Below, in pieces: positions 1 to 64,000 of a stretch of DNA of 64,000 nt (positions within the stretch are counted from its first letter, which is position 1; the number at the start of each line of letters is the position of its first letter). The stretch spans positions 1,612,910-1,676,909 of the forward strand of contig NZ_NJER01000001.1 in assembly GCF_002753895.1 (NCBI RefSeq), written 5' to 3'. The position numbers were made by a program, and so were the translations under genes. The notes under the pieces were generated by a model that saw nothing but the letters and a program-made list of their open reading frames with translations, was not told the origin of the DNA and did not search any database. This stretch comes from Halobacteriovorax sp. JY17. GTDB lineage: Bacteria > Bdellovibrionota > Bacteriovoracia > Bacteriovoracales > Bacteriovoracaceae.

Positions 1-746
1 TGAGAATACTCTAATTTACTTAGATCATAGGTCGCGAGCTTAATCATTTCGGTTGTTGAAATAAGAGTTAAGCATTCTTTAATTTCTCTAATACTTTCAG
101 AAACAAAGTGTGATGGTCTGTACCAGCTGAATTGGTGAATTTTAAAAGATTCACACTTTAGCTCAGAGCTAGAGCCAGTTTTAAATATTCTACTTAGAAT
201 AGAGTTCGGGTTGTGTAGATCAATTTTGTCAAAGCTGATTTCCATTCTCTTTGCAAGTACGAGAAGAAATCTAGCCTTATAAAGATAAACAATAACTGAT
301 CGAAAGCAGTAGAGGTCAATGAACTCGGTTACAACTTCATCAAATTCTTTAGCGCTAGAGATATAGTTCGAGAATTTAATTGGGCTATCAATTGGGTAGC
401 CTTCAATTTTTCTAGCCTCTAAGAAGATTGAGAATTCATTATAGATGATTTTGTGCTGAGAAATATTTCTATTTATAATTTCTTTGAATTGAGACTTCGC
501 GTCTGAGATCAAATGCTTGTGCGCCTTTTTTACAACGAAACCTGGCTTGGAAAATAGGCCTTCTCCGCTCCAACCTGGAACGAGAAAGTTTTGAGGTTTA
601 AAGACGTAGTTCTTCGCGCTAGCTTCCATTGGAAGCTCAAGATCAAGGCTGCCTTGAAGAGTATTTTCTAAATCTTCAGGGCGCAGGCCATTTCTAGAAG
701 GTGTTGAGTTTAGCCAAGATTGGGCCTTGAAGTACTTAGTACTCAA
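1..746 (-). CDS. Unrecognised protein, 3' end cut by window edge
   Basis: My own reverse-strand translation gives an open frame of about 248 codons that runs off the left edge without a stop. It begins at a TTG (746-744). An in-frame TGA lies just upstream, so no earlier start is possible. The protein begins LSTKYFKAQSWLNSTPSRNG and is soluble-looking, with no signal peptide or membrane segment and mixed charge. I do not recognise a family. The frame is long, has normal composition for this genome and faces away from the next gene, so it is probably real. The function is unknown. Confidence 0.72.
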   Translation of the reverse strand, partial: MSTKYFKAQSWLNSTPSRNGLRPEDLENTLQGSLDLELPMEASAKNYVFKPQNFLVPGWSGEGLFSKPGFVVKKAHKHLISDAKSQFKEIINRNISQHKIIYNEFSIFLEARKIEGYPIDSPIKFSNYISSAKEFDEVVTEFIDLYCFRSVIVYLYKARFLLVLAKRMEISFDKIDLHNPNSILSRIFKTGSSSELKCESFKIHQFSWYRPSHFVSESIREIKECLTLISTTEMIKLATYDLSKLEYS

Positions 747-850
747 TTCTCTTCACCGAATATATATCTTTTCGCGTAGTGCATTTTGTAATAGTTCTCA
801 GTTATTAATTGTGGGTAGGACTTTCTACAATAATGGGCCTAAAAAGTCAT

Positions 851-894
851 TCACAATCAATTTTTATCTTTGTGAGTAATAGTGGATTACTATT
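851..894. promoter_or_regulatory. Two inverted repeats in the divergent intergenic region
   Basis: The 267-base gap between the left-edge gene and the acidic protein holds two dyads. One is TCACAA-N13-TTGTGA (851-875). The other is AATAGT-GGATT-ACTATT (878-894). They could be regulator sites or RNA hairpins for the gene starting at 1014. No convincing -35/-10 pair was found. Low confidence as a functional site. Confidence 0.25.
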
Positions 895-1013
895 GTAAGG
901 TATTGAAATAAATAAAGTTTTCTGAAATGTTAAAGTTTCTTACATCTGAGGTCGATGAGTCTATGTAAATTATTGTTACGCGCAGTATTGCTAGAAATTG
1001 TAGGAGAAATAGC

Positions 1014-1637
1014 ATGGAAGACACGAAACTTGACGAAGCAATGGAAGAGATCGCAGAGCAGAGTTTTAACGACTCAGAACTCAAAGATATAATGAGTGAA
1101 ATTGAGAGTCTCGAGAAAGAATTCGTCGAAGAGGGTGAACGTACTCCAGAAGAACTAGCGGTTGTAAGTTCTGAGAAAACTAACCTACAAAATGAAATTG
1201 ATAATGAAGTCGCCTCAATGGCTTCGGAGATGGCAACAGAGGCAACAAGTCCTGAAGCCTCTTTAGAAGAATTTGAAGACTCTGAAGATGATATGATGGC
1301 CGATGAGTTAATCAATGAAATGGAAGATGATGTTGTAGCTGAAATTGCTGACAACGTTGTTACTTTGCCTACAAGCGAAAGAAAAGTTTCAACAGCAGAC
1401 GGTGCAGCAATGGACTTTTCCGCAGAGGGAACAATGAACTTCAATTTAAACTTCAAAATAGGAACTGAAGCTGCAACTTTGAAAGTTGATGGTGAGCAGG
1501 GACTATGCGTTGAGATGGGTGGAGTTCTAATTGAAATTACTAGTGAGCACGGTTGCACTGTGACAATGGATGGGGGAGTGAACTTCAATATTCCTTTGAC
1601 CACTTCTGGAAATGCCGCTAAAAAGAAAGCTGCATAA
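1014..1637 (+). CDS. Acidic two-part protein of unknown function
   Basis: 207 residues. The start is supported by AGGAG about 7 bases upstream. Residues 1 to about 120 are extremely rich in Glu, Asp and Ser with little hydrophobic core, so probably helical or disordered. Residues 125-200 alternate hydrophobic and polar residues with Gly turns (MNFNLNFKIG, EMGGVLIEIT, VTMDGGVNFNI), suggesting a small beta-sheet domain. The tail is lysine-rich (KKKAA). No signal peptide is visible. It lies 19 bases before rsmD and probably shares a transcript with it. I do not recognise the family. The long reverse-strand frame over it is a serine-rich shadow. Confidence 0.8.
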   Translation: MEDTKLDEAMEEIAEQSFNDSELKDIMSEIESLEKEFVEEGERTPEELAVVSSEKTNLQNEIDNEVASMASEMATEATSPEASLEEFEDSEDDMMADELINEMEDDVVAEIADNVVTLPTSERKVSTADGAAMDFSAEGTMNFNLNFKIGTEAATLKVDGEQGLCVEMGGVLIEITSEHGCTVTMDGGVNFNIPLTTSGNAAKKKAA

Positions 1638-1656
1638 TCATAAAACGGTTTAATAA

Positions 1657-2238
1657 ATGTCTATAAAAATATTAGGGGGTTTGGCCAAAGGTCAGGCCCT
1701 TTTAGTTCCTAAGGGTGATTTAATTCGTCCAACCTCAGTAATGCTTCGAAGAAAGATATTTGATGCCAGGCAAGATATGTCTGGCTATAGATTTTATGAC
1801 TTGTGCGCAGGAACGGGTGCAATGGGTCTCGAAGCTCTTTCAAGAGGAGCTGAGTCAGTAACATTAATTGAACCAAACTCAAAGGTTTTTGCACTTACTA
1901 AGAAGAATGTAGAATCCATTAGCAAAGCCTCAGGTGAATTGGGGGAAGTGGAGTTAATAAAATCAAACGCTGTAAAGTGGCTTGAGAGCTTTTTGCACAC
2001 TTATGAAACGATGAACGATGAAGCAAAGGAGTCGGTGATTCTCTTTCTAGATCCTCCTTACTTGCTGCATGATATTTATCACAAATGTATCGATCTTATT
2101 TCAAAAGTCGACTTTCAAGGGGAGCTTTGGATTGAGTCTGATGAACAAAAAGGTGTTAAGAAAAAATATTTGGAAAATCTCTTTCTCGATATGAAAAGTT
2201 ACTCACAAGGAACGAGCTTTATTCTCATCGTTCGCTAG
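1657..2238 (+). CDS. rsmD: 16S rRNA (guanine-N2)-methyltransferase RsmD
   Basis: 193 residues, the normal length for the enzyme that uses S-adenosylmethionine to methylate G966 of 16S rRNA in the 30S subunit. The N-terminal GLAKG and RPTSVMLRRKIFD segments match the RsmD pattern. The SAM-binding motif is YDLCAGTGAMGLEALSRGA. The catalytic motif is FLDPPY, of the (D/N)PPY type. It is followed by coaD 59 bases on, a neighbourhood common in bacteria. The ribosome-binding site is weak, suggesting coupling to the upstream gene. Confidence 0.93.
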   Translation: MSIKILGGLAKGQALLVPKGDLIRPTSVMLRRKIFDARQDMSGYRFYDLCAGTGAMGLEALSRGAESVTLIEPNSKVFALTKKNVESISKASGELGEVELIKSNAVKWLESFLHTYETMNDEAKESVILFLDPPYLLHDIYHKCIDLISKVDFQGELWIESDEQKGVKKKYLENLFLDMKSYSQGTSFILIVR

Positions 2239-2297
2239 GCAATTTTGTAATCCTAAGTTAAAATACCCAAGTAAGAATTAATTCTATGGAGCTCTAA

Positions 2298-2771
2298 ATG
2301 GTAAAGAAAGCTGTTTATGCAGGAACTTTTGATCCTTTTACAAATGGTCATGATGATATTTTAAAAAGAGCATTAAACTTATTTGATGAGATTACAGTTT
2401 TAATAGCAGTCTCTCCGAGTAAGGTTCCACTTTTCTCCGTAGAGCAAAGAACTGAGATGTTGGAAGAACATTTTAAAGATGAAAGTAGAGTAAAAGTAGA
2501 TTCTTGGGATGGGCTACTCGTTGATTATGCTAAGAAGAAAAGTATAGATACAATTATCCGTGGTTTAAGACCGACTGGAGACTTTGAAGTTGAATTTCAA
2601 ATGGCCTCTATGAATAATAAACTTTATCCTGAAATTGAAACAGTCTTTCTTATGACGGAAGGACAGAATTACTATATCTCTTCATCACTTGTAAAAGAAG
2701 TTTATAAGCACGATGGTGATGTAAGTGAATTCGTTCCAAATGTAATTAATAGTTGGCTAAAAAAAGCCTGA
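2298..2771 (+). CDS. coaD: Phosphopantetheine adenylyltransferase
   Basis: 157 residues, typical for CoaD, which transfers AMP from ATP to 4'-phosphopantetheine in the penultimate step of coenzyme A synthesis. The nucleotidyltransferase signature YAGTFDPFTNGHDDILKRA is present with the (T/H)xGH motif. RGLRPTGDFEVEFQMA and the ISSSLVKE motif near the end fit the ATP and pantetheine sites. The ATG follows a GGAG box. The next gene starts 7 bases after the stop, so rsmD, coaD and the aminotransferase probably form an operon. Confidence 0.95.
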   Translation: MVKKAVYAGTFDPFTNGHDDILKRALNLFDEITVLIAVSPSKVPLFSVEQRTEMLEEHFKDESRVKVDSWDGLLVDYAKKKSIDTIIRGLRPTGDFEVEFQMASMNNKLYPEIETVFLMTEGQNYYISSSLVKEVYKHDGDVSEFVPNVINSWLKKA

Positions 2772-2778
2772 GGTATAA

Positions 2779-3996
2779 ATGAAAATAAGTAAGAGAGTTA
2801 GTGGTATTTCTGAAAGTATAACTTTAAAGTTAAACTCACTTGCACTAAGTATGGAAAGTGAAGGAAAGAAAGTTTGGAACTTAACAGCAGGACAACTACC
2901 ATTTAGACCCGCTGTAGAATTTACTGAAAGTCTTAGAAATGAACTTGTTTTTTTGAATAGCTTTCAATACTCGCCAGTATCAGGCTTAAAAGATCTTCGA
3001 GAAAAGGCACTAACTTATTTTAATGAGTCAAGATCGGTTGATGTTAATTCCACACATGATGTTATTGTATCCAATGGTGGAAAGCATTCTCTTTCAAATA
3101 TCTTTGCAACAATTATTGACCCAGGAGACGAAGTTGTTGTCCTCGCTCCTTATTGGCTCTCATATCCAGAAATTATAAATCTCTATGAGGGAAAACCTGT
3201 TATTGTCGGCGCTAGTATTTATGATGACTTTCAACCAAATATTGAAGACATTAGAAGTGTACTGAATAAGAAAACAAAAGCGATTGTAATCAACAGTCCC
3301 AATAATCCTTCGGGTGTTCACTATAGTGAAGAGTGGATGAAGTCTTTTGCGAGTTTAATGCTCGAGTTTCCTGATGTTATAATTATTAGTGATGAAATTT
3401 ATTTTGAATTAAGTTACTTTGATCCAAAGCCTACTTACTTTTATCAATACGATAAATCTCTTCTTGAGAGAACTATTATTGTTGATGGTGTTTCAAAGAA
3501 TATGGCGCTAACAGGACTTCGAATTGGTTTTTGTATTGGCCCTAAAGATGTTGTTTCTGCAATGTCTAGACTTCAGGGGCAAACAGCTTCGGGAGCGAAT
3601 AGCTTAACTCAAAAAGCACTTGTTGGTTTTAACTTTAATTTAATACCAACTTACTTGGATCCAATTAAGTCTCACTTGCGTGAAAATGCAAGAGTGGTAC
3701 AGGACAAGCTGCGTGAAAATCAACTTTCTCAGTGCTGGTATCAAACGAAATCAGCTTTCTATTTCTTAATAGATTTTTCTAATACTCCAATTATTGAGGA
3801 ATTCAGAAAGGACTCTGAAGATATGGCGGACTATTCTAGTCAAATATGCGAAAAGCTTTTGACTGAAACAGGCGTAGCTATTGTTCCAGGGGAAGCTTTT
3901 GGAGCCCCTAATACTGCTAGGTTATCTCTAGTTAGTACAAAGGAGCTCTTTTCTGAAGCATTTGATAAAATTATCAAATTTGTAAAACTAAATTAA
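2779..3996 (+). CDS. Class I/II pyridoxal-phosphate aminotransferase (aspartate aminotransferase-like)
   Basis: 405 residues, fold type I. NSPNNPSGVHY is the conserved Asn/Pro substrate-site motif. ISDEIY carries the Asp that binds the PLP ring nitrogen. Lys240 in VDGVSKNMALTGLRIG is the Schiff-base lysine, and a late RLSLV motif carries the carboxylate-binding Arg. This is the pattern of the bacterial AspC/AspB subgroup, so aspartate or another amino acid is the likely donor; substrate choice cannot be read from sequence. GAGG precedes the ATG. It follows coaD by 7 bases. Confidence 0.88.
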   Translation: MKISKRVSGISESITLKLNSLALSMESEGKKVWNLTAGQLPFRPAVEFTESLRNELVFLNSFQYSPVSGLKDLREKALTYFNESRSVDVNSTHDVIVSNGGKHSLSNIFATIIDPGDEVVVLAPYWLSYPEIINLYEGKPVIVGASIYDDFQPNIEDIRSVLNKKTKAIVINSPNNPSGVHYSEEWMKSFASLMLEFPDVIIISDEIYFELSYFDPKPTYFYQYDKSLLERTIIVDGVSKNMALTGLRIGFCIGPKDVVSAMSRLQGQTASGANSLTQKALVGFNFNLIPTYLDPIKSHLRENARVVQDKLRENQLSQCWYQTKSAFYFLIDFSNTPIIEEFRKDSEDMADYSSQICEKLLTETGVAIVPGEAFGAPNTARLSLVSTKELFSEAFDKIIKFVKLN

Positions 3997-4019
3997 TTAG
4001 AGTTTTTTTCTCTCTACCG

Positions 4020-4070
4020 TCTATTACCTTCTTTAGGAGATAATAGATCGGTATCGGGCAAATTTGTCCG
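4020..4070 (+). promoter_or_regulatory. Paired hairpins in the leader of the lipoprotein gene
   Basis: Between the aminotransferase and the lipoprotein gene lie two dyads. TCTATTACCT pairs with AGG-aga-TAATAGA (about 4020-4048). CGGGCAAATTTGTCCG (about 4055-4070) is almost perfectly self-complementary. The second sits just upstream of the AGAGGAAAG ribosome-binding site. The first could be a weak terminator after the aminotransferase; neither has a strong T-run. Confidence 0.3.
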
Positions 4071-4082
4071 AGAGGAAAGCTC

Positions 4083-5048
4083 ATGTATAAATCATTTTTA
4101 ATTTTATCTCTATTGCTGTTGCTACTTTCTTGTGGAAAGAGTGAAGAGAAAGTAGATAATGCAGTTCTTCGGGCGAATCTTGCGCTTACTAGAGGCGACT
4201 GCGACAGTGCAATTACTATTCTAGAGAGCGAAGGTTCTCAGCCAAATAATCCAACCTTTATTAAAACGCTAGCTTCTGCATATGCATGTAAGTCTGGTTA
4301 TAAGACTACAACTCTCTTTGGAACTGATCTGGAAAAAGTTTCTGATCCTGATTTACTTCTTAGAGCGATGAGTACTTTTACAACTAGTGAAATTGATGGA
4401 CTCGATAATGCTTCATACACTTATTCAAAGCTTGCTTTAGATACACTTCTATACGCAGGCGGAACTTCATTAACAACAAATCCGACATCGGACATGAGAA
4501 GCGCTCTCTTTGGTAGTAAGGGAATGGAGTTGAATTCTTTTGCTTTCTACTTATCACTAACTCAGCTTGGAAAATTTTCTTTCTACTTTGGTAATGCTTC
4601 TTTTGTTACGGGCATAAAAGGAGCAGGTAACGATACTAGTACTAATCCTTGCTACCTTGATTACAACGCTAACGTAAATGCTTTCTTAGATGTTCTTGGC
4701 ACAACTGGTGTTTGTGTTAACGGTTCTGATGAGGGTCACCCTGAGTTAGTTGATGGCGTTGATTTAGTAAATATTGAAAATGCTTGTACTGGTATTACTC
4801 TCTTTAATAATTTCGTAGATACTCTGGATAGCTTTATCGATACGTTCACAGGTGATGACTTTTCCGAATTTGCAAATATTTCTACGGCAGTAGAGTTAGC
4901 AAAACTTGGTATTACTGCTGTTAAACCAACCTTTGATACACGAATTTTTGATACGACATCACAAGCAAGATGTGAGTCTCTCTTTGATGGAAACGATGAA
5001 GACATAATGTATTTTTACGCAGCAGTTTTTGAAACACTACATAGGTAG
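4083..5048 (+). CDS. Putative lipoprotein with helical-repeat-like N-terminus
   Basis: 321 residues. The first about 17 residues form a lipoprotein signal ending in the lipobox LLSC, so the mature protein should start at Cys17 and be lipid-anchored. Residues 25-75 (LALTRGDCDSAITILESEG and following) read like a TPR-type helix pair. The rest is rich in Ser, Thr, Asn and Asp with several cysteines, which may form disulfides in the periplasm. It is 5 bases from the outer-membrane protein gene, so the two are probably co-expressed and may act together at the outer membrane. No specific family is recognised. Confidence 0.8.
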   Translation: MYKSFLILSLLLLLLSCGKSEEKVDNAVLRANLALTRGDCDSAITILESEGSQPNNPTFIKTLASAYACKSGYKTTTLFGTDLEKVSDPDLLLRAMSTFTTSEIDGLDNASYTYSKLALDTLLYAGGTSLTTNPTSDMRSALFGSKGMELNSFAFYLSLTQLGKFSFYFGNASFVTGIKGAGNDTSTNPCYLDYNANVNAFLDVLGTTGVCVNGSDEGHPELVDGVDLVNIENACTGITLFNNFVDTLDSFIDTFTGDDFSEFANISTAVELAKLGITAVKPTFDTRIFDTTSQARCESLFDGNDEDIMYFYAAVFETLHR

Positions 5049-5053
5049 AAAAT

Positions 5054-6163
5054 TTGAAAAGAATTTTACTTCTATTTATATTTCTCTCTTCTCTTCCTAT
5101 TTTTGGACAAGAGGTGATTCACTTAGGACGTAGCTCTAAAGCTCTTCTTCTAGGGGATGCTTATACTGCGAGAGCGGATGATGAGTTTACTCTCTTCTAT
5201 AACCCTGCTGCTCTTGGAAGAAATACAGGCGTAGAAATATCGCCACTAAATCCTCAAATAGGTGTGACTAACGCTCTAGATGAAGTGGATCGTTTTAAAG
5301 ATTTTCCAAAGAGCGATGCAGCCGCAATAGCCGATCGTTTATTAGGCTTTCCTGTCTATATTCAAGCAGGAGCTTTTCCTGGACTTAAAATGGCAACATT
5401 TGGGTTCAACCTCTTTGCTCAGACGAGAACGAGTCTTCTTCTGCAAAATGCAATCCATCCCTTATTGGATATAGACTATAGAGTTGATAGAGGTTTTGTT
5501 GCTGGCTTTGCCTTTAATTTTGGTAAAGGTAAAAAGGCCAAAACAGGAATGAGAAGTTCTATTGGAATTTCTCTAAAACATACACAAAGAGAAGGACTCT
5601 CTGGGGTTTACGACCTCTTTGGAACAGAGCTTCTTAGTAAGATTGAAAGTAATGTTGAAAGCGTTGATGATATTAGAAATGCTCTAGGTTGGTCAAAAGG
5701 GAAGGCGTGGGGAGTTGATATAGGTTTTGAACAAGTTTGGAAGTCTAGCTTTAGTGAACTTTCATGGGGGGCAAGTATTCTCGATGTTGGCGGAACAAAG
5801 TTTCGAAAAGTTTCAGGTGACGTTGATATTCCTGAACAAGAAATGTTTGTGAATACTGGGGTAAACTGGAAGCAGAATTTTGGAATAGTGGCTTACTCAC
5901 TCTCAGCAGATCTTCACCCGTTAAATGTTTACATGCCTTTTGCAAGAAAACTTCACCTTGGATTAGAGTTAGATCTTCCCTTTGTATCTTTACTTGGAGG
6001 GTACTCTGAGGGTTATGTAAGTTATGGTCTAGAGGTAAGGCTTTGGCCATTTAAACTTATCGCAGGGTTCTATAGCAATGAGTTAGGGGTAGAATATAAG
6101 GAATCCGAAGGAAAAAGAGCTGTTTTTCAGCTAAATCTCTTCGATATTGACATAGATATCTAA
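5054..6163 (+). CDS. Outer-membrane beta-barrel protein, PorV/FadL-like
   Basis: 369 residues, TTG start. The signal peptide is MKRILLLFIFLSSLPIFG with cleavage near residue 18. GDAYTARADDEFTLFYNPAALG resembles the start of the OmpP1/FadL/PorV group, where the conserved NPA motif follows an N-terminal plug-like segment. The remainder alternates aromatic and polar beta-strand stretches, ending in LNLFDIDIDI rather than a clear terminal aromatic. It probably forms an outer-membrane barrel that works with the lipoprotein encoded just upstream. Its role in transport or secretion is not readable. Confidence 0.75.
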   Translation: MKRILLLFIFLSSLPIFGQEVIHLGRSSKALLLGDAYTARADDEFTLFYNPAALGRNTGVEISPLNPQIGVTNALDEVDRFKDFPKSDAAAIADRLLGFPVYIQAGAFPGLKMATFGFNLFAQTRTSLLLQNAIHPLLDIDYRVDRGFVAGFAFNFGKGKKAKTGMRSSIGISLKHTQREGLSGVYDLFGTELLSKIESNVESVDDIRNALGWSKGKAWGVDIGFEQVWKSSFSELSWGASILDVGGTKFRKVSGDVDIPEQEMFVNTGVNWKQNFGIVAYSLSADLHPLNVYMPFARKLHLGLELDLPFVSLLGGYSEGYVSYGLEVRLWPFKLIAGFYSNELGVEYKESEGKRAVFQLNLFDIDIDI

Positions 6164-6319
6164 TTTATTTTGCATCTTCTTAGTCTTTTATCTACAATTA
6201 AAGGGAATGGAAATAATCAAGGATGAGACTATTTCATTTTCCTATCTTAAAAATCATTTATTACATACACATTCTTATATAACTAAGAGGCTTTTTGGCA
6301 CTCTTTGTGGAGGTTTCTT

Positions 6320-7630
6320 TTGAAAAAGACTTTTGTCCTAGATACTAACGTTATTCTCTTTGACCCAACTGCAATTTTTCAATTTGGGGATAATAATGTC
6401 TTTATTCCACTTGTTGTAGTTGAAGAAGTGGATAGGTTTAAGAAAGATCAAAATGAGAACGGGAGAAATGCGAGACATTTTTCAAGATTAGTTGATGATC
6501 TTCGAAAGCAAGGTTCACTTTCAAAAGGTGTCGCTCTGGAGCACGGTGGACAATTAATTATCTCTGTAGATAAGAGAGTTAAAAGCAAGTACGACGAAGT
6601 TATTGATTTAAAAATTAATGATAACTTAATTCTCTCATCAGCTCTTGCTTTAAAAGAAGAGGGTGAGGATTCAATTCTTATCACTAAAGATATTAACTTA
6701 AGACTTAAGGCCGATATTTTAGGCGTTGACGCCGAAGACTATGGAAAGAAGAATATCTCTCTTGATGAGATTTATCACGGTCATAGAACTCTAGAAGTTG
6801 AAGGAAGTGAGCTCGCTGATTTTGAAAAAAATCGTCACCTTGCTTTTGAAGATGCTGAGGAAATGGATATTTATCCTAATGAATACTTAATTCTTCAAGA
6901 AAAAGGAAATGATAGAAAAAGGGCCCTTGGAAGATATTCACTTTCTAAGAAGGGAATCGTTCCTCTTATTCCAATGAGAGAAGGGATATGGGGAATTTAC
7001 CCAAAGAATATGGAACAGCAATTTGCTCTTGATGCTCTTCTCAATGATGATGTGAAGCTTGTTACATTAGTCGGGAAAGCGGGAACAGGTAAGACTCTAC
7101 TCGCAATTGCTGCAGGTCTTGAAATGACTATTAATCAAGAGAAATATTCAAGACTATTAGTTTCTCGTCCTGTTCAACCTATGGGGAAAGATTTAGGTTT
7201 CCTACCAGGGGATGTGAATGAAAAACTTGCTCCGTGGATGCAACCAATTTTTGATAATATGGATTTTCTCTTTAATCAACATAAAGGTGGAAACTCTTCA
7301 TATGATGATTTAATAGAACACGGACTTTTACATGTAGAGCCCCTTACTTACATTAGAGGACGTTCAATTCCTGGTCAGTACTTAATTGTTGATGAGGCCC
7401 AGAACTTATCTCCTCATGAAGTAAAAACTATTATTACAAGAGCGGGTGAAGGAACGAAGATTATCTTAACAGGTGATCCACAGCAGATTGATAGTCCTTA
7501 CTTAGATGAAATTAATAATGGTCTTTCTTATTGTGTAGAGAGACTTAAAGCTGAAGATATTGTTGCTCATACTTCACTTAAAGTTGGTGAGAGATCAGCA
7601 CTTTCAGAGGTTGCTAGTAAGCTTCTGTAA
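6320..7630 (+). CDS. PIN domain-PhoH family ATPase
   Basis: 436 residues from a TTG at 6320, chosen because GTGGAGG lies 6 bases upstream. An in-frame TTG at 6305 lacks a ribosome-binding site. Residues 1 to about 130 are a PIN nuclease-like domain (KKTFVLDTNVILFDP, with acidic residues at LITKDINLRLKA). Residues about 220-436 are the PhoH P-loop ATPase: Walker A GKAGTGKT, Walker B YLIVDEAQNLS and the TGDPQQID motif. The PIN-PhoH fusion is thought to couple ATP-driven RNA unwinding to cleavage. It is followed 3 bases later by the PilZ gene. Confidence 0.9.
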   Translation: MKKTFVLDTNVILFDPTAIFQFGDNNVFIPLVVVEEVDRFKKDQNENGRNARHFSRLVDDLRKQGSLSKGVALEHGGQLIISVDKRVKSKYDEVIDLKINDNLILSSALALKEEGEDSILITKDINLRLKADILGVDAEDYGKKNISLDEIYHGHRTLEVEGSELADFEKNRHLAFEDAEEMDIYPNEYLILQEKGNDRKRALGRYSLSKKGIVPLIPMREGIWGIYPKNMEQQFALDALLNDDVKLVTLVGKAGTGKTLLAIAAGLEMTINQEKYSRLLVSRPVQPMGKDLGFLPGDVNEKLAPWMQPIFDNMDFLFNQHKGGNSSYDDLIEHGLLHVEPLTYIRGRSIPGQYLIVDEAQNLSPHEVKTIITRAGEGTKIILTGDPQQIDSPYLDEINNGLSYCVERLKAEDIVAHTSLKVGERSALSEVASKLL

Positions 7631-7633
7631 GTT

Positions 7634-8203
7634 ATGGCCGACGCAAAATTTAAGAGAAAACATTTAAGATCTCCTTTAAAAACAATCGCTCTCTTTCAGA
7701 GCGATTGTTATGTTTTTAGAGCGCAGTCCTTGAATATCTCAGAAGGGGGAGTACTACTTGAAAACCTTCCTTCTGTTCCTGAAATCAATGCCATTCCGCT
7801 GATGCTTTGCTTACCACAATTTCCTGAATTTCATTCTGTAAGTCCAGCAAGGCTTAAGAGTCTTGAAATTGAAGAATTTGATTCGAATATTATTAGAGTC
7901 AAAGCTAGAACCGTTAGGCAATTTGAAGGTATGAGTGAAGTTGATCAAATCTTTGTAACAAGAATCGGCTGTGAATTTGTTTTGGCCAGCGATTCAGCTA
8001 AACAATCTATTAAAAATTACGTTTCAACTTTCGCTAAGAATACAATCTTTCTTCTAAATTTATTTGAGTCCCATGCAAATGATGAGGAGAGAATTTCACT
8101 TATTCGTCATATTGCAAAACTTCTCGGCTATGATGAGTCTCAAAAGCTTTCAATTCTTAGACAGAAAGTTCTCCATGATTATCAATCACTAGAATCTCTT
8201 TAA
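7634..8203 (+). CDS. PilZ domain protein, probable cyclic-di-GMP receptor
   Basis: 189 residues. The two cyclic-di-GMP motifs are present near the N-terminus: RKHLR (RxxxR) at residues 6-10 and NISEGG ((D/N)xSxxG) about 25 residues later. The rest of the PilZ barrel extends to about residue 120. A helical tail of about 65 residues follows (DEERISLIRHIAKLLGYDE). It starts 3 bases after the phoH-like gene, so the two are transcribed together. The output partner is not evident. Confidence 0.85.
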   Translation: MADAKFKRKHLRSPLKTIALFQSDCYVFRAQSLNISEGGVLLENLPSVPEINAIPLMLCLPQFPEFHSVSPARLKSLEIEEFDSNIIRVKARTVRQFEGMSEVDQIFVTRIGCEFVLASDSAKQSIKNYVSTFAKNTIFLLNLFESHANDEERISLIRHIAKLLGYDESQKLSILRQKVLHDYQSLESL

Positions 8204-8354
8204 TTATTCCATTCGTAATTATTTTTTTCTTCATTAATTTTTTATTAATTTTTTATTTTGATTGCTTTCTTTCTTTAATTTTTCTTAAAGAAGTAATAGA
8301 CTTATACAATTGAAAATTAAAAACTTTTTTAAATTCTATAGCAAGGAAGGATGA

Positions 8355-9416
8355 ATGAAAAAAGTATTAGGACTTGCTGCGCTAGTAGCAATCTCAACAA
8401 CTGCGCAAGCAGAAATGGCAATGCCAACTATTTACGGAAAACTAACGAAGAATTACATGTATGTAAATCAAGAAGATTTCGCCAATAGAAAATCTATGAC
8501 TGGTGTTATCGATACTGATAACTCTGAATCAAGACTTGGAGCGAAAGGTTCTTACGAGATCAATTCTTCTCTAACTGCTAACTATGCTCTAGAGCTTGGT
8601 TTGAATTCTTCTGCTGCTGACTCTGGGGCTAGTTCTTCAGGACGTCTTAGAATTAGACTTGCTAAAATTGATTTAGTATCTAACTACGGTACTTTAACAA
8701 TGGGTCAAGATTATACAGCTGATGCACTTGCTGTATTAAAAGTTGATACTTTTACAGGCACGGTAGCTTCTGGTGTTGGTATTGATTACGCTACATTTGT
8801 TGAAGGTCAAGATAGTGGAATTGGTTTCATGTATAGATCAAGAAAAGATGTAATTAAGTATGCAACTCCAGTATTCTCTGGTGTTCAGTATACAGTTTCT
8901 GTTGATAAGAACGATAATAGATCAAATACTGCGACTTCTGCTGGTGGACAACCAACTTATACAACTCACTTACTATCATTTGATAAGAAAATGGATGCAA
9001 TGAGCTTAAGACTTCAAACTTCTTATACTCATTGGGCAATGTCTTCTAACTCTGATAACTCTAATCTTCACTTTGGTACAGTTCTTGGTTTTGGAGATCT
9101 TACTTTCAAGGCTGGTTGGTCTAAGCAAGAAGTTAAGCCTTTCACAGGTGCTTCAACAGAAACTACTAGAATGACTGCTGGTCTTACTTATGCTATGGCA
9201 GCGCATACTGCAAAAGTAGCTTACTATAAATTAGAAGAAGAAGTGGGAGCAGCTACTGAAGAAAGTTCTCAAATTTCTGCAGGTTATGATTATGCATTCA
9301 ATAAGAATGTATCTATGAATACAATTGTTTCTTTATTAGACAATAAAGATTCAACTAGTACTGCAACTAATAATGATGCAACTGTGTTATCTGTTGGTGC
9401 TGTAGTTAAATTCTAA
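8355..9416 (+). CDS. Outer-membrane porin-like protein
   Basis: 353 residues. The signal peptide is MKKVLGLAALVAISTTAQA with an Ala-x-Ala cleavage site at about residue 19. The mature start MAMPTIYGKLTKNYMYV and the following SRLGAKGSYEINSSLTANYALE match the strand pattern of Gram-negative general porins (Porin_4 type). The protein ends in VGAVVKF with the terminal Phe used for barrel assembly. Stretches rich in Ser and Thr look like loops. An AAGGAAG box precedes the ATG. It is monocistronic, followed by a strong terminator. Pore selectivity is unknown. Confidence 0.88.
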   Translation: MKKVLGLAALVAISTTAQAEMAMPTIYGKLTKNYMYVNQEDFANRKSMTGVIDTDNSESRLGAKGSYEINSSLTANYALELGLNSSAADSGASSSGRLRIRLAKIDLVSNYGTLTMGQDYTADALAVLKVDTFTGTVASGVGIDYATFVEGQDSGIGFMYRSRKDVIKYATPVFSGVQYTVSVDKNDNRSNTATSAGGQPTYTTHLLSFDKKMDAMSLRLQTSYTHWAMSSNSDNSNLHFGTVLGFGDLTFKAGWSKQEVKPFTGASTETTRMTAGLTYAMAAHTAKVAYYKLEEEVGAATEESSQISAGYDYAFNKNVSMNTIVSLLDNKDSTSTATNNDATVLSVGAVVKF

Positions 9417-9443
9417 TTTGAAATTTTAAAGATTTTAAATACT

Positions 9444-9471
9444 AAGGCCACTCTTATGAGTGGCCTTTTTT
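9444..9471 (+). terminator. Rho-independent terminator of the porin gene
   Basis: AAGGCCACTC (9444-9453), loop TTAT, GAGTGGCCTT (9458-9467), then a T-run. The stem is ten base pairs. It is nearly identical to the hairpin after the second porin-like gene (17662-17689). Confidence 0.93.
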
Positions 9472-9510
9472 ATGTATATCGAAAAAGAGGGTTTAATAGT
9501 ATCTCTACTA

Positions 9511-9816
9511 TTAGAAGAAGCTTTTGAGCTTTGATAATTTCTTTTCAGCAGACTCAGTAATTGAGATTATTCCAGCGCTCAATCCGTCAGCTTTTAATCT
9601 ATTTGAAAATTCTTTTAAAATAGTTTTAGATTTTAAGGTAACTTCTTTATTGATTGAACCTGAGTTCAATTCATTTCTAGCAGACTCAGCTTCATTCATG
9701 AGATCATGGAAACTTAATGCCTTTAGATAGTTTAGAAATGAAGTTTCTTCTCTTAGCTCAAGAGCGGCTTCTTTCCAGTTTTTTAAAGATATAATTTTTG
9801 AGTTATCTGCTGTCAT
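9511..9816 (-). CDS. Small hypothetical protein
   Basis: 101 residues, charged and probably all-helical (KNWKEAALELREETSFLNY, then SARNELNSG). There is no signal peptide, membrane segment or cysteine motif. GAGAATTGA precedes the ATG, a weak ribosome-binding site. A 68-residue plus-strand frame overlaps it, but the minus frame has the better composition and length. It lies downstream of dedA on the same strand with a gap of about 130 bases. No family recognised. Confidence 0.6.
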   Translation of the reverse strand: MTADNSKIISLKNWKEAALELREETSFLNYLKALSFHDLMNEAESARNELNSGSINKEVTLKSKTILKEFSNRLKADGLSAGIISITESAEKKLSKLKSFF

Positions 9817-9946
9817 TCAATTCTCATTTTTAGTGTTTTCTAGTTTCACAATTTTTGTGAACTCTTTATGACAGATTGAATCTGTAAAAACAATGAGAAC
9901 GCAGAGCGATTATATAATTTACACAACTTTTGTGAAAAGCTAGTAA

Positions 9947-10555
9947 TTATAGAGTGTTAAGGTCTTTCCTGCTCTTTTTCTTCCTAATAAAGAAGACTAT
10001 TCCAGCAATTATAGCAAAAGAAAATATGATTATATTTCCCTTTTTAACATACTCAATCACTGTCTCTCCAAAGTTGTAATAGAGGATGAAGAAGGAGACA
10101 CATGAGACAGTACAGGCGATGAGATCACTTATCGCAAACTTCCAGGCATTCATCTTCCCAAGACCAGCAGTTAAAAAGAGTGCGTTTCGAACACCAAAGG
10201 GAATGAATCTTCCAATAAGGAGAGTCATGATTCCATATTTATTGTAGAAGTTATTCACTTTTTCAATTTTTTCTGGGGAGGCAATAGAAGATAGAAATTT
10301 TGATTTGAAAATCTTATTTCCAAGATATCTTCCCATAAAAGCGTAGCAGATAAGATCACTGATATAAGCGCCTAGGAAAACACCTGCAAATAATTGATAA
10401 GTGTATTCTGGATTTTTTACTGCTATTAGTGCGGTAATGAAGAGCATGGCATCTTCTGAGACTGGAATATTGAAACCTGCGAGAAAGAGCAGTCCAAAAA
10501 TTAGGTAAGGTGCAATTGCTACGTTAGCTTGGATATATTCAAGTATCATTTCCAT
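9947..10555 (-). CDS. DedA family inner-membrane protein
   Basis: 202 residues with four to six hydrophobic segments. The DedA/SNARE-associated signature is seen: the amphipathic GRYLGNKIFKSKFLSS region, the FYNKYGIMTLLIGRFIPFGVRNALFLTAG motif (given from its conserved GRFIPFGVR core) and a polybasic tail (RKKKSRKD). DedA proteins are undecaprenyl-phosphate or phospholipid translocases in the inner membrane that affect envelope integrity and pH tolerance. A terminator separates it from the peroxiredoxin gene, so it is probably transcribed alone or by read-through. Confidence 0.88.
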   Translation of the reverse strand: MEMILEYIQANVAIAPYLIFGLLFLAGFNIPVSEDAMLFITALIAVKNPEYTYQLFAGVFLGAYISDLICYAFMGRYLGNKIFKSKFLSSIASPEKIEKVNNFYNKYGIMTLLIGRFIPFGVRNALFLTAGLGKMNAWKFAISDLIACTVSCVSFFILYYNFGETVIEYVKKGNIIIFSFAIIAGIVFFIRKKKSRKDLNTL

Positions 10556-10572
10556 TTATCTTCGGGCCCTTG

Positions 10573-10602
10573 AAAAAAGAAAGGCCACAAGATTGTGGCC
10601 TT
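10573..10602 (-). terminator. Rho-independent terminator of the peroxiredoxin gene
   Basis: AAGGCCACA (10581-10589), loop AGAT, TGTGGCCTT (10594-10602). On the minus strand the stem is followed by a T-rich run (complement of 10573-10578). It sits between the peroxiredoxin stop and the dedA start. Confidence 0.85.
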
Positions 10603-10634
10603 CATTTATAAACTTTTTAAAATTTATTAAAAAA

Positions 10635-11237
10635 TTATAGCTTTGTGAAGTACTCTTGTGAACCAGTTGGATCTGGCTTCATTGTGTCAGCACCTTTGTT
10701 CCAACCAGCAGGACAAACTTCTCCGTGCTGAGCTGTGTATTGGTAACCTTCAACAAGACGAGCAACTTCCTCAACATTTCTACCAACAGATAGATTGTTG
10801 ATTGAACATTGTTGAACAATGTTGTTGTCATCAATAATAAAAGTTCCACGGAATGCCACAGCATTGTCCATAAGAACTCCGTAGCTTCTAGCTACGTCTT
10901 TAGTTAAGTCAGAAAGAAGTGGGTAGTTGATTTCCCCAAGTCCACCTTTATTTCTTGGCTGTTGAGTCCAAGCGAGGTGAGAGAATTCAGAATCAACTGA
11001 ACAACCGATAACTTCACAGTTTAGGCTCTTAAACATTTCAATTTTATCAGAGAATGCAGTGATTTCTGTTGGGCAAACAAATGTAAAATCTAATGGGTAA
11101 AAGAAAAGTACTTTCCACTTACCTTTGAAGTCTGAAAGTGCAATTTCTTTGATCTGACCATTTACAACGGCTTGACCTTTGAATTCTGGTGCTTCTTTAC
11201 CAACTAGTGATGTTGGATAAACAGTTTCTGTAGTCAT
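10635..11237 (-). CDS. 2-Cys peroxiredoxin (AhpC/Prx1 type)
   Basis: 200 residues, the usual length for typical 2-Cys peroxiredoxins that reduce H2O2 and organic hydroperoxides in the cytoplasm. The peroxidatic cysteine is Cys55 in FTFVCPTE and the resolving cysteine is Cys175 in GEVCPAGW. The sequence also has GGLG (around residue 100) and a late YF, the two motifs that slow disulfide formation and make eukaryotic-type Prx sensitive to overoxidation. AAGGAGACTTTC precedes the ATG. It is divergent from clpP across a 310-base gap and has its own terminator. Confidence 0.93.
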
Positions 11238-11547
11238 GAAAGTCTCCTTTATGCTTTTCGATTAAAAATAATTTTTTAAGACTTTAAGGCCAAATATGGG
11301 CAATTACAAGACTAGGTAGGTTAAACCGTCTAACTAGTGCAGCGTGTATTTATCAGTCTGTATAAGGCTTTTTTGATGATAATCGTTTTGTTCAAGTAAA
11401 GTATTGAAATAACTCAAGAAGTTAAAGGTTTTCTATTGTGCCATTAATCTCGAAAGTTTAGTCTTTTGATTAAAGTATTTTAAGAAGTAGTACGACAAGT
11501 ACTAAAGAATACGATCATTTACTTAATAAAACAGAGGGTAGAAAACC
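11238..11547. promoter_or_regulatory. Divergent ahpC-like/clpP intergenic region with an inverted repeat
   Basis: 310 bases without a gene, carrying the promoters of both divergent genes. The clearest element is TAGTAC-GACAA-GTACTA (11488-11504), a perfect 17-base dyad about 44 bases before the clpP ATG. It may be an operator or a leader hairpin. TTGATT at about 11467 may be a -35 box for clpP, without a convincing -10. No known heat-shock or OxyR site could be assigned by eye. Confidence 0.35.
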
Positions 11548-12156
11548 ATGAGTAATCCCAAAATGCACATTCCAAATCCAATTGTTATCGAACAAACGGC
11601 GCGTGGGGAAAGACAGTACGATATTTATTCAAGACTATTATTAGATAGGATTGTTTTCCTTGGAACACAGGTAAATGATACTGTTGCTAATTTAATAATG
11701 GCGCAAATGCTTTTTCTAGAAACAGATGATCCAGATGCTCCAATTCATTTCTATATAAATAGTCCAGGCGGATCTGTTTATGCAGGACTCGGTATCTACG
11801 ATGTTATGCAATATATTTCTTGTCCAGTTCACACGTACTGTGTGGGTTTAGCTGCTTCAATGGGATCACTTCTATTGACTGCAGGTGCTGAAGGGCAGAG
11901 ATATTCAATGCCACATTCTAGAATTATGATTCACCAACCTCTTGGTGGAGCGCAGGGACAGTGTTCAGATATTCAGATTCAAGCGAAAGAGATACAAGAT
12001 TTAAAAGATCAACTTAATGGCATTTATATTAATCACTCTTCTAAAGAGATGACTATGGATAAGATTGTTGCTGCAACAGATAGAGATAATTACCTATCTC
12101 CATCAGAAGCGATTGAGCTTGGTATTATTGATCACATAATTGAAAAAAAGAAATAG
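11548..12156 (+). CDS. clpP: ATP-dependent Clp protease proteolytic subunit
   Basis: 202 residues. ClpP forms the two-ring serine protease chamber that degrades proteins fed by ClpX or ClpA. The catalytic triad is visible: Ser104 in GLAASMGS, His129 in RIMIHQP and Asp180 in [15 protein letters not shown] around residue 71 is the oxyanion-hole glycine motif. GAGGG precedes the ATG. clpX starts 16 bases after the stop, the classic clpP-clpX operon. Confidence 0.97.
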
Positions 12157-12172
12157 ATAAAGGACCAGCGTA

Positions 12173-13483
12173 ATGACTAAGAAAAATGGTAGCTACAATA
12201 GTACTCTTGAATGTAACTTTTGTGGAAAGTCTCAAAAAGAAGTTAAGAAACTAATCGCAGGTCCTGGTACCTATATTTGTGATGAGTGTATTGAACTTTG
12301 TAATGATATTATTTATGAAGACTCTGTTAAGTCTACAAGTAAAGCATCATTAGACAATGTTCCTAAGCCTCACGAGATTAAGCTTCATCTTGATAACTAT
12401 GTTATTGGACAAGATAGAGCGAAGAAGATTATCTCTGTTGCTGTTCATAATCACTATAAGAGAGTTTCTCATGGTAGTGCAACGAAAGGTCGTAAAGACG
12501 AAGTTGAGCTGTCAAAATCAAATATTCTCTTAGCGGGACCAACAGGTTCTGGAAAGACTTTAATTGCTCAGTCTCTAGCGAAGTATTTAAATGTTCCATT
12601 TGCAATTGCAGATGCGACATCTTTGACTGAAGCTGGTTATGTTGGTGAGGATGTTGAGAATATTATTTTAAATCTTCTTCAATCTTGCGATTACGATGTT
12701 GAGAGAGCTCAACGTGGAATTGTCTATATTGACGAGATCGATAAGATCGCGCGAAAGAGTGAGAACCCTTCAATTACTAGAGACGTTTCTGGTGAAGGTG
12801 TTCAGCAAGCACTACTAAAACTCGTTGAAGGAACAGTTGCTTCCGTCCCTCCAAAAGGGGGAAGAAAGCACCCACAACAAGAATTTATTCAGGTAGATAC
12901 GAAGAATATTCTCTTTATCGTTGCAGGAGCTTTTGTTGGTCTTGATAAAATTATCGAGAAGAGACTTACAAAACGTCCAATGGGACTTGTAACAAAAGAA
13001 GAAAAAGTTCAACAATCAGTGGTTGAAAAACTTGGTGGAATTGAGGCGGAAGATTTATCAAAATTTGGTCTTATTCCAGAGTTTATTGGACGTCTTCCTG
13101 TTAATGCGCTTCTTCAGGAATTAGATGAGGAGGCCCTTGTTCAAATTCTAACTGAGCCAAAGAATGCTATTACAAAACAATACCAAAGGCTCTTTGAGTA
13201 TGATGGAATTGAAATTGAATTTGAAGAAGATGCTCTTAGAGAAGTAGCTTCAACTGCTCTTCGTAAGAAGACAGGTGCGAGAGGGCTTAGAGCAATTCTT
13301 GAACAAACTATGTTAGATGTTATGTATGAAGTTCCATCTAATGAAAAAATTTGTAAAATCATTGTTACAAAGGCTTCAATTGAAGGAACAGAATCACCTA
13401 AGACTATTGAAGGAGAGAGAACTCCTCGTGGTGGAACAGGTGGAACTCTTAAGGCGAAGAGTGATATTGAGTCAGCTTCGTAA
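12173..13483 (+). CDS. clpX: ATP-dependent Clp protease ATP-binding subunit ClpX
   Basis: 436 residues. ClpX is the AAA+ unfoldase partner of ClpP. The N-terminal zinc-binding domain has CNFCGK (Cys14, Cys17) and a second CDEC pair about 20 residues on. Walker A is GPTGSGKT and Walker B is [21 protein letters not shown], the sensor region and the C-terminal [10 protein letters not shown] segment complete the core. AGGA precedes the ATG. A strong terminator closes the clpP-clpX operon. Confidence 0.97.
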
Positions 13484-13518
13484 CTCAGGCTTAAGAAAAC
13501 ATTAATTTTTTAAAGAGG

Positions 13519-13544
13519 CCCCAGATAACCTGGGGTTTTTTTTT
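13519..13544 (+). terminator. Rho-independent terminator of clpP-clpX
   Basis: CCCCAG (13519-13524), loop ATAAC, CTGGGG (13530-13535), then a run of nine T. Confidence 0.93.
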
Positions 13545-13613
13545 ATATCTCTTAATTAAATTTCTATAATTACCGATCAGAATGAATATTATATTGTTAA
13601 TTGAGGAAAGAAA

Positions 13614-15785
13614 ATGAGAAAAGTGCAACTTAAGACAAAGCTTCTATTTATTTCGGGTGGAATGGTATTTCTTTTTGGTCTAATAGTATTATTCCAATTT
13701 GAACAAGGTCTAAAAAAACAAAGAGCAAGCATTGTCGATAGCTTTTCACTTTACTCAGATTCTCTTTCAAACTCAGTCTCACAAGTATTCTATTCTCAGT
13801 ATAATAATGTGCAGGCCTTTGCTAAAAATAATGCTCTTAAAAATTATGAAGACAAAGAAACAATGAAGTTTATCTTGAATGAAATCATTACTCTTTACCC
13901 AATGAATGATGTTCTTATTATTACAGATATGAAAGGGAACTTTATTGGAAGTTCGTCTATCAATGCAAATGGTAAGGCAATTCAATCGAATGTTTTTGAA
14001 GGACATAATTTTTCTAATGAAGAATGGTTCAAAGATACCGTTGGTGGCAAATTAACTCAAAACTTTAAAAAGAAAATTTTTGGTTCAAGACTAGGAAAAC
14101 CTAAGAATGATGAATTAATTTCAAAAGCCTATGGAAATAAGAGGTATGGAACACACTTTACAACTTTATTGGAAGATGAATATGGTGATCCTCTCGGAGT
14201 TTTAACTGCATTTACAAATTACCAGTGGGTTGAAAGTGAACTTGACTCTCTCTATCACTCTCTTAAGTCTTCAGGTAAAGATGACATCTCTATTTACATT
14301 CTTGATTCAAATGGAGATCTTCTTTCTTCTCTAGGGAGAAATAAAGAGGGAGCGTATGTTATACAGAGAGAGGCTGGTAAGAATTTATTTTCTTTTAATA
14401 ATGAAGTTTCAAAAGAGCTAAAAGAAGGAAAGAAGGGAAGTCTTGTTACAAATACTTTCTTTGGAAGTAATGAATCTCTCTATGCTTTTCAAAAAATTGA
14501 AAATGAGAAGTTCGTTAGCTCAATTGGTTGGTCCGTAATCGTAGGGATGAATCCAAAAGTTGCATTTGAAGATATTAGAACCCTTAGAGAACTATTCTAT
14601 TGGACGTTTGGTATTATGTTAGTTATTTGCCTTATTGTTTCTTACCTCATATCAAATAATCTATATAAGAAATTGACTGAGGTTATATCTGGATTGAAAG
14701 AGAGTTTTGGCCGTACAGTGGGCCTTGTAGATGATCTTCAAGGTATGTCATCTAAAGTTTCTGATATGTCGACTCATCAGGCATCGGCAATTCAAGAAAC
14801 AGCTTCAACTCTCGACGAAGTATCTCAAATGGTAAAGATGAGTGCTCAAAATGCAGAGAAGTCTGTTGAAGTCGCTAAGAGTTCAGAGAATAATGCAAAT
14901 GAAGGAAAGAAAATTGTTTCACAAGTTCTCGATTCAATGAATGAGATAAAGTCTAGTAATGAAGAAATTTTAGAGCAGACAACTGAAAGTAATAAGAAAT
15001 TTAATGACATTGTAAAAGTTATTAATGAAATATCAGAAAAAACAAAAGTGATAAATGATATTGTTTTTCAAACTAAACTTCTTTCATTCAATGCTTCGGT
15101 AGAAGCGGCGAGAGCTGGTGAGCATGGAAAAGGTTTTGCTGTTGTTGCTGAAGAAGTTGGTAATCTTGCTCAAATGAGTGGTAAGGCCGCAGATGAAATC
15201 GGAGGAATCCTGGCAGATAGTATTTCAACAGTTGAAAAAATTGTAAGAGAGTCGCAGGATGGAATCGAAAAAATAATGGTGAAATCAAAGAATAAGATTG
15301 AAGAGGGAATTGCCATTTCAGGAAAATGTGACTCTGCTTTAAATAGTATTGTAGAAGATATTAAGAAAGTCGCAGTTATGGCAGATGAGATATCGACAGC
15401 TACGCGAGAACAGGATCAAGGTGTTTCTCAAATTGCAGAGGCCATGAATCAATTACAAACTTCAACACATGAGAACTCTCAGATTGCTGATAGGACTCTC
15501 AACTGCTCTAAACAATTAAATGAAGAATCTAACTTCTTAAATGGTGTTGTTGAAAGTTTAGAGAATGAGGTTGTTGGAGGAAAGGGAAGAAACGTATCTT
15601 CTCCTATAAAAAAGAATGATAAGAATATTCTTAACTTTAAAAAGAAAGAAGAAAAAGAGAATATTAAAAAAGCAGAGAAGAAAACTTCTAAAAAAGAAGA
15701 TATTAAGGAATCTATCAAAGAAGAGCCTCAGGTCGTTGGGTCAGACATTCCAAAAGGAGATGACCCTCGATTTGAAGATATTTAA
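13614..15785 (+). CDS. Methyl-accepting chemotaxis protein with periplasmic Cache-type sensor
   Basis: 723 residues. A transmembrane segment at about 7-27 and another at about 327-349 flank a periplasmic region of some 300 residues. That region reads as a double-Cache sensor ([17 protein letters not shown], then a second lobe near [14 protein letters not shown]). The cytoplasmic part is a long coiled coil with the conserved hairpin tip around [21 protein letters not shown] Lys/Glu-rich linker of about 70 residues leads to the C-terminus DDPRFEDI. The same RFEDI end occurs on the receptor at 24679, suggesting a tether for adaptation enzymes. It stands alone between clpX and a small secreted protein. 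GAGG precedes the ATG. Ligand unknown. Confidence 0.92.
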
Positions 15786-16000
15786 CCTAAAGATAACATT
15801 AATTATTTCACTAAGTAGTTGAGAGGTATTGTCTTCTACTATTGGGTGAAAGACTCAAAAAGACCTCTATGACTGTATTGTGAGAGATATACTTTATTTT
15901 AGTGCCATAAGTTTCCATTTATTTTTCTATTTTTATTTCAATACTTTTGAAATATTATCTATACTTATTTAATTCATAATTAATAAACGAGGGAGTGTTT

Positions 16001-16255
16001 ATGTTTAAAGCCTTATGTGCTTTCGTATCTCTTTATGCGCTGATCTTTTCATATCAAGCTCATGCAGGTGCGAAGGATGATTTCATTAAAGCAGTAAAGA
16101 CCCAGTGTGGGAAAAGTGATGCAGATGCAGCCGCTCTTGCAACACCTGGTAGAGCTGGAAATGTGATTAAATTAAAAACTTGTTCATCAGCAACGATTAC
16201 TGTTGGTGATTGTACGCTTCAATGTAAAGACGCTTCATCATCAATTGGTGGATAA
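16001..16255 (+). CDS. Small secreted cysteine-containing protein
   Basis: 84 residues from the ATG at 16001, preferred over an in-frame GTG at 15995 because that GTG lies inside the GAGGGAG ribosome-binding site. The signal peptide is MFKALCAFVSLYALIFSYQAHA. The mature part of about 62 residues has cysteines in TQCGKS, KTCSS, GDCTLQC, so probably two disulfides in the periplasm or outside. It ends 13 bases before the porin-like gene and is probably co-transcribed with it. No family recognised. Confidence 0.72.
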   Translation: MFKALCAFVSLYALIFSYQAHAGAKDDFIKAVKTQCGKSDADAAALATPGRAGNVIKLKTCSSATITVGDCTLQCKDASSSIGG

Positions 16256-16268
16256 GTAGGAGAGAAAT

Positions 16269-17627
16269 ATGTTAAAGAAAATATTAGTATTAAGTGCAAT
16301 TGCTACTGCCAGTGTTGGAAGTATTCAAGCACAAACGTTAGAAGAAAGAGTAGAAGCTCTTGAGTATGCTGGTTATGAAAATTGGTGGTCATTTTCTGGG
16401 AGTTTAGAATATAGGTTTGATGCAGCTAAAACAGAGTATAAGAAAGGTTATTCTTATAGAAGTTTTGATGCTCCAACTACAACTAAGACAATTGCTGCGG
16501 GTACAAAAGATGAAGTTAAACATCACAGAATCTTTTCAGAAATAGACATAACAGCAACACCTACAAAGAAATTATCTTTCTTTGGTCGATTGGCGATGTC
16601 AAAGTATATGAATACTCTAAATAAAGGTGGTGGAAACTATACTGGTGATGGTGCCTTTAATGAGCTTGGAGAAGGGCAAGGAACAGATAATTCAAGAATT
16701 TATCTTGAAAGAGCTTTTGTTAATTACAGCTTTACAGATAATTTAACTTTCACCGTTGGTAGACTTCCAACAATTGATGGAGCTCCTAAGCACTTTCAAG
16801 AAAGTCGCCCTATGATGGGTCAGTATCCACTACTTGTATTTGGTGGAGTATTTGATGGTATGGCACTTACTTATGCAAATTCTTATAATGGAAATGCTTT
16901 TAAATTTAGAGGGATTTATACACCATTTAATCAAAGGAATATAAGTGAATCTAGTAAACGTTTAAAAGACGGTAGTGGAAACGAAGTAGATGAAACTGCT
17001 GATGTATATTCTCTAATGGCCGAGTATGAAAGAACAAATATGTCTTGGGCAAGAAGAATTCATGTTATCTACCAATATCTAAGCTTCACAGGACTAGATG
17101 CTTTTAACTCTACAACAGCCACTGGTAATGCTCAGCTTGATGTTAAAAGACATGTTTTAAATTTAGAGATCAATGGTATCGCGAATACTGGTCTATCTTT
17201 TGGATTCTCGTTCTTAAAAGGAAATCTACAAGGAAAAGGGCAATTCACTGGACTTGGTACATGGTACGGTGGAACAACTGGAGACACAGATTTAGATGGT
17301 GATGCTTGGATTCTTAATTTGAACTATGAAATGCCATTTAAAGTTTTAAGAAAAGCAGTTCTAGGGTTTGAATATTTAGATTCAGATGAAGATGCATTTC
17401 TCTATGATACAACAGCAAAGAATGTTGTAGGTTTCTATACTCCTAGAGGTGGAAACTCAATGCACGTTTTCTGGCTTCAACCAATTGATCAAAACTTTAA
17501 GTTTAGAGTTGGTTGGCAAAAGAGTGTAACTAAGAGAACAAACTTCTTAGGTGCTTACCTAGGTGCTCCTACAGATATAGAAACAGAGAGATCTGCAATC
17601 TATTCAAGCTTACAATTTAATTTCTAA
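16269..17627 (+). CDS. Outer-membrane beta-barrel protein, DUF3373-like
   Basis: 452 residues. The signal peptide is MLKKILVLSAIATASVGSIQAQ. A short coiled-coil-like TLEERVEALE follows. The rest is strand-rich (WWSFSGSLEYRFDA, LTFTVGRLPTIDGAP), ending in SAIYSSLQFNF with a terminal Phe. The EERVxxLE plus single-barrel layout resembles the DUF3373 porin-like group; that assignment is tentative. AGGAG precedes the ATG. It shares a transcript with the small secreted protein and ends at a strong hairpin. Confidence 0.78.
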   Translation: MLKKILVLSAIATASVGSIQAQTLEERVEALEYAGYENWWSFSGSLEYRFDAAKTEYKKGYSYRSFDAPTTTKTIAAGTKDEVKHHRIFSEIDITATPTKKLSFFGRLAMSKYMNTLNKGGGNYTGDGAFNELGEGQGTDNSRIYLERAFVNYSFTDNLTFTVGRLPTIDGAPKHFQESRPMMGQYPLLVFGGVFDGMALTYANSYNGNAFKFRGIYTPFNQRNISESSKRLKDGSGNEVDETADVYSLMAEYERTNMSWARRIHVIYQYLSFTGLDAFNSTTATGNAQLDVKRHVLNLEINGIANTGLSFGFSFLKGNLQGKGQFTGLGTWYGGTTGDTDLDGDAWILNLNYEMPFKVLRKAVLGFEYLDSDEDAFLYDTTAKNVVGFYTPRGGNSMHVFWLQPIDQNFKFRVGWQKSVTKRTNFLGAYLGAPTDIETERSAIYSSLQFNF

Positions 17628-17661
17628 TTGGTAATTAACCACTACTAATAACTTGAAGTTT

Positions 17662-17689
17662 AAGGCCACTCCTAGGAGTGGCCTTTTTT
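17662..17689 (+). terminator. Rho-independent terminator of the second porin-like gene
   Basis: AAGGCCACTC (17662-17671), loop CTAG, GAGTGGCCTT (17676-17685), then six T. The stem is identical to that at 9444-9467. Confidence 0.93.
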
Positions 17690-18009
17690 ATTGATTAGTG
17701 CCTGCCTGCACCAGCAGGTGAGAGTTATCTAACATTTAGTCACTTTTAAAAATAAGTGATTAATTTTTTTTCAAATAACATTTTCTGACATTTTATTTTA
17801 CTAACAAATAATCAGTACTTTATCAGCTATAAAAGGCCCTAGAGAGGCGATATTACGAAGTATAAATTTTTTTTAGAGGAAAAGGATGCCTTCACTTTTT
17901 TTTTGACCCAGATTTGATTTTACGAGACAATTTATACAAGACATATTTTTAGAGACATGAAGTCCGCTAATATGTTTTCCCAACCAATACCAGTAGTGCA
18001 GGAGGTACT
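17690..18009 (+). promoter_or_regulatory. lon upstream region with sigma70-like promoter
   Basis: 320 bases without a gene. A small hairpin CCTGC-ACCA-GCAGG lies at 17705-17718. A run of nine T (17896-17904) leads into TTGACC (17903-17908), followed after 17 bases by GACAAT (17926-17931), a plausible sigma70-type promoter about 79 bases upstream of the lon ATG. No sigma32-type -10 (CCCCAT-like) was found. AGGAGG sits 7 bases before the ATG. Confidence 0.5.
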
Positions 18010-20430
18010 ATGTCAGACAACAAGTCTGTTGACTCAAAGAGGTTCCCTCTTCTTCCACTAAGAGACGTCATCATTTTTCCACATATGGTGGTACCACTTT
18101 TCGTCGGTAGAGAGAAATCGATTGCTGCTTTAGAAGAAGCTGCGAAGAACAACAACGAATTATTCCTTGTAACTCAAAAAGACGCCAATGTTCTAAATCC
18201 TGAAAGGGGTGATGTCTATGATGTAGGAACTGTTGTTAACATCATTCAAATGCTTAGATTACCTGACAATACTGTAAAGGTATTAATTGAAGGTAAGTAT
18301 AGAGCAAATATTAACGAATTTGTTGCAAAGCCTGAAGGTTACTGGGCCGAAGTTACAAAGTCACACGCTGATGTTGTTGACGTTGTAAATTTAGAAGCAA
18401 CAATGAGAAGTATTAAAAGTACTTTTGAACAATACGTAAAACTTAATAAGAGAATTCCACCTGAACTTCTTATGAGTATTTCTTCAATCACTGATCCTTC
18501 AAGATTAGCGGATATTATCGTAGCTCACTTGAGTATGAAAATTCCTGAGAAACAAGAAATCCTTGAAGCTGTAAATGTTGAAGATAGACTTCACCTTCTT
18601 CTTGAAAAAATGCAAGGAGAGATTGAAGTTATTAACGTTGAGAGAAGAATTAAAACTCGCGTTAAGCAACAGATGGAAAAATCTCAAAAAGAATATTATT
18701 TGAATGAGCAAATGAATGCCATTCAAAAAGAGCTTGGGCAAAAAGATGATGGTAAGTCTGACATCAGTGAGATGGAAGAGAAGCTTGCTAAGAAAGTTAT
18801 GCCAGAAGAAGCTCGTGAGAAAACTTTAAAAGAAATTAAGAAACTTAAGTCAATGTCTCCAATGTCTGCTGAAGCAGCCGTTGTTAGAAACTATATTGAC
18901 TGGATGACGAATCTTCCATGGGGTGAATACACTACTGACGACAATAACGTGAGTAAAGCTTGGGAAATTCTAGATAGTCATCACTATGGAATGAAAGATG
19001 TTAAAGAAAGAATTGTTGAATATCTTTCAGTAAGATCTCTCGTTAAGGATGAAGGAAAGGGAACAATTCTCTGCCTTGCAGGTCCTCCTGGTGTTGGTAA
19101 AACTTCAATTGCAAAATCTCTTGCAGAATCGCTTGATAGAAAATTCGTAAGAATTTCTCTTGGTGGAGTAAGAGATGAATCTGAAATTAGAGGACATAGA
19201 AGAACTTATGTTGGGGCCATGCCAGGGAAAATTATTTCAGCTCTTAAGAAGGCTGGAACAAGTAATCCAGTAATCCTCTTAGATGAAATAGATAAAATGA
19301 GTTCTGATATGAGAGGTGATCCTGCGGCAGCAATGCTAGAAGTTCTTGATCCAGAACAAAATAAGAACTTTGCTGATCACTATATTGAGTGTGAATACGA
19401 TCTTTCTCAAGTTATGTTTATCATGACTGCAAATGATCTTGGGAAAATCCCTGGACCACTTAGAGATAGAATGGAAATCATTAGTGTTTCTGGTTATACG
19501 CCGCAAGAAAAACTACAAATTGGTAAGAGATATCTTCTTCAAAAAGCAATCAAGAGTAATGGTTTAGATAATTACGAAATTGCAATGAATGATAATTCTG
19601 TTCTAGAAGTAGTTAGAGGTTACACGAAGGAAGCTGGAGTTAGAGAGTTTCAAAGACTTCTAAATACTGTTTGTCGTAAAATTGCTACTGAAGTTGTTGC
19701 TAAAGAGCATGCTGAAGGTAAGAAGTTTAACGTAACTCCTAAACAACTAACGAAGTATCTTGGACCTAAGAGATTTGATAGAACAGCTATCGAAGTAGAG
19801 CCTCAAGTAGGTTTAGTAAATGGACTTGCATGGACTTCTGTAGGTGGAGAGTTACTTCACATTGAAGTTGTAACAGTTCCTGGAAAAGGACAAGTTAAAG
19901 TTACAGGTAAACTTGGTGAGGTGATGCAAGAGTCAGCTTCTGCAGCTCTTAGTTATGTAAGATCAATAAGTGCTCAGCTAGGAATTGATGCTAGCTGGTA
20001 CGAGAAGAATGATATTCATGTGCATGTTCCAGAGGGGGCAACTCCTAAAGATGGTCCAAGCGCAGGTATCACAATGGTTACTGCTTTGACTTCTGCAATT
20101 ACAGGAATACCTGTTAAACAGAATGTTGCAATGACTGGAGAGGTTACAATTAGAGGACGTGTTCTTCCAATTGGTGGACTTAAAGAAAAATTACTTGCAG
20201 CTAAGCAATCGGGAATTGAAACCGTCATCATTCCAATAAAGAATGAGAAAGATCTTCCTGAGATCCCTGCAGAGGTAAAGAGTGGATTAACAATAATTCC
20301 ATGTTACCAAGTTGATAATGTTTTAAAGAATGCTCTTGAACTACAAAATCCTGAGCAATTTATGCAACATGTGGCTCCTCAGCTTAAGGTTATCGATTCA
20401 GATACTCCGGCGATGGAAGTTGCTAATTAA
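18010..20430 (+). CDS. lon: ATP-dependent protease Lon
   Basis: 806 residues, full length for Lon, a cytoplasmic AAA+ serine protease that removes damaged and regulatory proteins. The N-terminal LON substrate domain begins FPLLPLRDVIIFPHMVVPL. The central ATPase has Walker A GPPGVGKT and Walker B VILLDEIDKM. The C-terminal protease domain has the catalytic dyad Ser684 (DGPSAG) and Lys727 (GGLKEK), spaced as in the E. coli enzyme. It has its own promoter region and a strong terminator, so it is monocistronic. Confidence 0.97.
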   Translation: MSDNKSVDSKRFPLLPLRDVIIFPHMVVPLFVGREKSIAALEEAAKNNNELFLVTQKDANVLNPERGDVYDVGTVVNIIQMLRLPDNTVKVLIEGKYRANINEFVAKPEGYWAEVTKSHADVVDVVNLEATMRSIKSTFEQYVKLNKRIPPELLMSISSITDPSRLADIIVAHLSMKIPEKQEILEAVNVEDRLHLLLEKMQGEIEVINVERRIKTRVKQQMEKSQKEYYLNEQMNAIQKELGQKDDGKSDISEMEEKLAKKVMPEEAREKTLKEIKKLKSMSPMSAEAAVVRNYIDWMTNLPWGEYTTDDNNVSKAWEILDSHHYGMKDVKERIVEYLSVRSLVKDEGKGTILCLAGPPGVGKTSIAKSLAESLDRKFVRISLGGVRDESEIRGHRRTYVGAMPGKIISALKKAGTSNPVILLDEIDKMSSDMRGDPAAAMLEVLDPEQNKNFADHYIECEYDLSQVMFIMTANDLGKIPGPLRDRMEIISVSGYTPQEKLQIGKRYLLQKAIKSNGLDNYEIAMNDNSVLEVVRGYTKEAGVREFQRLLNTVCRKIATEVVAKEHAEGKKFNVTPKQLTKYLGPKRFDRTAIEVEPQVGLVNGLAWTSVGGELLHIEVVTVPGKGQVKVTGKLGEVMQESASAALSYVRSISAQLGIDASWYEKNDIHVHVPEGATPKDGPSAGITMVTALTSAITGIPVKQNVAMTGEVTIRGRVLPIGGLKEKLLAAKQSGIETVIIPIKNEKDLPEIPAEVKSGLTIIPCYQVDNVLKNALELQNPEQFMQHVAPQLKVIDSDTPAMEVAN

Positions 20431-20485
20431 AAATTTTTTGATCAGCTAAAAAAGTGGTATTTTTTTGCTTGATGGTATTGGGGTG

Positions 20486-20517
20486 AAAAGGGAGACATTG
20501 TTCTCCCTTTTCTTTTT
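20486..20517 (+). terminator. Rho-independent terminator of lon
   Basis: AAAAGGGAGA (20486-20495), loop CATTGT, TCTCCCTTTT (20502-20511), then CTTTTTC. Confidence 0.9.
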
Positions 20518-20600
20518 CTTAGACAAAATTTCCTTATTAAATTCTTCACATGACATTAGAATAATATGGATTTAATCTAATCTTCGATAAGGGAGATGAC

Positions 20601-21020
20601 ATGAAATTCTTGCATTCAATGATTAGGGTTTTAGACTTAGAGAAATCACTAGATTTCTACGTGAATAAATTAGGGCTAAAAGAGATTAGACGTAATGATT
20701 ATCCAAATGGAAAGTTTACTCTGGTTTACTTGGCGACTGAAGAGGGAGAGGCGGAAGTTGAACTCACTCACAATTGGGAAGAAGAGAAAGCCTATTCAGA
20801 AGGGAGAAACTTCGGTCACTTGGCCTTTAGGGTGGATAATATCAATGAAAAGTGTCTAGAACTCATGAATAGTGGGGTCACTATCTTAAGACCTCCTAGA
20901 GATGGATATATGGCCTTTATTAAGTGCCCAGATGGAATTTCAATAGAGCTCTTGCAGGCAGGAAAGGCGATGTCACCTGTTGAGCCATTTATTTCTATGG
21001 AAAATTCTGGAAGTTGGTAG
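20601..21020 (+). CDS. gloA: Lactoylglutathione lyase (glyoxalase I)
   Basis: 139 residues. It isomerises the methylglyoxal-glutathione hemithioacetal to S-lactoylglutathione. The two-module vicinal-oxygen-chelate fold is recognisable: MIRVLDLEKSLDFYVNKLG with the first metal His upstream (FLHSMIRV), VELTHNW, then FGHLAFRVDN and GISIELLQ carrying the later metal ligands. AAGGGAG precedes the ATG. A glyoxalase II-like gene is present at 57918, so both steps of the pathway are in the window. It is monocistronic. Confidence 0.92.
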   Translation: MKFLHSMIRVLDLEKSLDFYVNKLGLKEIRRNDYPNGKFTLVYLATEEGEAEVELTHNWEEEKAYSEGRNFGHLAFRVDNINEKCLELMNSGVTILRPPRDGYMAFIKCPDGISIELLQAGKAMSPVEPFISMENSGSW

Positions 21021-21048
21021 AAAGTTTTTAATTTTCTTTAAAAAAAAA

Positions 21049-21077
21049 TTGACAAAAATGGGCCAGATATATATTCT
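21049..21077 (+). promoter_or_regulatory. sigma70-type promoter of the tRNA-Val gene
   Basis: A perfect TTGACA (21049-21054) is followed by a 17-base spacer and TATTCT (21072-21077). An A-run immediately upstream may act as an UP element. The predicted start lies about 20 bases before the tRNA. Confidence 0.75.
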
Positions 21078-21103
21078 AGCCCTCGATTCAAACGAATAGA
21101 TCT

Positions 21104-21178
21104 GGGGGTATAGCTCAGTGGGAGAGCGCTGCCCTTACAAGGCAGATGTCGCAGGTTCAATCCCTGCTACCCCCACCA
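21104..21178 (+). tRNA. tRNA-Val (anticodon TAC)
   Basis: 75 bases including an encoded CCA (21176-21178). The acceptor stem GGGGGTA pairs with TACCCCC (21168-21174). The anticodon stem CTGCC/GGCAG (21129-21133, 21141-21145) holds loop CTTACAA with anticodon TAC at 21136-21138. The T arm carries GGTTCAATCC. It stands alone with its own promoter and terminator. Confidence 0.97.
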
Positions 21179-21197
21179 GATTTTTCTCTATTTAAAC

Positions 21198-21217
21198 CCT
21201 TCTTATTGAAGGTTTTT
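21198..21217 (+). terminator. Rho-independent terminator of tRNA-Val
   Basis: CCTTC (21198-21202), loop TTATT, GAAGG (21208-21212), then five T. It is a short stem but correctly placed. Confidence 0.7.
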
Positions 21218-21316
21218 CTATTTCTAGGCCCCAAATAAACAATAGTCCATTTTCATAGCACCTAACTTGCCGAAAGTACGTCTACCTTAATTTATTCTTA
21301 ATGCTCGTAATTCATT

Positions 21317-21343
21317 TAAACTTAAAGCTTAAAATGTCGAAAA
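21317..21343 (+). promoter_or_regulatory. Possible sigma28-type (FliA) promoter of the che operon
   Basis: TAAACTTA (21317-21324), an 11-base spacer, then GTCGAAAA (21336-21343). It matches 6 of 8 positions of each half of the flagellar sigma28 consensus (TAAAGTTT-N11-GCCGATAA) at the right spacing. It lies 45 bases upstream of cheA. Confidence 0.45.
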
Positions 21344-21387
21344 GTACTTGAAATAGAACAGTGAAGTTCACATAGATAGGTTATGAG

Positions 21388-23517
21388 ATGGATGATTTTG
21401 AAAAAGAACTAAAAGAAGATTTCCTAGACGAGTCTCTTCAATTACTTGAAGACACGGAACAGTCTTTCCTAGCATTAGAAAATGATAAAGAGAGTACTGA
21501 AATTCTAGATCAAATTTTCAGACTTGCTCATAACTTAAAAGGAACCTCTAGAGCTGTTGGTTTTGGAAACGTTGCTGAGTTTACTCACGAAATGGAAAAC
21601 TTGATTTTAAAGTTAAAAACAGGTGATCTTGCAGTTACAGATAGTATGGTTTCACTTCTTCTAGAGTGTAATGACCATATAACAAATATGATCCATGGAT
21701 TAAAAGATGATATGGATGCCGAGTTTGATAGCACTGAAATTGTAGCTAATATTTTAAATGCACTCGGTGGAAATGCAGTTGCAGCTTCTGTTGAGGCTGT
21801 AGAAGACCCAGTGATTGAAGAAGTTGAAGTGCCAAGTGAAGAGCTTGTGGCTAACGCAGATAACTGGGAGTCAGATGATACTGAAGACCTAGATGGTATT
21901 CTTGATGAAGCTATTTCTGAAAAAGCAGAAGATGAAAGTTCTTCTGAGCCTGAGATTTCAGCAGCGGCACTAGAAGCCCTTAGAGAGCTTGGAAACTGTG
22001 ATGAATCGGTTATGGCCGAACTTGAAGGTGGAATAAGTTTTAGTGAACCTATGGAAGCTTTTAAAGCTGAAGAAGTTGAGCAAGAAGAACCAGAGATCTC
22101 AGCAGCGGCACTTGAGGCCTTAAGAGAGCTTGGAAACTGTGATGAAACAGTAATGGCCGAGCTTGAGAAGAATTCATCTGAAAAAAATGGATTAAAATTT
22201 AATAATGCAATTGATGATACACCGTCAATTACTCCAATTGAAAAGACTACAACGACACCTGAAACTATTACTCCGTTGGCAGCTAAGAAATCAGCGCCCG
22301 TAAAGAAAGTGACAGAAGATGAAAGTATAAGAGTCTCTCTTTCAAGAGTTGAAAAATTAAATAACGTTGTTGGGGAATTAGTTATTCTCCAAACAGTTCT
22401 TGATCAAGGAAGATTTGCCGCTTCCCAAGATCAGTTAATGAATAAGTCAATTTCACAACTTGGTAAGCTCTCTAAAGAAATTCAAGAAATATCTATGTCT
22501 CTACGAATGGTTCCAGTTAAGTCAACACTTCAAAAAATGAATAGGATTGTTAGGGATACTTCGAAAACTCTAAATAAGAAAGTTAATTTGAAATTAAATG
22601 GAGAAGAGACTGAGATTGATAAGACAGTTTTAGAGCACCTCGCTGATCCTCTTGTACACATTGTAAGAAATGCAGTGGATCATGGTCTTGAAAGCACGGA
22701 AGAGCGTATCGCGGCAGGCAAGAGTGAAGCTGGAAATGTTGGAATAAGTGCTTACCATGAAGGAAATAATCTTGTTATTGAAATTACTGACGATGGTAAA
22801 GGAATTCCTGCAAACGTTATTAGAAATAAGGCCATTGAAAAAGGTCTTATAAGAGAGAATCAGCAAATTTCTGATGAAGATATAATTCAGTACATTTTTC
22901 ATCCAGGTTTTTCTACAAAAGAACAAGTCACAGAAGTTTCTGGACGTGGTGTAGGAATGGATGTTGTTAAAACAAATATTGAAAAACTTTCTGGTGAAGT
23001 TAAAGTGAAAACAGAACTAGGTAAGGGAAGCGTTTTTAAAGTTGTTCTACCATTAACGATGGCAATCATCGATGGAATGGTTATTAGAGTTGGTGATAAT
23101 AAATTTATCATACCACTTTCACAGGTTCATGAGTCTTTAAAGCCAACAAAAGAAATGGTGAGTAAAGTAACAGGCTGGGGTGAGTGTTTAAATCTAAGAG
23201 GACAGATACTTCCGCTATTTAGTGTTGGCGGTACTTTGTCTGTAGCAATGGATGAGGGAAACTCTTTAGATAAGATTGCAATTATTATACAAGCGGCAGA
23301 ACATCCATTTGCTGTTCTTGTTGACGATATTTTACATCAGCAACAAGTTGTTATTAAAAACCTTGGAAATGAAATTAAAAGTAGTAAAGGATTTATGGGA
23401 AGTTCAATTCTAGGTGATGGGAAGCCATCTTTTATTCTAGATCTGAATGAATTATATAGTGGGAAAATGAAGAAAAGTTCAAGTATTAAAGAAGATTTAA
23501 TAGGAAAGGTGGCGTAA
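21388..23517 (+). CDS. cheA: Chemotaxis histidine kinase CheA
   Basis: 709 residues. The Hpt (P1) domain covers about 1-115, with the phosphorylated His48 in RLAHNLKGTSRAVGF. An acidic linker (about 120-310) holds a 27-residue segment repeated almost exactly at residues 187-213 and 234-260; no folded CheY-binding P2 domain is recognisable. The P3 dimerisation segment begins near SIRVSLSRVEKLNNVVGEL. The ATPase follows (HIVRNAVDHGLE, then GRGVGMDVV), and a CheW-like P5 domain forms the C-terminus. The kinase phosphorylates a CheY and CheB in response to the receptors; a separate cheY is not in the window. Its stop overlaps the cheW start by one base. Confidence 0.95.
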   Translation: MDDFEKELKEDFLDESLQLLEDTEQSFLALENDKESTEILDQIFRLAHNLKGTSRAVGFGNVAEFTHEMENLILKLKTGDLAVTDSMVSLLLECNDHITNMIHGLKDDMDAEFDSTEIVANILNALGGNAVAASVEAVEDPVIEEVEVPSEELVANADNWESDDTEDLDGILDEAISEKAEDESSSEPEISAAALEALRELGNCDESVMAELEGGISFSEPMEAFKAEEVEQEEPEISAAALEALRELGNCDETVMAELEKNSSEKNGLKFNNAIDDTPSITPIEKTTTTPETITPLAAKKSAPVKKVTEDESIRVSLSRVEKLNNVVGELVILQTVLDQGRFAASQDQLMNKSISQLGKLSKEIQEISMSLRMVPVKSTLQKMNRIVRDTSKTLNKKVNLKLNGEETEIDKTVLEHLADPLVHIVRNAVDHGLESTEERIAAGKSEAGNVGISAYHEGNNLVIEITDDGKGIPANVIRNKAIEKGLIRENQQISDEDIIQYIFHPGFSTKEQVTEVSGRGVGMDVVKTNIEKLSGEVKVKTELGKGSVFKVVLPLTMAIIDGMVIRVGDNKFIIPLSQVHESLKPTKEMVSKVTGWGECLNLRGQILPLFSVGGTLSVAMDEGNSLDKIAIIIQAAEHPFAVLVDDILHQQQVVIKNLGNEIKSSKGFMGSSILGDGKPSFILDLNELYSGKMKKSSSIKEDLIGKVA
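21946..22167 (+). repeat. Duplicated 27-codon segment within cheA
   Basis: Codons at 21946-22026 and 22087-22167 encode the same 27 residues with one Ser/Thr difference. The core is ISAAALEALRELGNCDE. The period is 141 bases. The DNA copies differ at several synonymous positions (for example ctagaagccctt against cttgaggcctta), so the protein motif appears to be held by selection rather than being a fresh duplication. Confidence 0.9.
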
Positions 23518-24023
23518 TGAACGAAGAAAAACTAAATCAAAGCTTATCAATTGTAGGTGAAGAAAACTCAGAGCTACAGCGCTTCTTAGAATTCAGTTTA
23601 GGAGAAGAGGAGTATGCAATTCCACTTCTATCTGTAAGAGAAGTTATATCTGTTCCTGAGACAACACCAATTCCAAAGGCTCCAAGCCACTTCTTAGGAA
23701 TTATGAATCTAAGAGGACAAGTTATCTCAGTTGTTGATATGAGAACAAAATTAAAAATTAAGGCAAAAGAAAATAACTCTGAAGAGAGCGTTATTATTGT
23801 GGACCTTGATGGCATGAACTTAGGAATTGTTGTTGACTCTATTAATAAAGTTCTAGCTTTTACGTTAAAAGATATTAATGAGGTTCCAGAAATTGAAACT
23901 CAAGTAAACGCTGAATATATTTATGGGGTTTACAGAAAAGAAGACTCTCTAACTGTTTTATTAAATGTCGCTAAAGTTCTAGATATAAAAGACGTAAGCG
24001 CTCTTGCTAAGAAAGCTGCTTAA
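23517..24023 (+). CDS. cheW: Chemotaxis coupling protein CheW
   Basis: 168 residues, a single CheW domain linking chemoreceptors to CheA. LEFSLGEEEYAIPLLSVREVIS opens the domain. FLGIMNLRGQVISVVDMRTKL is the conserved NLRG core, and GIVVDSINKVLAF follows. The start ATG shares its A with the cheA stop (TAATG), so translation is coupled. A terminator follows at 24055, so the downstream che genes may be expressed partly independently. Confidence 0.96.
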   Translation: MNEEKLNQSLSIVGEENSELQRFLEFSLGEEEYAIPLLSVREVISVPETTPIPKAPSHFLGIMNLRGQVISVVDMRTKLKIKAKENNSEESVIIVDLDGMNLGIVVDSINKVLAFTLKDINEVPEIETQVNAEYIYGVYRKEDSLTVLLNVAKVLDIKDVSALAKKAA

Positions 24024-24054
24024 TCACAAATTAATAAAAGAAATTTAAAATAAA

Positions 24055-24086
24055 GAAGGCCATCTAGAACAGATGGCCTTCTTTTT
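24055..24086 (+). terminator. Rho-independent terminator after cheW
   Basis: GAAGGCCATCT (24055-24065), loop AGAAC, AGATGGCCTTC (24071-24081), then TTTTT. The stem is eleven base pairs. It separates cheA-cheW from the Cache, mcp, cheR and cheB genes. Confidence 0.9.
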
Positions 24087-24167
24087 GCCTTAAGAAAACT
24101 TTAATTTTTTATCCTTTAATAATTTTTCTTATATATTCAGCGATAATAGCCGAAGTAGTTAATATAA

Positions 24168-24214
24168 AAGGAGAACTTATGAAAGTTAAAAAAATGCTAG
24201 TAGCTAGTAGCTAG
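24168..24214 (+). other. Strong ribosome-binding site and 11-codon interrupted leader frame
   Basis: AAGGAG (24168-24173) is spaced 5 bases from ATG 24179. The frame reads MKVKKMLVASS and hits TAG at 24212-24214 inside the 7-bp repeat. This is the best initiation signal in the region and should be the original start of the Cache protein. The positively charged n-region and the first hydrophobic residues of its signal peptide are encoded here. Confidence 0.85.
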
Positions 24215-24223
24215 TAGCTAGTA
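24196..24223 (+). repeat. Four perfect tandem copies of the 7-bp unit GCTAGTA
   Basis: GCTAGTA is repeated exactly four times. Seven is not a multiple of three, so each gain or loss shifts the frame. I worked through the copy numbers from ATG 24179. One copy meets TGA. Two copies read straight into the downstream frame. Three, four or more copies meet TAG. The present four-copy allele is therefore off for the full-length precursor. Slipped-strand mispairing is the expected mechanism of change. Confidence 0.95.
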
Positions 24224-24642
24224 TGATTGGAATGTCGTTTTTAAGTGTGAATGCAGCAGACTGCACAAAAGAACAAGCAAAAGAGTCGGTTGAAAAAATG
24301 TGTGGGCTTATCTCTTCAAAAGGGAAGGGAGCTCTAGGAGAAATTGGTAAATTTCGTTTCTGTGGATCAAACTACGTTTGGATTCAAGATAAAGATGTGA
24401 ATATGGTTCTTCATCCAATTAAGAGAAGACTTAATGGAAAATCTTTAAAAGCTAGTAAAGATGAAAACGGAAAAGCTCTATTTGTTGAGTTCGACAAAAT
24501 GGCTAAGGCAAATGCTGCTGGTGGCTGGGTTGATTATGTATGGGCAAAACCAGGTGCTGAAAAAGCAACACCAAAAGTTTCGTATGTAAAAGTTTGTGGT
24601 GGTGATCTGGGATGGATTGCTGGTGCAGGTGTTTGGAAATAA
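24223..24642 (+). CDS. Stand-alone periplasmic Cache-domain protein, signal peptide split by a repeat
   Basis: The intact frame from ATG 24223 gives 139 residues, but this ATG has no ribosome-binding site and leaves only a stub of signal peptide (MIGMSFLSVNAA). The original start is ATG 24179; with two repeat copies the product would be 149 residues beginning MKVKKMLVASMIGMSFLSVN, a complete signal peptide cleaved after NAA. The mature part reads as a single Cache sensor domain: NYVWIQDKDVNMVLHP, a KSLKASKDENGKALF loop, GGWVDYVWAKPG and GDLGWIAGAGVW. It has four cysteines. It lies 36 bases before a chemoreceptor gene and could present ligands to it. Weak expression by restart after the TAG at 24212 is possible. 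Confidence 0.8.
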   Translation: MIGMSFLSVNAADCTKEQAKESVEKMCGLISSKGKGALGEIGKFRFCGSNYVWIQDKDVNMVLHPIKRRLNGKSLKASKDENGKALFVEFDKMAKANAAGGWVDYVWAKPGAEKATPKVSYVKVCGGDLGWIAGAGVWK

Positions 24643-24678
24643 TTAGAATTAGAATAAGAAAAAATAGGAAATAGATAA

Positions 24679-26916
24679 GTGAGTAATATACAAAAACAAA
24701 AGAGTTTTCAATTTAAGTTACTTTTAACCATTGTGATTGTAGGCTTTGTCTGCATATCAATTGTTGCTAGTGTTTCCTATTTTAAGTCAAAAAATGCTCT
24801 ACAAGCGCAGTCTATAAATCAATTTTCAAGTATGGGTGAGATGATGAAGAATCGTCTCACCGTATTTGAGAAACAGACAAAGACATTCTCAGAAAGGTTG
24901 GGGCAAAACAGGCTGATTGAAGGTCTATTCTTAGCTTATGAGAGTGCTTTCTATGGTGCGAGTCTTTTTCCTGGTACCGATCAGAATATAAATACAACCC
25001 AGTATAAAGAATTAGAGAAAATTTACGGTGATAGAACGAAGGAATTAGTACAAGATTTTTCATTAGAGAATATCTTGTTAGTTTCTTTAGATTCTCAAGT
25101 TATAATGTCAGCAAAGGTGGACTCCAAAGGGGATTACCTAGGACGAAATTTAAATGAGGGGAAGTATAAAGATTCTCTTCTTACTAAGTGTTATCAAGCA
25201 GCTCTTGCTGACGAAAAAGCTGGTCTTCACTTTAGTGAGTACGAATTTAACCCTGTTACTAATTCAGTACAATCGTTCTTTTGTATAAGACAGAGAGCTG
25301 AATTCGATCACTTATCTGAAGGAATTAATAAAGGCGACAATATGGGAGTTGTAATCTCTCAGATTAATATAAATGAAATGAACTCTATCATGTCGAGTCG
25401 TGTCGGTATGGGAGAAACTGGTCAAGTCTATTTAGTAGGATTTGACAATCTACTTAGAACAGACTTCTTTGTAAATAAAGAAGAGTTTAATGTTATTGAT
25501 TCATTTAAGAATAAGAAAGAAGTTCATTCAGAGTCAATTGATAAGGCAATTGAAAAAAATGCTGGAACTCACTTTATTATAGATCCTAATGGAAAAGAAG
25601 TCCTAAGCTACTATTCTAATGTTGAGATGTTTGGGAATACTTGGGGATTAATTGCTGAAATTCAAACCGAAGAAATGTTTGCGCCCGTTAGGGCAATGAT
25701 GATTTCAATGTCACTTCTTTCGGGAATAGCACTTGTAGTAATTATTGTTATTGGAGCTTTCGTAACAAAGAGACTAGTTAAACCAATTGCTGACGCTAAT
25801 AAGATTCTTGGAAGTGTTGCTGAAGAAGTGAGTGGAAATGCTGATAAAATGAAATCAAATTCAGTTGATCTAAGTGATGGTTCAACTAAAATAGCCTCAG
25901 CGATACAGGAGACCGTTTCAACTCTAGATGAACTATCCTCAATGGTTAGTAGAAATTTAGAGAATGTAGAGCTTTCAAGCCAAAAGTCTAGAGAATCAAA
26001 GGAGGTCGCAGAAGCAGGTAAGGTTTCTGTTACTAGTATGATTACAGCAATGAGTGAAATAAATGGATCAAATTCAGATATCGTTAAAGAGATGGATAAT
26101 ATTAGTCAGAAAATGAATGAGATTATTACAGTAATTAATGAGATTGGAAGTAAGACTGACATAATAAATGATATTGTTTTTCAGACGAAACTTCTCTCTT
26201 TTAATGCTTCTGTTGAAGCTGCAAGAGCAGGAGAGCATGGGAAGGGCTTTGCTGTGGTGGCCGAAGAGGTTGGTTCTCTGGCAACTGCTAGTGGGAGTGC
26301 TGCAACCGAAATTAGTGAGATGCTTGGAGAGAGTGTCAAAAAAGTTGAAGCGATTGTCGCTGATTCAAAATCAAAGCTAGAGTCTCTCTCAAATATTGGA
26401 AAAGAGAAAGTTGATGTGGGAACTAGGACGGCAAATGAATGTGAACAAGTCTTAGACCAAATTTTATTAAATGTTTTAGAAGTGAATGATAAAGTTTCTG
26501 AAATTACTAATGCTTCAAATGAGCAAGCAATTGGAATTGAGGAAGTATCAAAGGCCATGAGTCAATTAGATGAGATGACTCATCAGACATCACTTATTTC
26601 CACAGAAGCTCTAGAGTCATCTGAAGGACTTAATGGACAAGCTAATAAATTGTCTATAGTAGTGGAAAGTTTGAGTCTTCTAGTTTCTGGAGGATCTAAA
26701 ATCGTAGAGAGCTCAAAAGAAAAACAGCAAGTTAGCTCGAAAAAACAAGATAACCATAAGACAGCAGAAGTTCATGATATTTCTTTAAATTCACCTGTGA
26801 AAAGAGCCGAAGAGGTAGAGAGTGAAGGAGAGGAATTGAGTACTCCCAAAGAAGTAAATTTAAAAGCGAGTCACGATTTACCAAGTCGTGAAGATAGTCG
26901 TTTTGAAGATATTTAA
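24679..26916 (+). CDS. Methyl-accepting chemotaxis protein with double-Cache-like sensor
   Basis: 745 residues, GTG start with AGGAA upstream. TM1 is at about 14-34 and TM2 at about 346-368. The periplasmic region of about 310 residues has a dCache-like pattern ([20 protein letters not shown], then [19 protein letters not shown]). A HAMP-like stretch and long coiled coil lead to the conserved tip [20 protein letters not shown], identical to that of the receptor at 13614. The C-terminus is a disordered linker ending REDSRFEDI. It follows the Cache protein and precedes the cheR fusion by 13 bases, so this receptor is probably the main client of the operon's adaptation enzymes. Confidence 0.93.
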
Positions 26917-26929
26917 ATAAGGATAATAC

Positions 26930-28792
26930 ATGAGCATTGCAAATAAACTAGTTGAAGATTCTTACGATTTACTAGTTGAAAAAGTTAGTACGATTGTTGC
27001 TCGAATTTCTGGAAATGTTTTAGGCGAAAAGCAAGCGTTAATGGTTCAAACACGTATCAAGAAACGCATGAGCGAACTAGGTCTTTCAACTGCAGAAGAG
27101 TATATACGTCACATTGATTTACACAAAGAAAAAGAAGCCGGAGTTCTTGTCTCCTTGCTGACTACTCACCATACATTCTTCTTTAGAGAGTTTACACATT
27201 TTGAACATTTGAAAACAAACTTACCAGAACTTATTGGGAAGGTTAAGGCCCGTGGTGAGAATACTATAAAAATTTGGTCGGCAGCTTGTAGTCGTGGGCA
27301 AGAAGTCTATTCTCTTTCTATGTTTCTCGACTTCTATCTTCCAAAAATAGACCCTACAATGAAGTATAAAATTATCGGAAGTGATATTGATCCAGAATCT
27401 GTACGTATCGCACAGAATGGTGTTTACCACCGTAGAGAAATTAAGTCAGTTCCTATGAACTATCTCGCAAATCACTGGGCGAGAGGGACAGGGGAGATTT
27501 CAGACTTTGTTAAAGCGAAGAAGAGTATTTCTGAAAAATGTGAGTTCAGAGTTTATAATCTACTCACTTTTCAAAAAGAAATGCGTAGTGAAAAGTTTGA
27601 TATCATCTTTTGCCGAAATGTCTTCATCTATTTTAAAACTGAGCAGATTGAAGAAATAACAAGTAACTTTTTAAAACACTTATATACAGATGGTTTTCTT
27701 TATTCAGGAATATCAGAGTCTCTAAGTGCTCTTAAAGTAGGTCTTCGAAATTGTGGACCATCAGTTTATGGACATAAAGTAATAGAAGAAGTTAAACCAG
27801 CTATGACAATTGCTGATAGAGTGACAACTCCTATTACACCTGTTGTTGAAGCTGTGACGAGTATTCCTAAGAAACTTAGAATTTTCTGTATTGATGACTC
27901 TTCAAGTATCTTAACATTACTTAAGAAAGTTTTTACTAGTGATGATCAATTTGAGGTTGTAGGAACTGCTAACAATGGAATTGATGCGAGAGATCAGCTG
28001 AAACTTTTAAAAGGTAAAGTTGATGTCATTACTTTAGATATTCATATGCCTGAAATGGATGGAGTAACATATCTTGAGACGTACTATGATACAGATCATC
28101 CTCCCGTTGTAGTGATATCGTCTGCATCGAGAGATGACTCTGATGCTGCAATGAGATGTCTACGTGCAGGAGCTTCTGATTTTATCGAAAAGCCAGCTCT
28201 TAATAATTTACTTGAGAGAGGGGAAGAGATTAAAACAAAGGTTCGTGTTTCATATATTGATAAGAGTTTAACAAAGCAACATATAAGTTCTGTTGATAAA
28301 GAATTTGAAAAAGAAATAATAATTGAAGATCCTTCTTCAAAATTTAGAATTCTTGTTTCTTCGATTTCTGATCAAAAGAAGGTAGTGAAGTTCTTCCATG
28401 AGTTACATGGAGCACAGCCTGCAACACTAATGCTTTTTGAGGGACAAGATAATATTTTAGAAGCCTTGAAAGAAGATATGAGTGATAAGATTAAATACCC
28501 TATCGAGGTTATTGATTCTGTAAACGGTAAGTTTGAAGCTGGAAAAGTATATATTGCAGATTTTAAAAAAGTATTTGAACAGGCCCATCATCACCATCAA
28601 GATTCGAAAACTTCTGTGATGATATTTGGACAATGTTCTAAACATAGTGGTGAAAAAATTCTAAACTGGGGGAATGCTCAGTTACTTATCGAAGATATTG
28701 GAATTAATTCATCTCTTAGTGAAGTAGCCACAGATATTGTTCCTGTAACAAGTTTTGCTTATATGTCTTCAGAATACTTAAGTAGGAAATAA
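26930..28792 (+). CDS. CheR methyltransferase fused to a receiver and a degenerate CheB domain
   Basis: 620 residues. Residues 1-285 are CheR, which methylates receptor glutamates using SAM: HTFFFREFTHF, the SAM loop IWSAACSRGQEVYSL (usual CSTGEEPYS), IIGSDIDPESV and IIFCRNVFIYF. Residues about 315-435 are a receiver with FCIDDSS and phospho-acceptor Asp370 in VITLDIHMPEMDG. Residues about 448-620 align in order with the CheB methylesterase fold (FRILVSSIS, FEAGKVYIADFKK, SVMIFGQCSKHSG). The catalytic Ser-Thr-Gly-Gly, His and Asp motifs are missing, so this part should be inactive. AAGGA precedes the ATG. An active CheB is encoded 2 bases downstream. Confidence 0.88.
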   Translation: MSIANKLVEDSYDLLVEKVSTIVARISGNVLGEKQALMVQTRIKKRMSELGLSTAEEYIRHIDLHKEKEAGVLVSLLTTHHTFFFREFTHFEHLKTNLPELIGKVKARGENTIKIWSAACSRGQEVYSLSMFLDFYLPKIDPTMKYKIIGSDIDPESVRIAQNGVYHRREIKSVPMNYLANHWARGTGEISDFVKAKKSISEKCEFRVYNLLTFQKEMRSEKFDIIFCRNVFIYFKTEQIEEITSNFLKHLYTDGFLYSGISESLSALKVGLRNCGPSVYGHKVIEEVKPAMTIADRVTTPITPVVEAVTSIPKKLRIFCIDDSSSILTLLKKVFTSDDQFEVVGTANNGIDARDQLKLLKGKVDVITLDIHMPEMDGVTYLETYYDTDHPPVVVISSASRDDSDAAMRCLRAGASDFIEKPALNNLLERGEEIKTKVRVSYIDKSLTKQHISSVDKEFEKEIIIEDPSSKFRILVSSISDQKKVVKFFHELHGAQPATLMLFEGQDNILEALKEDMSDKIKYPIEVIDSVNGKFEAGKVYIADFKKVFEQAHHHHQDSKTSVMIFGQCSKHSGEKILNWGNAQLLIEDIGINSSLSEVATDIVPVTSFAYMSSEYLSRK

Positions 28793-28794
28793 AG

Positions 28795-30204
28795 GTGGAA
28801 AAGAATTTCTTTACTGGAAGTATTCAATCGGAGTTTTACTTCAAAGTAAACTTTGAGTGCTTTATATGTCTTGAAGTTGAATCTGGTAAGTCCTGTGCAA
28901 CTCTATTAAGTAATTTAGACTTTAAGAAAGGTCTCTTTGAAGAATTTTTAAAGAAGGCGGAGAAAGAGTTAAATACTATAAAAAGTATGATGACTATAAA
29001 GTCTGTAGGTAGTGCCAGCTTTCTTAGAGAAGTAAAGTCTAGAATAGAAGGAATCAAATTTAAAGATGAGAAGCTTGTTCAGAGAGATGAGAAGTTTGAA
29101 GTTGTTTATTATCCAAACGAAGGAAAGCTTCGTGTAAGCAAGGAAGAAGAGAAAAAAGTTGATAATAAAATTGTTAATGTTTTAATCGTAGATGATTCAA
29201 AAACGATTAGAAACTTACTAACAAAAGTTCTATCAAAGTCAGAAAAAATTAATGTTGTTGCAACGGCAGAAAAACCTAGTGATGTAGAAGAGCTGATTCG
29301 TAAACACAAACCTGATGTTATTACTTTAGATATTCATATGCCTGAAATGAATGGTGTTGAGCTTCTAAAGATTATTCAGCCTAAGTATAAAATACCTGCG
29401 ATAATGATTACGTCAGTTAGTATTGAGGAAGGACCTTTGGTTTTAGATGCTCTAGAAAGTGGAGCTTTCGATTATATTCAAAAGCCAAAAATTGAAGAAC
29501 TCTCAATCGTTGGACCATTAATGGTTGAAAAAGTTCTTGAAGCTTCAAAGTTTAAAAGTAATCGTCGAAGTTCATCAAGTATTATTAATAGATCTAAGAA
29601 TATATTTAATCAGGATTGTACGATTGTTATTGGGTCTTCAACCGGGGGAACAACTGCGTTGAAAGATATTCTCTGTGGACTTCCAAGTAATATCCCTCCG
29701 ACTCTGATTGTTCAACATATTCCCGCCGTTTTCTCTAAGGCCTTCGCTGACAGACTAAATAGCCTTTGTCCCTTCACCGTTACAGAAGCCTGTGATGGAG
29801 ATGTCGTGAAAAATAACCACGTTTACATCGCTCCTGGTGGACAGCAGATGAAAATTAAAGGAAGAGGAGATAAGAAGGTTATTCAAATTACTGATGATGC
29901 ACCTGTAAATAGATTCAAACCCTCTGTAGATTATATGTTTCAGTCCTTTGAGAGCGTAACGGCAAAAGAAAATATTATTGCAGTTATTCTTACCGGAATG
30001 GGAAAGGATGGAGCTGCAGGTATAAAGAAATTAAAAGATCTCGGAGCTCTAACGATCGCGCAAAGCGAAGAGAGTTGCGTCGTTTTTGGAATGCCTAAAG
30101 AGGCCATTGCTTTGGGAGGAGCCTCAGAGGTTGTTCATAAAGAGAATATCGCCGAGAAGATGGTTGAGTTCTCTCAGAGCTTTAAAAGAGAGCAGGCGAG
30201 CTAG
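28795..30204 (+). CDS. cheB: Protein-glutamate methylesterase CheB with N-terminal CheD-like domain
   Basis: 469 residues, about 120 longer than ordinary CheB. Residues 1-118 resemble a decayed CheD deamidase: ECFICLEVE at the place of the CheD Cys motif, KSVGSASFL like its GGASMF segment, and FEVVYYPNEGKLRV like its C-terminal strands. The catalytic His region is not recognisable. The receiver is about 127-245 with Asp179. The methylesterase domain has an intact triad: Ser282 in GSSTGG, His308 in VQHIP and Asp405 in GMGKDG. It removes methyl groups from receptors when phosphorylated by CheA. GTG start 2 bases after the cheR fusion stop. Confidence 0.88.
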   Translation: MEKNFFTGSIQSEFYFKVNFECFICLEVESGKSCATLLSNLDFKKGLFEEFLKKAEKELNTIKSMMTIKSVGSASFLREVKSRIEGIKFKDEKLVQRDEKFEVVYYPNEGKLRVSKEEEKKVDNKIVNVLIVDDSKTIRNLLTKVLSKSEKINVVATAEKPSDVEELIRKHKPDVITLDIHMPEMNGVELLKIIQPKYKIPAIMITSVSIEEGPLVLDALESGAFDYIQKPKIEELSIVGPLMVEKVLEASKFKSNRRSSSSIINRSKNIFNQDCTIVIGSSTGGTTALKDILCGLPSNIPPTLIVQHIPAVFSKAFADRLNSLCPFTVTEACDGDVVKNNHVYIAPGGQQMKIKGRGDKKVIQITDDAPVNRFKPSVDYMFQSFESVTAKENIIAVILTGMGKDGAAGIKKLKDLGALTIAQSEESCVVFGMPKEAIALGGASEVVHKENIAEKMVEFSQSFKREQAS

Positions 30205-30212
30205 AGGCTCGC
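30196..30212 (+). terminator. Short hairpin at the end of the che operon
   Basis: GCGAGC (30196-30201), loop TAGAG containing the cheB stop, GCTCGC (30207-30212), followed by a moderately T-rich stretch. It is weak, but placed where two convergent genes meet. Confidence 0.45.
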
Positions 30213-31399
30213 TACTTTACTTCTAATTTTGCCCAAATCGGAAAATGATCAGAAGCAGACTTTGCATTTAAAAAGTCTTTGTTAAAACTTGAAAAACAAG
30301 TTTTCTTATTCTCTTTCTGTGTATATGAGCGGATATTTTCTCCTGGGATAATTTTCTCACAGCCAAGATCTTTTCTATCTTCTTTAGGGCTATAAACCCC
30401 AGCCTCAAGGACTTTAAAGTGTTTACTGATGGCAATGTAATCTAATTGAAGCCTTAATCTCTCCGGGGCAAAAGAAGGGCCTTCATTAGTAACCTTTAAA
30501 GGTTCCTTCATCCAAAAAGTAGATTTCTCTTTCAAACTTCTAAGAACTGCACTTCCAGGGTTCTTATTATTTGAAAGCTCTGTATTCCAATCTCCCATTG
30601 CAATATAGGGCTCATCCTTCTTAAGAGGTTCGACATCTAATCCCGCAATATTAAGATCAGTGTCACTCGTTAAGTACCATTCTAAAAATCTTAATTGATC
30701 AGCATTCCTATCATAATTAGGAGACTTCTTATTTCCAAAGTGAAAAGCTGGCACAGTATGTAAGAGTATAATGTGAAATTTAAATCCGTCTTTCTCCGCA
30801 AGTATATCTGTAAAATTCTTATCAAATAGTTTCATGTTTTCTGGAAGTGGTTTTCCATTATTATCTGTATATTTTTTTAGATCAATAGTAGTGTTAAACT
30901 CTTTCCATACTACATTTTGAATACTCTTTGAGCTAAGTATCTTGATATTATTTTTTATGAGTGCTCCCGTTGAATACTGCCCTGGGAAGAGTCCAAAATT
31001 AACAGAATCGGCGAGCTGTCTGGATTCAGGAGTTTTGAAGTCTGTAATATAGTTTCCATGTGGATCGCGATTGGCCTTCATTCCTGTGTTGGCAGGATAG
31101 AAAATAGCAGAGTAATTCTCGAGACCTAATCTCTTGGCCAGGATGTTTATATTTTGTCCCGTTGTATCTAGCGCTTTATTGGGAATCATTGGAAGGTCAT
31201 ATTGAATTTCATTTAGAGAGAAAATATCAAATTCAAATTTTGAGATAACTTCACTTACCGCTGCAATTTGCTTATTTGACTGATCCCTTAATTTTAAAGA
31301 ATCAAGCTCCTTTATATTGTAATGAAGAACATTAATTTTGACTGTATCTTTCATACATGAAGTAAGCATGAGGGAAAGTAATAGGAGAGTAGTTTTCAT
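30212..31399 (-). CDS. Endonuclease/exonuclease/phosphatase-family lipoprotein
   Basis: 395 residues from the ATG at 31399, preferred because it gives the lipoprotein signal MKTTLLLLSLMLTSC; the longer frame from 31426 would hide it. After Cys15 the protein follows the EEP fold: VLHYNIKELDSL, FSLNEIQYDLP (metal-binding Glu), HIILLHTVPAF, MGDWNTELS and near the end ASDHFPIWA with the catalytic Asp-His. Members hydrolyse nucleic acids, phospholipids or phosphate esters. A lipid-anchored form would act at the envelope surface. It lies 48 bases after folE2 on the same strand and ends facing cheB. Confidence 0.85.
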   Translation of the reverse strand: MKTTLLLLSLMLTSCMKDTVKINVLHYNIKELDSLKLRDQSNKQIAAVSEVISKFEFDIFSLNEIQYDLPMIPNKALDTTGQNINILAKRLGLENYSAIFYPANTGMKANRDPHGNYITDFKTPESRQLADSVNFGLFPGQYSTGALIKNNIKILSSKSIQNVVWKEFNTTIDLKKYTDNNGKPLPENMKLFDKNFTDILAEKDGFKFHIILLHTVPAFHFGNKKSPNYDRNADQLRFLEWYLTSDTDLNIAGLDVEPLKKDEPYIAMGDWNTELSNNKNPGSAVLRSLKEKSTFWMKEPLKVTNEGPSFAPERLRLQLDYIAISKHFKVLEAGVYSPKEDRKDLGCEKIIPGENIRSYTQKENKKTCFSSFNKDFLNAKSASDHFPIWAKLEVK

Positions 31400-31446
31400 A
31401 GTATATCCAAATAAAAAAGGTCTCACGTTAGAAACCTTTTTATCAT

Positions 31447-32367
31447 TTATTTAGATATATACGCAACCGCGTTGTGGCTATGCAAAGATTCGAAGTGTTC
31501 TACTTTTGCTTTCCAGTCTAGGATTGCTTCTTCTTGATTTAGAACAGCACTAATTCTTCTCGAAGAGTGTTCTACAAACATTGGGTTCTCACCATTTAAA
31601 ATAGCAAATGCTTGTTCATCTAGCCTCTTAACTAAGCTCTGTGTTTCAGTTGGAAGAGCAATACGTAACATTTCAATTAATTGAATAAGTGATACGGGCT
31701 TTTCCATATTATAGTCAATTGTTACTGTTGCGTTTGATCTTTGACTATGGGCAGTAGCTATTCCATTCCCTTCAGTGATTTCTCCACTGGCAAAGCCTTT
31801 TTCGTATTGCTTTGCCATTGATAGAGAGCATGGGCATGTTGAAGAGTATTCAAAGTTAACAGTCATACTCATGATGACTTGTCCGTCTCTATTCTCTCTT
31901 CCTTCGAGTGAGCAATTATAATATTGCCAACCCCAGTTTTCAGATTTTAGAGACTTTTGCTTTACTGGAAATTTAAAATCTAATTTTAGAAATGACTCTG
32001 GTATTAACTCTTCTGTGTTTGAGTCACGAAGGTCTGTTCTATAGCGGTGTAGAATTTTTTTAAAAAAAGCATTATCGATGGCCGAAATTTCTGACTCTTC
32101 TTGTAAGATGGCGCAGAAACGACTCATATTTACACCGTTTTTATGCGCGTCACAGAAGACAAACATAGAGGCTTCGCAGTCATGGCTCATGATTGATCCA
32201 TCATCATGCTTAAACTTTAGTGGAATTCTAAATCTTTCAATTCCAACTTTTGGGATTGCAACTCCAAATTCATTTGAGAGTTTTTGAAAATCATTTAGTC
32301 CTGTCGAGTCTTTAACTTCACAGTCCATAATATCTGAATGGTTACTTCGTAAAGTATGTAAATCCAT
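31447..32367 (-). CDS. folE2: GTP cyclohydrolase FolE2 (type IB)
   Basis: 306 residues. It converts GTP to 7,8-dihydroneopterin triphosphate for folate or queuosine precursors. The type IB signatures are present: NGVNMSRFC, the Cys motif SSTCPCSLSMAKQYE, AHSQRSNATV and EHSSRRISAV. Type IB enzymes work with metals other than zinc and are often used under zinc limitation. AAGGA precedes the ATG. A QueD/PTPS-like gene that could use its product is at 45034. Confidence 0.95.
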   Translation of the reverse strand: MDLHTLRSNHSDIMDCEVKDSTGLNDFQKLSNEFGVAIPKVGIERFRIPLKFKHDDGSIMSHDCEASMFVFCDAHKNGVNMSRFCAILQEESEISAIDNAFFKKILHRYRTDLRDSNTEELIPESFLKLDFKFPVKQKSLKSENWGWQYYNCSLEGRENRDGQVIMSMTVNFEYSSTCPCSLSMAKQYEKGFASGEITEGNGIATAHSQRSNATVTIDYNMEKPVSLIQLIEMLRIALPTETQSLVKRLDEQAFAILNGENPMFVEHSSRRISAVLNQEEAILDWKAKVEHFESLHSHNAVAYISK

Positions 32368-32617
32368 CGTTAATCCTTACTTGCAAATTAGGCCAAAAAA
32401 ATACCTATTTTTTGACGCTTTAGCAAATTATATCAAATTATAGCGCTATAAAGATTAGACAAATGTAAAACTAAGTAAAAATGACAAGTTAGGGTGCTTC
32501 TAGCCTATATTTTTTACTGATTTATTCCAGTATTTTAACTATTTTACTCCAATGAAAACTCCTCACTTTTTAAAGAGCTACACCGATAGAGATGAAGTTA
32601 ACCTAAAAGGGAAGAAA

Positions 32618-32833
32618 ATGAGTGTAAGAGAAAGAGCATTTGAGCTTGAACACCTTGAAAAGTATCACGGTGATATTGAAGAAGTGACAAAGACCATTGA
32701 AGATTGTCCGACTTGCGGAAAGAAATTAATTATTACTCATTGGGCCGATTGTACAACTTTAGTAATGGAGGAATCTGCTCAGTGTATTGAGTGTGATTAC
32801 GGAAGTAGAAAAACACTACACTCGATGAATTAA
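32618..32833 (+). CDS. Small zinc-ribbon protein
   Basis: 71 residues from the ATG at 32618, chosen for the AAAGGGAAG box 5 bases upstream. The in-frame ATG at 32552 has no ribosome-binding site but would add 22 residues. CPTCGK and, 30 residues later, CIECDYG form a four-cysteine zinc ribbon after a charged helical start (RERAFELEHLEKYHGD). No signal peptide. Its stop codon overlaps the stop of the convergent cdd gene. It may be a nucleic-acid- or protein-binding adaptor; no named family is recognised. Confidence 0.7.
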   Translation: MSVRERAFELEHLEKYHGDIEEVTKTIEDCPTCGKKLIITHWADCTTLVMEESAQCIECDYGSRKTLHSMN

Positions 32834-32845
32834 CAATCGAGTGTA
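32817..32845 (-). terminator. Terminator of pyrC-cdd with both convergent stop codons in its loop
   Basis: TACACTCGAT (32817-32826), a nine-base loop, then ATCGAGTGTA (32836-32845), ten perfect pairs. On the minus strand the stem is followed by GTGTTTTTC. The loop holds the overlapping stops of the zinc-ribbon gene (32831-32833) and cdd (32830-32832). Confidence 0.8.
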
Positions 32846-33234
32846 TTAAAAGGCATCGGTAGAAGATCGCCAAAGAGAACTGTTTTCTTAACAGATTCTA
32901 AATCTCCCAAGTGAATAGGTGTGCTTGGTGTCGCAAATTCACTTAAGACCTGTAAACAGAGAGCACACGGCACAGTCACAGGTTTTGTATCGCAAGCAAC
33001 AACAACAAATTCAACGTCAACTTTTCCAAGCCTTGCTACTGCTCCAATTAATGAATTTCTCTCAGCACAAATAGTTGCTCCATAGCTTGCATTTTCAACA
33101 TTACAGCCAGGGAAAATATCGTCGTGCCCTTTAATCTTAATTGCTGAACCGACAAGAAATTTTGAATAAGGTGCGTGAGCATTCTTTCGAGCTTCCAGAG
33201 CAACTTTATAAGCTTTATCTATTAATTCATCCAT
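32830..33234 (-). CDS. cdd: Cytidine deaminase
   Basis: 134 residues, the homotetrameric short form. It deaminates cytidine and deoxycytidine to uridine in pyrimidine salvage. Zinc-site motifs are GCNVENASYGATICAERNSL (CAE, with the proton-shuttle Glu) and VPCALCLQVL (PCxxC). AAAGGAA precedes the ATG, which shares one base with the pyrC stop (TAATG), so the two pyrimidine genes are translationally coupled. Confidence 0.96.
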   Translation of the reverse strand: MDELIDKAYKVALEARKNAHAPYSKFLVGSAIKIKGHDDIFPGCNVENASYGATICAERNSLIGAVARLGKVDVEFVVVACDTKPVTVPCALCLQVLSEFATPSTPIHLGDLESVKKTVLFGDLLPMPFNTLDC

Positions 33235-34562
33235 TAGAAATTCCTTTGATTAATCTTGATCGGTTTTCCAAAGTGCGTCTTATTTACAGCACCATTTTCA
33301 ACAACAATATTTCCACCAACGATAGTGTAATTTATTTTTCCCTTATATGTATATCCATTAAAGGGAGTCCAACCGCACTTAGAGGCCATATCTTCATTTT
33401 TTATTTCTACTCTCTCATTCATATCAACTATGGTGATATCGGCATCAAAACCATCTTCCAGGTGACCTTTATTAAGTCCGTAGAGTTTCGCAGGATTAAA
33501 GCAGAGATACTTTGCTACTTCTTCTAGCGAAAGATTTCCCATTTCTACATGATGAAGAAGGATTGGAAAAATCGTTTGGACTCCTGGCATACCACTAGGA
33601 GAGTTTGGATATCCTTGATCTTTTTCTTCTTTAGTGTGAGGAGCGTGATCAGAACCGATAACATCAACGACACCTTTCTTTAGTGCTCCCCAGAGTCCTG
33701 CCGTGTGATCGGCAGTTCTTATTGGAGGATTCATTTGAGCATAGGTTCCAAGCTTGTCGTAGCACTCTGGTGCAGAAAGAGTAAGATGTTGAGGAGTTAC
33801 TTCTACAGTACAGTGCTCTTTATTTTCTGCAAGAAAATCAATTTCATCTTTTGAGGTAATATGAAGAACGTGCACCTTTCTCTTGCACTCTTTAGCGATT
33901 TCTATAACTCTCTTCGTTGAAGAGAGGGCCGTTTCAACATTTCTCCACTCAGGGTGAGCGTGGGCCGTTGTTGCAGCATCTCTTATTTTCTTTCTGGCAA
34001 CTAGCATCTCTTCATTTTCTGAATGAAGAGCAATGATTCCCGTCGTATTCTTAAAAATTTCTTCTAATTTATCTCTTCTATAAAGCAGTAGATTTCCAGT
34101 AGAGCTTCCAAGGAAAATCTTAATTCCACAGCATCCCTCAATATCTTTCGCTTTTTTGAGCTCTTCTAAATTATCGGCCGTACCACCCATGTAGAAACCA
34201 AAGTTTGCGAGAGACTTTGAACTCGCAATTTCTATCTTTTCTAAAATAGACTCTTTGGTTGTTGTTGGAGGTGTTGTATTGGGCATTTCTAGGTAGGTTG
34301 TGACTCCACCAAGAACTGCAGAAAGTGATCCAGAGGCGAGATCTTCTTTGTGAGTAAGCCCCGGCTCTCTAAAATGAACCTGAGTGTCAATTAATCCAGG
34401 GAATATATGCTTGTGAGTGGCATCAATAGTTTTAGTCGCATTAGCGTCGGAGTGAGGCTCTATTACTGTGATTTTCCCATTTTTAATTGCAAGGTCACAC
34501 TTTTTTAAACCAGATTTTAGTACACAAGTACCGCCCTTAATAATTAGATCAAATTTTTCCAT
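33234..34562 (-). CDS. pyrC: Dihydroorotase (PyrC, class I)
   Basis: 442 residues. It closes carbamoyl-aspartate to dihydroorotate in pyrimidine synthesis. The amidohydrolase metal motif is FPGLIDTQVHFREPG (HxH). YLEMPNTTPPT, HVLHITSK, EVTPQHL and GSDHAPHTKEEK follow in the class I order. The late Asp of SDHAPH is the catalytic base. It is operonic with cdd. The promoter lies in the 102-base gap shared with divergent cysS. Confidence 0.93.
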   Translation of the reverse strand: MEKFDLIIKGGTCVLKSGLKKCDLAIKNGKITVIEPHSDANATKTIDATHKHIFPGLIDTQVHFREPGLTHKEDLASGSLSAVLGGVTTYLEMPNTTPPTTTKESILEKIEIASSKSLANFGFYMGGTADNLEELKKAKDIEGCCGIKIFLGSSTGNLLLYRRDKLEEIFKNTTGIIALHSENEEMLVARKKIRDAATTAHAHPEWRNVETALSSTKRVIEIAKECKRKVHVLHITSKDEIDFLAENKEHCTVEVTPQHLTLSAPECYDKLGTYAQMNPPIRTADHTAGLWGALKKGVVDVIGSDHAPHTKEEKDQGYPNSPSGMPGVQTIFPILLHHVEMGNLSLEEVAKYLCFNPAKLYGLNKGHLEDGFDADITIVDMNERVEIKNEDMASKCGWTPFNGYTYKGKINYTIVGGNIVVENGAVNKTHFGKPIKINQRNF

Positions 34563-34664
34563 AGTTCTTAGGCCCCTAATCGTTTAAAATTTTAAACTTA
34601 TAGTACATTGGACTTTTGAAAATAGAAAACGCTGTGCTAAAAAAGAAGTAAATGGAGAAAGAAA

Positions 34665-36128
34665 ATGTCACTTAAATTGTATAACACTCTGAGCAATAAG
34701 AAAGAAGAATTTAAGCCACTTGAAAGTGGAAAGGTAAAGCTCTACCTTTGTGGGCCAACTGTTTACGATCTTCTTCATATTGGAAACTTTAGAGGGGCCA
34801 TAACTTTTAACTTAGTTAGAAATTGGCTTGAACTTAGTGGATATGATGTTACTTTCGTTTATAACTACACTGATGTGGACGACAAAATAATCAAGAAAGC
34901 AAATGACGAAGGTGTCGAGCCAATTGTTATTTCTGAAAAATATATTGCAGAATTTGAAAAAGACTTCAATCGTCTTGGGTTAAAGAAGCATACTCATAAT
35001 CCAAAAGTAACAGAGTATATGGATGAGATTATTGATTACGTAGCGACACTTATTAAAAATGATAAGGCCTATGAAATTGATGGGGAAGTTTTCTATTCAA
35101 TCGACAACTATGCTGATTATGGAAAGCTCTCTAATAAGAATCTCGATGAACTCAATGCAGGTCAAAGAGTTGAAGTCGATTCAAGAAAGAGAAATCCTTA
35201 TGACTTCGTTCTATGGAAGCCGTCTAAAGAAGGTGAACCTCATTGGACTTCTCCTTGGGGAGAGGGAAGACCTGGTTGGCATATTGAATGTTCTGCCATG
35301 ATTAAGGCAATCCTTGGCGAAACGATTGATATTCATGGTGGTGGAATTGATTTAATTTTTCCACACCACGAAAATGAAATTGCTCAAGGAGAAGGTTGTA
35401 ATTGTACTAAGTATTGTAACTACTGGATGCACAATGAATTTATAAATCTTAAAGATGAGAAAATGTCGAAGTCTTTAGGAAATGTCATTACAGGACGTGC
35501 ATTTATGGATCAGTACCATCCAGAGATTCTAAAGTACCTAATGCTTTCAGCTCACTATAGAAGTAATTTCAATGTGACCGATGAGAAAATACATCAAACA
35601 ATTTCGGGACTTAGAAGAGTCTATGAAACATTAAATGTTATTAATACAGTTGTTGAAACATTTGAAAAGAATGAGTCTGGAAAAGTTGAAAAGAAGTTTT
35701 CAGAACTTTTAAAGCAATCAGATGCAAAGATTAAAAAATCTCTTGATGATGACTTTGGAACAGGTGAAGTTATAGCAACTCTATTTGAAACTGTTAGAGC
35801 ATTTAATGCTTTAAATATCTTAAAGAAAAAGAAAGACATTAACTCATGGACTACCGCCAATACATTCAAAGAATGGATTTTAAAATATGGAGAAATGATG
35901 GCACTCTTTCAAGAGGAGCCAAATGATTTCTTATCTTCAATTGATGAAATTATGTTGAAAGAAAAAGGAATCGATAGAGATAAAGTTCTTGAGTTAGTTA
36001 AAATGAGAGAGCAGTCTAGAATAGATAAAGACTGGACCAAGGCCGATGAGGCTAGAGATGCTCTTCATGCAATGGGGATTGATTTTCAAGACACTGATGA
36101 CGGAGTTAAGTGGAACGTAAAGGTTTAA
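34665..36128 (+). CDS. cysS: Cysteine--tRNA ligase
   Basis: 487 residues. It charges tRNA-Cys. The class I signatures are HIGN (residues 38-41) and KMSKSLGN. The zinc that discriminates cysteine is held by Cys29 (YLCGPT), the Cys-Ser-Ala of HIECSAM and HHENE. The anticodon-binding helical domain follows, with typical VLELVKMREQSRIDKDWTKAD. GGAG precedes the ATG. priA starts 6 bases after the stop. Confidence 0.97.
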   Translation: MSLKLYNTLSNKKEEFKPLESGKVKLYLCGPTVYDLLHIGNFRGAITFNLVRNWLELSGYDVTFVYNYTDVDDKIIKKANDEGVEPIVISEKYIAEFEKDFNRLGLKKHTHNPKVTEYMDEIIDYVATLIKNDKAYEIDGEVFYSIDNYADYGKLSNKNLDELNAGQRVEVDSRKRNPYDFVLWKPSKEGEPHWTSPWGEGRPGWHIECSAMIKAILGETIDIHGGGIDLIFPHHENEIAQGEGCNCTKYCNYWMHNEFINLKDEKMSKSLGNVITGRAFMDQYHPEILKYLMLSAHYRSNFNVTDEKIHQTISGLRRVYETLNVINTVVETFEKNESGKVEKKFSELLKQSDAKIKKSLDDDFGTGEVIATLFETVRAFNALNILKKKKDINSWTTANTFKEWILKYGEMMALFQEEPNDFLSSIDEIMLKEKGIDRDKVLELVKMREQSRIDKDWTKADEARDALHAMGIDFQDTDDGVKWNVKV

Positions 36129-36134
36129 TTTATA

Positions 36135-38156
36135 GTGACTACTTACTGCAAAGTTGCCGTTAAATACCCAGGTCCCGAAGGAATTCTTACTTACGAATGC
36201 CCTGAGGATTTTGATGTTAAGAGAGGGGATTTGGTTCAAGTTCCTCTTGGAAGGCGAAATGCCGCAGGTTGTGTTATAGAGTCTGGATTAAGTTCCCAGT
36301 CAGTTCAAGACGAATTAGATAAGTATAAGTTAAAGCCAGTACTTTCAAAAGAAATTGATCTCTTTTGTTTAAGTGAAAAAGAGCTGAAACTCTATGAGTG
36401 GATGTCTCGCTACTACCACTACAATCTTGGTATGACGATTATTGAGTGTTTACCAAAGATTTTAAAAAAGCCTCGTAAAGTTGAATTTGTGGAAGGATCT
36501 GGAAAGGAACTCCCTCACATTCTCAATGATGATCAACAAGCGACTTTTGAAAGTATTTTTTCAAAAGTCTCTAAGGGGTTTGATCGTCACTACATTCATG
36601 GAGTGACAGGCTCTGGAAAAACATCTGTCTACTTAAGTCTAATGAAGGAAACTCTAAAGCAGGGGAAGTCTATTCTCTTCTTGCTTCCTGAAATTAACTT
36701 AACACCCCAGTTTACCAATACATTTGCCGAGTTTTTAGACTGCAGAGTATTTCCTTACCATAGTGGTGTAGGAGACTCTGAAAAGAATACGATATGGAAA
36801 GAACTCAAAGAAAGTGATCGTCCTGTACTTGTGATGGGAGTCCGGAGTTCAGTCTTTTTACCAATCGAGAATTTAGGTCTTGTCATTGTTGATGAAGAGC
36901 ATGATCAGTCCTTTAAGCAGAGTGATCGCTGTCCTTATAATGGAAGAGATGTGGCGATAAAGAAAGCGCAGCTTTCCAATTGTCCAATTGTCCTAGGGTC
37001 CGCAACACCAACTGTTGAGAATTTCTTTTCTTTTTCTGAGAAAAGTGAGAACTACTACCCACTAGAGAAGAGAGCGTCGGGAGGTTTTCCTGCGATTGAG
37101 TTGATTGATTGTAGAGAAGAAAAGAAGACAGTGGGAAGAAATTTTGAAGAGAATGATCTTTGGCCAATTCATTCAAAGGCATTAGAAGCGATAAAAGAAA
37201 AACTTGAGCTAGGCGAACAAGTATTAGTCTTTGTGAATAGATTAGGTTTTGCAAATCATATTCAATGCCGAGGCTGTGGAAAGAAGTTTGAAGATCCAAA
37301 TACAAACACCCCACTTCGCTATTTCAAGAGCAAGAATGTCTTAAAAAGTGCTCATAGTGATTACGAAATTCCCATGCCTGAGATTTGTCCCGAATGTGGA
37401 AATATGAGTTTATTACAAAAGGGATTCGGAACAGAGAAAATTCAAGAAGTACTACAAGCACACCTTTCAAATTACAATATTGAGAGATTTGATAGAGATG
37501 AAATAAAGAATGTTAAGCAACTCGAAGATAAATTAAATAGATTTCATAATAAAGAAATTGATGTCTTTGTAGGAACACAGATGCTTTCTAAGGGACATAA
37601 CTTTGAGAAAGTTAATCTTGTTCTAGTTTTAGGCGTTGACTCTATTATGAACTTCCCTGATTTTCGTGCAATAGAAAAAGCATACCAGCTCATTACTCAG
37701 ATCAATGGGCGTGCTGGGAGATATTCTCCTGATGCGAAAGTTCTCATTCAGACATTGAGCCCGTCTAACAAGGTCTTTGATTATATTAAAGATCATTCAT
37801 TTTCTGAATTCTATGAAGATGAATTAGTTGTTAGAGATATTTCAAGATTTCCACCCTTTTCAAAAATGGCCGCGATTTATTTCAACTCTAGATTTAGAGG
37901 AAAGCTAACCGATAATGTAATTTCTGTTGCCCATTCTTTAAAAGAAGTGGCGTCGAAGAATGGTCTTGATGTAGATATTCTTGGCCCTAGTCCAGCGATG
38001 ATAGAAAAGAGACTTAACCAATTCACTTGGTATATCGCTCTTAAGGCACATGATATTAATCATCTTCATAAGCTCTTAAGTTATTTTGAAAGGTCTTATA
38101 TCCGTTCAAATTCAATTACTTATAAGATTGATGTTGATCCTTATCAAATTTTCTAA
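36135..38156 (+). CDS. priA: Primosomal helicase PriA with a single zinc site
   Basis: 673 residues, GTG start. PriA reloads replication forks through a 3'-5' DEXH helicase. The N-terminal DNA-binding domain begins CKVAVKYPGPEGILTYECP. Walker A is GVTGSGKT, the Walker B motif is VIVDEEHDQSFKQ, and GSATPTVEN and late GRAGR motifs follow. In the cysteine region, QCRGCGKKF and EICPECGN keep the first and fourth CxxC pairs. The two central pairs are replaced (DPNT and SAHS), so the second zinc site of the E. coli enzyme is absent. It probably shares a transcript with cysS. Confidence 0.95.
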   Translation: MTTYCKVAVKYPGPEGILTYECPEDFDVKRGDLVQVPLGRRNAAGCVIESGLSSQSVQDELDKYKLKPVLSKEIDLFCLSEKELKLYEWMSRYYHYNLGMTIIECLPKILKKPRKVEFVEGSGKELPHILNDDQQATFESIFSKVSKGFDRHYIHGVTGSGKTSVYLSLMKETLKQGKSILFLLPEINLTPQFTNTFAEFLDCRVFPYHSGVGDSEKNTIWKELKESDRPVLVMGVRSSVFLPIENLGLVIVDEEHDQSFKQSDRCPYNGRDVAIKKAQLSNCPIVLGSATPTVENFFSFSEKSENYYPLEKRASGGFPAIELIDCREEKKTVGRNFEENDLWPIHSKALEAIKEKLELGEQVLVFVNRLGFANHIQCRGCGKKFEDPNTNTPLRYFKSKNVLKSAHSDYEIPMPEICPECGNMSLLQKGFGTEKIQEVLQAHLSNYNIERFDRDEIKNVKQLEDKLNRFHNKEIDVFVGTQMLSKGHNFEKVNLVLVLGVDSIMNFPDFRAIEKAYQLITQINGRAGRYSPDAKVLIQTLSPSNKVFDYIKDHSFSEFYEDELVVRDISRFPPFSKMAAIYFNSRFRGKLTDNVISVAHSLKEVASKNGLDVDILGPSPAMIEKRLNQFTWYIALKAHDINHLHKLLSYFERSYIRSNSITYKIDVDPYQIF

Positions 38157-38227
38157 AATTTCTCTTAACCAAAAATTAACTCACACCACTACTTGGTACA
38201 CCGTTAGAATATGTACTAGGAGTGAAT

Positions 38228-39730
38228 ATGAAAAAAATAGGTATAGTTGTTCTCTTTGTTGGAGTTTTGGCTTTGTCAGTATCCAATTTTTATTTAACAG
38301 TATCTAAGCTTATTTGGCTTATCTCCCTTCTTATTTCTAATATAATTATCTATTACTTATTTTTTAAAAAGTCGGTATCAATGGCTAGAATTGAAAGTGA
38401 GTTAAAGAGACTAGAGAAATCAAATAGAGTCATATTAGGTACATCTGATCAAATTCTAAATACAAATCGTGAACTAGAAGAAGGTTCATTGCAACAGTCT
38501 GAATCACTACATGAAACAGCAATAGCTCTCGATGAAATTAATGCCATGGCAGCAAGGAGTTCATCTCATTGCGAAACCTCGATAACTCTTTCATCAGAAT
38601 GTATTAATGCATCTGGGAAGGGAAAGGAAGCAGTTAATAATTTAAAAGATAGTTTTATAAAAATAAAAGATGGAAATATTTCTTTTTCAAAATATATTTC
38701 AGATTCAAATGAAAAGATTTTAGAAATTAGTAATGTAATAAAAGAGATTAATACAAGAACGAAAATTATTAATGATATTGTTTTTCAAACTAAGCTTCTT
38801 TCATTCAATGCTTCCGTGGAGGCGGCGAGAGCCGGAGAGCACGGGAAAGGTTTTTCAGTTGTAGCAGAAGAGATTGGTAACTTAGCAAACCTTAGTGGTA
38901 GCGCTGCAAATGAGATATCTAAAATGTTAGAAGAGAGTGTTCTACGAGTTGATGAAATTGTGGAAGAGAGTCAGATTGCAGTTGAAAAAATATCAGCAAC
39001 GAGTGAAGAAAGTATTGAGCTAGGAGAAGTTGCAGTTACTCTTTGTGATAACTCTTTAGATGATATATCGATGAGAATTGATGAGGTAAATAGATCTGTT
39101 CTAGAAATTTCATCTGCGAGTAAAGAGCAGAGGATTGGAGTAGAGGAGATAACAAAAGCCGTAAATTTATTAAATCAAGTTAATCAAAAGATTAACCTTG
39201 TTGTAGGGCAATCTAAACAAGTTGCTTATAGCGTATCAAAAGAATCAGAGGAGTTAGATGAAGTTGTTGCTAGAATGATTTTTGCAACAACTGGTCATGA
39301 AAGAATTAAATCTAATGATGCTGAGTTGTTCGAATGGGATGACTCCTATTTGATTCATGTCGACGACATGGATGATGAACATCAAATTCTAGTCGAAAAA
39401 ATAAATCTACTTGTTGAAAGTTTAAATAAAGAAACCTCTTTAGAAATGCTTCCAAAGTTTAATGATATGTGTGACTACACTGTTGAACATTTTACCCATG
39501 AAGAAGAGTTTATGCGAAGTTTCAATTATGAAGAATATGATGCTCATAAAAAAATCCATGATAACCTTCTTTCATTTCTTCGAAGCTTTGAAGAGAGTAT
39601 AAGAAATGGTACTGTTGATAAAATTAAATTAGTGGGCTTTCTTAAAAATTGGCTCATAAGTCATATTATGGGGGTGGATACTAAGTATGCCGGTGTTTAT
39701 CAAGAGAGCAGAGCTAAACTTACGGCTTAG
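38228..39730 (+). CDS. Chemoreceptor signalling domain fused to C-terminal hemerythrin
   Basis: 500 residues from ATG 38228 (AGGAG 5 bases upstream; the in-frame GTG at 38222 lies in that box). Two adjacent transmembrane helices occupy about residues 5-50 with almost no periplasmic loop. The cytoplasmic MCP coil carries the tip [20 protein letters not shown]. Residues about 370-495 are a bacteriohemerythrin with all seven di-iron ligands: DDEHQ, VEHFTHEEE, YDAHKKIHD and HIMGVDTKY. It probably senses oxygen or related gases in the cytoplasm and signals to CheA. It is solitary and convergent with the flavin reductase gene, overlapping it by 11 bases. Confidence 0.92.
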   Translation: MKKIGIVVLFVGVLALSVSNFYLTVSKLIWLISLLISNIIIYYLFFKKSVSMARIESELKRLEKSNRVILGTSDQILNTNRELEEGSLQQSESLHETAIALDEINAMAARSSSHCETSITLSSECINASGKGKEAVNNLKDSFIKIKDGNISFSKYISDSNEKILEISNVIKEINTRTKIINDIVFQTKLLSFNASVEAARAGEHGKGFSVVAEEIGNLANLSGSAANEISKMLEESVLRVDEIVEESQIAVEKISATSEESIELGEVAVTLCDNSLDDISMRIDEVNRSVLEISSASKEQRIGVEEITKAVNLLNQVNQKINLVVGQSKQVAYSVSKESEELDEVVARMIFATTGHERIKSNDAELFEWDDSYLIHVDDMDDEHQILVEKINLLVESLNKETSLEMLPKFNDMCDYTVEHFTHEEEFMRSFNYEEYDAHKKIHDNLLSFLRSFEESIRNGTVDKIKLVGFLKNWLISHIMGVDTKYAGVYQESRAKLTA

Positions 39731-40346
39731 CATAGGGGAGTCGTTCTAGTTTTTGAATTGAATGATAAGTATCTAGACCACTAACACAGACTGCTTGCGT
39801 ATCCTCTATGTTGAGATAGCCGTCATCATTCATTATTCTCTTTGGTATCCATACTCCAAGAATTTTTAAGATGAGCATATGGGTACCATTTTCTTTAATA
39901 GAAACTTCTCTTGAAAGCTCAAGTGCTACTTTTACATGTGATTCTTTTACAAAGGGAGCTTTGAAATTTTCCAGGTATTCTTCAGTGAGGGAGCAGGCTT
40001 CAAATTCAGAAACTTCTCTCTTATATCTGGCACTTGTTTGGTGAGCATTTCTATAAATATTTTCGTTTACATGATTCAGAGTAAGTACTTTGGTCGATCT
40101 GATATTTTCGAGCGTATGTCGTGGAGAAATATCAGGCCTAATGATAATTCCAAGTAATGCTGGCGAAGCTCCAAGGTGAAAGGCTGAGCTCACAATACTT
40201 AGGTTTGTTTGTCCACTTGAAGAAATTGTACCAATTAAATTAGCAGACTTTATTCCTGACAATGAGTTAATAAAACGTACTCGTTTTCTATCATCAAAAT
40301 TTTTAAACATAGTGTTAGATATGAATATTTGATTTTCATTTGTCAT
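39720..40346 (-). CDS. Flavin reductase-like FMN-binding protein
   Basis: 208 residues from the ATG at 40346, one base after the photolyase stop; a longer frame from 40406 runs inside the photolyase gene. The split-barrel flavin reductase pattern is seen: SANLIGTISSSGQTNLSIVSSAFHLGASPALLGIIIRP (core motif SSAFHLG), RHTLENI and VLTLNHVN. Such proteins bind FMN and reduce flavins or related substrates. As last gene of the photolyase operon, it may supply or handle reduced flavin for repair; that role is inferred. Confidence 0.85.
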   Translation of the reverse strand: MTNENQIFISNTMFKNFDDRKRVRFINSLSGIKSANLIGTISSSGQTNLSIVSSAFHLGASPALLGIIIRPDISPRHTLENIRSTKVLTLNHVNENIYRNAHQTSARYKREVSEFEACSLTEEYLENFKAPFVKESHVKVALELSREVSIKENGTHMLILKILGVWIPKRIMNDDGYLNIEDTQAVCVSGLDTYHSIQKLERLPYAKP

Positions 40347-40347
40347 A

Positions 40348-41646
40348 TTATTTAACTGCTTTGTTATAGGTGAATATTGCTCGGTGATAAGCTTCTTTGT
40401 GATCAATCATTTCCTTTGTATAGTTCTCTGTTCCATATTCTGGAACCCATTTCTTTACATAGACTAGGTCTGGATCAAATTTCTTTAATTGGGTCATAGG
40501 ATTAAAAATTCTAAAGTAAGGAGCAGCGTCACAGCCTGTTCCTGCAGCCCATTGCCAATTTCCATTATTAGAGGCGAGATCAAAGTCTAGGAGTTTTGAA
40601 GCAAAGTATTTTTCGCCCCATCTCCAATCAATAAGAAGATCTTTAACTAGAAAACTTGCTACAACCATTCTTACTCTGTTATGCATATGGCCTGTGTTAT
40701 TGAGTTCTCTCATTCCTGCATCGACCAATGGAAAGCCTGTTCTTCCTTCGCACCATAATTTAAACTCTTCTTTATTATTTCTCCACTTAATCGCATTATA
40801 CTTTTCTTTAAACGAAGATTCCGCCACATGAGGAAAGTGATAGAGAATTTGCATAAAGAATTCTCTCCAAATGAGTTCGCTCAGCCAGGTGGCATTGGTT
40901 TGATGAGCAATAGCTACGGCCTGCCTAGTACTTATTGTGCCAAAGCGTAAATGGATACCAATAAGAGATGTCCCTTCGAGAGAGGGGATATCTCTTGTTT
41001 TGTCATAGCACTCTATTTTTTTCTTTCTCAATATTCTTGTCGGGATTTTTACTTCCCCTCTTTTGAAACCTAGTTCTTCTAGGTCATGTAAGTATTTATT
41101 AAAATTATCTGAAATATTATCAATAAGCTTTTCAGACCTAAAACTTGCAAGATCTTTGGGGCTTAAGTTCTCAAGCCATTTATTCTTATAGGGCGTATAG
41201 ATAGTATAAGGAGTACCATCTTTCTTTAAAATATCATTCTTTGCAAAAATACATTGATCTTTATAGGAATTCATTTTTATAGATTTCTTTTGAAGAAGTT
41301 TTGAAATCTCTTGATCTCTTCTTAATGCGTAAGGCTCATAGTCTTCGTTGACAAATACCTCCTCTATATTGAATTCTTTCAGTATTTGAGACCAAGCTTT
41401 TTTAGGGGTGTCGAAGTATGTTTTAATGCTTTTGTTTGATGAAGATAGATCCTCATTTATTTTTATGAGAGAGTCATAAATAAAGCTAACTCTTGCATCA
41501 TTCTTATCTAGGCTATCTAGAATATTTTTATCAAATATAAAGATAGGTATAACTTTTAGTCCAGACGATAGGGCGTGGTAAAAGGCTTTATTGTCTTTGA
41601 TCCTTAAATCTCTTCTAAACCAGAATATATTAACTCTTTCTTTCAT
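40348..41646 (-). CDS. phrB: Deoxyribodipyrimidine photolyase (cryptochrome/photolyase family)
   Basis: 432 residues. It uses light-excited FADH- to split cyclobutane pyrimidine dimers. The N-terminal antenna-binding domain begins VNIFWFRRDLRIKDN. The FAD domain has LIWREFFMQIL, NRVRMVVASFLVKDLLIDWRWGE (core RMVVASF) and DFDLASNNGNWQWAAGTG (core NNGNWQW), with GCDAAPYFRIFNP near the end. Its start shares one base with the stop of the DUF523/DUF1722 gene. The divergent MerR-cobalamin regulator suggests light control. Confidence 0.95.
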   Translation of the reverse strand: MKERVNIFWFRRDLRIKDNKAFYHALSSGLKVIPIFIFDKNILDSLDKNDARVSFIYDSLIKINEDLSSSNKSIKTYFDTPKKAWSQILKEFNIEEVFVNEDYEPYALRRDQEISKLLQKKSIKMNSYKDQCIFAKNDILKKDGTPYTIYTPYKNKWLENLSPKDLASFRSEKLIDNISDNFNKYLHDLEELGFKRGEVKIPTRILRKKKIECYDKTRDIPSLEGTSLIGIHLRFGTISTRQAVAIAHQTNATWLSELIWREFFMQILYHFPHVAESSFKEKYNAIKWRNNKEEFKLWCEGRTGFPLVDAGMRELNNTGHMHNRVRMVVASFLVKDLLIDWRWGEKYFASKLLDFDLASNNGNWQWAAGTGCDAAPYFRIFNPMTQLKKFDPDLVYVKKWVPEYGTENYTKEMIDHKEAYHRAIFTYNKAVK

Positions 41647-42596
41647 TATACTTCTTTTGCTAATTTCAATTCTTTAGGATAAGGCATGAAGTAGTACTGT
41701 CCATTTAAGTATGACAGTTCATATTTCTTTGTAAGCAAATCAAAAAATTTCAAGAGAACTATATGATTTATAATTCCATTTTTGAAATCTTCTAAAAGTG
41801 AAACTATTTCACTTTTCTCTTTTGCTGTTAGGTATTTCTTGAAGTACCCCATGAGATGCTGAAGAGTATTGAATCTTCTTCCTGTCGTCGCTTCTTTATT
41901 AAAAGTTTTAAACAATAAAGTTCTGTACTCTTGAAAACTTTCTTCTATGTCGTTCTTCTTTGCATTTGCGACAATCTGTCCTAGTCTTTTTAGTTCTTTA
42001 GGAGAGTGATCCATGAGGATATACTTATACTTTTGATGGAATTGTTGAAATTCGGCAGGGGTTCTCTCTGTATTCCTCAGTCTATAGTGAGCATAGACCG
42101 ATTTTATAAAATTCTCCCTAAGAACTTTATTTATCATTCTTCCCGAATCAATAGTTGGGACGGATGGGAAATTACTTAAAACATTTTTTGCAAATAGTCC
42201 TGTGGATCTCGTCACGACTTTTGAATCATCAAGTTGAATAGTCTTAACGTTATCTAAACCGCATGAAGGGGATTTCTTTGTTAGAATAAAACCATCAATG
42301 CTTTTATTGCTTAATGTAGCATTCATTCTAGAGTATGTTTCTAGAGCAAGGCCTGTAAGGTCAGTGCCTTCAAATTTCTTTCTTAGTTTTATATTTTCTT
42401 TATCTTCTTTGTTAAAATAAAGATGAATCTCCTCTCTTGGAGCCCCAAGACCCATTTCCATTTCTGGACAAACGGGAACGAAATTAACAAACTTTGAAAG
42501 CTCCTGAATGATCCACTTGTCTTGGCAGTGATTTTTATCATACCTGACAAGATTTCCTAGTAAGCACGAGCTAATGGCAATATTAGGTTTAGTCAT
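41646..42596 (-). CDS. DUF523-DUF1722 fusion protein
   Basis: 316 residues from the ATG at 42596 (GGGAG about 8 bases upstream; the ATG at 42602 is also possible but very close to that box). Residues 1-150 are DUF523: ISSCLLGNLVRYD, VPVCPEMEMGLGAPRE and KSPSCGL, with conserved cysteines. The rest is DUF1722 (YbgA-like): LMGYFKK, KYKYILMDHSP. This fusion commonly sits beside photolyase genes, and a link to thiouracil desulfidation has been described for DUF523. It is part of the SDR-phrB operon. Confidence 0.88.
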   Translation of the reverse strand: MTKPNIAISSCLLGNLVRYDKNHCQDKWIIQELSKFVNFVPVCPEMEMGLGAPREEIHLYFNKEDKENIKLRKKFEGTDLTGLALETYSRMNATLSNKSIDGFILTKKSPSCGLDNVKTIQLDDSKVVTRSTGLFAKNVLSNFPSVPTIDSGRMINKVLRENFIKSVYAHYRLRNTERTPAEFQQFHQKYKYILMDHSPKELKRLGQIVANAKKNDIEESFQEYRTLLFKTFNKEATTGRRFNTLQHLMGYFKKYLTAKEKSEIVSLLEDFKNGIINHIVLLKFFDLLTKKYELSYLNGQYYFMPYPKELKLAKEV

Positions 42597-42610
42597 GTTC
42601 ATGGCTCCCG

Positions 42611-43987
42611 TTAATTAAACTTTCTATCAATGACTGCATTTCTATAGTTGAAAATACTTTTTACATCTCTTGAAATAAACCAGCCAGATACAAGGTTACC
42701 AAGAATTCCAAAGGGAACTTTGTATACGATTTTATCTGAAATTAACGTTCCATTCTTTAAAGATTGAAAGTCGTGTTGGTGAACCCACTTTGAGTAAGGA
42801 CCTTTGAGTTGTTCATCGATAAATGACTTGTTTTTTTCAAAGTTATTTATTTTTGTTTTCCATTTCGCAGGAATTCCATGAATTTTTAATTTATAGTCAA
42901 TGAGAGAACCTGTTTTTATTTGATCGGTATTCATTCCTACAATTTTAAAACTTAGGTTTTTAGGAGTAATGGTTTCTAGGTTCTTAACATCCGAAAAAAA
43001 TTGAAATACATCTTCTAGTGGAGACTTTACCCATTGATGTCGCTTAAATAAAACTTCACCCTTAACATTGTATTTTAGTATATTGCTGAGAGCTGAATAG
43101 AGGTTCTTATACTTAAACTCAAATCCTTCGGCGTCTAGATGTGTTGGAGAAACTCTTTGTCCTTCTAGGAGAATTTCAGACATTTCTCCAAAGATTAATT
43201 TTAAGACAACTCCTGGTACGGGAAAGATTGTAGGACGCTTAAGAACATTTCCCAGTACTTTTGTAAATTCAAGATTTGTAACTGGAGTAGGCGAGACACC
43301 ATTATAAGAAAACTTCTTACAGTCATTGGTCATAAGAAATAGGAAAGCATTTACAAGATCATCTATATGAATCCAACTCATATACTGCTTACCTGACCCA
43401 AGCTTTCCTCCAAGACCAAGAGTAAATGGAGGAAGCATTTTTGCTAAAGCGCCACCTTCCTCACTAAGTACAACACCTGTTCTAAGTGTATGAGCATTCA
43501 TTCCTTTGATGTCGTGGTCTCTTAGGGAATTTTCCCATGCTTTGCAAATCTCGGCGAGGAAGCCTTCTCCAAGAGAGTCTTCTGATGTAATAGTTTTGTC
43601 TGAAAGGCTGCTTCCGTAGATACCAACTGCAGATGAAGAAATGAACTTCTTTGGAGTAGTTGAAGACTTTTTAATCTCTCTTAATAAAATACTTGTTCCC
43701 TTAACTCTGGAATCTAAAATACTCTTCTTTCTTTTTTCACTCCATCTTCCTTCAGCAACACCTTCTCCTGCGAGATGAAAGACAATACTTACATTCTCTA
43801 GAGCTCCTTTTTCTATTGTGCCAGCAATCGGATTCCATTCACAAATTTCAATAGGAAAACTGATTTTAGATTTAGCTTTCTCTTTATTTGTAGTTAGGAC
43901 TCTAATATCTTCGTATCCTTTAAGAATGAGAGTTTCTAAAAGTCTTGTGCCAATTAGGCCTGTGGCTCCAGTAATTAGTATTTTCAC
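42611..43987 (-). CDS. TIGR01777-type epimerase fused to a SRPBCC domain
   Basis: 458 residues from a GTG at 43987 (CGGAG 8 bases upstream), giving the clean start MKILITGATGLIG; a longer frame to 44038 crosses the promoter. Residues 1 to about 300 are an extended SDR (atypical SDR39 type) with Rossmann motif GATGLIG, FHLAGEGV, SSAVGIYG and TLRTGVVLSEEGGA. Residues about 310-458 are a SRPBCC ligand-binding fold (VLFKRHQWVKSPLEDVFQFF). The substrate is unknown. It is the first gene of the divergent light/photolyase operon. Confidence 0.87.
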   Translation of the reverse strand: MKILITGATGLIGTRLLETLILKGYEDIRVLTTNKEKAKSKISFPIEICEWNPIAGTIEKGALENVSIVFHLAGEGVAEGRWSEKRKKSILDSRVKGTSILLREIKKSSTTPKKFISSSAVGIYGSSLSDKTITSEDSLGEGFLAEICKAWENSLRDHDIKGMNAHTLRTGVVLSEEGGALAKMLPPFTLGLGGKLGSGKQYMSWIHIDDLVNAFLFLMTNDCKKFSYNGVSPTPVTNLEFTKVLGNVLKRPTIFPVPGVVLKLIFGEMSEILLEGQRVSPTHLDAEGFEFKYKNLYSALSNILKYNVKGEVLFKRHQWVKSPLEDVFQFFSDVKNLETITPKNLSFKIVGMNTDQIKTGSLIDYKLKIHGIPAKWKTKINNFEKNKSFIDEQLKGPYSKWVHQHDFQSLKNGTLISDKIVYKVPFGILGNLVSGWFISRDVKSIFNYRNAVIDRKFN

Positions 43988-44003
43988 CTTTCTGTCTCCG
44001 CTG

Positions 44004-44050
44004 TTGATTAATCCTTGATTACGTATTAGACTATACACTAGTTAATCAAG
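44004..44050. promoter_or_regulatory. Operator of three 11-bp direct repeats over divergent promoters
   Basis: TTGATTAATCC (44004-44014), TTGATTACGTA (44015-44025) and TTAGACTATAC (44026-44036) are consecutive 11-base units, the third weaker. TAATCAA recurs inverted at 44043-44049. For the MerR gene, TTGATT (44004-44009)-N17-TAGACT (44027-44032) is a plausible promoter. For the opposite operon, TTGATT (44049-44044)-N15-TAATAC (44028-44023) is plausible. Three 11-bp direct repeats are the layout bound by the tetrameric CarH regulator, which fits the encoded protein. Confidence 0.65.
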
Positions 44051-44074
44051 ATTTTGTTGAAATTAGAGTCTATT

Positions 44075-44983
44075 ATGAAAAATATTGTCGGAATTAAAGT
44101 ATTGTCAAAGGCTTGCGGTGTCCTTCCTCATTCGATTAGAACATGGGAGACGAGATATCAGGCGTTTAGCCCTGTTCGAAGTGAGGGAGGGCAAAGGCTT
44201 TATAGTGAGGAGGACCTTGAAAGAGCGAAACTTATAGGATTCCTCTTAGATCGGGAGCACTCCATCTCAGTTCTTGCAAAGCTATCTCTTTCGAGTTTGC
44301 AGACTCTTAAGAAAAACTCTGAAGACTTAGGCACTAATTCTGTAGGACTTACAGGTGTTAGTATTTCAAAATTATTCAAGCACTTAACAAATTACGATAT
44401 TGATAGTGTCGCTTCAGAGCTTCAACATTTGAGAATGAGTGTTGGCTCAAAAGATTTTATCTTTAAGGTAATCTTGCCGTTGATGCAAGAAATTGGATTG
44501 AAAGTTTCTAAGGGAGTTTATTCCGTGACTCAGGAGCATATTGTTTCAACAATTGTGAGAGGGCAGCTTGGTCAAATCAACCTTCCAAATATTGGCTATA
44601 CTGATCAGAGAATAGCTCTCGCAACTCCTGATGGCAATTTGCACGAGCTTTCAATTTTAATTGCAGATATTCTTTGTAGATCAAATAGAGTTACGACCTG
44701 TTATCTAGGAGCATCCCACCCCGCAGAATGCTTAGCAGAAGCAGTTAATGCTCTTAAGGTAAAAACGGTTGTTATGGGGGTCGTATCTTCTGACCAGTGG
44801 AATTACGAAAAGAATATGATCCCCTACTTAAAGAGTTTAGATAAATTCCTTATTGGAGAAACCACTGTGATTCTTGGTGGGGGATGGAGTTTAGAGTTTC
44901 CAGACTTTGAGAATATTAAAGAAATTAAAATCATGGATAGTTTTGAAAAATTTGATGAATTAATAGAGAGATCATTTTTCTAA
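44075..44983 (+). CDS. MerR-family regulator with cobalamin-binding domain (CarH/LitR-like)
   Basis: 302 residues from ATG 44075; a TTG at 44054 is also in frame. Residues 1-70 are the MerR winged helix (LPHSIRTWETRYQAFSPVRS, RLYSEEDLERAKLI). Residues about 95-170 form the helical bundle with Glu154-His155 (TQEHIVST). The Rossmann B12 domain has the lower-ligand His190 in DGNLHEL and a late GGGWSLEF. The Trp of the CarH Wx9EH motif is Val144 here. CarH and LitR bind AdoCbl in the dark to repress, and light releases them. Divergent from a photolyase operon with shared operator repeats. Confidence 0.87.
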   Translation: MKNIVGIKVLSKACGVLPHSIRTWETRYQAFSPVRSEGGQRLYSEEDLERAKLIGFLLDREHSISVLAKLSLSSLQTLKKNSEDLGTNSVGLTGVSISKLFKHLTNYDIDSVASELQHLRMSVGSKDFIFKVILPLMQEIGLKVSKGVYSVTQEHIVSTIVRGQLGQINLPNIGYTDQRIALATPDGNLHELSILIADILCRSNRVTTCYLGASHPAECLAEAVNALKVKTVVMGVVSSDQWNYEKNMIPYLKSLDKFLIGETTVILGGGWSLEFPDFENIKEIKIMDSFEKFDELIERSFF

Positions 44984-44997
44984 CTAAATTATTTGAA

Positions 44998-45026
44998 AAG
45001 TAGTACGAACTCAATTCGTACTACTT
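44998..45026. terminator. Bidirectional terminator between convergent genes
   Basis: AAGTAGTACGAA (44998-45009), loop CTCAA, TTCGTACTACTT (45015-45026), twelve perfect pairs. The minus-strand exit reads TTTTC; the plus side is CCTATCTTTA. It serves the MerR gene and the queD-like gene. Confidence 0.8.
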
Positions 45027-45033
45027 CCTATCT

Positions 45034-45477
45034 TTACTCTTTAGGAATTAAAATTGCGGAGTTCTTTTCATTTTCTCTAACTTCAAGTCTTGAAATCCAC
45101 GCTCTATTATTAGTAAGTTTTTTGATCATTGGATTCACCTGATCATAGACATACTGAGCAGTACCTTCCATTCCTGCATTTGGAAGAACTCTGAGTTGTA
45201 TAACTCCATCAATATCCAGTTGTTTAAAAGTATCTAGGAATGGATCATCAGAAGATGCTAAGAAAGTATGATCGAACATATCGTCGAGCCAAACCTTTAC
45301 TTCTTTTAATCCTCCAAAGTCTACAACCCATCCTTCTTTTGTAAGTTCCGTTGATTTAAATTCAAAGTAGAACGATCTTGAGTAACCATGAACATACTTA
45401 CAATGAGAATCGGCCTTCCATTGTCTATGAGTACATGGAAATCCTATGAAGTGTTTTGTTGAGATAAATTCTGTCAT
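45034..45477 (-). CDS. 6-pyruvoyltetrahydropterin synthase/QueD family protein
   Basis: 147 residues. The PTPS T-fold is recognised from FISTKHFIGFPCTHRQW, SHCKYVHGYSRSF, WVVDFGGLKEVKVWLDDMFDHTFL and VLPNAGMEGTAQYVYD. QueD converts dihydroneopterin triphosphate to carboxytetrahydropterin for queuosine; other members make pterins. The usual HGH zinc pair reads HGY, so one metal ligand is altered, although Cys and other His residues remain. AGGAAT precedes the ATG. It is the last gene of the yidD-dacB-queD run. Exact activity is uncertain. Confidence 0.8.
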   Translation of the reverse strand: MTEFISTKHFIGFPCTHRQWKADSHCKYVHGYSRSFYFEFKSTELTKEGWVVDFGGLKEVKVWLDDMFDHTFLASSDDPFLDTFKQLDIDGVIQLRVLPNAGMEGTAQYVYDQVNPMIKKLTNNRAWISRLEVRENEKNSAILIPKE

Positions 45478-45486
45478 TCATATTCC

Positions 45487-46872
45487 TTAGTTATTATCTA
45501 TAAAGTCTTTTAAAAATTGATCAACTCTATCCAAAGAGCTCTTTCTCCAAGAATTCGCTTGACTCTTAAGTGCTTCAAAACTCTTAGGATCTTCTTTACT
45601 TAGGGCATCTCTCTTTTTGTCTTCTGTGTGTAAGAGACTAAAGCTATACCACTTATTATTCTTTGTTCTAATGAATCCCGCAATATTATTTACAAAATCA
45701 AGTGAACCCGTTTTTGCAAAAACTCTTAGATTATAGTCGGGCTCAGCAAGTCTATTTCTAATCCAGCCTGATTGTCCAGAGTAGGAGAGGAGGCTAAGTA
45801 GTGTGTGATTTTTCCAAGATTTAGTGAAATTATTTTTTAAAAAGGTAGAAATATCTTTGGCCGTTAATTCATTATTAATTGATAGACCAGAGGCATTAAA
45901 TATTTTTGAAGGATTTTTTGAATTAATATATCTAGCGAGATCTATGGCACAACCTTGTTGATTTAGAGGTTTGATCTTTGCTCTTGTACAGGCGCGAAGA
46001 GCAATCGCTTCAGCTAGAAGGTTATTAGAATATTCCATTGTAAGAGTGGCTAAACTCCATAGAGGTAGACTTTCTTCAATTGAGATGAATCTCGCATTCT
46101 TTGGAAGCTTCTTCATTGCTACATTTTGAATTTCAATTCCAAATGATTGAAGATGGAAGTTTAAAAGGTTCGTGCTCCACATTCCTGCATCTCTAATTGG
46201 AAGATCTGTTCTTAGAGAAAGCTTCGCTCCTTTTTTCATCCACCACGACTCTTGATCACTATCTTTCCATCTAAAGTCTTGAGTTGGCATGAAACCACTT
46301 TTCGCTTCTTCAATCTTTAATGGCATTCCTGGGATAATTGATTTAGGTGGACGACTACTCGTCCAGATACTTAGACGATTAAATTCTGCATTGAGTGCTC
46401 CAACACTTGGGTTATAAGTTTGATCACCGAGACCTAGCTTGGAGAGAGTATCAACCTGTGGGAATAGAGTGTTATCGTAGAAAAGTGAACCAGAGACTTT
46501 TCTGATACCTTTTCTTAGTACAGCTAAAGCTAGGTTTATTAATTGAGGATGATTTAAGTAAGGATCTCCATCGCCCACGAGGTAGAGATCACCTTGAAGA
46601 GTGTCCCCAAAAATTTTTCCTGTATAGAAAACTCTAGTCTTAAATGTAAAGTCAGCTCCAAGCGTATCTAGAGCGTAAGACATACTGAAAACTTTCAAGA
46701 CTGATGCTGGAGTAATAACTTCTTCATCTGACTGTGTGAATATTTTAGCACCTTGAATTTCAGAGAAGTTAATAGAGACTTTTTCACTCTTTGTATTTTT
46801 AAATTTAAACTCAAATGAGTGAGAATTTAAAGTCAGGAGACAAATTAGACTAATTCTTAGGAACTGGATCAT
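45487..46872 (-). CDS. dacB: D-alanyl-D-alanine carboxypeptidase/endopeptidase (PBP4, DacB)
   Basis: 461 residues. The signal peptide is MIQFLRISLICLLTLNSHSF. The peptidase S13 motifs are all visible: Ser57-x-x-Lys60 (ASVLK), SNN in MEYSNNLLAEA and KTG in FAKTGSLDF. The periplasmic enzyme trims or cleaves peptidoglycan cross-links. Its start lies 23 bases inside the end of yidD. In a predator, PBP4-type enzymes can also act on prey wall (reported for Bdellovibrio); whether this one does is inference. Confidence 0.93.
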   Translation of the reverse strand: MIQFLRISLICLLTLNSHSFEFKFKNTKSEKVSINFSEIQGAKIFTQSDEEVITPASVLKVFSMSYALDTLGADFTFKTRVFYTGKIFGDTLQGDLYLVGDGDPYLNHPQLINLALAVLRKGIRKVSGSLFYDNTLFPQVDTLSKLGLGDQTYNPSVGALNAEFNRLSIWTSSRPPKSIIPGMPLKIEEAKSGFMPTQDFRWKDSDQESWWMKKGAKLSLRTDLPIRDAGMWSTNLLNFHLQSFGIEIQNVAMKKLPKNARFISIEESLPLWSLATLTMEYSNNLLAEAIALRACTRAKIKPLNQQGCAIDLARYINSKNPSKIFNASGLSINNELTAKDISTFLKNNFTKSWKNHTLLSLLSYSGQSGWIRNRLAEPDYNLRVFAKTGSLDFVNNIAGFIRTKNNKWYSFSLLHTEDKKRDALSKEDPKSFEALKSQANSWRKSSLDRVDQFLKDFIDNN

Positions 46873-47065
46873 AACCGCCTTTATGGAATGGGTGACATTT
46901 TGAGATTCGTTTTAAACTATAGAATAGTGCAAGATGAAGAGGAAGTGAAGTGATGGCCTCTTTCGTATAATGAGAGCAACTAGGGTAGAAACGACACTTA
47001 CTTCCAAAGATTGGGGAGATGGCCACTTGATAGATTTTAATAAGAAAAATGAGTAACTTCCGCAT
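46850..47065 (-). CDS. yidD: Membrane protein insertion efficiency factor YidD
   Basis: 71 residues, typical length. The pattern LLIFLIKIYQVAISPIFG, CRFYPSCSHYTKEAI and LKRISKCHPFHKGGYDPVP is the complete YidD signature with its conserved cysteines. It assists YidC-dependent insertion at the inner membrane. It is normally beside rpmH-rnpA-yidC; here it stands with dacB, overlapping it by 23 bases. Confidence 0.95.
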   Translation of the reverse strand: MRKLLIFLIKIYQVAISPIFGSKCRFYPSCSHYTKEAITSLPLHLALFYSLKRISKCHPFHKGGYDPVPKN

Positions 47066-47121
47066 AGCTTTTTATAGCATTAAGAAGTTACTCTTGGCCA
47101 ATAGACGATTGATTTTGAGGG

Positions 47122-47547
47122 TTAGATACTAACTGTTCTTCTTTGACTTAGGAGTTGGTGCAGATCCATTTGCTGGGCCTCGACACCTTTCATTAAAGAG
47201 ATGAATTTCTTTCTATTATTATTCCAATTCTTAGATTTATATTCAGTAAGTTTCTCGAATTCTTCAATGGCCAAATTAAAATCTTTTACCATCTTCACGA
47301 ATTGATCCTTATGATTTTCTATGATTCTCTGATTTGATTTTAAAATCTTATCTTTAAGCATTTGCACTCTCTTGTGGGTAACAACTATTTTTAAGGTTTG
47401 ATCTTCTAGGAAGTAGCCTCTCATAGATTGAATCTCTTCACTTAAAGTCTCTGTCTTTACAAGGTTTGCTGAGGGCTTAAAAGCAATGACAAGAGCGAGA
47501 ATGATTAATGGCTTTATAATTAGTAGGGCTGTTAATTTATTTTTCAT
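47122..47547 (-). CDS. Hypothetical membrane-anchored coiled-coil protein
   Basis: 141 residues. An N-terminal hydrophobic segment (LTALLIIKPLIILALVIAF, about residues 5-23) looks like an uncleaved anchor or signal. The rest is charged and helical (LSEEIQSMRGYFLEDQ, MLKDKILKSNQRIIENHK), probably a periplasmic coiled coil. AAAGGAG precedes the ATG. It lies 56 bases upstream of yidD on the same strand. The 247 bases between it and lipA contain only small imperfect dyads and no recognisable RNA. No family recognised. Confidence 0.72.
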   Translation of the reverse strand: MKNKLTALLIIKPLIILALVIAFKPSANLVKTETLSEEIQSMRGYFLEDQTLKIVVTHKRVQMLKDKILKSNQRIIENHKDQFVKMVKDFNLAIEEFEKLTEYKSKNWNNNRKKFISLMKGVEAQQMDLHQLLSQRRTVSI

Positions 47548-47794
47548 GTGAACTCCTTTTCTTCATTACCTGAGACCCTCTTGATCTCACTCTTGGTAAA
47601 GCAAGGCGTATGCCAAAAGTAACATATTGAAATCTTGTAAAAGCTGGTGTCACCTTAGGGGTAATGGGGCAAGAATGTCCTCCAATATGAAACTACTTTG
47701 GCCTAACTAATTGTAAATACTCTACCAATGGAGCTCACAGTCTTTACAGCTTTTGGGCGGTGGAGCATATTAGAAAAAAATAAAGAGGGAAAGC

Positions 47795-48760
47795 GTGTAC
47801 GATTACGACGAGCAGAGAGAAAAAATCAGACAAAAGAGAGAGAAGGCCCAAGAGCTTCTTCGGGCCAAAAGACCTTCGAATCTAGAAAAGAAACCAGACT
47901 GGTTTAAGGTTCGCTTGCCTGGTGGAGATAATTATAAAGATCTAAAAAAGAATCTTCGAGAAAATAAAATATGGACTGTTTGCGAAGAGGCGAGTTGTCC
48001 TAATCTCTCAGAGTGTTGGGCCGCCAAGACTGCAACAATGATGATTTTGGGAGGAACTTGTACTAGGGCCTGTAAATTTTGTCATGTAGATACAGGAAAC
48101 CCTCAAGGAGTTATTAACGAAGAAGAAATCGCTAATGCTGCCAATATGGCAAAGGTGATGTCTTTAAATTATTTAGTAATTACAAGTGTTGATAGAGATG
48201 ATCTTCCTGACTTTGGAGCTTCTCACTTTGCTAAAGTTATTGAATCTGTAAGAACTCATCACCCTTCTACTTTTGTGGAAGTTTTAATTCCTGACTTCAA
48301 CGGGGTTGAGGAGCATATGCTAACTCTTGGCAACGCAAGACCATTTGTTATCGCTCAAAATATTGAAACAGTCGAAAGACTTACTCATGTTGTAAGAGAT
48401 CGAAGGGCCGGTTATACAAAAACTCTAGATTGTTTAAAATTTTATAAAGAGAAGTTTCCTAAAACGACAACGAAAACTTCTGTTATGGTAGGTCTTGGTG
48501 AAACACTTGATGAATTAATTGAGTGTATGGATGATCTACGTTCGGTTGATTGTGACATTATCACTTTTGGTCAGTATCTAAGACCAACTCCAAGACATCT
48601 TCCTGTTACTAGGTATTATAAACCTGAAGAGTTTGAAGAACTTAAAAATATTGCCTATGAAAAAGGATTTAAGTTTGTTGCAAGTGGACCGCTCGTAAGA
48701 AGTAGTTACAAGGCGGCAGATTACTTGAAGCATTTGAGAGACCAAGGATTTGATATTTGA
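47795..48760 (+). CDS. lipA: Lipoyl synthase
   Basis: 321 residues, GTG start. The radical-SAM enzyme inserts two sulfurs into protein-bound octanoyl groups. The auxiliary iron-sulfur cluster motif is CEEASCPNLSEC (Cx4Cx5C), the radical-SAM cluster is CTRACKFC (Cx3Cx2C) and the C-terminal RSSY motif is present. An N-terminal Lys/Arg/Glu helix precedes the core. Its stop overlaps the lipB start by 4 bases. Confidence 0.97.
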   Translation: MYDYDEQREKIRQKREKAQELLRAKRPSNLEKKPDWFKVRLPGGDNYKDLKKNLRENKIWTVCEEASCPNLSECWAAKTATMMILGGTCTRACKFCHVDTGNPQGVINEEEIANAANMAKVMSLNYLVITSVDRDDLPDFGASHFAKVIESVRTHHPSTFVEVLIPDFNGVEEHMLTLGNARPFVIAQNIETVERLTHVVRDRRAGYTKTLDCLKFYKEKFPKTTTKTSVMVGLGETLDELIECMDDLRSVDCDIITFGQYLRPTPRHLPVTRYYKPEEFEELKNIAYEKGFKFVASGPLVRSSYKAADYLKHLRDQGFDI

Positions 48761-49500
48761 TTTTCTTTGAGGGCATAGACCTTATTGAGTTTGATCTAAA
48801 GCTAGAGAATATCTTCTCAAAGGGCAGAGACACGTTCTTTATAATTAAAGAGAATTGGGACTATGAACTTGCTCTAAAGTTTCAAGGAGAGATAATTCAA
48901 AAAGTCTCTGTTAATAAAGAAAAGAAAGTCTTTATTATTTGTAACCATTCTCATTGCCTAACTCTTGGTAGAGGACTTCAAAGAAGAACTAAAGCAGATA
49001 ATAATCTAGTTGATTTTGACGAAAAGCTTCGAGGAGAAATAGAAGTTCCTTTATATGATATCAAAAGAGGAGGGGGAATTACCTTTCACTACCCAGGGCA
49101 GCTGGTTCTCTATCCAATTATTAGTTTAGAAAATCAAAAACTTAAAGTAATGGACTTTCTAAAAGGAGTTCTTCGAGAAATTCAAGATCTCTTAGAAACA
49201 CAATTCTCTATAAAGAACTTAACGTGTGAGCACGACTTAATAGGCCTTTGGCATGAAGATAAGAAGCTTGCTTCTATTGGACTTTGTTCTCATAAGTTCA
49301 TTACTTATCACGGGCTTGCTCTAAACCTTTATAGAGATGAGAAGATGCAGGCCCTTCTAACGAAAGTATATCCTTGTGGACTTAGTGGAAGTCGCTATAT
49401 TTGTTTGGAGGAAGTCGTCTCAGGAAGGGAGGATTTCTTTGAAGTAATTTCTATGAGCTTATTAAAGGGAAGCTCAAAATCTAATTCTCTCTTTATCTAA
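48757..49500 (+). CDS. lipB: Octanoyltransferase LipB
   Basis: 247 residues, TTG start overlapping the lipA stop by four bases (TTGA). It moves octanoyl from acyl carrier protein to lipoyl domains. Motifs are CLTLGRG, RGGGITFHYPGQLVLYP (RGGxxTxHxPGQ), KKLASIGL with the catalytic Lys, and the catalytic Cys in VYPCGLSG. Together with lipA it gives endogenous lipoate synthesis. Translation should be coupled. Confidence 0.95.
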   Translation: MIFFEGIDLIEFDLKLENIFSKGRDTFFIIKENWDYELALKFQGEIIQKVSVNKEKKVFIICNHSHCLTLGRGLQRRTKADNNLVDFDEKLRGEIEVPLYDIKRGGGITFHYPGQLVLYPIISLENQKLKVMDFLKGVLREIQDLLETQFSIKNLTCEHDLIGLWHEDKKLASIGLCSHKFITYHGLALNLYRDEKMQALLTKVYPCGLSGSRYICLEEVVSGREDFFEVISMSLLKGSSKSNSLFI

Positions 49501-49552
49501 AAAACTTCTTAGTTTGCTAGAATAATTGTCCCTGTTTTGGTACTTTGTTTTG

Positions 49553-50209
49553 ATGAAAACAAAGAAAGAACGCGCAGCGTACATAGATGAGAAACTTGAA
49601 GAACTCTTCCCAGAAACCCCTGTTCCTTTAGATCACACAAATCCATATACATTATTGATTGCTGTCTTACTTTCTGCTCAGTGCACGGACATTAGAGTGA
49701 ATCAAGTAACTCCAGCTCTCTTTGCAAAAGCTACTTGTCCTGAAGATATGATAAAGTTAACGGTTGCTGAAATTGAAGCGATTGTGAAGCCTTGTGGTCT
49801 TGCGCCTAGAAAAGCAAAGGCGATTCATAGACTCAGTGAAATACTCTTGGAGAAGCATGGCGGAGAAGTTCCTGCAAACTTTGAAGATCTAGAAGAGCTT
49901 CCTGGTGTCGGACATAAAACGGCCGGAGTTGTTCTCGCTCAATCATTTGGGATACCTGCATTTCCAGTCGACACTCATATCCATAGACTTGGACAACAGT
50001 GGGGGCTGACTAATGGGAAGAATGTTGTTCAAACTGAAAAAGATTTAAAGCGGTGTTTTCCAAAAGATCGCTGGAATAAGCTTCATTTACAAATTATCTT
50101 CTTTGGTAGGGAATATTGTACTGCAAGACAATGTGACGGTCTTCAGTGTGAGCTCTGCCAAGCATGTTTCCCAGATAGAAAGAGACCTAAGAAATACCAA
50201 AAGGCTTAA
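49553..50209 (+). CDS. nth: Endonuclease III
   Basis: 218 residues from ATG 49553; a longer TTG frame from 49526 lacks support. It is a bifunctional glycosylase/AP lyase for oxidised pyrimidines. The helix-hairpin-helix with catalytic Lys is LEELPGVGHKTA, and the catalytic Asp is in FPVDTHIHRLG. The iron-sulfur region has cysteines in YCTARQCDGLQCELCQACFP with spacing unlike the usual Cx6Cx2Cx5C. The downstream esterase starts 2 bases after the stop. Confidence 0.94.
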   Translation: MKTKKERAAYIDEKLEELFPETPVPLDHTNPYTLLIAVLLSAQCTDIRVNQVTPALFAKATCPEDMIKLTVAEIEAIVKPCGLAPRKAKAIHRLSEILLEKHGGEVPANFEDLEELPGVGHKTAGVVLAQSFGIPAFPVDTHIHRLGQQWGLTNGKNVVQTEKDLKRCFPKDRWNKLHLQIIFFGREYCTARQCDGLQCELCQACFPDRKRPKKYQKA

Positions 50210-50211
50210 TA

Positions 50212-50895
50212 ATGAAAGTTGAAAGAATTGAAGATATTGATGCAATTGTAACTAGAAGAGACTCAAAGATTGCTGTCGTTGTCCTACATGGGTACGGTGC
50301 TACTTTTCAGGATTTCGTTCCATTTGCAGACATCGTAATTAAGGATAGAAATCCATCTTGGTTTTTCTTAAATGGTATCCAATCTGTTTCAATGGGTCCT
50401 TATGAAACAGGAAGATGTTGGTTTCCAATTGATATGTATGGGCTAGAGAAAGCTCTTAATAACGGAACTTTTACAGACTTCTTTAAAGGACATATTCCAG
50501 AAGGAATTGAAGAAGCTCGAAATAAAGTTAAAAGTGTTCTTTTGAAACTTAAAAGTGAATTCGATGAAGTTTACTTAGGTGGTTTCTCGCAGGGGTCTAT
50601 GGTAAGTGCTGATATTGCTTTTCATAATCCAGAATTAGTAGATAAGCTTTTCTTGCTTTCATCGACAATGGTTGCAGAAGACGTATGGAAGAAGGCCTGC
50701 CATACGAAGCTTCCTTTTAAGATATTCCAAAGTCATGGCATCAGTGATCCTGTTCTTCCAATAGTTGGGGCGAGAGATTTAAAATTATTTTTAGAGAAGT
50801 CTGAGAATACTCCTGAGTATATAGAGTTTCAAGGTGCACATGAAGTTCCACCTGTTGTAGTTAATGGACTAGATAAATTTCTAAGAGAGTCGTAG
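50212..50895 (+). CDS. Phospholipase/carboxylesterase-family alpha/beta hydrolase
   Basis: 227 residues. AVVVLHGYGATFQDF is the oxyanion strand. The nucleophile elbow is GGFSQGSM (GxSxG). GISDPVLP carries the acid and GAHEVPP the His. This fits the YpfH/LysoPLA2 carboxylesterase group acting on short acyl or lysophospholipid esters. No signal peptide, so cytoplasmic. It is tightly packed after nth, and the DUF2797 gene follows with no gap. Confidence 0.88.
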   Translation: MKVERIEDIDAIVTRRDSKIAVVVLHGYGATFQDFVPFADIVIKDRNPSWFFLNGIQSVSMGPYETGRCWFPIDMYGLEKALNNGTFTDFFKGHIPEGIEEARNKVKSVLLKLKSEFDEVYLGGFSQGSMVSADIAFHNPELVDKLFLLSSTMVAEDVWKKACHTKLPFKIFQSHGISDPVLPIVGARDLKLFLEKSENTPEYIEFQGAHEVPPVVVNGLDKFLRES

Positions 50896-51693
50896 ATGAA
50901 AGTAAGTGGAAATATTTTAAAAATGAAAACGACTCTCTCTTCCCCGGTGAAGTATGAACTTCCAATTGGAGAAGAGCTTCTACTTATGAATGACTTAATC
51001 GGAAAGAAAGTTAAGCTTACTTTCGATGGTCAGATAAATTGTATTTCAACAGGTGAGAAAATTTCGAAGAGCTACAATCAGGGCTATTCTTTTAGGGCCT
51101 CTCAAAAACTTGCTGCCTGTGATATCTGTATTGTGAAACCTGAGCTATGTCACTTTGCGGACGGAACTTGCCGTGAGCCAGAGTGGGGAAAGGCAAATTG
51201 CTTTCAACCTCATATTGTTTATCTCTCTGTTTCAAGTCATTTGAAAATTGGAATAACAAGAGAGTCTCAAGTTCCAACCCGTTGGATGGATCAAGGGGCG
51301 ACCTATGCACTACCAATTCTTAGGGTTGATGATCGTCTAACTTCTGGGCTTATAGAAAAAGAAATTTCAAAGTCTTTGTCCGATAAAACAAATTGGAGAA
51401 AGATGCTTCAAAATGATGTGGATGAAATTGATCTAGAGGAAGCGAGAGAAAATCTCTTTGAAGAATTTGCAGATTTATTAGACGATTTCGATGCGGAAGA
51501 TTTAGATGAAGAAGTTATTCACATCGAATATCCTGTGAATGAGTATCCAACAAAAATTAAATCACTTGGTTTTGATAAGAATCCAGAGATAGAGGGAACT
51601 CTAAATGGGATTAAGGGGCAGTATTTAATTTTTGACTGCGGTGTGATTAATATGAGAAAGCATCAAGGATACTTTATATCAGTAGAGTTCTAA
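50896..51693 (+). CDS. DUF2797 family protein
   Basis: 265 residues. SGNILKMKTTL, FRASQKLAACDICIVKPELC, HIVYLSVSSHLKIGITR and VPTRWMDQGA are the DUF2797 pattern, with a cysteine cluster (CDIC, C, C, C) that may bind zinc. A GIY-YIG-like YLSV/KIGITR arrangement is visible, typical of this family. The biochemical role is unknown. The start ATG directly follows the esterase stop. Confidence 0.85.
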   Translation: MKVSGNILKMKTTLSSPVKYELPIGEELLLMNDLIGKKVKLTFDGQINCISTGEKISKSYNQGYSFRASQKLAACDICIVKPELCHFADGTCREPEWGKANCFQPHIVYLSVSSHLKIGITRESQVPTRWMDQGATYALPILRVDDRLTSGLIEKEISKSLSDKTNWRKMLQNDVDEIDLEEARENLFEEFADLLDDFDAEDLDEEVIHIEYPVNEYPTKIKSLGFDKNPEIEGTLNGIKGQYLIFDCGVINMRKHQGYFISVEF

Positions 51694-51695
51694 AG

Positions 51696-52112
51696 CTACC
51701 TTGCGACTTTTTGTAAGCTTATAATTTCTTTATTACTAAAAATTCTAAAAAATGTGAGGGGAACTTCTACTTCTAATTCTTCGTTTGTCTCAATGACTCG
51801 AACAAGTAAGCTTCCGCGAAGATTTCCTGTTGAAGTTCTCATTGTATGAAACTCTGAGTAGTCGTAAGAGTCTCCGGCAGGGACCCATGCTTGCTCTTCA
51901 TTGACCTCATCATACTCAATACAAACTTCTTTCCTCTTTCCATCTCTAAAGAAGAGAGTTTTTCCAAGAATTTGAATATCACTTTCTACACCATTACTTA
52001 TAGTAATAGTGTAATTGAAAACATAGTCCTTCTTGGCCGGTTGAGATAGTTCTGGGATATAAATCGGTTCCACTTTTACTGAAAGAGTATGAACCTTTCT
52101 AAGCTCTAGCAT
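51696..52112 (-). CDS. apaG: ApaG domain protein
   Basis: 138 residues. VFNYTITISNG, IQILGKTLFFRDGKRKEV (core LGKTLFF) and VPAGDSYDYSEFHTM match the ApaG fibronectin-III-like fold. ApaG is linked to magnesium/cobalt homeostasis and is also found as an F-box-associated domain; the molecular role is unclear. It lies convergent with the DUF2797 gene, 2 bases apart, and is monocistronic. Confidence 0.87.
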   Translation of the reverse strand: MLELRKVHTLSVKVEPIYIPELSQPAKKDYVFNYTITISNGVESDIQILGKTLFFRDGKRKEVCIEYDEVNEEQAWVPAGDSYDYSEFHTMRTSTGNLRGSLLVRVIETNEELEVEVPLTFFRIFSNKEIISLQKVAR

Positions 52113-52436
52113 GACTTCGTCCTATCGTTGAGCGCACTTAAATTAATTTTATACGGTTTTGAATTTTAGTAAAATCAATATTCCCTAAAGAGACTTAGAA
52201 GATCTCTTAAGTTTGAATAATGGCAATAATTTGAGGGAGTTAATTTGACCTATATAGAATTAATTTCCTCGTAAAAACTAGATATTATGGGGAAATATTT
52301 ACATTTTTAAATATATTTTATCGTCAAAGCTTCGGTGATTTCTTCACTCTCTAAGTAGTTGAAAGTAAAAAATATGATTGAACGTGGTACTCTTTTTCTA
52401 GTTTTAAAGTTATTTGAATTGGCAGGGAGAGAGACT
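52113..52436. other. Intergenic stretch of 324 bases
   Basis: No convincing gene on either strand. It is very AT-rich. TTGAGG (near 52231) followed by TATAGA or TAGAAT is a weak promoter candidate for the small downstream frame. An imperfect dyad ACTTAGA-N-TCTTAAGT lies near 52195. A TTG-initiated extension of the next gene would cover its last 78 bases, but lacks a ribosome-binding site. Confidence 0.4.
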
Positions 52437-52568
52437 ATGTCCGAACAGAAAATTGAAATAGAGATATCTGATGACATGGAAAAAGAGTTTGAAGAAATGG
52501 CCGAGAGAAAATTAGAAAAGTATTCAGAGCAGCTCGCTTGCTCTAAGAGATCTTCTGGAGAAGATTAG
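52437..52568 (+). CDS. Very small acidic protein
   Basis: 43 residues from ATG 52437, chosen for the strong AGGGAG box 9 bases upstream. A TTG at 52359 would add 26 residues but has no such site. The peptide MSEQKIEIEISDDMEKEFEE is acidic and helical, ending SKRSSGED. The stop directly abuts the stop of the convergent gene. No family recognised. It may be a small regulator or adaptor, or not a gene. Confidence 0.5.
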   Translation: MSEQKIEIEISDDMEKEFEEMAERKLEKYSEQLACSKRSSGED

Positions 52569-52994
52569 TTACCAATTGTCTAAACCTAATTCAATTTGAG
52601 ACATGAATTTTTTCACGCGTTCTAGAAAGTCCTTATAAGCAGGGGACTGAAGCCAGTTGTTAAGGTCCCATTTTTTAGGACTTGGAGTGAGTGTGGAGTC
52701 TGCGAGAAAAGCGTAAAGGGAATCATCAGCTGAAATTATCTTCAAAGGATTTTCTTCACCTTCATAATGAGTAAGTCTATCCAAGTGTTCTTTATTATCA
52801 ATTGTAATAACTTTTCCTGAGAGAACTTCGTATTCTTTTTCTACAAGCATAGGGTAGTCTTCGTTTTCTACATAGTAAGCTTGAAAATTACTTATTTCTT
52901 TTATTGGAAGTTTATCTAGGCGAATGTGATTCTCTCCAAGAACAATATTTAAGACATCTTGGCTTAAAAGTGATCCAAATACGAAAATCTTCAA
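52569..52994 (-). CDS. Gamma-glutamylcyclotransferase-like (AIG2/GGCT) protein
   Basis: 141 residues, TTG start overlapping the upstream stop by four bases (TTGA). IFVFGSLLSQDVLNIVLG is the YGSL-type substrate-binding loop (here FGSL). FQAYYVENEDYPMLVE and VITIDNKEHLDRLTHYEGEE complete the fold, with the Glu of YEGEE as probable general base. Such enzymes release 5-oxoproline from gamma-glutamyl peptides or amines. Substrate unknown. Confidence 0.85.
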   Translation of the reverse strand: MKIFVFGSLLSQDVLNIVLGENHIRLDKLPIKEISNFQAYYVENEDYPMLVEKEYEVLSGKVITIDNKEHLDRLTHYEGEENPLKIISADDSLYAFLADSTLTPSPKKWDLNNWLQSPAYKDFLERVKKFMSQIELGLDNW

Positions 52995-53374
52995 TTTTTC
53001 TCGTGGTTGAGTTCAATCGTCATACTATACTTCTCTGCTGCAGAGTTTAGTATTTTATCGAGTGTCTCTTTCTTTATGAGAAGATCAATTACTGATACAT
53101 AATGTTCAATTGGAATAGGGCACCCGTCTTCACAACTTAGATCACTTGTGTAAAGCTCTACTAGAGCAATAGGGTCTTGGTTTTGAAAATTGGAGTACCA
53201 CTTAAAGAAACTTTCAATTTTCTCTGTAAAAGCTTCAATGAGTTCGTTATTAGTCATCTCGCCAAAATTGAAGAGAAATCTTCCCGAATCCATTTTCTTG
53301 CCATTGATCATTAAATGAACAACGCCACGAGAGTTAATTGCTAAAGTATTATTTAAACATTTTGGACAGTACAT
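52991..53374 (-). CDS. Hypothetical protein with N-terminal Cys pair
   Basis: 127 residues. It opens MYCPKCLNNTLAINSRG, a single CxxC knuckle, then has C-EDGC near residue 90, which may complete a zinc site. It resembles the start of NrdR but lacks its ATP-cone, so that name is not justified. It is co-translated with the cyclotransferase-like gene. No family recognised. Confidence 0.72.
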   Translation of the reverse strand: MYCPKCLNNTLAINSRGVVHLMINGKKMDSGRFLFNFGEMTNNELIEAFTEKIESFFKWYSNFQNQDPIALVELYTSDLSCEDGCPIPIEHYVSVIDLLIKKETLDKILNSAAEKYSMTIELNHEKN

Positions 53375-53460
53375 TCACATATTCTAAAGCAAAGTTAATT
53401 ATTCTCAAAGTGAAATAATAAGTAAAATAAGCTATTATAGAGGAAATAAAAGGAGTTTAT

Positions 53461-54312
53461 GTGATACGCGATTATAAATTTTTGAAAACTATTGATGGAA
53501 AGGAATTGCACTTAGAAGTTTCTGAAAGTGGAAAGAAGAAGTGGTTAATTGTTACACATGGAATAGGTGAGCATTTAAATAGACATTCTTATATTGATGA
53601 GCTCTTTGGAAATAGCTTCAATATATTAAAGTACGATATTAGAGGTCACGGAAGAAGTCAGGGGGGAAAGAGAGGATATGTTGAAGACTTCTCACTTTTC
53701 TTTAGTGACTTAAAAGAAGTTATACTCTTTTTAAAGAAATCTTATAAAATGGAAAGTTTTTGTTTATTTGGACACTCGATGGGAGCTCTCATTACTGCGG
53801 GCTATATGCAAACTCTAGCTGATGAGGAAAATTATCCTGATGCTGTTTTTCTAAATGCTCCTCCTGCAGGCTTTCCAGGAGCTCTTGGAGAGTTAATGAA
53901 TATCTCACCCATTGGTTTTGTTCAAAAGTTAGCGGGGATGCCATTTTCAATAAAGCTTGGAGGTCTTGTTGATCTTAATTATCTTTCTCATGATTCAAGA
54001 GTAAAAGAGAAGTATATTGAGGATGAATTTAATATTTTGAAGCCTCACTCAAAACTCTTATTTGAAATGGTAAAAGCTTCAAAAGAAGTATTCTCAAAGC
54101 CTCTTAGAATCACTTGTCCATCATTTGTCTCATATGGAACTGAAGATAGAGTCGTTAGTATTGGCCAATTGAAGCACTACTTAAGTATGGTAGATAAGAG
54201 TTTTAAAGTTCAGCCAATTGAAGATGCTTATCATGAAACTCACAATGAGATTGAGAAGTACAGAACACCGTATTTTGAATTCTTAAAAGAGTCATTAATT
54301 TCAGTTTTATAA
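53461..54312 (+). CDS. Monoacylglycerol lipase-like alpha/beta hydrolase
   Basis: 283 residues, GTG start preceded by AAAAGGAG. It has the Hydrolase_4 pattern: VTHGIGEHLNRHSY, the YDIRGHGRSQGGKRGYVEDF motif (core DIRGHGRSQG), nucleophile GHSMGA and late GTEDRVVS with the acid and AYHETHNE with the His. It is probably a lysophospholipase or monoglyceride lipase; no signal peptide. The next gene begins 12 bases downstream. Confidence 0.9.
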   Translation: MIRDYKFLKTIDGKELHLEVSESGKKKWLIVTHGIGEHLNRHSYIDELFGNSFNILKYDIRGHGRSQGGKRGYVEDFSLFFSDLKEVILFLKKSYKMESFCLFGHSMGALITAGYMQTLADEENYPDAVFLNAPPAGFPGALGELMNISPIGFVQKLAGMPFSIKLGGLVDLNYLSHDSRVKEKYIEDEFNILKPHSKLLFEMVKASKEVFSKPLRITCPSFVSYGTEDRVVSIGQLKHYLSMVDKSFKVQPIEDAYHETHNEIEKYRTPYFEFLKESLISVL

Positions 54313-54323
54313 TAGGATTACTT

Positions 54324-55070
54324 GTGGATATAAATGTAGAAATAAAAAATCTCTTCTTACTCAATGTTCTTGATTGTGACTATGCACTAGCTCTTTATAT
54401 TCAGGGAGCCGAGTCTTTAGAATTATTATCATCAACGAATAATTCTCTTGGTGTTTTAAATTTTAAAAAAGAAAAGGTTGAAAAGAAAAGAGAGCTCATG
54501 CTTCCAATAGAGTCTTTTGGAAAAGTTATAGGTGCACTGCAAGTAAAAATACCTTTAAAGCATGAACTGACTGAGAGGCAAAGTCTAATCCTTAGTGAGC
54601 TTACACAGAGTTTGTCTCCTATTTTAAGAGGAGGGACTGACTCTAGGGAATTAACTTATAATGTTGAGGTTTATAAGTGGATTCTTGAAGCAAAGAATAT
54701 GATTCCAAAAATTGCCGACTGGATAGGGATTTACTATAAAACAGAGTACTTGATTGAGAAAAAGTCTGAGGACTTACTTCTTGGCCCTTATATCGGAGAG
54801 TCTACAGAACATGTGAAGATTCCTATTTCTGAAGGTCTTTGTGGGCTCGCTCTAAGAGAGGAGCGAGTTGTAAATATTGAGGATGTTCATAGTGATGAAA
54901 GACATATTGCTTGTAGTTTAAAAACAAAGTCAGAGTTAATTATACCTCTTCAAAATTCCTACGGGGACTGCATTGCTGAACTTGATATCGACTCTAATCT
55001 TCAAGCAGCTTTTTCAAAAGAAATCGAAGAGAAGATGAAAGACTACTGTCTAACTTTTCCTTTAAAGTAG
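54324..55070 (+). CDS. GAF domain protein
   Basis: 248 residues, GTG start. Residues 1-90 look like a partial GAF-type fold (LPIESFGKVIGALQVKIP). Residues 110-245 are a clearer GAF domain: WIGIYYKT, LLLGPYIGES, IPISEGLCGLALREERVVNIEDV (core GLCGLALREE) and CIAELDIDS. The second part resembles free methionine-R-sulfoxide reductase-type GAFs, but the set of catalytic Cys is not complete by eye. No output domain. It overlaps the convergent amidotransferase gene by 9 bases. Confidence 0.82.
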   Translation: MDINVEIKNLFLLNVLDCDYALALYIQGAESLELLSSTNNSLGVLNFKKEKVEKKRELMLPIESFGKVIGALQVKIPLKHELTERQSLILSELTQSLSPILRGGTDSRELTYNVEVYKWILEAKNMIPKIADWIGIYYKTEYLIEKKSEDLLLGPYIGESTEHVKIPISEGLCGLALREERVVNIEDVHSDERHIACSLKTKSELIIPLQNSYGDCIAELDIDSNLQAAFSKEIEEKMKDYCLTFPLK

Positions 55071-55700
55071 CTCGTATTTAAGAAGAAAGTTTCTAATAAA
55101 GTTTAATCCATTCTTAAAAGCGAGCTCCTGTTGGTCTTTTGAAATAAGAGTATCTTTTAAAGTACTAGATACAAAGAACTTCGAAGCTTCGGGATGTCCT
55201 TGAACACCTATAAAGGGAAGCTCTGTATGAGCGATGATTTCATTTTGGCATTCTTTGGATGTAGCAAGTCTTTCTAGGTATAGTGGAAGATCTGTGACTT
55301 GAAAATTGTGTGCCACAAAGAAAGTCGCCTCCCCCTCATTTTCTATTTTAATTTTTCTCACACCATTATGGGGAAGCTCTCCACTATTCTTAGTGACCTT
55401 TGCACCGTAGTAATCGGCCATGAGTTGATGACCGAAGCAGATACCTAGGACGGGGATTCCTTCATTAAGTTTTCTATGAGTAAATTCAGCGAGCTCTTTC
55501 TGCCAAGAAAGTCTGTCTTCAACATTAGAATAACTTCCAAGGATTATATATGCACTTGAGGTGTCGCAAGTTAAGCTATCCATTCCAAACATTGAAGGGC
55601 AGTGGAATTTCATAGGTATAAGGAAAGAATCCACTAGTCGATTGTAGCAATTATTTGTTAGTGTTTCGGTAGCACAATCAATAACGGAGATAACTTTCAT
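55062..55700 (-). CDS. Class I glutamine amidotransferase-like protein
   Basis: 212 residues. VLGICFGHQLMADYYGA holds the nucleophile Cys88 of the G-x-C-x-G elbow. GVQGHPEAS near residue 165 carries the catalytic His-x-Glu. It matches stand-alone GMP-synthase-like amidotransferases (YfeJ type) whose acceptor is often unknown. Its ATG (55700-55698) overlaps the ATG of divergent ogt. AGGA lies about 9 bases upstream, inside the ogt coding region. Confidence 0.88.
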   Translation of the reverse strand: MKVISVIDCATETLTNNCYNRLVDSFLIPMKFHCPSMFGMDSLTCDTSSAYIILGSYSNVEDRLSWQKELAEFTHRKLNEGIPVLGICFGHQLMADYYGAKVTKNSGELPHNGVRKIKIENEGEATFFVAHNFQVTDLPLYLERLATSKECQNEIIAHTELPFIGVQGHPEASKFFVSSTLKDTLISKDQQELAFKNGLNFIRNFLLKYELL

Positions 55701-56163
55701 GGACGCAATCCTAAGTACTAAGTTGGGTAAATTCTATATTCAGTATTCTAGTAAAGGATTAAGTTTACTCTCGTTTACAATTCCTCGCAAAGTTGAATCA
55801 TCATCTGCGGATCAAAAATTTATAAAGACTGTTACTAAAGAGCTAAATGATTATGCAGATGGAAAGTTGAAGAAATTTTCAATTAAGCTTGATCTTGAAG
55901 GGACTGAATTTCAAAAGTCTGTTTGGAAGCAGTTACAGAAAATTAAGTACGGTGAAGTTAAGTCCTACGGAGAGATTGCTAAAGCGATTAATCTAGAAGG
56001 TGGTCAAAGAGCAGTAGGGGGAGCTAATAATAAGAATAGGATTCCAATTATTATTCCTTGTCACAGAGTCATTAAATCAGATGGTGGTTTAGGTGGTTAT
56101 GCAGGTGGATTGAGATTAAAAGAAAAGCTACTCGCAATTGAAGGAGTAGCTATTAATATCTAG
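55699..56163 (+). CDS. ogt: Methylated-DNA--protein-cysteine methyltransferase
   Basis: 154 residues. A suicide repair protein that takes alkyl groups from O6-alkylguanine onto Cys121 in the IIPCHRV motif. YGEVKSYGEIAKAI is the helix-turn-helix, GGQRAVGGANNKN holds the Arg finger and GGLGGYAGG follows. The N-terminal RNase H-like part is short, as in Ogt. The start codon overlaps that of the divergent amidotransferase, so each promoter must lie inside the other gene. Confidence 0.95.
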   Translation: MDAILSTKLGKFYIQYSSKGLSLLSFTIPRKVESSSADQKFIKTVTKELNDYADGKLKKFSIKLDLEGTEFQKSVWKQLQKIKYGEVKSYGEIAKAINLEGGQRAVGGANNKNRIPIIIPCHRVIKSDGGLGGYAGGLRLKEKLLAIEGVAINI

Positions 56164-56165
56164 TC

Positions 56166-56393
56166 TTACCCTTTAGACCCACCTGGTCCTTCATCGTTAA
56201 ATGGAGGCTTAGGATCTTTAGATGCTGAAAGAATAATATAGCTAGGTTCGGCCTTTAGTCTGTCAGGTTTTCCACAACCTTCTTTACATCTTGGCCCTTC
56301 ATCGTTGAATGGTCTCTGCTTTTGAGTTTTTCCAGCAGCGCTCACGCTTGTCATCACACTAAAAAGAATTGAACAAATAATTAATAATTTCAT
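56166..56393 (-). CDS. Small secreted protein with a repeated PFNDEGP motif
   Basis: 75 residues. The signal peptide MKLLIICSILFSVMTSVSAA is followed by a short mature chain of about 55 residues. The heptapeptide PFNDEGP occurs twice, at about residues 28-34 and 64-70, with a CKEGCGKP cysteine pair after the first. The end is GGSKG. No family recognised. It may be a secreted or cell-surface peptide. It is convergent with ogt, 2 bases apart. Confidence 0.68.
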   Translation of the reverse strand: MKLLIICSILFSVMTSVSAAGKTQKQRPFNDEGPRCKEGCGKPDRLKAEPSYIILSASKDPKPPFNDEGPGGSKG

Positions 56394-56540
56394 AATTCCC
56401 TCTCACAGAAATAAGTCTTACTTGTTCAAAATGGACTTGTTTTCTCTACGTGTCAAAAAAGTTTTTTCTATATAAAATATATTGACACGGTGTTTCGGTA
56501 ACTTAGAGATTTGATGTAAGAAAATGGTTGAAACTGTCAG

Positions 56541-56579
56541 AAGAAAAAGTGGAGTTGGTGTCAAAACTGTACCAACTCC
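56541..56579 (-). terminator. Rho-independent terminator of the M48 protease gene
   Basis: GGAGTTGGT (56551-56559) pairs with ACCAACTCC (56571-56579) around an 11-base loop. On the minus strand the exit reads ACTTTTTCTT. It lies 10 bases past the protease stop. Confidence 0.85.
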
Positions 56580-56589
56580 AAGAGATTAC

Positions 56590-57846
56590 TTAGGCCTTAA
56601 TGAGTGATTCAAGATGCTTTACACGAACTAGTGCAGGAGGATGAGAATGATAGAATTTACTATATCCTGGGTCTGGAGTAAGTGTACTCGCATTATGCTT
56701 GTAAAGTTTTACAAGTGCGGTAATTAGGTCTTTGGCATTAGCATATTGGCTTGCAAATTCATCAGCTTCAAATTCATACTTTCTTGAAGTCATGGCATTA
56801 AGTGGAATCAGTCCAAATGTATAGACTCCAGATACCATCATAAAGAGAAGTAGGGCCGCGTGAATACTTGGTGTGGCCACTCCATGTCCAGTAAAGAAAG
56901 GAACCCAGTCAGCTAGGAATCCTAGAATTGCAAAACCAATGAAACTTAGAATTACAGATTTAACTAAACCTTTCACGATATGTTTCTTTTTAAAATGTCC
57001 GAGTTCGTGAGCGAGAACAGCTGTCACTTCATCAGGTGAAAGATTTTTAATAAGAGTATCAAAGAAGACAATTCTCTTGTTCTTTCCAAATCCCGTGAAG
57101 TAAGCATTCCCATGACTACTTCTAATACTTGCGTCCATAACAAAGAGACCGTTACTTTCAAACCCAGTCTTATCTAAAAGAGCAACAACCTTATCTTTAA
57201 CTTCACCTTCTTCAAGCTCTGAAAATTTATTAAAGAGAGGTGCGATGAATCTTGGATACGCCCAAATAATTACGAATTGAGTAAGAGTGAGAAAAACCCA
57301 CGCATAAGTCCACCAATAAGTTCCGAGGGCATTCATGATCCAAAGAATAGCGTAGATAATTGGAAAGCCAATAACTGCACCTAGGGCAATTCCTTTGAGC
57401 ATATCAATGATAAATGTTTTAGGAGTCGTCTTATTAAAACCAAATTTCTCCTCTAAAACAAAAGTAGAATAGATTGATTGTGGCAGTCCCAGAAGAAGGC
57501 TAATTAGCATATAGATGGCAAAGAAGAAAACGCCGGTTGTTAACTCCGAGAGACCAAAGCTTTTTGCAAATTTATCTAGCGCCTCGATTCCACCACCAAG
57601 TGTCCAAATCAGGAGAATAACAAGCTCAACGAAATTAAAAACTTTAGAAACTTTGATTTTTGCAATTGAATAATCTGCAGCTTTTTGATGATCTTCCAAA
57701 GTGATCTGACCACTAAATTTCTCAGGTACAGAATTTCTATTGGCCAAGATGTGCTTTCTATTTCTATTATCGAGATACGACTCAATGAGAGATTTTGAAA
57801 AAAGAAAGAATAAGAAGGCCTTAGTTACGGCTTCAGCTGCTTGCAT
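56590..57846 (-). CDS. M48 family membrane metalloprotease (Ste24/CAAX type)
   Basis: 418 residues with at least six hydrophobic segments. The zinc motif HELGH is at residues 280-284 and the third ligand Glu lies in YEFEADEFA. MDASIRSSHGNAYFTGFG (core SSHGNAYF) is typical of Ste24-type peptidases. They cleave membrane proteins or prenylated peptides in eukaryotes; bacterial members act in membrane protein quality control. Followed by a strong terminator. Monocistronic. Confidence 0.93.
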   Translation of the reverse strand: MQAAEAVTKAFLFFLFSKSLIESYLDNRNRKHILANRNSVPEKFSGQITLEDHQKAADYSIAKIKVSKVFNFVELVILLIWTLGGGIEALDKFAKSFGLSELTTGVFFFAIYMLISLLLGLPQSIYSTFVLEEKFGFNKTTPKTFIIDMLKGIALGAVIGFPIIYAILWIMNALGTYWWTYAWVFLTLTQFVIIWAYPRFIAPLFNKFSELEEGEVKDKVVALLDKTGFESNGLFVMDASIRSSHGNAYFTGFGKNKRIVFFDTLIKNLSPDEVTAVLAHELGHFKKKHIVKGLVKSVILSFIGFAILGFLADWVPFFTGHGVATPSIHAALLLFMMVSGVYTFGLIPLNAMTSRKYEFEADEFASQYANAKDLITALVKLYKHNASTLTPDPGYSKFYHSHPPALVRVKHLESLIKA

Positions 57847-57917
57847 AATTGTCCTCAGTGATTTGAGTTAATGAAATAACATAGAGATTTTACTCGTAAT
57901 TAAAAATAGGTGTCAAA

Positions 57918-58688
57918 GTGCTTGTTCATCAAATCTATACTTTTAGTCCACTTAGAAACTTTTCTTATTTAATTGAAAGAGAAAATGGAAATGCGGTGTG
58001 TGTCGATCCGTTTGACGCAAATCAAATGCTCGACTTTGCTTCTTCCCTAAATTTAAAAATAGAAATGATCATTAATACCCATGAACATCTTGATCACTAT
58101 TGCGGAAATGCAGGTATCGTAGAGAAGACTGGAGCTAGGGTTTTGGCACATATAAATGCCAAAGGGAAAATCCCTCATGTTGATGAGTATTTATCCTTAG
58201 GAGACTGCGTCGCTGTAAGAGATGGAGAGCTAGAGGTTATGGATACTCCTGGGCATACTTTTGCGCACTTGTGTCTAAAGTATATTTACCAGAAAAAAGT
58301 AGTGGCCATTTTTACGGGAGATACGCTCTTTAATGCAGGAGTTGGAAATTGTCATAACGGTGGGGACCCGGCAGTTCTTTATAAGACTATTAGTGAGCAG
58401 TTTCATTCATTGGAAGACCATGTCATTCTCTATCCTGGGCACGATTACATTCAGAATAATTTAGAATTTACTCTGGATAGAGAACCCAGTAATAAATGCG
58501 CCTGCACTTGGCTTGAGAAAGTAAAGAGCGCTGATTCAACAAAAATGAATTTTAAAGTGGCAGATGAGAGAGAGTTTAATACTTTCTTTAGATTAAATAA
58601 TGAAGAAATTGTCAGTCGACTAAGTGGTAATGTAGAGTCAGAAAAAGAAATTTTTCTAAGATTAAGAGAATTGAGAAATAAATGGTAA
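57918..58688 (+). CDS. gloB: Hydroxyacylglutathione hydrolase-like metallo-beta-lactamase (glyoxalase II)
   Basis: 256 residues, GTG start. It hydrolyses S-lactoylglutathione to lactate and glutathione. Metal motif THEHLDH (His55, His57, Asp59, His60), then TPGHTFAH, FTGDTLFNAGVG and LYPGHDY give the full ligand set. The C-terminal substrate-binding part (LEFTLDREPSN) matches GloB. It complements gloA at 20601. bcp starts 9 bases after the stop. Confidence 0.9.
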   Translation: MLVHQIYTFSPLRNFSYLIERENGNAVCVDPFDANQMLDFASSLNLKIEMIINTHEHLDHYCGNAGIVEKTGARVLAHINAKGKIPHVDEYLSLGDCVAVRDGELEVMDTPGHTFAHLCLKYIYQKKVVAIFTGDTLFNAGVGNCHNGGDPAVLYKTISEQFHSLEDHVILYPGHDYIQNNLEFTLDREPSNKCACTWLEKVKSADSTKMNFKVADEREFNTFFRLNNEEIVSRLSGNVESEKEIFLRLRELRNKW

Positions 58689-58697
58689 GGAGAAAGC

Positions 58698-59171
58698 ATG
58701 TCACTTCCAAAAGTAGGTAATTTAGCACCAGCATTTACAATGGTTAATCAAAATGGTGAAAAAGTCTCTCTTAAGGACTTTAAGGGTAAGAAGAATGTTG
58801 TTCTCTATTTCTACCCAAAGGCAATGACACCTGGTTGCACTGTTCAAGCTCAGGGGATCAGAGATAGTAAAGCTATTCTTAAGAAGTTAAATACTGTTGT
58901 GCTAGGGGTTTCTCCTGATGAAGAAAAGAGGCTTGTAAAATTCATTGAAAGAGATGAGCTAAATTTTGATTTACTTTCAGATCCTGAACATAAAATTACT
59001 GAGAAGTATGGTTGTTGGGCCTTAAAAAAGTTTATGGGAAAAGAGTATATGGGCGTTGTTAGAACGACTTTTATAATCGGAAAAGACGGAAAGCTACTTC
59101 ATATTATGGATAAGTTCAAAACTAAGACGCATCATGATGATCTAATTGAATGGCTTAACGTTAATCTTTAA
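58698..59171 (+). CDS. bcp: Thioredoxin-dependent thiol peroxidase (Bcp type)
   Basis: 157 residues. FYPKAMTPGCTVQAQGIRD carries the peroxidatic Cys. The position that is a resolving Cys five residues later in E. coli Bcp is Gln here, so resolution may use the later YGCW cysteine or another thiol. LLSDPEHKITEKYG and HHDDLIEWL are Bcp-like. AAGGAG precedes the ATG. It is operonic with gloB, a pair dealing with reactive metabolites. An inverted repeat follows. Confidence 0.93.
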   Translation: MSLPKVGNLAPAFTMVNQNGEKVSLKDFKGKKNVVLYFYPKAMTPGCTVQAQGIRDSKAILKKLNTVVLGVSPDEEKRLVKFIERDELNFDLLSDPEHKITEKYGCWALKKFMGKEYMGVVRTTFIIGKDGKLLHIMDKFKTKTHHDDLIEWLNVNL

Positions 59172-59180
59172 GTATCCGAA

Positions 59181-59208
59181 AAGAGAGATGGTTTCTTTCA
59201 TCTCTCTT
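59181..59208 (+). terminator. Hairpin after gloB-bcp
   Basis: AAGAGAGATG (59181-59190), loop of eight bases, CATCTCTCTT (59199-59208), ten pairs. The T-run is poor (CTAAATAAATTT), so termination strength is uncertain. Confidence 0.65.
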
Positions 59209-59309
59209 CTAAATAAATTTCATAATTAATCAAACTTTGACATAAGAATTCTAGAAAAACAGTGAGGACTTTGCTAGAAAGGGGAAACCAACCTTTCAGG
59301 AGAATTACT

Positions 59310-60407
59310 TTGAAATCACTCTTAATTTCGTTAGTTATATTTGCAAGTCTTCCATGTCTTGGGAAATCTATTGAGCTTATGTCTTACAATGTTGAGAACC
59401 TCTTCGATATAGTTCACGATGAGGGTAAGAATGATTGGACTTTCCTACCAGAGAAAGTAAAAGGAAAGAAAGAGGCCTGCAATAAAGTTAAGTCAAGCTA
59501 TAGAAAGAAAGAATGTCTTGAGACAGATTGGGCCAAGGACAACTTAGAAGTAAAAATAGAAAATATCACAAAAGTTATTAGAAGGGATGATAAGCTTCCT
59601 GATATTTTAGCTCTCGTTGAAATTGAAAATGAGAACGTCGTTGCTCAATTAGCAAAATTTCTTGGTTACAAGAAGTTTGTTGTTTCAGATTCTCCAGATA
59701 AGAGAGGGATTGATCTTGCTATTCTTTGGAAAGAGTCTGATGAAGTAAAGTTTCTTTCTAAGAAAGAGCTTGTTTTAAAGGGAGAGTTTTTTAAAGAGAG
59801 ACCAAGTCGAAATATTCTCGAAGTTGAATTTCTAATTGGTAAGAAAGAAAAGCTAACGGTATTCGTAAATCACTGGCCATCTCTTTCTAACCCAACAGAA
59901 ACGAGAATTATTGCGGCTAATACGCTTCGAAAGAGAACGCAAGCTATCCTAAAAAAGAATAAGAATCAAAATATAATGGCAGTAGGGGATTTTAATACAA
60001 TCGATAAGAATTTTCCTCATCCTTTTAAAACGGTTCTTTATAAGGGAGAGCTTTACGCAGATCTACACACAACATTTAGTGACGATAAGTCGATAAGTTG
60101 GAATATCAAAAATCAAATGGCTCCAGGAACATACTTCTACGGAAGAGAAATGACATGGAATCTTCTCGACAGAATATTTTTCTCTAAAAATCTTCTGAAC
60201 AAGTCAGGGCTTGAAATTGATGTACCGTCTTATAGAATCTATTCACCATCTTTTATTACTAAGACATACGAGTATAGAAGCAAGGGGAAATATCTCTACG
60301 GTTCAACAGTTAAAGGAACTCCCTTTAGAGCTGAACACAATTCAACGTCAAATAGCAGAGCGGGATATTCAGATCACTTTCCATTAATTGTAAACTTGAA
60401 GTATTAA
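59310..60407 (+). CDS. Exported endonuclease/exonuclease/phosphatase-family protein
   Basis: 365 residues from a TTG at 59310 (AGGAG upstream), giving signal peptide MKSLLISLVIFASLPCLG. A longer frame from 59262 would bury it. The EEP motifs are LMSYNVENLFD, LALVEIENENV (metal Glu), VFVNHWPS, MAVGDFNTID and GYSDHFPLI. This matches secreted DNase-like members. Together with the lipoprotein at 30212 it gives two exported EEP enzymes in the window, plausible for nucleic-acid scavenging. The ABC exporter gene starts 1 base after the stop. Confidence 0.87.
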   Translation: MKSLLISLVIFASLPCLGKSIELMSYNVENLFDIVHDEGKNDWTFLPEKVKGKKEACNKVKSSYRKKECLETDWAKDNLEVKIENITKVIRRDDKLPDILALVEIENENVVAQLAKFLGYKKFVVSDSPDKRGIDLAILWKESDEVKFLSKKELVLKGEFFKERPSRNILEVEFLIGKKEKLTVFVNHWPSLSNPTETRIIAANTLRKRTQAILKKNKNQNIMAVGDFNTIDKNFPHPFKTVLYKGELYADLHTTFSDDKSISWNIKNQMAPGTYFYGREMTWNLLDRIFFSKNLLNKSGLEIDVPSYRIYSPSFITKTYEYRSKGKYLYGSTVKGTPFRAEHNSTSNSRAGYSDHFPLIVNLKY

Positions 60408-60408
60408 A

Positions 60409-62181
60409 TTGAAAGAAGAAACAACACCCCTTAAAAGATTACTTGCCTATATGCGAACTAGACACAGAGATGTCTGGCTCGCTTCTATTTACTCAATCTT
60501 AAATAAAGTCTTTGATATTGCTCCACCTCTTCTCATTGGTATGACTGTTGATGTTGTTGTAAAGAAGCAGGAATCTTTTGTTGCGAGCTTTGGATTTAAA
60601 ACAATGATGGAGCAAATTTATGCCATCGCTGTTCTAACTATTGCCGTTTGGGTCTTGGAATCTTTCTTTGAATATCTACTAAAGGTAAAATGGAGAGGGC
60701 TTGCTCAAAATGTTCAAAATGATCTTAGACTTGATACTTATACTCATGTTCAAAAATTAGAACTTAGTTACTTTGAAAATAAGAGTACGGGAAACCTTAT
60801 TTCTATTATGAATGATGACGTCAATCAACTTGAACGTTTTTTAGATGATGGAGCAAACTCACTTATCCAAGTCGGAACAACTGTAATAAGCATTGGAATT
60901 ATTTTCTTTTACTTTTCTCCACTTATTGCAGCACTTTCTTTTCTTCCTGTTCCAATCGTTCTCTTTGGTTCTTACTTCTTTCAAAAGAAAATTGAGAGAA
61001 GGTATAAAAACGTTAGAGATAATGCAGGTCTTCTAAATAGTATTCTTAATAATAATCTCTCAGGTATTGCAACCATCAAGAGTTATTGCGCGGAGAAGTT
61101 TGAAATATCCAGAATAAAAGAGCAGAGTTCTAATTACGCTGAAGCAAATTTTTCGGCCATAAAAATTAGCTCTCTCTTTTCTCCTTTGATTAGAATGGTT
61201 ATCCTTTGCGGTTTTTTAATGACTATGATTGTAGGGGCTCATAAGGTTCAAAGTGGTGTCCTTGAAATAGGCTCTTACAGTGTTCTAATCTTTTTGACTC
61301 AGAGACTTCTTTGGCCTTTAACATCTCTTGGACAGACATACGATCTCTTTCAGCGAGCGATGGCTTCTGCTAATAGAATATTTGATTTAATGCAAACTCC
61401 TCTTGGTATTAGAGATGGGGAAATTTCAAAGGCTGATCTAAGTGGAGAAGTTCATTTTAGCGATATAACTTTTGCTTATGAAGAAGGTTATGAAGTTTTA
61501 AAGAATATTGATATCAAAGTAGGAGCTGGGGAAACAATTGCAATTGTTGGCTCAACTGGGTCAGGTAAAAGTACCTTGGTAAAACTTCTTCTTAGATTCT
61601 ATGATTGTACAAAGGGATATATTTCACTTGGTCAAAATAAGGTCACAGACATTTCTCAAGAAGACCTTAGAAAGAGTATCTCATACGTTGGACAAGACAA
61701 TTATCTCTTCCATGGAACTGTTAGAGAAAATATCGCTTATGGTATAACTAATGCTAAAATTGATTTAATTATTGAGGCTGCGAAGATGGCCGAGGCCCAT
61801 GATTTTATCATGGCACTCCCAAACGGATATGAAACAATTGTTGGGGAGAGAGGGCAGAAGTTATCTGGTGGGCAGAGGCAGAGGATTTCAATTGCTAGAG
61901 CTATAATGAAAGATTCTCCCATTTTTATATTTGATGAAGCAACTTCTGCTGTTGATAATGAAACAGAAGCAGCGATTCAAAGATCTTTAGATAGAATAAC
62001 TAATGAAAAAACGACAATAGTCATTGCTCACAGGCTTTCAACTATTCGACACGCTCACCAGATTTATGTTTTAGAACAAGGGCGCGTAAAAGAAAATGGC
62101 ACACATGAGGAATTACTTGGTTTAGATGGCATTTATAAAGGTTTATGGAATGTTCAGACTGGGGATAGCTTAGAAGCGTAA
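60409..62181 (+). CDS. ABC exporter with fused membrane and ATPase domains
   Basis: 590 residues, TTG start. Six transmembrane helices in the first about 310 residues (type IV exporter fold) precede an ATPase: Walker A IVGSTGSGKST (about residue 380), signature LSGGQRQRISIARA, Walker B IFIFDEATSAVD and the switch His in IVIAHRLSTIR. It resembles MsbA and multidrug half-transporters that homodimerise. Substrate unknown. It overlaps the convergent solute-binding protein gene by 12 bases. Confidence 0.93.
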   Translation: MKEETTPLKRLLAYMRTRHRDVWLASIYSILNKVFDIAPPLLIGMTVDVVVKKQESFVASFGFKTMMEQIYAIAVLTIAVWVLESFFEYLLKVKWRGLAQNVQNDLRLDTYTHVQKLELSYFENKSTGNLISIMNDDVNQLERFLDDGANSLIQVGTTVISIGIIFFYFSPLIAALSFLPVPIVLFGSYFFQKKIERRYKNVRDNAGLLNSILNNNLSGIATIKSYCAEKFEISRIKEQSSNYAEANFSAIKISSLFSPLIRMVILCGFLMTMIVGAHKVQSGVLEIGSYSVLIFLTQRLLWPLTSLGQTYDLFQRAMASANRIFDLMQTPLGIRDGEISKADLSGEVHFSDITFAYEEGYEVLKNIDIKVGAGETIAIVGSTGSGKSTLVKLLLRFYDCTKGYISLGQNKVTDISQEDLRKSISYVGQDNYLFHGTVRENIAYGITNAKIDLIIEAAKMAEAHDFIMALPNGYETIVGERGQKLSGGQRQRISIARAIMKDSPIFIFDEATSAVDNETEAAIQRSLDRITNEKTTIVIAHRLSTIRHAHQIYVLEQGRVKENGTHEELLGLDGIYKGLWNVQTGDSLEA

Positions 62182-62883
62182 TAGCATTTCATATTTTCCA
62201 GAGGCTTTTAACTTTCTAATTCCTTCGTCTAGCTTGGAGGCAAGTAATTTAGATTTGGGACTTTGGAGATTGAAGGCGACATAGATATCGCTCATATGAT
62301 TTGGTATCGCTTTTTTCACTTCATTTGCCCGCGGATTTTTTCTTAAATAATACTTTGCAACTTCATCAAACATAATTGTCAGCGAAACTCTCTTCGTAAC
62401 GATCATACTAATGATTTGTTCTTGTGTGTTGACGTAGAAAATTTTGAAATTCTTTTTATACTTTTCAAAGTTATTACCGTATTCATATCCCCTAATAAGC
62501 ACTAGTGATGTTCCATTTGGAATTTCTGAAATATTTTTAAATTTAAAATCATAGTCAGCATGATGAAAGAAGGATGCTTGAGATTTTAAGATAGGTTCAT
62601 TCCCAAAGTGATATTGCTTCTGAGTTGATTCTTGTTTGGTAACACTGTAGCAGCCATCTAATTCTCCATTGCTAACAGTTCTTAGCGCTCTAATATACGG
62701 GAAGACTGTTATTTTTACTGGGATAGAGACTTCATTAAAAGCTGCACCAACAATATTAGTGGCTATTCCTTTTCCTAATTTATCAGAATAGGGTGGCCAG
62801 CTATCTTCAACTGCCAAATTTGCTTCTAAAGAAAGTACTGAAAAATTAAGAAGCAGAAGAATAAGTGTAATAAAAATTTTCAT
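62170..62883 (-). CDS. Periplasmic solute-binding protein (family 3-like)
   Basis: 237 residues. The signal peptide is MKIFITLILLLLNFSVLSLEA. DSWPPYSDKLGKGIATNIVGAAF, VFPYIRALRTVSNGELDGCYSVTKQES and IPNGTSLVLIRGYEYG fit the SBP_bac_3 fold of short type seen without transporter partners. No permease or ATPase of that system adjoins it, so it may serve as a free periplasmic sensor or scavenger. Ligand unknown. Confidence 0.82.
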   Translation of the reverse strand: MKIFITLILLLLNFSVLSLEANLAVEDSWPPYSDKLGKGIATNIVGAAFNEVSIPVKITVFPYIRALRTVSNGELDGCYSVTKQESTQKQYHFGNEPILKSQASFFHHADYDFKFKNISEIPNGTSLVLIRGYEYGNNFEKYKKNFKIFYVNTQEQIISMIVTKRVSLTIMFDEVAKYYLRKNPRANEVKKAIPNHMSDIYVAFNLQSPKSKLLASKLDEGIRKLKASGKYEMLLRF

Positions 62884-62911
62884 TTCACAAGACTAATATA
62901 AAAAGATGAAT

Positions 62912-63256
62912 TTAGTATGGGTAAAAACATTCAAAATCAATAAATCTTATCTTAGATCCCATTAAAACTTTCATATTTCCACCGTACTTTGATTTTCTTT
63001 CTTCAGGAGGAAGGGTTTCTTCTTTTACGATTTTAAATGGAACAGGGTGGCAAACAGCTCTCATTCTTGAAATGGCCTTATTTCTTCTCATTTTTGTCAG
63101 CTGATCAATGCCATAAGGATTGTAGACTACTGTTCCACCAATATTTTTACCATTTTTAGTAAGAATAATTTCTAATTCAGGGGCAATTCCCTTTGTTGTG
63201 CTGGCGCACCCGGAAATAAATGCCGCAATAAATATCAAGGATAATATTTTTTTCAT
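62912..63256 (-). CDS. Small putative lipoprotein
   Basis: 114 residues. Lipoprotein signal MKKILSLIFIAAFISGC, then ASTTKG. The mature part has two later cysteines (AVCHPVP and FECFYPY) that could pair. YNPYGIDQLTKMRRNKAI is polar. The ATG overlaps the stop of the upstream gene (ATGA, 4 bases), so the two are translationally coupled. No family recognised. Confidence 0.75.
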   Translation of the reverse strand: MKKILSLIFIAAFISGCASTTKGIAPELEIILTKNGKNIGGTVVYNPYGIDQLTKMRRNKAISRMRAVCHPVPFKIVKEETLPPEERKSKYGGNMKVLMGSKIRFIDFECFYPY

Positions 63257-63549
63257 AAGCTGTCCTCTTTAGTCACGTCTTCTAGAATTTCGAACGGGAC
63301 TGTTTTGTGCAATGTGTTCAGAACTTGTCTTAATTCTTGCTCAAGTCCTGTATGTGCCTTTATTGTTATGTCTCTATAACTTTCTTTTAAAGATTCTTCT
63401 AAAGTTGAGTAAAATGATAGTCCCTCATTTGCTTCTAATTGAAAATAAGTAAATGCTGCGTCAGCCTTTGGGACTCGGATTATTAAGTGAATCACTTGGT
63501 TATTTGCATCTTTGTAGGTCATTGCGTTGCCACCGATTTCATTTTCCAT
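63253..63549 (-). CDS. Hypothetical protein
   Basis: 98 residues, beginning MENEIGGNAMTYKDANNQ. It is a soluble alpha/beta-looking chain (VIHLIIRVPKADAAFTYFQL) with no signal peptide. The internal ATG at residue 10 is an alternative start. It is coupled to the lipoprotein that follows. YFQLEANEGLSFYSTLEE has no known match. Confidence 0.7.
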   Translation of the reverse strand: MENEIGGNAMTYKDANNQVIHLIIRVPKADAAFTYFQLEANEGLSFYSTLEESLKESYRDITIKAHTGLEQELRQVLNTLHKTVPFEILEDVTKEDSL

Positions 63550-63590
63550 TACTATATTATTAAGAGCTTATATGTCATGGAGGACGAAAA

Positions 63591-64000
63591 GTGAAAAGTA
63601 TTTCTGAAAAATTCTTGTTAGGGCGTTTTTGTGTGCTAACTCTTCGAAATATTCTATGTTTATCACTCATGATTTCAGTGTCCTCATGTTCTTGGATAAG
63701 TAGCAAGAGAAGTCTATTTGGTGACGAAACAGAGTCAAACGAAGCCGAGCAGAGGAGTGCAAAGCTTCAGTCAGTACCTAAAGAGCAGTATGAGCAGCTT
63801 CAAAGAAAGTATAATGAACTACTAGCTAAAACTAAAGACAATATGCCAGCACAAGCTGAAGAGGGGAAGATGGCCCCTGAGGATATTGTGAATCAATTGA
63901 ACCAGGCTAAAGAAAATAGCGATCTAGTTGAGACTGTTGATGTCTTTGGTGGAGAGATGGTACCGAAGAAATTGAATTCAATTGATAAGCGTACTGTTGT
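63591..64000 (+). CDS. Putative lipoprotein, cut by the right window edge
   Basis: At least 136 codons, open to the edge, starting at GTG 63591 behind a strong GGAGG. The signal is long: NILCLSLMISVSSC gives a lipobox, so a lipid-anchored protein is likely. The mature part (SLFGDETESNEAEQ, EQYEQLQRKYNELLAK) is charged, with a coiled coil. No family recognised from this fragment. Confidence 0.78.
   Translation, partial: MKSISEKFLLGRFCVLTLRNILCLSLMISVSSCSWISSKRSLFGDETESNEAEQRSAKLQSVPKEQYEQLQRKYNELLAKTKDNMPAQAEEGKMAPEDIVNQLNQAKENSDLVETVDVFGGEMVPKKLNSIDKRTV

Follow-up and report, generated by a model that had tools for sequence, protein, structure and literature searches.

A gene of Halobacteriovorax sp. 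JY17, located at 26930–28792 (+) of the window, i.e. of the whole 64,000-nucleotide stretch of DNA analysed here (NZ_NJER01000001.1, positions 1,612,910 to 1,676,909), encodes a 620-residue fusion protein in which a predicted intact CheR methyltransferase and a phosphorylatable receiver (REC) are followed by a methylesterase fold of the CheB type, whose catalytic triad is not conserved, and a separate, predicted active CheB is encoded directly beside it. The extent of the gene was defined by its open reading frame, by Pfam and by homologues spanning the full fusion length at 35–85% identity. A preliminary description of this DNA had proposed the same arrangement; the reading frame, the phosphorylatable Asp370, the adjoining active CheB and the CheB-like C-terminus were all found where it had placed them, and fold, profile, conservation and phylogeny agree on the arrangement as a whole.

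Pfam scanning of the fusion protein gave matches to CheR (E = 9e-47) and Response_reg (E = 9e-21), and no match beyond residue 427. The CheR part (residues 17–282; 26978–27775, +) was delimited by Pfam, by its match to PDB entries 1af7 and 1bc5 (E = 6e-33) and by conservation. R86, D154 and Y234, which we take to be the known catalytic and SAM-binding residues of CheR, were invariant in 32 homologues, and the full catalytic and SAM-binding residue pattern is, as judged from the sequence, intact. The protein shares this pattern with the CheR methyltransferases (PF01739; PDB 1af7), but adds a receiver and a pseudo-CheB domain, whereas classical CheR has no receiver. The receiver (residues 314–440; 27869–28249, +) was assigned to the CheB type by Pfam, conservation and a receiver tree; D322, D323, D370, S398 and K421 were invariant in the 32 homologues, so that the acidic pocket, the phospho-accepting Asp, the Thr/Ser and the Lys are all present. 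In the AlphaFold2 model of the receiver and C-terminal domain (CTD), an extended receiver helix (H112–138 of the model) runs into the linker (residues 424–450; 28199–28279, +).

The last ~170 residues of the protein adopt the CheB methylesterase fold and are homologous to CheB. AlphaFold2 modelled residues 449–620 from a 32-row alignment with a pLDDT of 88.8 and a pTM of 0.85; residues 449–470 formed a linker and a short helix, and the fold proper (residues 471–620; 28340–28792, +), delimited by AlphaFold2, Foldseek and hhalign, started at about residue 471 (nucleotide 28340). In a Foldseek search of the PDB the best eight matches were all CheB (TM = 0.63–0.69, E = 1e-6 to 1.5e-5), and the first match after these came at E = 3e-3. 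By hhalign, the CTD profile matched the CheB catalytic domain at E = 6e-7 (32 × 41 sequences) and E = 2e-7 (68 × 115 sequences), with scores of 47–49, compared with 14–16 (E = 0.06–0.4) for control comparisons, which included receiver, SAM-domain and CheB-extension profiles. The CTD HMM also retrieved the adjoining or other CheB genes of many genomes (E = 1e-3 to 6e-8). Single sequences told far less: the fusion protein itself had no match to Pfam CheB (PF01339) above the cut-off, only 2 of 32 single CTD homologues reached CheB in Pfam (best E = 0.003), and the CTD was nearly invisible in single-sequence Pfam and NCBIfam scans. In a profile search of PDB sequences 1chd ranked top, yet at E = 0.083.

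An unrelated fold for the C-terminus, the outcome that would have contradicted the preliminary description, was ruled out by AlphaFold2 and Foldseek, and a chance similarity to CheB by the control profile comparisons. Two further candidates were rejected: a HycI-like protease (weak Pfam match, E = 0.03) had no structural support, and kinship of the CTD with CheD scored at background (hhalign score 14–16). The three motif pairs on which the CheB assignment had originally been based were reproduced by profile-profile alignment, in which FRILVSS aligned with the GSSTGG strand, FEAGKVYIA with VYIAPGG, and MIFGQCSKHSG with LTGMGKDG, the last in a low-confidence part of the alignment. When the receiver and CTD were compared with whole CheB, they were co-linear over ~350 columns at 19–20% identity with an rmsd of 15 Å, and in their joint AlphaFold2 model both domains were confident at an overall pTM of 0.53; these values support the domain order, and neither a CheB-like packing nor a gating interface is predicted by them. 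The CTD thus has the fold, the receiver-then-esterase order and the profile homology in common with CheB (PF01339; PDB 1chd, 1a2o, 6ymz), but it is shorter, is attached to CheR, has no conserved triad and carries a new conserved C-terminal motif.

Among 68 CTD homologues, the STGG, QHIP and TGMGxDG motifs were not conserved. The column of the catalytic Ser held Ser in 33 of the 68 (Ser478 in the window protein), that of the catalytic His held Glu in 45 (Glu504 in the window protein), and the region of the catalytic Asp (residues 568–573) was variable. Since these columns vary, the triad is not a conserved feature of the CTD, and the esterase is predicted to be dead. The earlier claim that the Ser-Thr-Gly-Gly, His and Asp motifs are gone therefore holds for the motifs as conserved features, but not strictly for the Ser column, where Ser478 persists. 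Nor is the protein a CheR joined to an active CheB in one chain, its esterase half having no triad. The strongest conservation in the CTD fell on D589, P605, T607, S608, F609, Y611, Y/F616 and L617, and its most conserved element was a C-terminal helix of the pattern D-h-x-P-x-T-S-F-x-Y (residues 603–620; 28736–28789, +), a motif that is invariant or nearly so; even the most decayed tails retained P-x-x-S or a similar motif. Conservation is, by these alignments, shifted from the old active site to the C-terminal helix. The dN/dS of the CTD within the genus was 0.05–0.15, comparable to that of CheR and the receiver, the values being rough because synonymous changes are saturated or nearly so; this places the CTD under purifying selection.

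The stop codon of the fusion gene and the start of the adjoining cheB are separated by 2 bases. The CheB (28795–30204, +; reading frame, Pfam and motifs) has 469 residues with GSSTGG, QHIP and TGMGKDG intact, and is the only CheB of a genome that also contains two CheR and one CheD, the latter adjoining the other, stand-alone CheR. Its N-terminal extension of about 118 residues (28795–29148, +) is a probable decayed CheD, as assigned by hhalign and by the fusions of relatives. Against CheD profiles hhalign gave Prob 75 and E = 2.5e-5, with controls near or below 1%, and across all comparisons Prob 59–81 and E = 9.5e-5 to 1.3e-5; the extension had no match to Pfam CheD (PF03975), no match in a profile search of PDB sequences and, across 34 extensions, no conserved Cys or His column. 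Relatives carry true CheD-receiver-CheB fusions (L103, L104, L155, L162, L163, L194 and L198), and the CheB at L218 (genome G181) bears a CheD still recognisable by Pfam (E = 4e-11), in which the GSC present in nearly all aligned CheDs reads NNS, i.e. the Cys is lost. The profile match, the fusions of the relatives and the G181 intermediate together indicate that the extension in the window is probably a further-decayed CheD, descended from a CheD-receiver-CheB fusion. Such fusions are the probable ancestor type of the adjoining CheB; their CheD is recognisable, mostly with GSC, whereas the extension in the window is beyond Pfam recognition.

Both the CheR and the receiver trees placed the fusion protein among active CheR-receiver-CheB fusions. 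In the CheR tree the CTD lineage, including its shortened and fused members, formed one clade (100/99), whose nearest neighbours were active CheR-REC-CheB fusions (95/75, then 97/88); in the receiver tree, receivers of the CTD lineage grouped with those of four active fusions (98), apart from the receivers of separate CheBs. Descent from an active CheR-receiver-CheB fusion is therefore most likely, the direction resting on stand-alone CheRs as outgroup and on parsimony, with no computed root. The active fusions (L022, L201, L101, L102, L105 and L200) have the same domain order and are the nearest relatives in the trees, but in them the catalytic domain of CheB is retained (the motifs were examined in L022, L101 and L102). 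Another fusion, L023, arose separately according to the CheR tree. In the simplest reading, an active fusion would have undergone decay of its esterase half once a second CheB was available to demethylate.

With a cut-off of E < 1e-13, 93 of the 369 genomes searched in the phylum carried the CTD; they belong to many families, and the architecture nearly always had an active CheB next to it. In a scan of genome contigs, full-length relatives occurred almost only in Bdellovibrionota-type records, and the closest relatives with a name came from Bacteriovorax and further Bdellovibrionota records. When mapped by domain, the retrieved loci read CheR-REC-CTD followed by extension-REC-CheB: 59 of the 67 unique CheR-REC-CTD proteins were accompanied by a REC-CheB gene within the retrieved sequence, and for the remaining 8 several stretches end too early to tell. 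In all 59 adjacent CheBs the receiver started at residue 108–197 of the open frame, i.e. behind a long N-terminal extension, and every complete neighbouring CheB examined kept the three catalytic motifs. Genome G181 is an exception, with the CheR fusion alone and CheBs elsewhere. Natural single chains of the order CheR-REC-CTD-extension-REC-CheB were observed at L171 (1181 residues), L181 (1109 residues) and L099, the last cut at the end of its stretch and with a middle part too diverged for profiles. Within the CTD clade, L017 (834-residue frame from 941, +) and L019 (802-residue frame from 4995, +) encode CheR-REC-REC-CheB single chains; these have neither the pseudo-CheB nor the CheB extension and keep CheR, so the CTD is dispensable there. 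At L195 (G195), a CheR-REC with a shortened tail lies beside a 356-residue CheB without N-terminal extension; its sister L196 keeps the extension.

In the window, the cluster further comprises CheA (21388–23517, +) and CheW (23517–24023, +), both recognised by reading the sequence of their frames, and a chemoreceptor (MCP; 24679–26916, +; reading frame and tail comparison) upstream of the CheR fusion, ending in RFEDI (26899–26913). Directly upstream of the chemoreceptor, a frame of 139 residues (24223–24642) has, by eye, a possible signal peptide and a single-Cache-like sequence.

As to function, we consider it on balance probable, if by a modest degree, that the receiver and pseudo-esterase regulate the attached methyltransferase, by a gating mechanism that is itself conjectural. 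CheA of the same cluster would phosphorylate Asp370; the receiver, via its long helix, would move or release the pseudo-esterase; this shift would change the activity of CheR or its access to receptors, and methylation as well as demethylation would thereby come under CheA control. Contact would likely be made by the conserved TSF helix at the C-terminus. A phosphorylation-gated methyltransferase with a docking or inhibitory pseudoenzyme, as the preliminary description had proposed, is consistent with the invariant receiver residues, the purifying selection and the covariation of evolutionary rates. With the other domains removed, CTD distances had partial correlations of 0.38 with those of their own CheR and 0.31 with their own receiver, compared with 0.01 for the CheB catalytic domain and 0.02 for the CheB receiver; the measure is correlational, uses one distance measure, and its matrices are confounded by shared gene history. 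Covariation with the own CheR and receiver and not with the CheB core favours intramolecular regulation over docking to CheB. The joint model of receiver and CTD, which predicts no CheB-like gating interface, and the loss of the CTD from L017 and L019 weigh against gating. A precedent for a methylation-limiting C-terminal domain on a CheR-type enzyme is FrzF, whose TPR tail is reported to restrict methylation to one site (PMC3447774). A C-terminal domain is common to both proteins, made of TPR repeats in FrzF and preceded by a receiver and built on a CheB fold here.

The main rival, which could combine with gating, is that the pseudo-CheB may serve mainly as a docking module joining CheR and CheB into one adaptation complex, perhaps via the CheB extension; we rate it as possible, though on the unlikely side. 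The adjacency of the genes with just 2 bases between them, the long extension in 59 of 59 unique adjacent CheBs, the four independent covalent fusions of both proteins in the clade and the joint absence of CTD and extension from the fused L017 and L019 all speak for docking, but this co-occurrence may be plain common descent. CTD and extension distances were correlated (partial r = 0.155, p = 0.0025), but weakly, and less than the CTD is with the CheR and receiver of the same protein. Two loci speak against docking: the CheR fusion of G181 has no CheB next to it, the CheBs lying elsewhere, and L195, which with L196 offers a natural contrast for the docking idea, retains a decayed P-x-x-S tail though its CheB has lost the extension.

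A role of the CTD in binding the methylation helices of chemoreceptors without hydrolysis, positioning CheR on its substrate, is improbable. CheB folds bind this same receptor region, which speaks for the idea, but the CTD shows no conservation of the motifs on the substrate side (STGG, QHIP and TGMG). In addition, the receptors adjoining these genes share a conserved C-terminal tail of the form (N/D)DPRFE(D/E)(I/V/L/F), similar to the NWETF-type tether of CheR, and tails of this PRFEDI type make a CheR tether plausible and docking by the CTD less needed; such a tail could already dock CheR, and is also found beside a CheR without CTD (L198). The exact RFEDI-stop occurs twice in the genome, both times in the window (15768–15785 and 26899–26916); a third receptor of the genome ends in DDRFEDII. 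It seems very improbable that the CTD acts as an enzyme through a new active site on the CheB scaffold: conserved polar positions exist (D589, E588, T607 and S608), but they are found mainly in the final helix and where it begins, and the columns of the former triad are variable. A drifting relic without function, as the shortened CTDs of some lineages (L195, L196, L020 and L098) and its loss in two might suggest, is hardly credible at all against the low dN/dS, the retention in 93 genomes and the (nearly) invariant C-terminal motif.

Our search of the open-access literature, with subscription journals outside its scope, found no description of this arrangement, and both decayed domains, the CTD and the CheB extension, are missed by annotation pipelines. 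Relatives with an active fusion, intermediate stages and decayed forms coexist in one phylum, making this an unusually complete history of a pseudoenzyme. We regard as rather doubtful the broader picture of nested pseudoenzymes, in which a dead CheB would be attached to CheR and a dead CheD to CheB, and the two proteins, each with its own CheA-responsive receiver, would form one methylation/demethylation complex regulated by the dead domains. In the textbook scheme, phosphorylation by CheA controls only demethylation, through CheB, and CheR is usually treated as constitutive. From a conserved CheR that has its own intact receiver and a pseudo-esterase one would predict that methylation, too, is directly controlled, and the arrangement suggests that in these bacteria phosphorylation may act as a switch on methylation itself.

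Follow-up and report, generated by a model that had tools for sequence, protein, structure and literature searches.

A candidate mirror-image operator between a CarH/CarA/LitR-like regulator and a photolyase operon in Halobacteriovorax sp. JY17

The closest described relatives of the regulator considered here are the CarH, CarA and LitR proteins. CarH of Thermus thermophilus and Bacillus megaterium (class I LitR) joins a MerR domain to a four-helix bundle and a Rossmann module, and its operator consists of three or four tandem repeats (nnnnTnnACAn) with an 11-bp period and a TnnACA core; the tandem-repeat operator is regarded as characteristic of CarH, which underlies green-light optogenetic tools. 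In Cystobacter, CarH needs two tandem repeats and binds as two dimers (PMC9304148). CarH has been defined by an intact Wx9EH together with the B12 motif, and CarA of Myxococcus xanthus keeps the EH, lacks the Trp, and binds B12 without requiring it (PMC9304148, PMC8156234). CarA acts on carotenogenesis, retains the classic B12 motif and occupies a large operator (~55 bp) as two dimers (PMC8156234, PMC9304148). Its site was later read as direct repeats, and its antirepressor, CarS, is known only from related myxobacteria. The MerR-like protein VCA0056 of Vibrio cholerae is a class IV LitR. Like the regulator described here it is associated with a photolyase: its gene is predicted to share an operon with one for a CPD photolyase, and part of the blue-light response needs it (PMC5241685). 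Class IV LitRs lack a B12-binding domain (PMC9758184), unlike our regulator. Class II LitR proteins (PmlR/PplR of Pseudomonas) recognize T(G/A)TACA-N12-TGTA(C/T)A and act with a short LOV protein, which in one case inhibits the LitR (PMC9758184), and their light-inducible neighbors include phrB and, according to PMC11417400, RudS. The literature searched, which covered few subscription papers, gave no account of an opposed 2+2 operator for the CarH/LitR superfamily and none of this regulator in Bacteriovoracales.

The window (the whole stretch of Halobacteriovorax sp. JY17 DNA that was analysed, 64,000 nucleotides) holds a regulator gene of this superfamily and, divergent from it, an operon of SDR, RudS, photolyase and flavin reductase genes, in that order, which are tightly packed or overlapping:

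44075..44983, + strand: CarH/CarA/LitR-like MerR regulator P0001, 302 aa (Pfam, NCBIfam, structure relatives, fold)
42611..43987, − strand: TIGR01777 SDR fused to a polyketide-cyclase-like domain, GTG start, first gene of the divergent operon (profile matches)
41646..42602, − strand: DUF523 (TudS) + DUF1722, the RudS architecture, tRNA 4-thiouridine desulfidase family (profile matches; PMC11417400)
40348..41646, − strand: class I DNA photolyase (profile matches)
39720..40406, − strand: flavin reductase-like protein (ORF listing, profile match)

The arrangement resembles that in Thermus, where a phytoene-synthase-family gene and phr lie divergently from carH, and the operon shares RudS and a photolyase with the class II LitR neighborhoods. 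A single predicted switch would here control photolyase, tRNA 4-thiouridine removal and flavin reductase together, in bacteria related to predatory ones. Just behind the regulator lies a 6-pyruvoyl-tetrahydropterin synthase family gene (45034-45477, − strand); to connect it with the antenna pterin of the photolyase would be speculative.

A 46-bp dyad in the intergenic region

The two transcription units are separated by 87 bp (43988-44074), with the SDR GTG start (43987) on one side and the regulator ATG (44075) on the other. The initial annotation had seen here three consecutive 11-bp direct repeats (44004-44014, 44015-44025 and 44026-44036), a layout that it took to agree with CarH, and plausible promoters on both strands. 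The first two repeats stand: both begin with TTGATTA, identical and 11 bp apart, a pair that scores 12/12 (p=0.002, 400 dinucleotide shuffles). The third 11-mer, TTAGACTATAC, is no repeat, agreeing with the second at 2/11 positions. After the TTGATTA pair comes its inverted counterpart, TATACAC at 44032-44038 and TAATCAA at 44043-44049, again spaced by 11 bp, and the element is in fact a dyad of 46 bp centered at 44026.5 with four TTGWHTA half-sites, two on the + strand 11 bp apart and two on the − strand 11 bp apart, all symmetric about the center (score 23/24, p=0.002, 400 dinucleotide shuffles). A repeat search returned exact 8-bp inverted arms at 44004-44011/44042-44049 and 44014-44021/44043-44050. 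The parts of the element are as follows:

44004..44049, no strand assigned: candidate dyad operator, four 7-bp half-sites (repeat search, shuffle tests, alignment, lag test)
44004..44010, + strand: outer left half-site, TTGATTA, whose first 6 bp (44004-44009) are the proposed −35 of the regulator (sequence, alignment)
44015..44021, + strand: left inner half-site, also TTGATTA, at an 11-bp distance from the outer left (sequence, shuffle test)
44025..44030, − strand: TCTAAT, a candidate −10 for the divergent operon, mid-dyad, with a weak −35 (inference from sequence and alignment reading)
44027..44032, + strand: TAGACT, putative regulator −10 at a 17-bp spacing from the −35 (all 13 aligned operators have TAnnnT at this distance)
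44032..44038, − strand: inner right half-site, GTGTATA on the − strand; its + strand core TATACA fits CarH TnnACA (shuffle test, core scoring)
44043..44049, − strand: outer right half-site, TTGATTA on the − strand (inverted arms, shuffle test)

The putative regulator promoter, TTGATT-N17-TAGACT, is sigma-70-like and lies wholly inside the operator. In each of the 13 aligned operators its −35 (TTGNNN) coincides with the outer left half-site and TAnnnT follows at 17 bp; this −10 is TAGACT in the window, while relatives have forms such as TATACT and TATAAT. The putative − strand promoter is weaker, a candidate −10 with a poor −35; by eye in the alignment this −10 reads TATAAT in two relatives (L045, L048). 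The predicted transcription starts fall near 44039 on the + strand and near 44018 on the − strand. A simple promoter scan of the window reported neither.

The perfect 8-bp inverted arms might suggest that the element acts as an RNA structure or terminator, but this is highly improbable: the fold is unremarkable (z=−0.70, with 45/200 shuffles folding as well), there was no Rfam family match and no terminator, and the inverted repeat overlaps the promoter instead of lying downstream of it. An FNR box has the consensus TTGAT-N4-ATCAA, and this candidate was likewise rejected, that spacing being absent from the element and many orthologous half-sites reading TTGTTTA.

Conservation, geometry and uniqueness of the element

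Homologs of the regulator are present in 116/129 same-family genomes, and 15 loci (the window and 14 others with 38-69% identity to the window regulator) were taken as orthologous and compared with their neighborhoods. When the opposed geometry (half-site TTGWWTA at +0, +11, −28 and −39) was scored against 400 dinucleotide shuffles, for which the lowest attainable p is 0.002, that floor was reached at 12/15 loci; L055 was marginal (p=0.047), and at the remaining two, L052 (p=0.995) and L057 (p=0.776), the dyad was not found. Five further relatives gave p values of 0.0025, 0.0025, 0.010, 0.060 and 0.51. Since the TTGWWTA consensus and the consensus of the genome scan below were chosen after inspecting these sequences, a consensus-free lag test serves as the check. 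The best 7-bp self-match at each lag from 8 to 45 in both orientations (76 lags) was averaged over 19 orthologous upstream regions, which share descent and are not independent, and compared with 200 shuffles; L094, a near-duplicate of L091, was left out, and the misses L052, L057 and L092 were kept. The three highest lags were direct 11 (z=7.3), inverted 28 (z=6.3) and inverted 39 (z=4.0), against a 95th percentile of 3.1 for the largest null z. Inverted lag 17, which the four-half-site model also predicts, was weaker (z 2.3, rank 13). Inverted lag 35 likewise rose above the null (z 3.8), and the four-half-site model does not account for it.

These results bear directly on canonical CarH action, in which a tetramer with AdoCbl sits on three tandem 11-bp repeats and is released by photolysis. 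Direct lag 22, the mark of three tandem repeats, had a z of −0.9 and ranked 70/76 in the 19 regions, and when three tandem TnnACA cores were scored, the known Thermus carH operator, our positive control, reached 12/12 but the window 8/12; for the opposed layout the window scores 13/16. The supposed agreement of the layout with CarH is not supported, the window having two opposed pairs where CarH has three or four repeats in tandem. What is shared with CarH is the 11-bp period, here within each half alone, and the TnnACA core: among 13 aligned operators, TGTnnA (the reverse of that core) occurs in 30/52 half-sites and TGWnnA in 46/52. In this alignment, whose members were picked for having the element so that its entropies are descriptive and not a test, half-site columns average 1.20 bits of relative entropy and other operator columns 0.58, with 0.23 bits in the upstream flank and 0.34 in the downstream. 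The two repeats of the Cystobacter operator lie in line whereas our pairs are opposed; four half-sites are compatible with the two dimers that bind the large CarA operator; and the class II LitR site is not found here, the intergenic region having one exact TnnACA (at 44032) and no TGTACA.

In a scan of the 129 same-family genomes with up to 3 mismatches, the full operator was present in 12 genomes, in 10 of them at the promoter of the orthologue (11 sites, two of them in G076); 4 further sites lay elsewhere, and the reversed pattern used as control gave 3. When the same repeats were sought elsewhere in the 3.47-Mb Halobacteriovorax sp. JY17 genome none came to light, the exact TTGATTA pair at 11 bp and the full operator each occurring once, so the predicted target is local, namely the regulator and the divergent operon. 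A wider regulon was considered and rejected, because the two-repeat pattern (1 mismatch) gave 51 + 60 matches against 66 + 57 for the reversed control, as expected by chance.

Upstream of paralogous regulators the picture was mixed: the opposed geometry gave p=0.002 at L036 and p=0.015-0.042 at L032, L035, L038 and L039, and was not significant at L037, L058, L062 and L064. At L032, L038 and L039, upstream of a paralogous regulator (G000:C1:252334), a conserved TTGAWTA-like half-site is followed by TAGACAA and TATACAT 11 bp apart, a layout of two TnnACA cores and one opposed half-site unlike that of the window.

The divergent SDR adjoins the regulator in 8 other orthologous loci (L034, L045, L046, L048, L050, L054, L056 and L057), several of which add a lipocalin. 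Other orthologues have as neighbors a desaturase, DUF1295, a CMAS-type methyltransferase, an amine-oxidase-like FAD protein and DUF1365, a neighborhood that we take to resemble a furan-fatty-acid/photo-oxidative cluster; the FAD oxidoreductase of the Cfa/DUF1365 cluster had no match in the Halobacteriovorax sp. JY17 genome. Two orthologues (L091, L092) lie on contigs labelled as Actinomycetota and Chloroflexi MAGs, which are probably mis-binned, and two others (L094, L099) are labelled SAR324.

A CarH-like fold with an altered cobalamin pocket

The fold of the regulator is that of CarH. Its AlphaFold2 model (pLDDT 84.5, pTM 0.66) matches full-length CarH (Foldseek E 2.8e-13), the closest solved structures are Thermus CarH chains, and the effector domain (residues 91-302) superimposes best on the CarH cobalamin domain (Z 18.8, rmsd 3.0, 190 residues; for chain 5c8d_F, Z 18.7 and rmsd 3.2 over 188 residues), with photocobilins (Z 18.7) near it in rank. 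Pfam recognizes MerR_1 and B12-binding_2 (PF02607) without B12-binding (PF02310); the latter was matched at E<=0.01 by 5/15 orthologues, and the window regulator's model has the Rossmann module. The NCBIfam CarH equivalog NF052513 gave 80.1 bits against a cut-off of 400.

In the pocket, CarH Trp131 is replaced by Val (V144) and His132, the bis-His residue, by Ser, while the equivalents of Glu141-His142 and of the lower-ligand His177 (here His190) are retained. The B12 motif reads NLHELS (NxHxxS) for ExHxxG, GVV (GxV) for SxV, and GGG; the His and GG are kept, but N stands for D/E and S for G, and the classic D/ExHx2G/P...SxT/V...GG pattern, which CarA retains, is not found. Among same-family homologs (47 non-CarH rows minus 6 short mis-framed and 2 duplicates, leaving 39 usable), the Trp of Wx9EH occurs in 0/39, His132 in 2, the EH in 34 and the lower-ligand His in 30. 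Three proteobacterial plasmid homologs, from Comamonas, Caballeronia and Allorhizobium, keep the Trp, so its loss appears to mark this lineage. A published light signature comprises GxxW, EH, GxxH and GxxxP (PMC11796333), of which the window regulator has the last three.

By the published definitions (PMC9304148, PMC8156234), the regulator is, judged from its sequence, CarA-like rather than CarH, having kept the EH and lost the Trp. The initial annotation finds support in placing between the regulator and the photolyase operon a predicted operator that has an 11-bp period and belongs to a member of the CarH superfamily, and the autoregulation that it proposed is implied by position and conservation. 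Its statement that the encoded regulator agrees with CarH is not supported, given the missing Trp, so dependence on B12 or light is not deducible from homology.

The pocket is nevertheless constrained despite the lost Trp. Q153-E154-H155, G187-N188, H190-E191-L192, G212 and P216 are invariant in the 15 orthologues, the EH, Asn and His thus being found in 15/15. This would suit a pocket that binds another tetrapyrrole (a non-adenosyl cobalamin, heme or protoporphyrin) and so provides a direct light, oxygen or redox input, and the same fold occurs in AerR (7te2, Z 14.4) and the heme-binding SCHIC domain of AppA (4heh, Z 17.4). Fold likeness alone shows no ligand, however, and we regard this reading as possible but doubtful. 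A conserved mirror-image operator on a CarH fold that has lost the adenosyl-capping Trp, with the rest of the pocket under constraint, offers a natural test of the pocket without AdoCbl photochemistry.

Candidate light inputs and a proposed mechanism

AdoCbl is probably made by this organism, because its genome encodes an ATP:cobalamin adenosyltransferase and four B12-binding proteins that exceed the family cut-off. Together with the fold, the full-length structural match and the retained His190, EH, GxxH and GxxxP, this would be congenial to canonical CarH action, or to a B12-dependent mode of some kind; yet the Trp and its adjacent His are absent, the motif is changed and the third repeat is spurious. 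Canonical AdoCbl photolysis is disfavored as the light input, and we consider the CarH mechanism as a whole distinctly unlikely.

NCRFLQ is the LOV motif, and the sole match to it at the DNA level in the Halobacteriovorax sp. JY17 genome is out of frame within a transporter gene, so that this candidate was rejected. A LOV-like gene does occur beside an orthologue: in G076 (L034), directly downstream of the regulator, a PAS/LOV-like protein, P0003 (3534-4145, − strand), has NLAFLQ for NCRFLQ. Relatives of P0003 were found at E<=1e-6 in 36/129 genomes, and at that threshold, which a remote LOV protein could escape, there were none in Halobacteriovorax sp. JY17 or four genus mates. We examined 20 LOV loci, from 20 of the 36 genomes. 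Eight (L105-L112) have a canonical NCRFLQ and a paralogue of the regulator on the same stretch, which points to a LitR-LOV pairing in this family like the one described in Pseudomonas; in L109-L111 the gene order is regulator, divergent SDR, LOV. Five others (L113, L114, L116, L123, L124) are Cys-less (NL[AS][FY]LQ), and a LOV protein without the Cys can still signal (PMC4682037).

Could the window regulator then work like a class II LitR, with a separate flavin photoreceptor, a short LOV, docking on its DNA-binding domain in the light? In Pfam its layout is the one given for PmlR1/PmlR2 (PMC9758184), though 5/15 orthologues also match PF02310 and its own model has the Rossmann module; short LOV genes stand beside paralogous regulators in the eight loci above, and the Cys-less gene of G076 directly follows an orthologue. 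Against this, Halobacteriovorax sp. JY17 and its four genus mates yielded no P0003 relative at E<=1e-6, and the JY17 genome no in-frame NCRFLQ; we think such an input unlikely. Since the family has LOV-wired relatives that are absent from this genus, the window regulator must, as far as these genome searches indicate, use another input or its own pocket.

The reading that we favor, and hold to be rather probable, is that the regulator acts locally, repressing its own gene and the light-damage operon as a pair of dimers in opposed orientation, and is released by light or photo-oxidative conditions. One dimer would occupy each 11-bp-spaced TTGWHTA pair, and the two would face each other about the center at 44026.5. 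They would cover both promoter elements (−35 and −10) of the regulator gene together with the divergent promoter that overlaps them and serves the SDR-RudS-photolyase-flavin reductase operon. We infer that in unstressed or dark cells the regulator represses in both directions, and that a light or photo-oxidative signal, suggested by the gene content, would free the operator; light induction of the operon is plausible on the same grounds. With no Trp in its Wx9EH motif, the regulator would be expected to behave like myxobacterial CarA or class II LitR, as a repressor that AdoCbl photolysis does not release.

A broader and more tentative proposal, which we would not expect to hold in full, is that a separate branch of CarH/LitR proteins with a symmetric 2+2 operator exists in Bacteriovoracales and in some genomes labelled SAR324, and that in this branch the cobalamin pocket (NxHxxS, no Trp) may have been rebuilt as another kind of direct light or photo-oxidative sensor while sister paralogues were wired to short LOV proteins. 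If that were true, a single regulator scaffold would serve two light inputs.

No BLUF protein was found in the Halobacteriovorax sp. JY17 genome. The Comamonas endophytica plasmid (L132) carries a BLUF-domain gene ~3 kb away from the gene of a CarH-like regulator that has the Trp.
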